From: Entamoeba histolytica HM-1:IMSS
Taxonomy: Eukaryota > Evosea > Mastigamoebida > Endamoebidae
Assembly (NCBI RefSeq): GCF_000208925.1
Contig: NW_001915032.1
Location: 7,380-35,140, forward strand
Length of the DNA: 27,761 nt
Reading direction: 5' to 3'
Shown one piece after another: positions 1 to 27,761 of this stretch. The position numbers were made by a program, and so were the translations under genes. The stretch's first letter is position 1. Each line of letters opens with the position of its first letter. The notes beneath the pieces were generated by a model. The model did no database searches and had not been told where the DNA came from. It saw nothing but the letters and a program-made list of their open reading frames with translations.

Positions 1-133
1 TGTTTATTAATTTTGTTATAATCAAGAATCAATGAAAACCAATGAAATAGTGTTGAATTAATATTAAAGTCGAAAAGCATTGAACTATGCTTTGCAACAT
101 TCTGAAATGTTTTTAAAAACGAAAAAATGAAAA

Positions 134-141
134 AATGAACT
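134..141 (+). promoter_or_regulatory. GAAC core promoter element of the SR-protein gene
   Basis: AATGAACT lies 26 nt before the ATG at 168. It matches the GAAC element known as a third core promoter motif in Entamoeba. The same motif precedes most other genes in this window at similar distances, which supports the call. Confidence 0.7.
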
Positions 142-167
142 TAAATTGAAGATTTGTTAGATTTCAT

Positions 168-925
168 ATGGGAGACAAAACTGATCAAGATGATAATGAA
201 TATACTAATCTTTATATTGGAAATATTCCTTATTCAAGTACAGAAAAAGATGTAAAGAATTTCATTCAATATGATGGATGTAAAATCACTATGGTTACAG
301 ATAAAAATACAGGGAAAACAAAAGGGTTTGCTTTTGTAGCTTTTGAAACTCATGAACAAGCATTAGAAATAAAGAAACAAGTTTGTTATTGACAATAACC
401 AATGAATATTACATTGACAGAACATTATTATATGAAAAAAAAGAATACTGAAATAATATCTTAGGTTACAGGGAAAAGAATTGGGAAGGACGTCCAATTA
501 TTTTGAAATGGGACAGAGGACTACAATCAAAAGTATCAGAATAAAAGCTATAAATTGTTTGTTATTAATTTATTTATATTATATGTTCATAACTAATTGA
601 TTGTAGTGGATATCACAAACAACATGAATCCTCTTCTAGAAGAAGAGGAAGAAGTTATTCTCGCCATAGATCTTCTCATAGAAGAAGACATTCCTCTCGG
701 TCAAGAAGTGATTCGTATGAACGACGACATCATTATCACCACCACTATCATTCTTCGGAAAGTACTTCATCTAGAAGTCCATCACGAGATGATAGATACC
801 ATTCTCACCGTTATAGTGACTCTAGAAAAAACTCGTCTAGAAGAGATAGGTCAATGAGAGAAAAGTCTCCAGACAAAAACGAAGAAAAGAAAGGACATAG
901 AGTTTCTGAATTTGATAAAGATTGA
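168..925 (+). CDS. SR-type RNA-binding protein (RRM + RS domain), three exons, frame disturbed in exon 2
   Basis: This is a serine/arginine-rich RNA-binding protein, expected to act in nuclear pre-mRNA splicing. Exon 1 (168-380) encodes most of an RRM with RNP2 (LYIGNI) and RNP1 (KGFAFVAF). Exon 3 (607-925) encodes an RS domain rich in SR, RR and His runs, ending in FDKD and a TGA stop. Exon 2 (465-556) contains GRPIILKWDRG, the last RRM strand, then DYNQKYQNKSYK leading into exon 3. The splice phases of exons 1 and 3 agree with exon 2 overall. However, GRPIILKW lies in a different frame from both ends of exon 2, and the spliced phase-0 frame meets a TGA. A missing base near 478 and an extra base near 520 would explain it. 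So the gene is either a recent pseudogene or intact with two indel errors. Recognition as an SR protein is firm; the specific member is not known. Confidence 0.72.
381..464 (+). other. Intron 1 of the SR-protein gene
   Basis: The donor GTTTGT follows codon 71 exactly and the acceptor is TTAG. Both fit the Entamoeba intron consensus. The 84-nt length is typical. Confidence 0.75.
557..606 (+). other. Intron 2 of the SR-protein gene
   Basis: The donor GTTTGT and acceptor TGTAG enclose 50 nt. Removing it joins exon 2 (ending AAATT) to exon 3 (TGGATAT) as K-F-G-Y and opens the RS-domain frame. Confidence 0.75.
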
Positions 926-1578
926 ATGTTCAATTGAAGAAGTGTTGATGAGACGAAGAGCTTTGATGAAGATTTAAGATGTTTTTTACGCAAAAAAACG
1001 AAAAATTGTAATCTGTACAGATTGTACATATCCTTCTCTGGTTGATTTTCAAACACTGAGTTGATTAAGTCACAAAAGAAAATACACATCTAATTTTTAA
1101 ACAAAACAGCCATAACATAATACTAAAAAGAATAACAAACATCGACCAATTTATTTATAAACATTTTTGATAAAAATATGAGTCATACAAACATTATGTA
1201 TCAAAAAGAATGTGTATTTTTTGAAAAAGGTAAATAACACAAAGTAAGTCTTATTCTTTGTTTGTTACTTAAAAATGTTGATTAGTTTGTTTTTTATAAT
1301 TGTATAATTAATCAAACATAAAACGTCTTTCCACATTATATGTTGAGATTTGATAATGTATAAATTGAATAATACATACCATTTTTAATACCAAGTAGCA
1401 GTATCAAGCAAAAAGCTAAGATATATGATATAATAAGTAATGTGATTTTATCCTTGTGTTGAGTAGATAGGAGAAAGTGAAGAGGTTGAAATAAAGAAAA
1501 GTTATTTTCGTCGATTGATGAGGTATTTCGTTTTTTGAAAAGTTAAATCAAAAATTGAATGAGACATTTGTTAATAAT
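926..1578. other. Intergenic stretch without a recognisable gene
   Basis: About 650 nt lie between the SR gene and the flavoprotein gene. Open frames here are short or are shadows. A perfect 14-bp palindrome, AATCTGTACAGATT, sits at 1010-1023. AAAAATTGAAT around 1550 could be an initiator for the downstream gene. Confidence 0.5.
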
Positions 1579-2182
1579 ATGACAAAGACACCAAGTACTT
1601 GTATTGAATGGAAGTTGGAACAATAATGGTAATTCTGCATGGCTTATCAATAAATTTCTTGAAGGATTAAAACAAGAGATGGAAATAGAGGAGAAGATTG
1701 TTAATGTACCTCGAATGAATCCAAAGTCATGTTATGGGTGTTTACAATGTAGAAACAAAGACGACTTTTATTGTGTCCAAAAGGACGAGACATTCAAACT
1801 AGCGAAGGATATTTTGAACACTGAAATTGTTGTTTTTGCATTTCCAATTTATTATTTTAATATGCCAGGACCAATTAAAACATTGTTAGATCGTTTTGTT
1901 CCTTCATACGATTGGGATAATAATGGATTAAAACAAAACCTTACTCCTTTGTTTAAACATAAAAGATTTGTATGTATTGTGAATTGTGCTGATGTTCAAG
2001 AGAGTTTTTGTGAAAGAGGTGCTTATGCAATTAAAGAAACAGCTCATTTGTATCATATTGCATATAATGAATTGTATATGGTTGGATGTGATGGAGAAGG
2101 TATTGTTGAGAAAGACATAAAGAAACAGGAAAGAGCCATTAATTTTGGAAAACATGTTGGTGTAGAACATTTACGGGTATGA
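1579..2182 (+). CDS. Iron-sulfur flavoprotein / NAD(P)H-dependent FMN reductase family, N-terminal frameshift
   Basis: This is a flavodoxin-fold flavoprotein that would bind FMN and probably a 4Fe-4S cluster, acting in cytosolic electron transfer or reduction of oxygen and xenobiotics. The phosphate-binding loop reads NGSWNNNGNS. Four cysteines in SCYGCLQC and FYC have the C-x2-C-x2-C-x7-C spacing of the compact iron-sulfur flavoprotein motif. VVFAFPIYYFNMPGPIKTLLDR is the usual second FMN-contact region (16-residue core FPIYYFNMPGPIKTLL). The only plausible start, ATG at 1579, is in another frame and stops after 15 codons. The main frame opens just downstream of a TGA at 1580 and reads QVLVLNGSW, a normal first beta strand. 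One extra base near 1591-1592 would reconcile them. Otherwise the first in-frame ATG is at about 1678 and would lose the FMN loop. The family assignment is good; the functional state is uncertain. Confidence 0.75.
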
Positions 2183-2681
2183 AAATTAGCAAAGAAAATG
2201 CATCTAAATAAATTAAAAAAATGAAAAAAAGAAGCAAAATAATTTGCATCCATAGAATATTCCATTTATTATATTTTGCTCCTAACAAATAAAAATAAAA
2301 AATATGATAAATACAGAATATATATATATTTATGTTTATATTTTATATTCAATTCTATTCATTTTGTATGAAATATTAATGAAATAGATTATTTGATGAA
2401 TCATATTTAATTATTTTAATTATTTATATTCTTTTATTTATATGTTATTTATCTATCGTATTTTTATATTTATTTCTCTGTTTATATTATTTATATCATT
2501 GTATTCTTCTTATTATCTATATATTATTATATTATTATATTCTTCTTATTTTATGTTTTTATGTTTATATTATTTAGATTTTCTTATTGTTATTCTTTTC
2601 TATTTAGATGTATTTATTCATCTGAATATTCATCTTTATCATTTTTATATTCATATATTTTATATCTATTTTCAATTTATA
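2183..2681. other. T-rich gene-free region upstream of SINE A
   Basis: Low-complexity T/TA-rich sequence. Short open frames encode only Tyr/Phe/Ile-rich stretches expected from composition. No gene, RNA or repeat family was recognised before the target duplication at 2682. Confidence 0.5.
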
Positions 2682-2703
2682 TTTATTCTCTTTTGTTTTA
2701 TAT
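2682..2703. repeat. Left target-site duplication of SINE A
   Basis: A 22-bp pyrimidine-rich segment starting TTTATTCTC and ending GTTTTATAT is repeated without a mismatch at 3339-3360. It ends one base before the GATTCGAAG that opens the element. Confidence 0.9.
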
Positions 2704-2704
2704 A

Positions 2705-2796
2705 GATTCGAAGATGGCACGTCAGAGACACCACATGAAACCCTAAAATAATCCCATGCTTCGAATCTCCCAGTTATCGTCTAGTCATGACGTGCC
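2705..2796 (+). ncRNA. Candidate HDV-like double-pseudoknot at the 5' end of SINE A
   Basis: P1: GATTCGAAG (2705-2713) pairs with CTTCGAATC (2759-2767). P2: GGCACGTCA (2716-2724) pairs with TGACGTGCC (2788-2796). The two helices interleave, so this is a pseudoknot. A CATG/CATG hairpin (2733-2736 with 2755-2758) directly abuts the P1 3' strand, as P3 does in HDV ribozymes. CCAG/CTAG (2770-2773 with 2781-2784, one mismatch) stands at the P4 position. J4/2 would be UCAU, with C2786 as a possible catalytic cytosine. P3 is weak and is separated from P2 by about 9-10 nt, unlike known examples. Self-cleavage is inferred, not shown. Confidence 0.45.
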
Positions 2797-2880
2797 TTTG
2801 GTGAGATAATATCTATTCAACACTAACTGTTTATTATTATTAATATTTATTAGAAGTGAGTATTATAAAAGATTAATATT

Positions 2881-2920
2881 CATTAACGTGTATTGTTCTT
2901 CATTAACGTGTATTGTTCTT
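2881..2920 (+). repeat. 20-bp perfect tandem duplication inside SINE A
   Basis: The unit CATTAACGTGTATTGTTCTT occurs twice with no mismatch. The corresponding part of the inverted copy at 25027-25620 lacks the duplication, so repeat number varies between copies, as is known for Entamoeba SINEs. Confidence 0.85.
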
Positions 2921-3338
2921 CCTTATTAATTATAAAGATTATTATTTACTAAGGAGGTATTATGTATTAAGAATTATCATTTATTAAAGAAGACGCATAT
3001 ATAATTGATATTGTTGCACAAAAATTAAACATAATGATATTATCAAGGAATAGGGTTTCTTTAAGGGGTGTCGAAGGTAAAAGGAGATGAGCTATAACAG
3101 TATGTTATGGATATACTCTCCTTAAAACAACAATATAAAGAATGAGAAATATTATATTACTCATTAAAATCAAAATAAAAGTCAGGCAGCAACTTAATTG
3201 AGGAACCATTTAAGTCGAGCATGCTTGCAAAAACTTTATTTCAATAGAAATAAAGCGTGTTGAAGAAACTGATTCGCTCACTTCTCAACATGATGAAAAA
3301 CCTAAAAATAAGGTTAATCATAATTGATTTCTTTTTTT

Positions 3339-3360
3339 TTTATTCTCTTTTGTTTTATAT
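3339..3360. repeat. Right target-site duplication of SINE A
   Basis: Identical to 2682-2703 and located directly after the T-rich tail of the element, which places the 3' boundary of the insertion. Confidence 0.9.
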
Positions 3361-5249
3361 TAATATTATTTTTATCTTTTATACTTTGAATTTATTATTA
3401 TATCATTTATTATCATTTCTCGTTTTATTTATCATTTATTCTTATTATTCTTTTGTTTTTTATATTCTATATCATATATTCATATCATTTTCATTTATAT
3501 TTTATTACATATTACATGTTATAATAATAACATAACACTTATGTTTAATTATATAATAAATATCATAATGAAATTATACATACAAATAATAAATATAAAA
3601 CGAATAAAATATTGTTCAACAATAAAATATTATTAATTATTTTACATCATTAGATTATACAATTTTTATTGAATATTTCTAATTTTTACAATAAAAATAC
3701 ACATTTTATTTCATATTTCTTTTCTTCTTTTATTATCTCTTTTGTTTTATTACTCTTTATCTTTTTTATCATTATCTTATTCTACTTTTATTCTTTCTTT
3801 TTATTCTTTTGTATCTTTCTTTCTCTTCTTTCCATTAGTTGCTTTTTTGGTTGCAGTAAAATAATTGATGAAATATAAACATATATTACTAAAAGTGAAT
3901 TTAAAATTAATGAATAGAAATGAGAAAATAAAATGAATGATTGTGTTAATACTCTCTTTATTATTTATTCTCTTTTATTTTTGATTTTCTTATTTATTCT
4001 TTACATTTGTTTATATCATTTTTATATTGCAACTTAAATATTCTTGTTTATTTGATTTATGTTTATTTCTGATTCTATTAGTTATTTTAATAGTAACATT
4101 TCTAAAATACTACCAACTATCTTCATATCTATTTTTGTATTAGTTTTTACATTCCATTATAAATGTTTTGGATTTATAACATTACATTAAATTTATTTGT
4201 TTTCTTTTTTTGAGTTTAAAATACAATTTTATAATCATTATTATTCTTTTAGAATTTTATATGTGTTTGTATTTGTATTAATTCTTATTTTCTATATTAT
4301 CATATTTCTGTTTAATTCTTATTCATCATTTCGTTAATACTTCTTTCTATTTCTATTTTATTTGTTTCTTCTTTGTTTATTAATTATTATTACTTTCTCA
4401 CTATTTATTTAGTTTAGTATTCTTTTATTATTTAATTAAATAATATTGTTTGGTTATTTGTTATTGTGTAATTAATATCATCTTTGTATCCTTATTCATT
4501 TTTTATTATCTTTATCAATAATCATGAATATTAAGTAATAAAAGAAATGAATGAATATAAAATAAAGTCACAATAATAATTAGATAATAATATAATGAAT
4601 ATGAATATAATTTAAAAGAAGTTGTGAATAAATATAATTTTATTATTTTTCTTATATTCATTATATTTCATTATTTATCTTGTTTATATTTTGATTATCA
4701 TTTATTTATTCTATTTTTTACTTCTTGTTTTTCTTATTCATCTTATTTATATACCCCCAAATTAATTTAACAAAAAGAAGTAATTTATTTAAATATTGAT
4801 AGTTGAATAGAATATAATGAGGAGTATAATATTGACAAATAAAATAAATACGAGATTAGTTCATCTTTCAAAACTCTCCAACTTTGACAATAACAAAAAT
4901 GGTTAATGCATGTAAATGCACACAAAGCACTTGTCTACAATAAATACTTTGGTATTACCATCAACTCTATTGTTCATCATCCGTTCTTGGTATTGAACTC
5001 TCTTCTATCTTATTTATCTATTTGTGTTTTTCTTTCTATTAAATACTCATATAATTACAAAGTGTCAAATCAATAAAATAATAACAAATAGATAATAAAC
5101 GTAACATTTGATCATTGATTAATAGAATATTAATCATAACATACATTATTAAAATGAGTAATTTCATTGTTTTATTTATTATTTACATTTTCTTCTTATT
5201 TTTTTTGAATAAATTATTCTTCTTTTGATATTATTCTTTCATATTATCT
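3361..5249. other. Long T-rich gene-free region
   Basis: About 1.9 kb of very A+T-rich DNA with a strong T excess on the plus strand. No intact gene was found. On the minus strand some segments read as Lys/Glu/Asn-rich peptide with scattered stops (for example around 3720-3870 and 4000-4200), so part may be eroded coding or retroelement sequence, but I could not assign any family. A less A+T-rich patch lies at about 4860-5000. Confidence 0.4.
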
Positions 5250-5394
5250 TATTTCATTCTTTATATTATTAATTAATATATTTCTTATTCAAATACATCA
5301 TCATAACCATCATAAACAAATAATAAATGATAATTCATTATTTGATTTTGTATTAATGTTTGTATTGTGTTTCAGACATGAAATATCCATTTCT
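5250..5394 (-). mobile_element. SINE E: degenerate 5' fragment, minus strand
   Basis: Read on the minus strand from about 5394, it contains GTCTGAAACAC, then TTATGATG and a GAATAAGAAATATATTA-like segment. These are in the order and spacing of the 5' module of the SINEs at 20174 and 24427. Similarity fades after about 150 nt, so the 3' limit is not defined. It is an old, eroded copy. Confidence 0.5.
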
Positions 5395-5561
5395 TAATTA
5401 ACATAAAGAAATAATGTTGATAAAACATGAAAATTCAAATCACAAACGATGAAATAACGAAAATAAAACAGAATTGAATTTTCTTCTCTTCAATTTTTTT
5501 TGTTATTAAAAAAAAATGAAAAAATGCTAAAAATAACATAAACTAATTATAGAAAATAACA

Positions 5562-5602
5562 ATATTATAATATTATTATTATTATATTATTATTATTATT
5601 AT
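5562..5602. repeat. ATT microsatellite
   Basis: Nearly uninterrupted ATT/TTA trinucleotide repeats, about a dozen units with one or two interruptions. Confidence 0.8.
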
Positions 5603-5705
5603 ATATTTATTGTTATTCTAAAAATGATAAAAGTCATTTATTTAAAATAATGATAAAATAATGATTGATTTGATTTTAATAACGTGGATTAACTATTTAA
5701 ACATA

Positions 5706-5714
5706 TTTTGAACT
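5706..5714 (+). promoter_or_regulatory. GAAC core promoter element of the TLDc gene
   Basis: TTTTGAACT followed by TATAAA lies 24 nt before the ATG at 5738, the distance seen for the other GAAC elements here. Confidence 0.6.
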
Positions 5715-5737
5715 TATAAACATCAAATTAAATTAAA

Positions 5738-6814
5738 ATGGAAGAGTTAATAAACAAGAATAATCAAATAATTAAAGAAGTAGTAGAAACACTTTCAAAC
5801 ATTCAACAATCAATTGATGATACTACTAAGAATTATCAATACTATTTAGGAAGTATTAAAAATGAAGTATTTGAAATAAAACCAGATGAGACATACTCAG
5901 AAGCTATTAAAAGAGGAGAAGGAATATTTGATAGGATTGATGAAACAGAAAGAAGAAGAAAATTAGTGATAGAAAAAAGTCAAGAAACAATCAACCAAAT
6001 AGAAATAATGAAGAATAAAATGTCAAGAATCATAGAAGAATGTAATCATGATGAAGAAATACTGAGTAAAACACGGAATGAATTAATTGATAAAATCATT
6101 TCAATTGAAGAAATGAAAATGAAAGACAAAATATTCAGAGTACCAAAAGAGAAAGATAAAATCACGTCAGAATTTAATAACAAGAAAGAAGAATGGGAAA
6201 AGCAATACAGTGATTATTTAGAAAGGAAAAAGAGAGAAGAAGAAGAGGAAGTAAAAGAAAAGAAGAGGAAAGAAGAAGAAAAAGAAAAAGAAAGAAAGAG
6301 ACAAGTAGAAATTCAACAAATAGAAGAATGGACAAATAGAAAAGTATTCAGTACACTATTTGATTCAGATAAAGATAATTGGAATGCTGATATATCAGTA
6401 TTTGATCAAAGAATAAAGAATAAAGAACATCTAATAATTCTTATTGAAGATGAAGAAGGAAATAAATTTGGAGGATATGTTGATTCTAAAATTGATAAAG
6501 TTGGTTGTTATATAAATGATTCAAAATCATTTTTATTTTCATTAGAATCAAATGGAAGAATTGAAGGAATGAAGAAATTTGATATTAAAAAATCAGGATA
6601 TGCATTTTGGTTATGGAACCAATCAGATAATTGTTTGTTTGCACTTGGATGTGGACATGATATTTGTGTTTATAAAGAAAATTATAAAACAAAATCATAT
6701 TGTAAACAAAGTTCATTTGAATATGGAGGAATATCAAATGCACTTTGTGGAAAAGGAGGTTTCACACCAAAACGAATCACAATAATTGAAATGAAAAAAA
6801 TCAGTCTTGAATAA
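5738..6814 (+). CDS. Coiled-coil protein with C-terminal TLDc domain
   Basis: The protein has 358 residues and no signal peptide or membrane segment. Residues about 1-195 are predicted to be helical and coiled coil, with an extreme Lys/Glu/Arg run at about 160-190. Residues about 198-352 match the TLDc fold as it occurs in a large Entamoeba family: VFSTLFDSDKDNW, SVFDQRI, LIILIEDEEGNKFGGYVD, SKSFLFSLESNGR, and a C-terminal NALCGKGGFTPKRI block. TLDc proteins elsewhere are linked to oxidative-stress response and V-ATPase regulation. In Entamoeba the role of this family is not something I can state. The start codon is the first ATG after the GAAC element. It has no introns. A decayed relative lies just downstream on the other strand. 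Confidence 0.82.
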   Translation: MEELINKNNQIIKEVVETLSNIQQSIDDTTKNYQYYLGSIKNEVFEIKPDETYSEAIKRGEGIFDRIDETERRRKLVIEKSQETINQIEIMKNKMSRIIEECNHDEEILSKTRNELIDKIISIEEMKMKDKIFRVPKEKDKITSEFNNKKEEWEKQYSDYLERKKREEEEEVKEKKRKEEEKEKERKRQVEIQQIEEWTNRKVFSTLFDSDKDNWNADISVFDQRIKNKEHLIILIEDEEGNKFGGYVDSKIDKVGCYINDSKSFLFSLESNGRIEGMKKFDIKKSGYAFWLWNQSDNCLFALGCGHDICVYKENYKTKSYCKQSSFEYGGISNALCGKGGFTPKRITIIEMKKISLE

Positions 6815-7063
6815 TTGAAAATGAAATAAAAAAGAATAAAAAACAAATCAATGAAGCATAAGAACATTTCATTTATCTGCCAATGAATGAAATGGTAAAA
6901 TAAAAATTTACATAATTCAATGTTGATTTATTTTATTTCATTTAATGAAATTTTCACACTCAATGAATGTGTTTTTAATAAATAATAAAAGAAATAAGAA
7001 TAAAAGAGAAATAAGATAAAATGAATAAACAATTTATTTGTATTATTTCATTGAATTAATTCA

Positions 7064-7550
7064 TTATGAATCAAATGAGTAAGATAATAAAAATAAGAAT
7101 AAGAAAAAAGGACAATTAACAGACATATCCACAATTGGATTTTCTTCATATTTAGAAATGATTATTTCAGTTTCTTCAATATGCTCTATTGGTGTATAAA
7201 GTTTATTTCCAGAATGAATTATTACTTAAAATATAAAAAAAGTTAAAAAATTTAATGATGTATTAGAATAAATACATAGTATTTAGTTGAATGAGATTGT
7301 TGAATTGGAAAGATTTAAGAAAGAAAAGAATGAGAACCATTTACTATTCTAGATAAATGAGAAAAATCACCTCTCCTATCAACATAACCATTTTATTGGA
7401 GTATTATAATTAGAAGAAATAAAATTGATTACTCTCTATGAAATAAAACTTCTCTAAGAAATTGAAATTTTAAACAACATTTATTATTAATTTCTATGTA
7501 ATTCTCATTAATATTTTTCAATAGTTCAAATAGAATACTATTTATCGATA
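7064..7550 (-). pseudogene. Decayed TLDc-domain gene fragment
   Basis: The minus strand shows TLDc-like blocks in order but split by stops and frame changes. At about 7545-7524 it reads INSILFEL, matching the VLFDSDKDN region. It then reads REVLFHRE and SILFLLI, matching SVFDQRI and LIILIED. At about 7395-7340 it reads GYVDRRGDF then NGSHSFL, matching GGYVDSKID then DSKSFLF. A last open piece ending at 7064 starts VIIHSGNKLYTP, preceded by a possible acceptor TTTTAAG. In-frame TAA codons interrupt it. It is convergent with the intact TLDc gene at 5738-6814. It could be a gene with several introns, but the stops inside conserved blocks argue for a relic. Confidence 0.45.
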
Positions 7551-7870
7551 ATTTCATAAGAACCATTTATTGGGAATTTTTTAATAACTTAGTTATAATA
7601 GTTGAATTAAAACAAGAGTATAAATGAATTAAATTAACACATTTGAATTGAATGTAATAAACTAATAACATCAAATACTATTGTTATAAATTATTGACTT
7701 TCTTTAAAGTCATAAATTGGGTAGTTATAATACTGTTAATAATACCTTTTACTTACAACATTAACTTTCTCAGATAGACTCTGCTTTTATAAGTCACAAA
7801 AAGAAATAGTTTTATTTTAATTTAAATTTATTATTAAATTATAGTTTAGGTATTAGTTTCAATCAAAAAA
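7551..7870. other. Intergenic stretch upstream of galE
   Basis: A+T-rich sequence between the TLDc relic and the epimerase promoter. No open frame of interest and no recognisable repeat was found. Confidence 0.5.
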
Positions 7871-7911
7871 GTATTTAATCTAAAATTGTTTTAATCTTTA
7901 AATAAAAATCA
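7871..7911 (+). promoter_or_regulatory. TATA-like element and initiator of the epimerase gene
   Basis: GTATTTAAT at 7871-7879 matches the Entamoeba TATA-like consensus GTATTTAAA. AATAAAAATCA (7901-7911) just before the ATG resembles the AAAAATTCA initiator. No clear GAAC motif is seen for this gene. Confidence 0.6.
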
Positions 7912-7912
7912 A

Positions 7913-17046: not shown

Positions 17047-17164
17047 TTCATTTTTTATTTCAATTAAAAAATCTTTCATTTTTTTTTATTAAAAATTAAA
17101 AATATAATTTCAAAACAAATAAATTCAATTAATTCATAATTATTGTTGAACAAATCATTGAATT

Positions 17165-18910
17165 TTATTTGAAATAATTTCTTCCAATTAATGGAGTAGT
17201 TGATAAATCAAATGGAATAAATTCCCAATTTTCATTTTTATTTATTGTTTCATTTAATTTATTTTCATTTAATAAAGGGTCTGAATAATCAAATTTTACA
17301 GTAGTAAAATTATCAGTATTAGTAATTTGTGAAATAACTTTTTTAACTGATAATTCTTCTTGATCAGTTTTAACAATTAAATTTTCTAAAATACTAGTAA
17401 TTTTAGCAAGAGATAAATGAGGACAAATATTAGTTCTAGCTTCATTATCTGATAAAATAGATTTATCATTTAATAATAAAACTCTTGAAGTTTCAGATAT
17501 TACGCTAAATTGATCTTTACAATCTATTTGAAATATATGTGGTTTTCTAAAGTAATCTTGAAGAAATGAAATAATCATAACTGAGTTCATTCCAATTGTT
17601 GTACAACAATTCTTTTTTGATGGATTAACAACTTCTTCAATAAAAAGAATATTAATTTCTCTTAATAAATCTTCAACAAATATATTTATAAATACTTTCG
17701 TTACTCTCATTTGTTCAAACATTTTTCTCAAATCATCAATAAAATTTATTAATTCATCACAACTCATTAATGACTTATTAAATATTAATTCCATTAATTT
17801 TTGTAAATCTTTTTTAATAATTTCAAATAACTTTGTATATAACTTCTTTATTGATTCAGATAATACTTTAATAAAATTTCCAATTTGACTACTATTACTC
17901 TTTTCATATTCTTTCTTAAATAATAAACATAATCTACTAATACTTGAATATAAATATATCGCTTGTTTTACAAATAGTAAATCATTTGATATTGTTTCTT
18001 CTAATGCTGTATTAGTTGCTTCTAATAAATCTTCTTTTCCATCAAATGCTTTTTTCTTTATAAGAATTTCAAAAATTAATTCACTCATTAATGTATTAGT
18101 CATTGGCATATTTTTCGATTCTAAATCAAATTGCATTAAAGACGTTACTTGTTTTATATCATCAACAAATTTCGCTTCATCTTCTGGTAAATTTTCTTTT
18201 TGAACTTCATTCATCTCTGAAAGAAATATAGGACGTTGACTAAAGGCTGATTTAACTCGTTGATGTCCTACTCTTCTAGAAATATCAACTGACCCTCCTG
18301 AAAAATCTCCTCTTGAACTACAATTTTGACTTCTTGCATCTCTAGCACTACGTGCAAGACCAGAACTAATTTGTGATGATGCTGTTGTTTGTTTTGATGG
18401 TGTACTAGTTGTTGGAGTTATTGAAGAAGCCATTGCAGATTGTTTCTCAAGGGGAATAGTTATTGAAGTGATTTGTCTTTTTAATTGTGGTATTTGACTA
18501 GTTTTTGTTATTTGATGAACTTGACCTGAAAATTGTAGAGAATATAAAAGCTGCATTGGAAGGTTTTTATATGTAAAATTAAGTATTTGTGAAGTAGTAA
18601 TACTATTCACAAATTTTGATAAGTTCACTGATGTTTTAAATAACTCTTTCTTTTTTGTTACTGTCTTAATAACAAATTGAAGTTCTTTTTCTTTGTATGT
18701 TCCTTCTTTTTGGCTCTTAACAATAAAAGTACTAAGGAAATTAAATGTTTGGTTAAGGTCTTTATTTATCTCAAATGGTTGTGTAGTTTCTGTAATATCT
18801 CCACGTGAATATGTACAGGTAATAAATCCAAATTGGCTTAAACTTGATTCTGGAGCAGATGAGAAAACTTTTTGAATAGTTAATTTGACATCAATCTTCC
18901 TATGTGACAT
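17165..18910 (-). CDS. NT-C2 domain protein (EEIG1/EHBP1-type) with helical C-terminus
   Basis: The open frame runs to 18961, but the ATG at 18910 (MSHRKIDVKL) is the better start because a GAAC element lies between the two. From there the product is 581 residues. Residues about 1-130 look like an NT-C2 domain, a membrane-contacting beta sandwich (KIDVKLTIQKVF, GFITCTYSRGD, KELQFVIKTVTKKK, VNLSKFV). Residues about 150-250 are Ser/Thr/Gln-rich and probably disordered. Residues about 265-530 are helical and weakly recall the dilute (DIL) domain (IGNFIKVLSESIKKLYTKLF, TTIGMNSVMIISFLQDYF). NT-C2 plus DIL proteins link membranes, actin and myosin V or Rabs. It is next to, and convergent with, a Rab gene, but this may be chance. 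Confidence 0.65.
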   Translation of the reverse strand: MSHRKIDVKLTIQKVFSSAPESSLSQFGFITCTYSRGDITETTQPFEINKDLNQTFNFLSTFIVKSQKEGTYKEKELQFVIKTVTKKKELFKTSVNLSKFVNSITTSQILNFTYKNLPMQLLYSLQFSGQVHQITKTSQIPQLKRQITSITIPLEKQSAMASSITPTTSTPSKQTTASSQISSGLARSARDARSQNCSSRGDFSGGSVDISRRVGHQRVKSAFSQRPIFLSEMNEVQKENLPEDEAKFVDDIKQVTSLMQFDLESKNMPMTNTLMSELIFEILIKKKAFDGKEDLLEATNTALEETISNDLLFVKQAIYLYSSISRLCLLFKKEYEKSNSSQIGNFIKVLSESIKKLYTKLFEIIKKDLQKLMELIFNKSLMSCDELINFIDDLRKMFEQMRVTKVFINIFVEDLLREINILFIEEVVNPSKKNCCTTIGMNSVMIISFLQDYFRKPHIFQIDCKDQFSVISETSRVLLLNDKSILSDNEARTNICPHLSLAKITSILENLIVKTDQEELSVKKVISQITNTDNFTTVKFDYSDPLLNENKLNETINKNENWEFIPFDLSTTPLIGRNYFK

Positions 18911-18932
18911 AATAAATGAATTATCTTTTCTT

Positions 18933-18936
18933 GTTC
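18933..18936 (-). promoter_or_regulatory. GAAC element of the NT-C2 gene
   Basis: AAAAGAACAAG on the minus strand, followed by GATAATTCATT, lies 22 nt before the ATG at 18910. This position favours 18910 over 18961 as the start codon. Confidence 0.5.
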
Positions 18937-18961
18937 TTTTCTCTTTCTTTTTTCCATTCAA

Positions 18962-20154
18962 AATACTTTTTCATTTATACATAATTTTATTTTTTATAGT
19001 TTCATTTAATTTTCTTATAGATTAGGTACTAATATCTTTTCAAGTTCTTCTGTTAAAGTTGTTATTTTTAAAATGAAAAGCAATTCACATTTAAAAAAAA
19101 GTGTAAGGAAAAGAATTGTATCAACATACATAATTTCTAGGCTTGAGGTAAATCAGATTAAGGAAATAAGCTAAGAATAAAAGAATAAAAAAGAAAGAAA
19201 CTAAATAAATGAATTTAGCTTCATTCTTTGTCTTTAGAAGTATAAACAAATGACTTAATTTTCATTTATTCTTTTTGCTAGTGAGTCTCTTAATAATATC
19301 TTTTCTTCGAATATGTATCTTATGTTTACATTTCATTTCCATAAAATAAACACTATTTAAAAACAGTTCTGGAAAGGGTTGGGTTAAAAGAGTGTTTTAT
19401 GAAACTAACTCATATTTTATTTTAGTAATTTAATTCCAACAAGACTCTATGAATTTACAAATACTTCCATTCTATTAATTAGGATGTAAAAATTTCGTAT
19501 GATGAAGATGAGGGGATCTTCTTTGTTTGGTTTTAATTTAATAATAAATGAATTTAACAAATAAAAGTAAAAAGTATGTATAATTTTTTGATTCTAATGA
19601 AAGTTTTATTAAGAAATTGATAAATTGTGAAATGGTGTGTCAGAGTTTATTCTTATAAAATACCCAAATTAGTTTGTAATTTGTTAAGTAGGATATTATT
19701 TACTAGACACATAAAACATTATCTCATTAAAGACATATTACTAAAATACTTAAGGTTTAATTTTGATATAATATGTAAGTCAAAGTCTAACCAAATTTTT
19801 GTTTTTTTTATGTTTTAATGAATTTTATCTTTTTTCTCAGAAATTTTACATTATCGGTTTCAATTTCTTATAACTATGAGTTACGTTAAGCGTAGTTTTA
19901 AAATTAAAAAACCATTAATTATTTTATTTAAAACAAATGTTATATTTAACATTATCTTTCTTTCTATGAGTCTAAAATTTTTGATAATTGGATTAAAAAT
20001 AGGTAATAAATAAATTTATTTTATTATCTTTAGTGATATTGAATATAGTATAAGTAATACTTCCACATAAGAAAACAATTAATTAGAAAAAATTAAGTCA
20101 AAGAAGGAATTTCAGTTGAAATAAATAATGAGAAAAAATTTTAATTTTATTTAT
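18962..20154. other. Intergenic region without a recognisable gene
   Basis: About 1.2 kb of A+T-rich DNA. A 63-codon open frame at 19627-19818 has no recognisable motif and low-complexity content, so it is not called. No tRNA, rRNA or known repeat family was recognised. Confidence 0.5.
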
Positions 20155-20173
20155 TTTAATATTACTATTCTTT
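20155..20173. repeat. Left target-site duplication of SINE B
   Basis: TTTAATATTACTATTCTTT (19 bp) recurs without mismatch at 20723-20741 and ends one base before GATCGAAG. Confidence 0.9.
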
Positions 20174-20174
20174 A

Positions 20175-20267
20175 GATCGAAGGTGGCACGTCTGAAACAC
20201 CACACATAAACCCTAGTACAAATTCATTCTTCGACTCTCCCAGTTATTATCTGGTTATGACGGTGCT
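20175..20267 (+). ncRNA. 5' pseudoknot module of SINE B (probably weakened)
   Basis: TCGAAG (20177-20182) can pair with CTTCGA (20229-20234), GGCACGTC (20185-20192) with GACGGTGCT (20259-20267, one bulge and one G-U), and CCAG (20240-20243) with CTGG (20251-20254) as a perfect P4-like hairpin. The layout equals that of SINE A. J4/2 reads UUAU, so the cytosine present in the other copies is absent here. Confidence 0.4.
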
Positions 20268-20370
20268 TTTGAATTAGGAATGTATTAGGGAATGCTGCAA
20301 AGGGTGTAGCAAGAGAATACAGTAGAATATTACATGGATGTAATATAAGAATCTACTGAAGTGTGGGTAT

Positions 20371-20423
20371 GACTAAAAGAAGATTAGTCAAAGTAAGACT
20401 AAAAAGAAGATTAGTCAAAGTAA
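20371..20423 (+). repeat. Two 26/27-bp tandem units in SINE B
   Basis: Units GACTAAAAGAAGATTAGTC... at 20371-20396 and 20397-20423 differ by one A. Each contains GACTAA and TTAGTC, which can pair as a small hairpin. Confidence 0.88.
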
Positions 20424-20642
20424 TACAGTAGTAATAAAATGATTCCTTCTTCCATTCATAAAATAAGAAAAATGAAATTCCTTAAAATTAAGGCAGAAAA
20501 CAAACAAAGGCTTAAAAAGAAGAAATAAGCAGAAGAAGTTTGAAAAACCTTAATAGGAAAAATAAAACAAAGAAGTGCTTTCCTCATTTTGCAAGAAAAA
20601 CCTAAATGATAGGTTAAACAAAGAGATTACTCTTTTTTAATA

Positions 20643-20674
20643 AGCTCAGGGATGGGATTAGTCTCCCCTGAGCT
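20643..20674 (+). other. 3' stem-loop of SINE B
   Basis: AGCTCAGG (20643-20650) pairs with CCTGAGCT (20667-20674) over 8 bp, enclosing GGGATTAGTCTCC. The LINE 3' end has the related GAGACGGGATTAGTCTCCCC. A conserved 3' hairpin is a likely recognition site for the reverse transcriptase. Confidence 0.65.
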
Positions 20675-20722
20675 AGGAAGAATAGATGAAAATTCTATTA
20701 ATACTTAATTAACTAATTTTTA

Positions 20723-20741
20723 TTTAATATTACTATTCTTT
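20723..20741. repeat. Right target-site duplication of SINE B
   Basis: Identical to 20155-20173. LINE-derived sequence begins immediately after it. Confidence 0.9.
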
Positions 20742-20746
20742 TAATA

Positions 20747-21440
20747 TACAACCAGTATTGAGGAAAGCATCATCAGGAACAATGGAGATGAACGAAACTA
20801 CTCCTATGAAAAAGACAGTAGTGGAAATCGAAGAGAAAAACAAAACACTGATTGTCAAAAAACAAAGTATAATGAAAATACAAGAAGAAATACAACAAAA
20901 GAAAGAAATAGAATTCTAATTGAAGTGTTGTATTGTTTTGCAATTAATTGGTTGAATAAGAAATTATATAAGAAATTAAGATGGGAACAAATAGAAAGTA
21001 TAATAAAAGTGATAAACATCAATGTCAATAATGAAAAAGAATATATTAAATATATTAAAATATCACATAAAATAAAAGAAAATACTAAACAATACATTAA
21101 AGTGAAAGTAAATGATATAATAGAAGGAAGAGTAGAGTGTAATTCAATAATAAAAAACATCATATTAAAGAATAACTCTACAGAAATTGATGAAGAATAC
21201 TTTAAAACTCTCATCAATAAAATTAAAGAAATGAAAATAGAAAAATGTACAAACATTAATTACTACTTTCAAAGAAAAGAAACTTATGAATTAATAAATG
21301 AAATTAATAATAAATGGATAATGTCAGGAAGCAGAATGCATTATCTACAAGATGATATGAATAATATTTCAATGATTATGCACTTCTATCTCCAAAATAA
21401 AATAATAGGAGATAAATTTGATGAAATAAAAGAAATATAA
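20747..21440 (+). pseudogene. LINE coding region, N-terminal part
   Basis: An open piece from about 20747 (with an ATG at 20782 reading MEMNETTPMKKTVVEIEEKN) stops near 20919. A second frame (20925-21440) continues with FAINWLNKKLYKKLRWEQIE and ends DKFDEIKEI. Both are Lys/Glu/Ile-rich and helical, as in the region before the reverse transcriptase of Entamoeba LINEs. A frameshift near 20915 separates them. Confidence 0.65.
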
Positions 21441-21753
21441 AGAAAATTAATAGACTAGAAGATCTAGTCAAGGGAAGGAAATGGTACAGAATAAAGTGCA
21501 TCATGAAATTAAAAGAATATGATGAAGAAGGAATAAAAGTTAAAGCACTAGAAAGAATAAAATACTAAAAATATATGATGACTATGATCAAAGAAAGAAT
21601 TAAATTTAATAAGGAAGAAAGGGTCAGAATCAATACAAATAAAATCATGTTTGATTCTAACAAGAAAATTAGAATAAGGAAGAAATAAAAAATGAAATAT
21701 ACCCAAATAACGATATTACTTTAGAATATTGGAAATCGTTATATGAAACACAG

Positions 21754-22823
21754 GTGATATTAAATAAAGATTATTGGAAAATAAAACAAATCACCTCGTG
21801 GAATGAAAGATATAGAAATTATGATAGTGTCATTATAACAATAAATGAATTAAATTTAAGTATAATGAGAATAAGTAACTGGAAAGCACCAGGAATAGAC
21901 ACTATATATGGGTATTATTTGAAAAGGATGTCATCATCAAGAGAATCCATTCTCAATATCTTCAATGAATGGTTGAACTTCATTCAAAACATCAAATTAG
22001 ACATGGTAAGTTGAAGAACTTTATTAATCCACAAATTGATAGGAACGACGTCATTAATTATCGTCCTATCAGTTGTACAAATGTAATTATGAAAGTATTT
22101 ACCTCCATATTAAAAGAAAAGATTCACAGAAGACTTAACATGAATTGTGAATCATTTAAAATTAATAATAACCAATTGGGATGTAAGTTGCAATCTTTAG
22201 CTGCTAAAGAAGGAATAATTAATAGTTATATGATGAAGCAGCAGAAAGAAGAAAAATACCCAAAATATGTGGAGTCATATTATGACATCAAGAAAGCATA
22301 TGACACAGTCAACCATGAATGTGTAATTGAATCATTAAAATATTTTAATGTAGAGGGTGTCATCATTGACATTATTGAAAGTATGATGACTAGGTGGAAG
22401 ATATTCATCGGTTATAAATTTAATAAATAAGTATGATGTATTAAATTAAATAGATGAATTTTACAAGGTGATTCATTATCAAATATACTCTTCATCATTC
22501 AGATGAATGTAATTTCTCAAATCATCGAAGAGAAATTCCCAAAATCAAATCACACATTATATATGGATGATTTGAGAATAATGACGGAAAGTAGTGAAGA
22601 AATGGGAATAATCCACAATGAAATTAAAGAATTAATAAGTGGAATAGGGATGGAAATGAATGAGAAAAAGTCAGGAATGGTATTAAAAAACATTAAGAAA
22701 ATACCAAATGGAATGCAAAACATCACCATAGTAGAATATGATGACTTGTATAAATACTTAGGAATATGGCAGTCCGACGAAATTGATGACACCTTCAATT
22801 GTAAATCCATCAAAGAAAAATGA
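21754..22823 (+). pseudogene. LINE reverse transcriptase region, broken
   Basis: Three frames carry the motifs in order: NWKAPGIDTI (21882 on), DVINYRPISCTNVIMKVF (22048 on), YYDIKKAYDTVNHE (motif A with the first catalytic Asp, about 22280), a QGDSLSN block at about 22466, LYMDDLRI (about 22560, the YMDD catalytic site) and GMEMNEKKS. All are diagnostic of non-LTR reverse transcriptases. Frame changes occur at about 22000 and 22430-22500. The catalytic aspartates are kept although the frame is lost, which suggests fairly recent inactivation. Confidence 0.85.
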
Positions 22824-23444
22824 ATCAGAAGATGGAAGAAATAAACACTGATGAAAGTAGTAATAGAAGATATATTACTAGAATAAACACTGAAGTAATC
22901 CCTATCTTCAGATATTCAGCATCAGTTGTAAATTGGAAAATCACTGACCTAGATAAAATTGATTTGGAGATAAGAAAATATTTAAGAAAGGCAAAATACA
23001 TGGTGAAACTCCAAAGATAGGTTATATGTCCCTCTAGAAGAAATGAAGGATTAATAAATATAAATGACGAATATGTTATTGAATTAGTAAGAACAGTGAT
23101 GTACTACTGTACCAGAGAAAGTGAAATAAGAAATAACATATTAGAAAGATGGTACAGTAAGAAGGGAATATGGAATAGAATTAAAAAACATTAATTCATA
23201 AAATAAATGAAACAAAAATAGAAGAAATAATAAATGAATTTATTGAAAAGAAAAAAGAAAAAGAAGTAGTAGTAGAAATAAAAAAATTAATGACAAATAC
23301 ATCAAAAAATGGAAGTATCATCAAATAAGTGACATTTTAGAAGATGGTTCCAGTCAAAATGAGTAGATAAAACTACTACAGTGAAAGCATGGAAGTCCAT
23401 CAATATTAAAAAGAATGCATTTCTCCAATTAACTAAAATGCAAG

Positions 23445-24173
23445 ATGGAGCAATATTTTGTATGTACAAGAAAATCAAAAATAATGAAAAATGAAAGATT
23501 AAAATACTCAACACTTTGTAAAGACAAGATAGCTACAGTACAATACATTCTATTATCTTGTATTGGTCATAAAAAATCACAAATAGAAAAATATGACAAT
23601 GTTGGCATTATAATATGGGAGGGATTAATAAGAAAATACACAGGAAATAAACAATATAAAAAACCTCCATATGAAACAATGTTCCAATATAAAGACATCA
23701 CAATGATATGGAACAAACAAATAATGCCTAAAAGTGATGGACAATACCACAAAAGACCAGACATATACGTATTAGATAAAAAGAACAAAACTTGTTTATT
23801 ATTTGATATGACTATTGTGGCTGATCACAATATTAATGGAGCCTATTGGAAGAAAAGAAATATGTATAATGAATTAAAGAATAGGCTAATGAAAATAGAA
23901 AAATTAAAAGATGTCAAAATAATTCCAGTAGTAATCTCAATAAATGGATTAATAAATAAAGAAAGTATTAGATTAATTAAAGAATTAAAAATTGACATTG
24001 ACATCGAGAAAGAAGTAAAAAACCTTGTAATAAAAAACATGATGGATGTCATGGAATACTGCGGAGAACACAACCAAACATACTCTGTAGAGCTAATAGA
24101 AGAAGAAGACGAAGAGACGGGATTAGTCTCCCCTAAGCCAGGAATAATAGAAGCTATTTCTATTAATACTTAA
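23445..24173 (+). pseudogene. LINE restriction-like endonuclease region
   Basis: The last open frame (242 codons) contains a degenerate Cys/His segment (LCKDKIATVQYILLSC) and KRPDIYVLDKKNKTCLLFD. The latter has the PD-x(12-14)-D signature of the restriction-enzyme-like nuclease that nicks the target in R2/R4-type elements. FDMTIVADHNINGAYWKK follows. The frame ends GIIEAISINT at the LINE 3' end. It is cut off from the reverse transcriptase by stops between 22823 and 23445. Confidence 0.82.
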
Positions 24174-24426
24174 TTAATTGCTTTTTGATTATAGTTAAAT
24201 TATTTCTTTTTTATTTATTCAATTATTGATAAATTATTTAATTATTGTAATGAATATAACTAAGAATTTCATTTAAAATGAATATGGAATAAAATAAATG
24301 AAAATTAATGTTTTATTGACAAATAATAATATTTAAATCAACAAATAAATGGTTTCAATAAAATAAAAAGAAATGAATAAATAAATCTAAAATATCAGAT
24401 AAATAATATGAAATAAATAAAAAATT
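24174..24426. other. Spacer between LINE and SINE D
   Basis: A+T-rich spacer where the 3' ends of the LINE (+) and SINE D (-) face each other. No gene was seen. Confidence 0.5.
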
Positions 24427-25012
24427 AGTTAATTAAGTGTTAATAGAATTTTCATCCATTCTATCTGAATCAGTGGAGATTAATCCCATCGTTGAACTTA
24501 TTTTTAAAGAATAATCTCTTTTTTAACATATTCTTTAAGATTTTGTATGAGTATGAGAAAATCACTTCTTTCTTTTATTTCTTCCTATTAAAGTTTTCTC
24601 AAATTTCTTTCTGTTTTCTTTCTTCCTTTTAACTTTTAGTTTGATTTCTATTTTAATTTTAAATAATATCATTTTTCTTTATTTTAATTTAATTTATGAA
24701 AGAGAGAAGAAAGTATTTCATTCCCACTATACTATTATGATTAATTTTCTTTTATTCTTAACCACACTTTACTATATCATTTTCATTGATTAATACTTCC
24801 ATATTTATTTCTTAATTTCTTTATTAATAAATGTCATTTCTTATATTACAATATGTAATATTCAACCATAATAAATTGATGTACAATTTGCAATATTAAC
24901 TAATACATTTCATATTCAAAGATATCGTCATAACCAAATAATAACTTAGAGAGAGTTAAAACATAAATTATACTATGGTTTATGTTGTGTTTCAGATGTG
25001 ATACATTCAGTC
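24427..25012 (-). mobile_element. SINE D: diverged SINE1-like copy, minus strand
   Basis: Read on the minus strand it follows SINE B from end to end. The 5' end is GACTGAATGTATCACATCTG with GAAACAC. The middle has AAGTGTGGTTAAG. The 3' end has GATGGGATTAATCTCC and GAAAATTCTATTAACACTTA. It lacks the two clean tandem units of SINE B. The pairing segments of the 5' module are largely lost. No target duplication was found. It is an old copy. Confidence 0.78.
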
Positions 25013-25026
25013 CCAAGAAGAATAAC

Positions 25027-25620
25027 ATAAAAACAAATCAATTATGATTAACCTTCTTTTTAGGTTTTTCATCATGTTGAGAAGTAAGTGATCAGTTTCT
25101 TCAACATGCTTTATTTCTATTCAAATATTGTTTTTACAAGCATGCTCGACTTAAATGGTTCCTCGGTTAAGTTACTGCCTGACTTTTATTTTGATTTTAA
25201 TGAGTAATATAATATTTCTCATTCTTTATATAGTTGTTTTAAGGAGAGGATATCCATAATCTAATGATTATGACTCATCACCTTTATCTCCGACACCACT
25301 TAAAAAACACTATTCATTGATAATATCATTATATTCAAATGTACATACAACAGTAACAATAATATATGCATCTTCTTTAATAAATTATAATTCTTGATAA
25401 ATAATAAACCCTTAGTAAATAATAATCACTATAATTAATAATGAATAATATTATTACATAATAACTACTCATAATAAATATTAATAAATAATAACCAGTT
25501 CGTTTTGAATAGATATTATCTCATCAAAGACATGTCATGACCAGATGAAAACTGAGATATTCGAAGTATAGAAATATTTTATATTTTTATGTGATGTCTC
25601 TGACATGCCATCTTCGAATC
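25027..25620 (-). mobile_element. SINE C: second copy of the SINE A family, minus strand
   Basis: The reverse complement matches SINE A along its length: GATTCGAAGATGGCATGTCA at the 5' end, GAGATAATATCTATTCAA, the GTCAGGCAG block, GTCGAGCATGCTTG and the AACCT...AGGTTAATCATAATTG 3' end. The element is 594 bp. It lacks the 20-bp duplication of SINE A. No clear target duplication is visible, so it is older. It lies 5' to SINE D in the same orientation. Confidence 0.85.
25529..25620 (-). ncRNA. Candidate HDV-like pseudoknot at the 5' end of SINE C
   Basis: On the minus strand ATTCGAAG pairs with CTTCGAAT (P1). GGCATGTCA pairs with TGACATGTC (P2, one G-U). An AAATAT/ATATTT hairpin lies before P1' (P3). 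CAG/CTG (TCAG/CTGG with a U-G) lies after it (P4). J4/2 is UCAU. Relative to SINE A, a C-G pair in P2 has become U-A with both partners changed, and an inner P3 pair has gone from G-C to A-U. Confidence 0.45.
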
Positions 25621-26060
25621 CCTTATCTCAAGAATACCAACAAGAAAAGAAATAAATAACAAATAAATAAGAAAGAATGATTATTTGTTGTACTTTCAAA
25701 TAAATAAATATTAAATATTAATAAATTAATGAAATGAATAATAATGAGAATAATGTAATTTAAACAAAATGAAATAAAAAGAATGATAAATAATCAATGT
25801 TTCAATGAATAAAATAATATTTAACATTCTTATTTCATAAATTAATTATTTCATTTATTATTCATTCTATTTAAATTATGATTGTTTATTTAAAACATAA
25901 ACTATTATATTTTATAATAAACTATTCAAAATAAATTTAAATAAAAATTCATTTACTTTCTTTAAGTGTTTTTAAATTATTTCATCAAACATACAGTAGA
26001 AATACAACCATTATCTTTCTAATGATGTTCAATCATTATACATATTTATTATCTTTTTAA
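25621..26060. other. Gene-free A+T-rich stretch
   Basis: No open frame of interest, no recognised repeat family and no RNA gene was seen. Confidence 0.5.
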
Positions 26061-27050
26061 TTATTTCTTCTTTATGATAAGTAGTTCTGATAAAATATTT
26101 TCTAGTTCTTCATGTTCAATAAATTCAATATCTTCTTTTACAGACATAAATATTTTGGTAATTTTGTTTTCTATTTATTTCATTGTTTTATTTCTTATTC
26201 TTCTTCTTGTTGATTTTTTAGAAAGAATAATTTATTTAATTTCAGTTCTTTCACTTTCCAAATCACAATAATTAATTTCTTCTATATATTTCATTCTTTT
26301 ATTTCTTTATTTTTATTTCTTTGGTTATTCCTTTTCTTGTTTAATATTTTGTTCTTTTTCTTCAGTAATACTCTGATAATCAATATCTCTTTTTTAACTT
26401 CTTCTACATTAATTAATGTTAATAACATTTTTTTTCATTGTCATCATCATTACAATTCCATTTTATCTTTTTGTATTATAATAACAATATAAACATTTTG
26501 ATTCATTAATTTACATTGGAAATGAATATTTTCCAGTTATTCCATTAAAAATTTCCAACAATTTTTGTTGTTATTTATCTACTTTTATTTTCTTCTTTTC
26601 TTCATGAACTTCTTTACGAATATAATATTAGTAGTTAATCAATACAATCAAACATGTCTTTAAATGTTTGATATTGGAAAAATATTCCATATTATTTTAT
26701 TCAATGTTTTATTATTTTATGAAAACATTGTTAAAATTCAAAACAATATTAATTATTTAAAATTCTTTTTATTCTTTTTAATATAATCAACACTATTTAT
26801 TCATATATATATTCTTTTCATTCTGCTGTGTCTTATAACACAGATATAATAATAATAAATATATCTCATTTATCACTTTCTCATTTTATTTATTTAGTTT
26901 CTGATTTTGCGGTATTATTTTCTTTTAAAACATTCTTCTTCATTTTGAATTTACAAAATATAATTTTTCAACCACTTATATTTCAAAGGATAAGTAATTT
27001 AATTTATTTAATATTCATTGATTGTTGTTAGTTGATAGTCATTTTAAATA
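26061..27050 (-). pseudogene. Long decayed reading frame of unknown family
   Basis: On the minus strand a single frame can be followed for roughly 330 codons, ending at a TAA at 26063-26061. About two dozen in-frame stops interrupt it, mostly TAA, with few signs of frame change. The intervening peptides look coding: EVHEEKKKIKVDK, LLEIFNGITGKYSFPM, SKCLYCYYNTKR, YCDLESERTEIK, SVKEDIEFIEHEELENILSE. The plus-strand open frames over the same bases are shadows. I do not recognise the family. It may be an old gene in which CAA/GAA/AAA codons mutated to TAA. In such A+T-rich DNA chance cannot be excluded, especially beyond 26700. Confidence 0.4.
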
Positions 27051-27761
27051 ATAATTAAACATGATAATTATTTATTTATCAATTTGATGAATTGAAGTTA
27101 TTTATTATTAAAAAACATTCCACCTTCATTTGAAATAAATAACTACAATTCTACATTTTTTTAAATATTCTTCACAACATATTTTATTTAAATGAAAAAC
27201 AACAAAATAAATTTAAAAATAAAATATTTTATCGAATGTTACATAACCATTATTGTTGTTGTTTTTATTTAATTTTTACATAAAAAATATATATTTTTGA
27301 AATAAAAGGAAATAGAAAATATTTAAAAATAAATGAATAAATTTATCGATAATTTAACATGACAGTTTGTTTTTGTTTATTAGTTTGAAATACAAACATC
27401 ATTAAATAAAAATAAATTTGTAATGTTATGATTGAATTTAAAAAATGAATAAATAATTTTACACTACTTTTGAAATATATTTATTATTATAATTTTTAAT
27501 TTACATTAAACAATTATTTATTTTTTATTTAGTGACAATAATTATATTTTTATTCATTATTAATTTGAATGAATGATGATAATATTGTTAACTAATCAAA
27601 ATAAAAGAATGAAATATGATTAAATTATTTATTATTTCATCTTCAATAAACAAAAAGAAATATTAACAATATTGATAATTTCTCGTATTAAATATTTTAA
27701 TAATTAAAACATTGATTATTTCTTTTATTATGTTATTTAATGTAATTTTATCTTTTGATTT
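27051..27761. other. Gene-free A+T-rich end of window
   Basis: Very A+T-rich sequence with no open frame above background and no recognised repeat or RNA gene. Confidence 0.5.

Follow-up and report, generated by a model that had tools for sequence, protein, structure and literature searches.

A predicted 5'-terminal pseudoknot in the module common to EhSINE2 and EhSINE1 of Entamoeba histolytica

How the precise RNA 5' end of SINEs and LINEs without tRNA-like heads is made and kept is the question addressed here, as raised by a short element in a 27,761-nt stretch of the Entamoeba histolytica HM-1:IMSS genome (contig NW_001915032.1, positions 7,380 to 35,140), hereafter the window. According to the original prediction, the head of this element folds into a double pseudoknot resembling that of HDV-like ribozymes, and self-cleavage produces the 5' end of the SINE and perhaps of its LINE partners. 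No report of a ribozyme or a pseudoknot in Entamoeba SINEs was found among the open-licence papers listed, as judged by titles and the starts of abstracts.

The element, which starts at position 2704 of the window, carries two 20-bp repeats whose opposite strand resembles the EhSINE2 repeat motif described in a passage of PMC3716655, and on the basis of this resemblance it is taken as an EhSINE2 copy. A second copy, at 20174-20720, is EhSINE1_18, the coordinates in Table 2 of PMC2996970 (DS571317.1, 27553-28099) matching exactly; the pair that the paper gives for DS571347.1 (2150 and 7763) is likewise found to within 2 bases in the assembly. The third copy lies on the minus strand at about 25044-25621; it is an old EhSINE2 and belongs to a group of about ten that stem from a single insertion within a duplicated segment. 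Two decayed SINE1-type heads are also present (24920-25013 and 5307-5384, both on the minus strand), one of which directly adjoins the old EhSINE2 copy in the segment duplicated about ten times genome-wide. The EhSINE1 copy (20155-20741 including its 19-bp target duplication) is inserted within LINE1-like sequence, upstream of a reverse transcriptase match at 22053-22766. Its 3' tail contains a strong stem-loop (GCTCAGGG...CCCCTGAGC, 20642-20672, z -2.88), which may be what the LINE1 reverse transcriptase recognizes at the 3' end, and a related stretch is located at 24113-24191.

The features of the EhSINE2 head and of the related heads in the window are as follows.

2682..2703, plus strand: target-site duplication on the 5' side of the EhSINE2 copy, 22 bp, exact, partner at 3339-3360
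2704..2800, plus strand: 5' module common to EhSINE2 and EhSINE1, as delimited by their alignment
2704..2713, plus strand: P1 5' strand, AGATTCGAAG; A2704 is the first base of the element, the boundary being drawn from 55 copies with target duplications
2716..2724, plus strand: P2 5' strand, GGCACGTCA; its first bases fall within the A-box-like motif of EhSINE1
2734..2737, plus strand: possible P3 5' strand, CATG; weak, with one of four pairs kept here in EhSINE1 heads
2755..2758, plus strand: possible P3 3' strand, CATG
2759..2768, plus strand: P1 3' strand, CTTCGAATCT; within the B-box-like motif of EhSINE1, ncTTCGActCTCC
2770..2784, plus strand: P4 hairpin, CCAG...CTAG, with a C-A mismatch in the window copy
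2786..2786, plus strand: the C put forward as catalytic; T in 30 of 30 retrieved EhSINE1 heads
2788..2796, plus strand: P2 3' strand, TGACGTGCC
20174..20271, plus strand: module in the EhSINE1 copy; AGATCGAAG/CTTCGACTCT with a bulged C and GGCACGTC/GACGGTGC with a bulged G
25529..25621, minus strand: module in the old EhSINE2 copy; P1 25612-25621/25557-25566, P2 25601-25609/25529-25537

The architecture that had been described was largely borne out. The two perfect 9-bp helices interleave as proposed (2705-2713 with 2759-2767, and 2716-2724 with 2788-2796), J1/2 is the 2-nt AT at 2714-2715, a 4-bp P3 precedes the P1 3' strand, and the order of the helices is that of HDV. One further pair, A2704-T2768, extends P1 to 10 bp (2704-2713/2759-2768), P2 remaining at 9 bp. 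The P4 hairpin is present as a CCAG...CTGG type and all four of its pairs are formed in 24 of 30 chosen heads, but in the window copy the 3' arm reads CTAG (2781-2784) and one pair is lost to the mismatch.

When the stacking energy of every interleaved pair of perfect helices of at least 5 bp is taken as the score, the best pair in the EhSINE2 head reaches -36.6 kcal/mol, a value attained by none of 10,000 dinucleotide shuffles (best -30.5). The same value is reached by 11 of the 3,221 100-nt segments from the window and the retrieved loci, a set in which overlapping loci were not removed and most loci were selected for containing SINEs, and all 11 are SINE2 heads. The interleaved helices of EhSINE2 are real, and chance is excluded as their source. 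Nested folding alone is unremarkable (z -0.85 in a second EhSINE2 copy, L006, and -1.46 in the window copy). The nested optimum of the window copy is a longer P1 hairpin, in which the 10 bp are joined by AUGG/CCAU across a bulge and the first two bases of P2 are taken up, and such nested alternatives are predicted to be nearly as stable as the pseudoknot.

EhSINE2 and EhSINE1 begin with a single common 5' module of about 97 nt. In a pairwise alignment of the window copies, nucleotides 5-97 of EhSINE2 match nucleotides 4-98 of EhSINE1 with 79% identity (E 7e-18), and the next-best match between the two has an E of only 0.012, the bodies being otherwise different. Since the pseudoknot occupies nucleotides 1-93 of EhSINE2, with P2 ending at nucleotide 93 and good alignment at nucleotide 97, the common stretch and the fold share their limits. 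These matching limits are the most telling result for a role at the RNA level. Best kept between the families are the P1 3' strand, the P2 5' strand, J2/3 and the P4 region, while the P1 5' strand and the P2 3' strand each contain one indel.

The EhSINE1 version of the fold is weaker. The same two helices occur at the same positions, each with its one bulge, and if one bulge is allowed the best pseudoknot is the homologous one, equalled by 18 of 2,000 shuffles of the GTGCC form and by 67 of 2,000 of the GTGCT form. When bulges are disallowed it is unremarkable (101 and 584 of 1,500 shuffles, respectively, are as good). Old EhSINE1 copies pair poorly, with 4-6 of 10 pairs in P1 and 3-5 of 9 in P2. 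An apparently compensated P1 in one of them, L007, was set aside, as it needs a shifted register and a single decayed copy is no evidence.

Covariation of P1 and P2, on which the original prediction could be judged, gave a divided answer in an alignment of 30 heads chosen from 117 profile matches that include duplicates. In this alignment 79.8% of the cells pair, compared with 31-41% when slid. Pairs changed on both sides are not in excess (6 versus 6.0 in shuffles), nor are pair types (21 versus 22.5). The changed cells (24 versus 13.1) and the score (0.147 versus 0.126), on the other hand, lie above all 500 shuffles, an excess of a kind that relatedness can cause. Sixteen of the 24 changed cells come from P2 pair 17/94 and P3 pair 34/53, the changes of the latter being counted against an A-U reference, and both pairs mark copies of one duplicated insertion. 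For this reason, the two apparent compensatory changes of old EhSINE2 copies (C-G to T-A in P2, G-C to A-T in P3) were rejected as proof of structure; they are discounted further by being all transitions and by the retention of the ancestral pairs in L073. The flank is common to ten loci shown of the 11 examined, L073 sharing it only partly. As the bulged EhSINE1 helices are scored without bulges, the alignment counts against EhSINE1. With this reservation, the covariation data lean against a strong pairing constraint in the EhSINE1 lineage.

Where the element begins bears directly on the mode of formation of its 5' end. The 22-bp target duplication proposed for the window copy is exact (2682-2703 and 3339-3360), but for that very reason the element starts at A2704 and not at G2705; the element boundary thus lies one base 5' of the predicted cut rather than coinciding with it. 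Starts were surveyed in 55 copies with target duplications (26 EhSINE1 and 29 EhSINE2), after heads deviating from the strict pattern (e.g. L058 and L059) and those with a duplication score below 10 had been dropped. AGA is kept before TCGAAG in all 26 EhSINE1 copies and AGAT in 22 of the 29 EhSINE2 copies; the first base is therefore the A rather than the G that was predicted to follow the cut.

Extra nucleotides are found at the 5' junctions of 11 of the 26 EhSINE1 and seven of the 29 EhSINE2 copies (loci L001-L085), amounting to 39 nt in total. They are rich in G (18 of 39, versus 6.9% G in the duplications), and remain so when the doubtful junctions L037 and L052 are removed (14 of 28). 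An excess of G at 5' junctions is expected from the copying of a capped end, as in work on L1. The G-rich junctions would thus fit a copied transcription-start end better than a cleaved 5'-OH end.

It is highly improbable, in view of these starts and of the sequence of the head, that the SINE 5' end is cut out of a longer transcript by a divergent, self-cleaving ribozyme of the HDV-like type. There are likenesses: a 5'-terminal place, a P1 that begins on the first base of the element, a P2 interleaved with P1, a 2-nt J1/2, a hairpin at the P4 place and, in EhSINE2, a C-A before the P2 3' strand. The affiliations of the elements also speak for it, since the LINEs of Entamoeba have relatives in the R2 group (a passage of PMC2657916) and R4 and Dong elements carry HDV-like ribozymes (passages of PMC3774820). 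However, in the HDV-like ribozymes described in passages of PMC3774820, P1 is about 7 nt long and immediately follows critical L3/P3 sequences. The P1 of the SINE is 10 bp long, without the L3/P3/P1.1 sequence of the active site; the L3 between the CATG arms is without any G.

With the start of P1 limited to the first 3 nt, and in a search run without a positive control, a P1.1 of two G-C pairs came out in 0 of 212 arrangements in L006 and 0 of 203 in the window copy. Arrangements with one G-C pair numbered 60 in each, all with a 2-bp P3, and are the weak arrangements that may be set on the side of a ribozyme. In the EhSINE1 heads L036 and L031, again without a positive control, nothing fitted as long as the start of P1 was confined to the first 3 nt; a start anywhere in the first 6 nt gave 11 arrangements in each head, every one of them with a P3 of only 2 bp. 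None of the four heads, two of EhSINE2 and two of EhSINE1, combines a P3 of at least 3 bp with any G-C pair in P1.1, on a search likewise without a positive control.

The C at 2786, for which a catalytic part had been proposed, is the J4/2 base in 30 of 37 EhSINE2-type heads (six have T, and one, a LINE, is without the site) and in eight of ten heads with the flank of the duplicated segment, the other two being LINEs without the site. In contrast, all 30 retrieved EhSINE1 heads have T, a sample biased by being the best matches to a T-bearing query. The 13-letter site TCTGGTYATGACG occurs 140 times in the genome; among the 84 occurrences listed, 19 have C and 65 have T, and of the 19 with C, 17 are in known SINE2 copies and two are unassigned. 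A C-to-U change at the catalytic position abolished cleavage by a silkmoth R2 ribozyme, according to a passage of PMC3774820. In EhSINE1 the starts are no less exact than in EhSINE2, which suggests that a C in J4/2 is not needed for the 5' end. Comparison with the Rfam models pointed the same way. A cmscan of the window gave no match at the gathering threshold; for 2690-2840, with E up to 10, only two snoRNA matches (E 2 and 2.4) were obtained; and, with E allowed up to 10, neither RF00094 (9 of 9 candidates scored) nor RF01787 (56 of 429) matched anything in the assembly. With the start one base off the predicted cut, the active-site features missing and no HDV family matched, the claim of an HDV-like ribozyme making the SINE 5' end is not upheld.

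The extension of the ribozyme to the LINE partners did not hold either in the LINE 5' ends examined. Twenty of 40 listed matches (from 112 candidates) were retrieved and 19 were testable, L098 having no anchor and the LINE1 5' end not being included; in none of the 19 are the P1 and P2 3' strands present. Over about 130-330 nt downstream, the best matches to these strands have at least three mismatches in nine. LINE 5' ends share about 25-30 nt with the module, including the segment of the P2 5' strand, without the partner strands, and as carriers of the fold they were therefore rejected. It also follows that the LINE protein need not read the SINE fold. In four LINE copies (L091, L093, L094 and L098) the first 31 or so nucleotides are an EhSINE2-type head, and two others (L099 and L100) show, just 5' of the LINE 5' sequence, a stretch of about 14 nt from the head of an old EhSINE1; these six are likely products of template switching or recombination.

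A short 5' module common to different elements recalls Pr77 of the trypanosomatid L1Tc, NARTc and SIDER elements (passages of PMC4035085), which has also been counted in favour of a ribozyme. Pr77 is 77 nt long, compared with about 97 nt here, and a promoter function has been put forward for the same letters in both cases. Unlike the Entamoeba module, several Pr77 members are tested HDV-like ribozymes, and Pr77 is also found on the autonomous LINE, whereas the Entamoeba LINE copies seen carry only the 25-30 nt. Among SINEs, EhSINE3/EdSINE1 took its 5' end from SINE2 (a passage of PMC2657916), and an EhSINE2-type head is accordingly to be expected in this third family, which is abundant in E. 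dispar; no EhSINE3 head was found among the retrieved loci.

Two other explanations dispense with a role for the fold in the RNA. The module may be an internal promoter only, with its start at A2704 dictated by A-box-like and B-box-like motifs (the latter ncTTCGActCTCC) or by Pol II elements lying downstream, and with a complementarity that has no bearing on the RNA. This is rather unlikely. Such motifs, likened to the A and B boxes of Pol III promoters, were proposed for EhSINE1 by Huntley et al. 2010 (PMC2996970), in passages that place the A-box-like motif TcG--AAgGTGGC across the P1 5' strand and the first bases of P2. The motifs thus lie on the P1 and P2 strands, and the Promoters section of that paper contains no mention of the pairing. 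LINE 5' ends, moreover, share the segment of the P2 5' strand without its partners. TTTT is absent from the sense strand of the window EhSINE2 copy (2704-3323; 620 nt, 6.5 expected, P 0.002), which then ends in a long T run, and from that of L006 (595 nt, 7.6 expected, P 0.0005).

On the other side, a promoter leaves the perfect interleaved helices of 10 and 9 bp unexplained (none of the 10,000 shuffles), and the module extends about 30 nt beyond the B-box-like motif, to the end of P2. The boxes are called similar, not identical, by the authors themselves in PMC2996970; the motifs are imperfect, their spacing having been judged by eye against the consensus. In both heads ARAGORN finds no tRNA, and no tRNA family is among the Rfam matches of the window. 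TTTT occurs in the window EhSINE1 (six overlapping matches, P 0.88), which has internal runs of T4-T6, and in the old EhSINE2 copy (four, P 0.22). From this contrast, EhSINE1 and EhSINE2 may be transcribed differently. Less probable again, and indeed very unlikely, is that the pairing has no present role, being a relic or else a side effect of inverted sites at the DNA level. The helix cores TTCGAA and ACGT are both palindromic, EhSINE1 tolerates one bulge per helix, and EhSINE1 with its bulged helices was mobile recently (a passage of PMC2996970). A relic, however, would not account for the extent of pairing being that of the shared module.

Therefore, it appears best to regard the module as a pseudoknotted 5' end that does not cleave and that terminates the template for retrotransposition, with its start set by transcription from signals in the module, a model to which we assign a probability of roughly 0.5. 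The module RNA would fold into a pseudoknot beginning on the first base of the element. The RNA 5' end would be set by a transcription start from signals inside the module and not by self-cleavage. Transcription could be by Pol III, in view of the A/B-box-like motifs and of the lack of TTTT in the two EhSINE2 copies, or by Pol II, in view of the G-rich junctions and of the polyadenylation of SINE1 RNA reported in a passage of PMC2996970. The folded end might shield the RNA from 5' decay and provide a well-defined terminus for copying by the LINE reverse transcriptase, in line with what has been proposed for the HDV-like fold of R2 templates.

Work on R2 templates is the closest tested precedent for such a function. 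An HDV-like fold as 5' module raises the use of R2 templates, which the authors, in passages of PMC11331408, credit to structure and RNA stability, and passages of PMC12222951 also serve as precedent. In the same passages of PMC11331408 the mutant of the catalytic C is itself severely inhibitory, so that fold and catalysis are not cleanly separated there. Against a non-cleaving folded end stand the poor pairing of old EhSINE1 copies, the lack of an excess of pairs changed on both sides, and the LINEs without the 3' strands.

The possible origin of the non-cleaving end may be considered separately. The SINE heads may go back to an HDV-like ribozyme at the 5' end of elements in the LINE lineage related to R2, a ribozyme which lost its catalytic core and was kept as a pseudoknot capping the template, the loss corresponding to the C-to-T change in EhSINE1. 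Such a descent is unlikely on present evidence. If true, it would mean that a ribozyme fold was domesticated into a structural 5' end and traded between SINEs with unrelated bodies.

For the biology of these elements, the predicted fold offers a definite structural model for the 'A/B box' region of the SINE RNAs of E. histolytica, which are abundant and untranslated. If a pseudoknot module has outlived its putative catalytic residue, the structural and the catalytic part played by HDV-type folds in retrotransposition could be told apart, and EhSINE1 and EhSINE2 are a natural pair for separating fold from catalysis.
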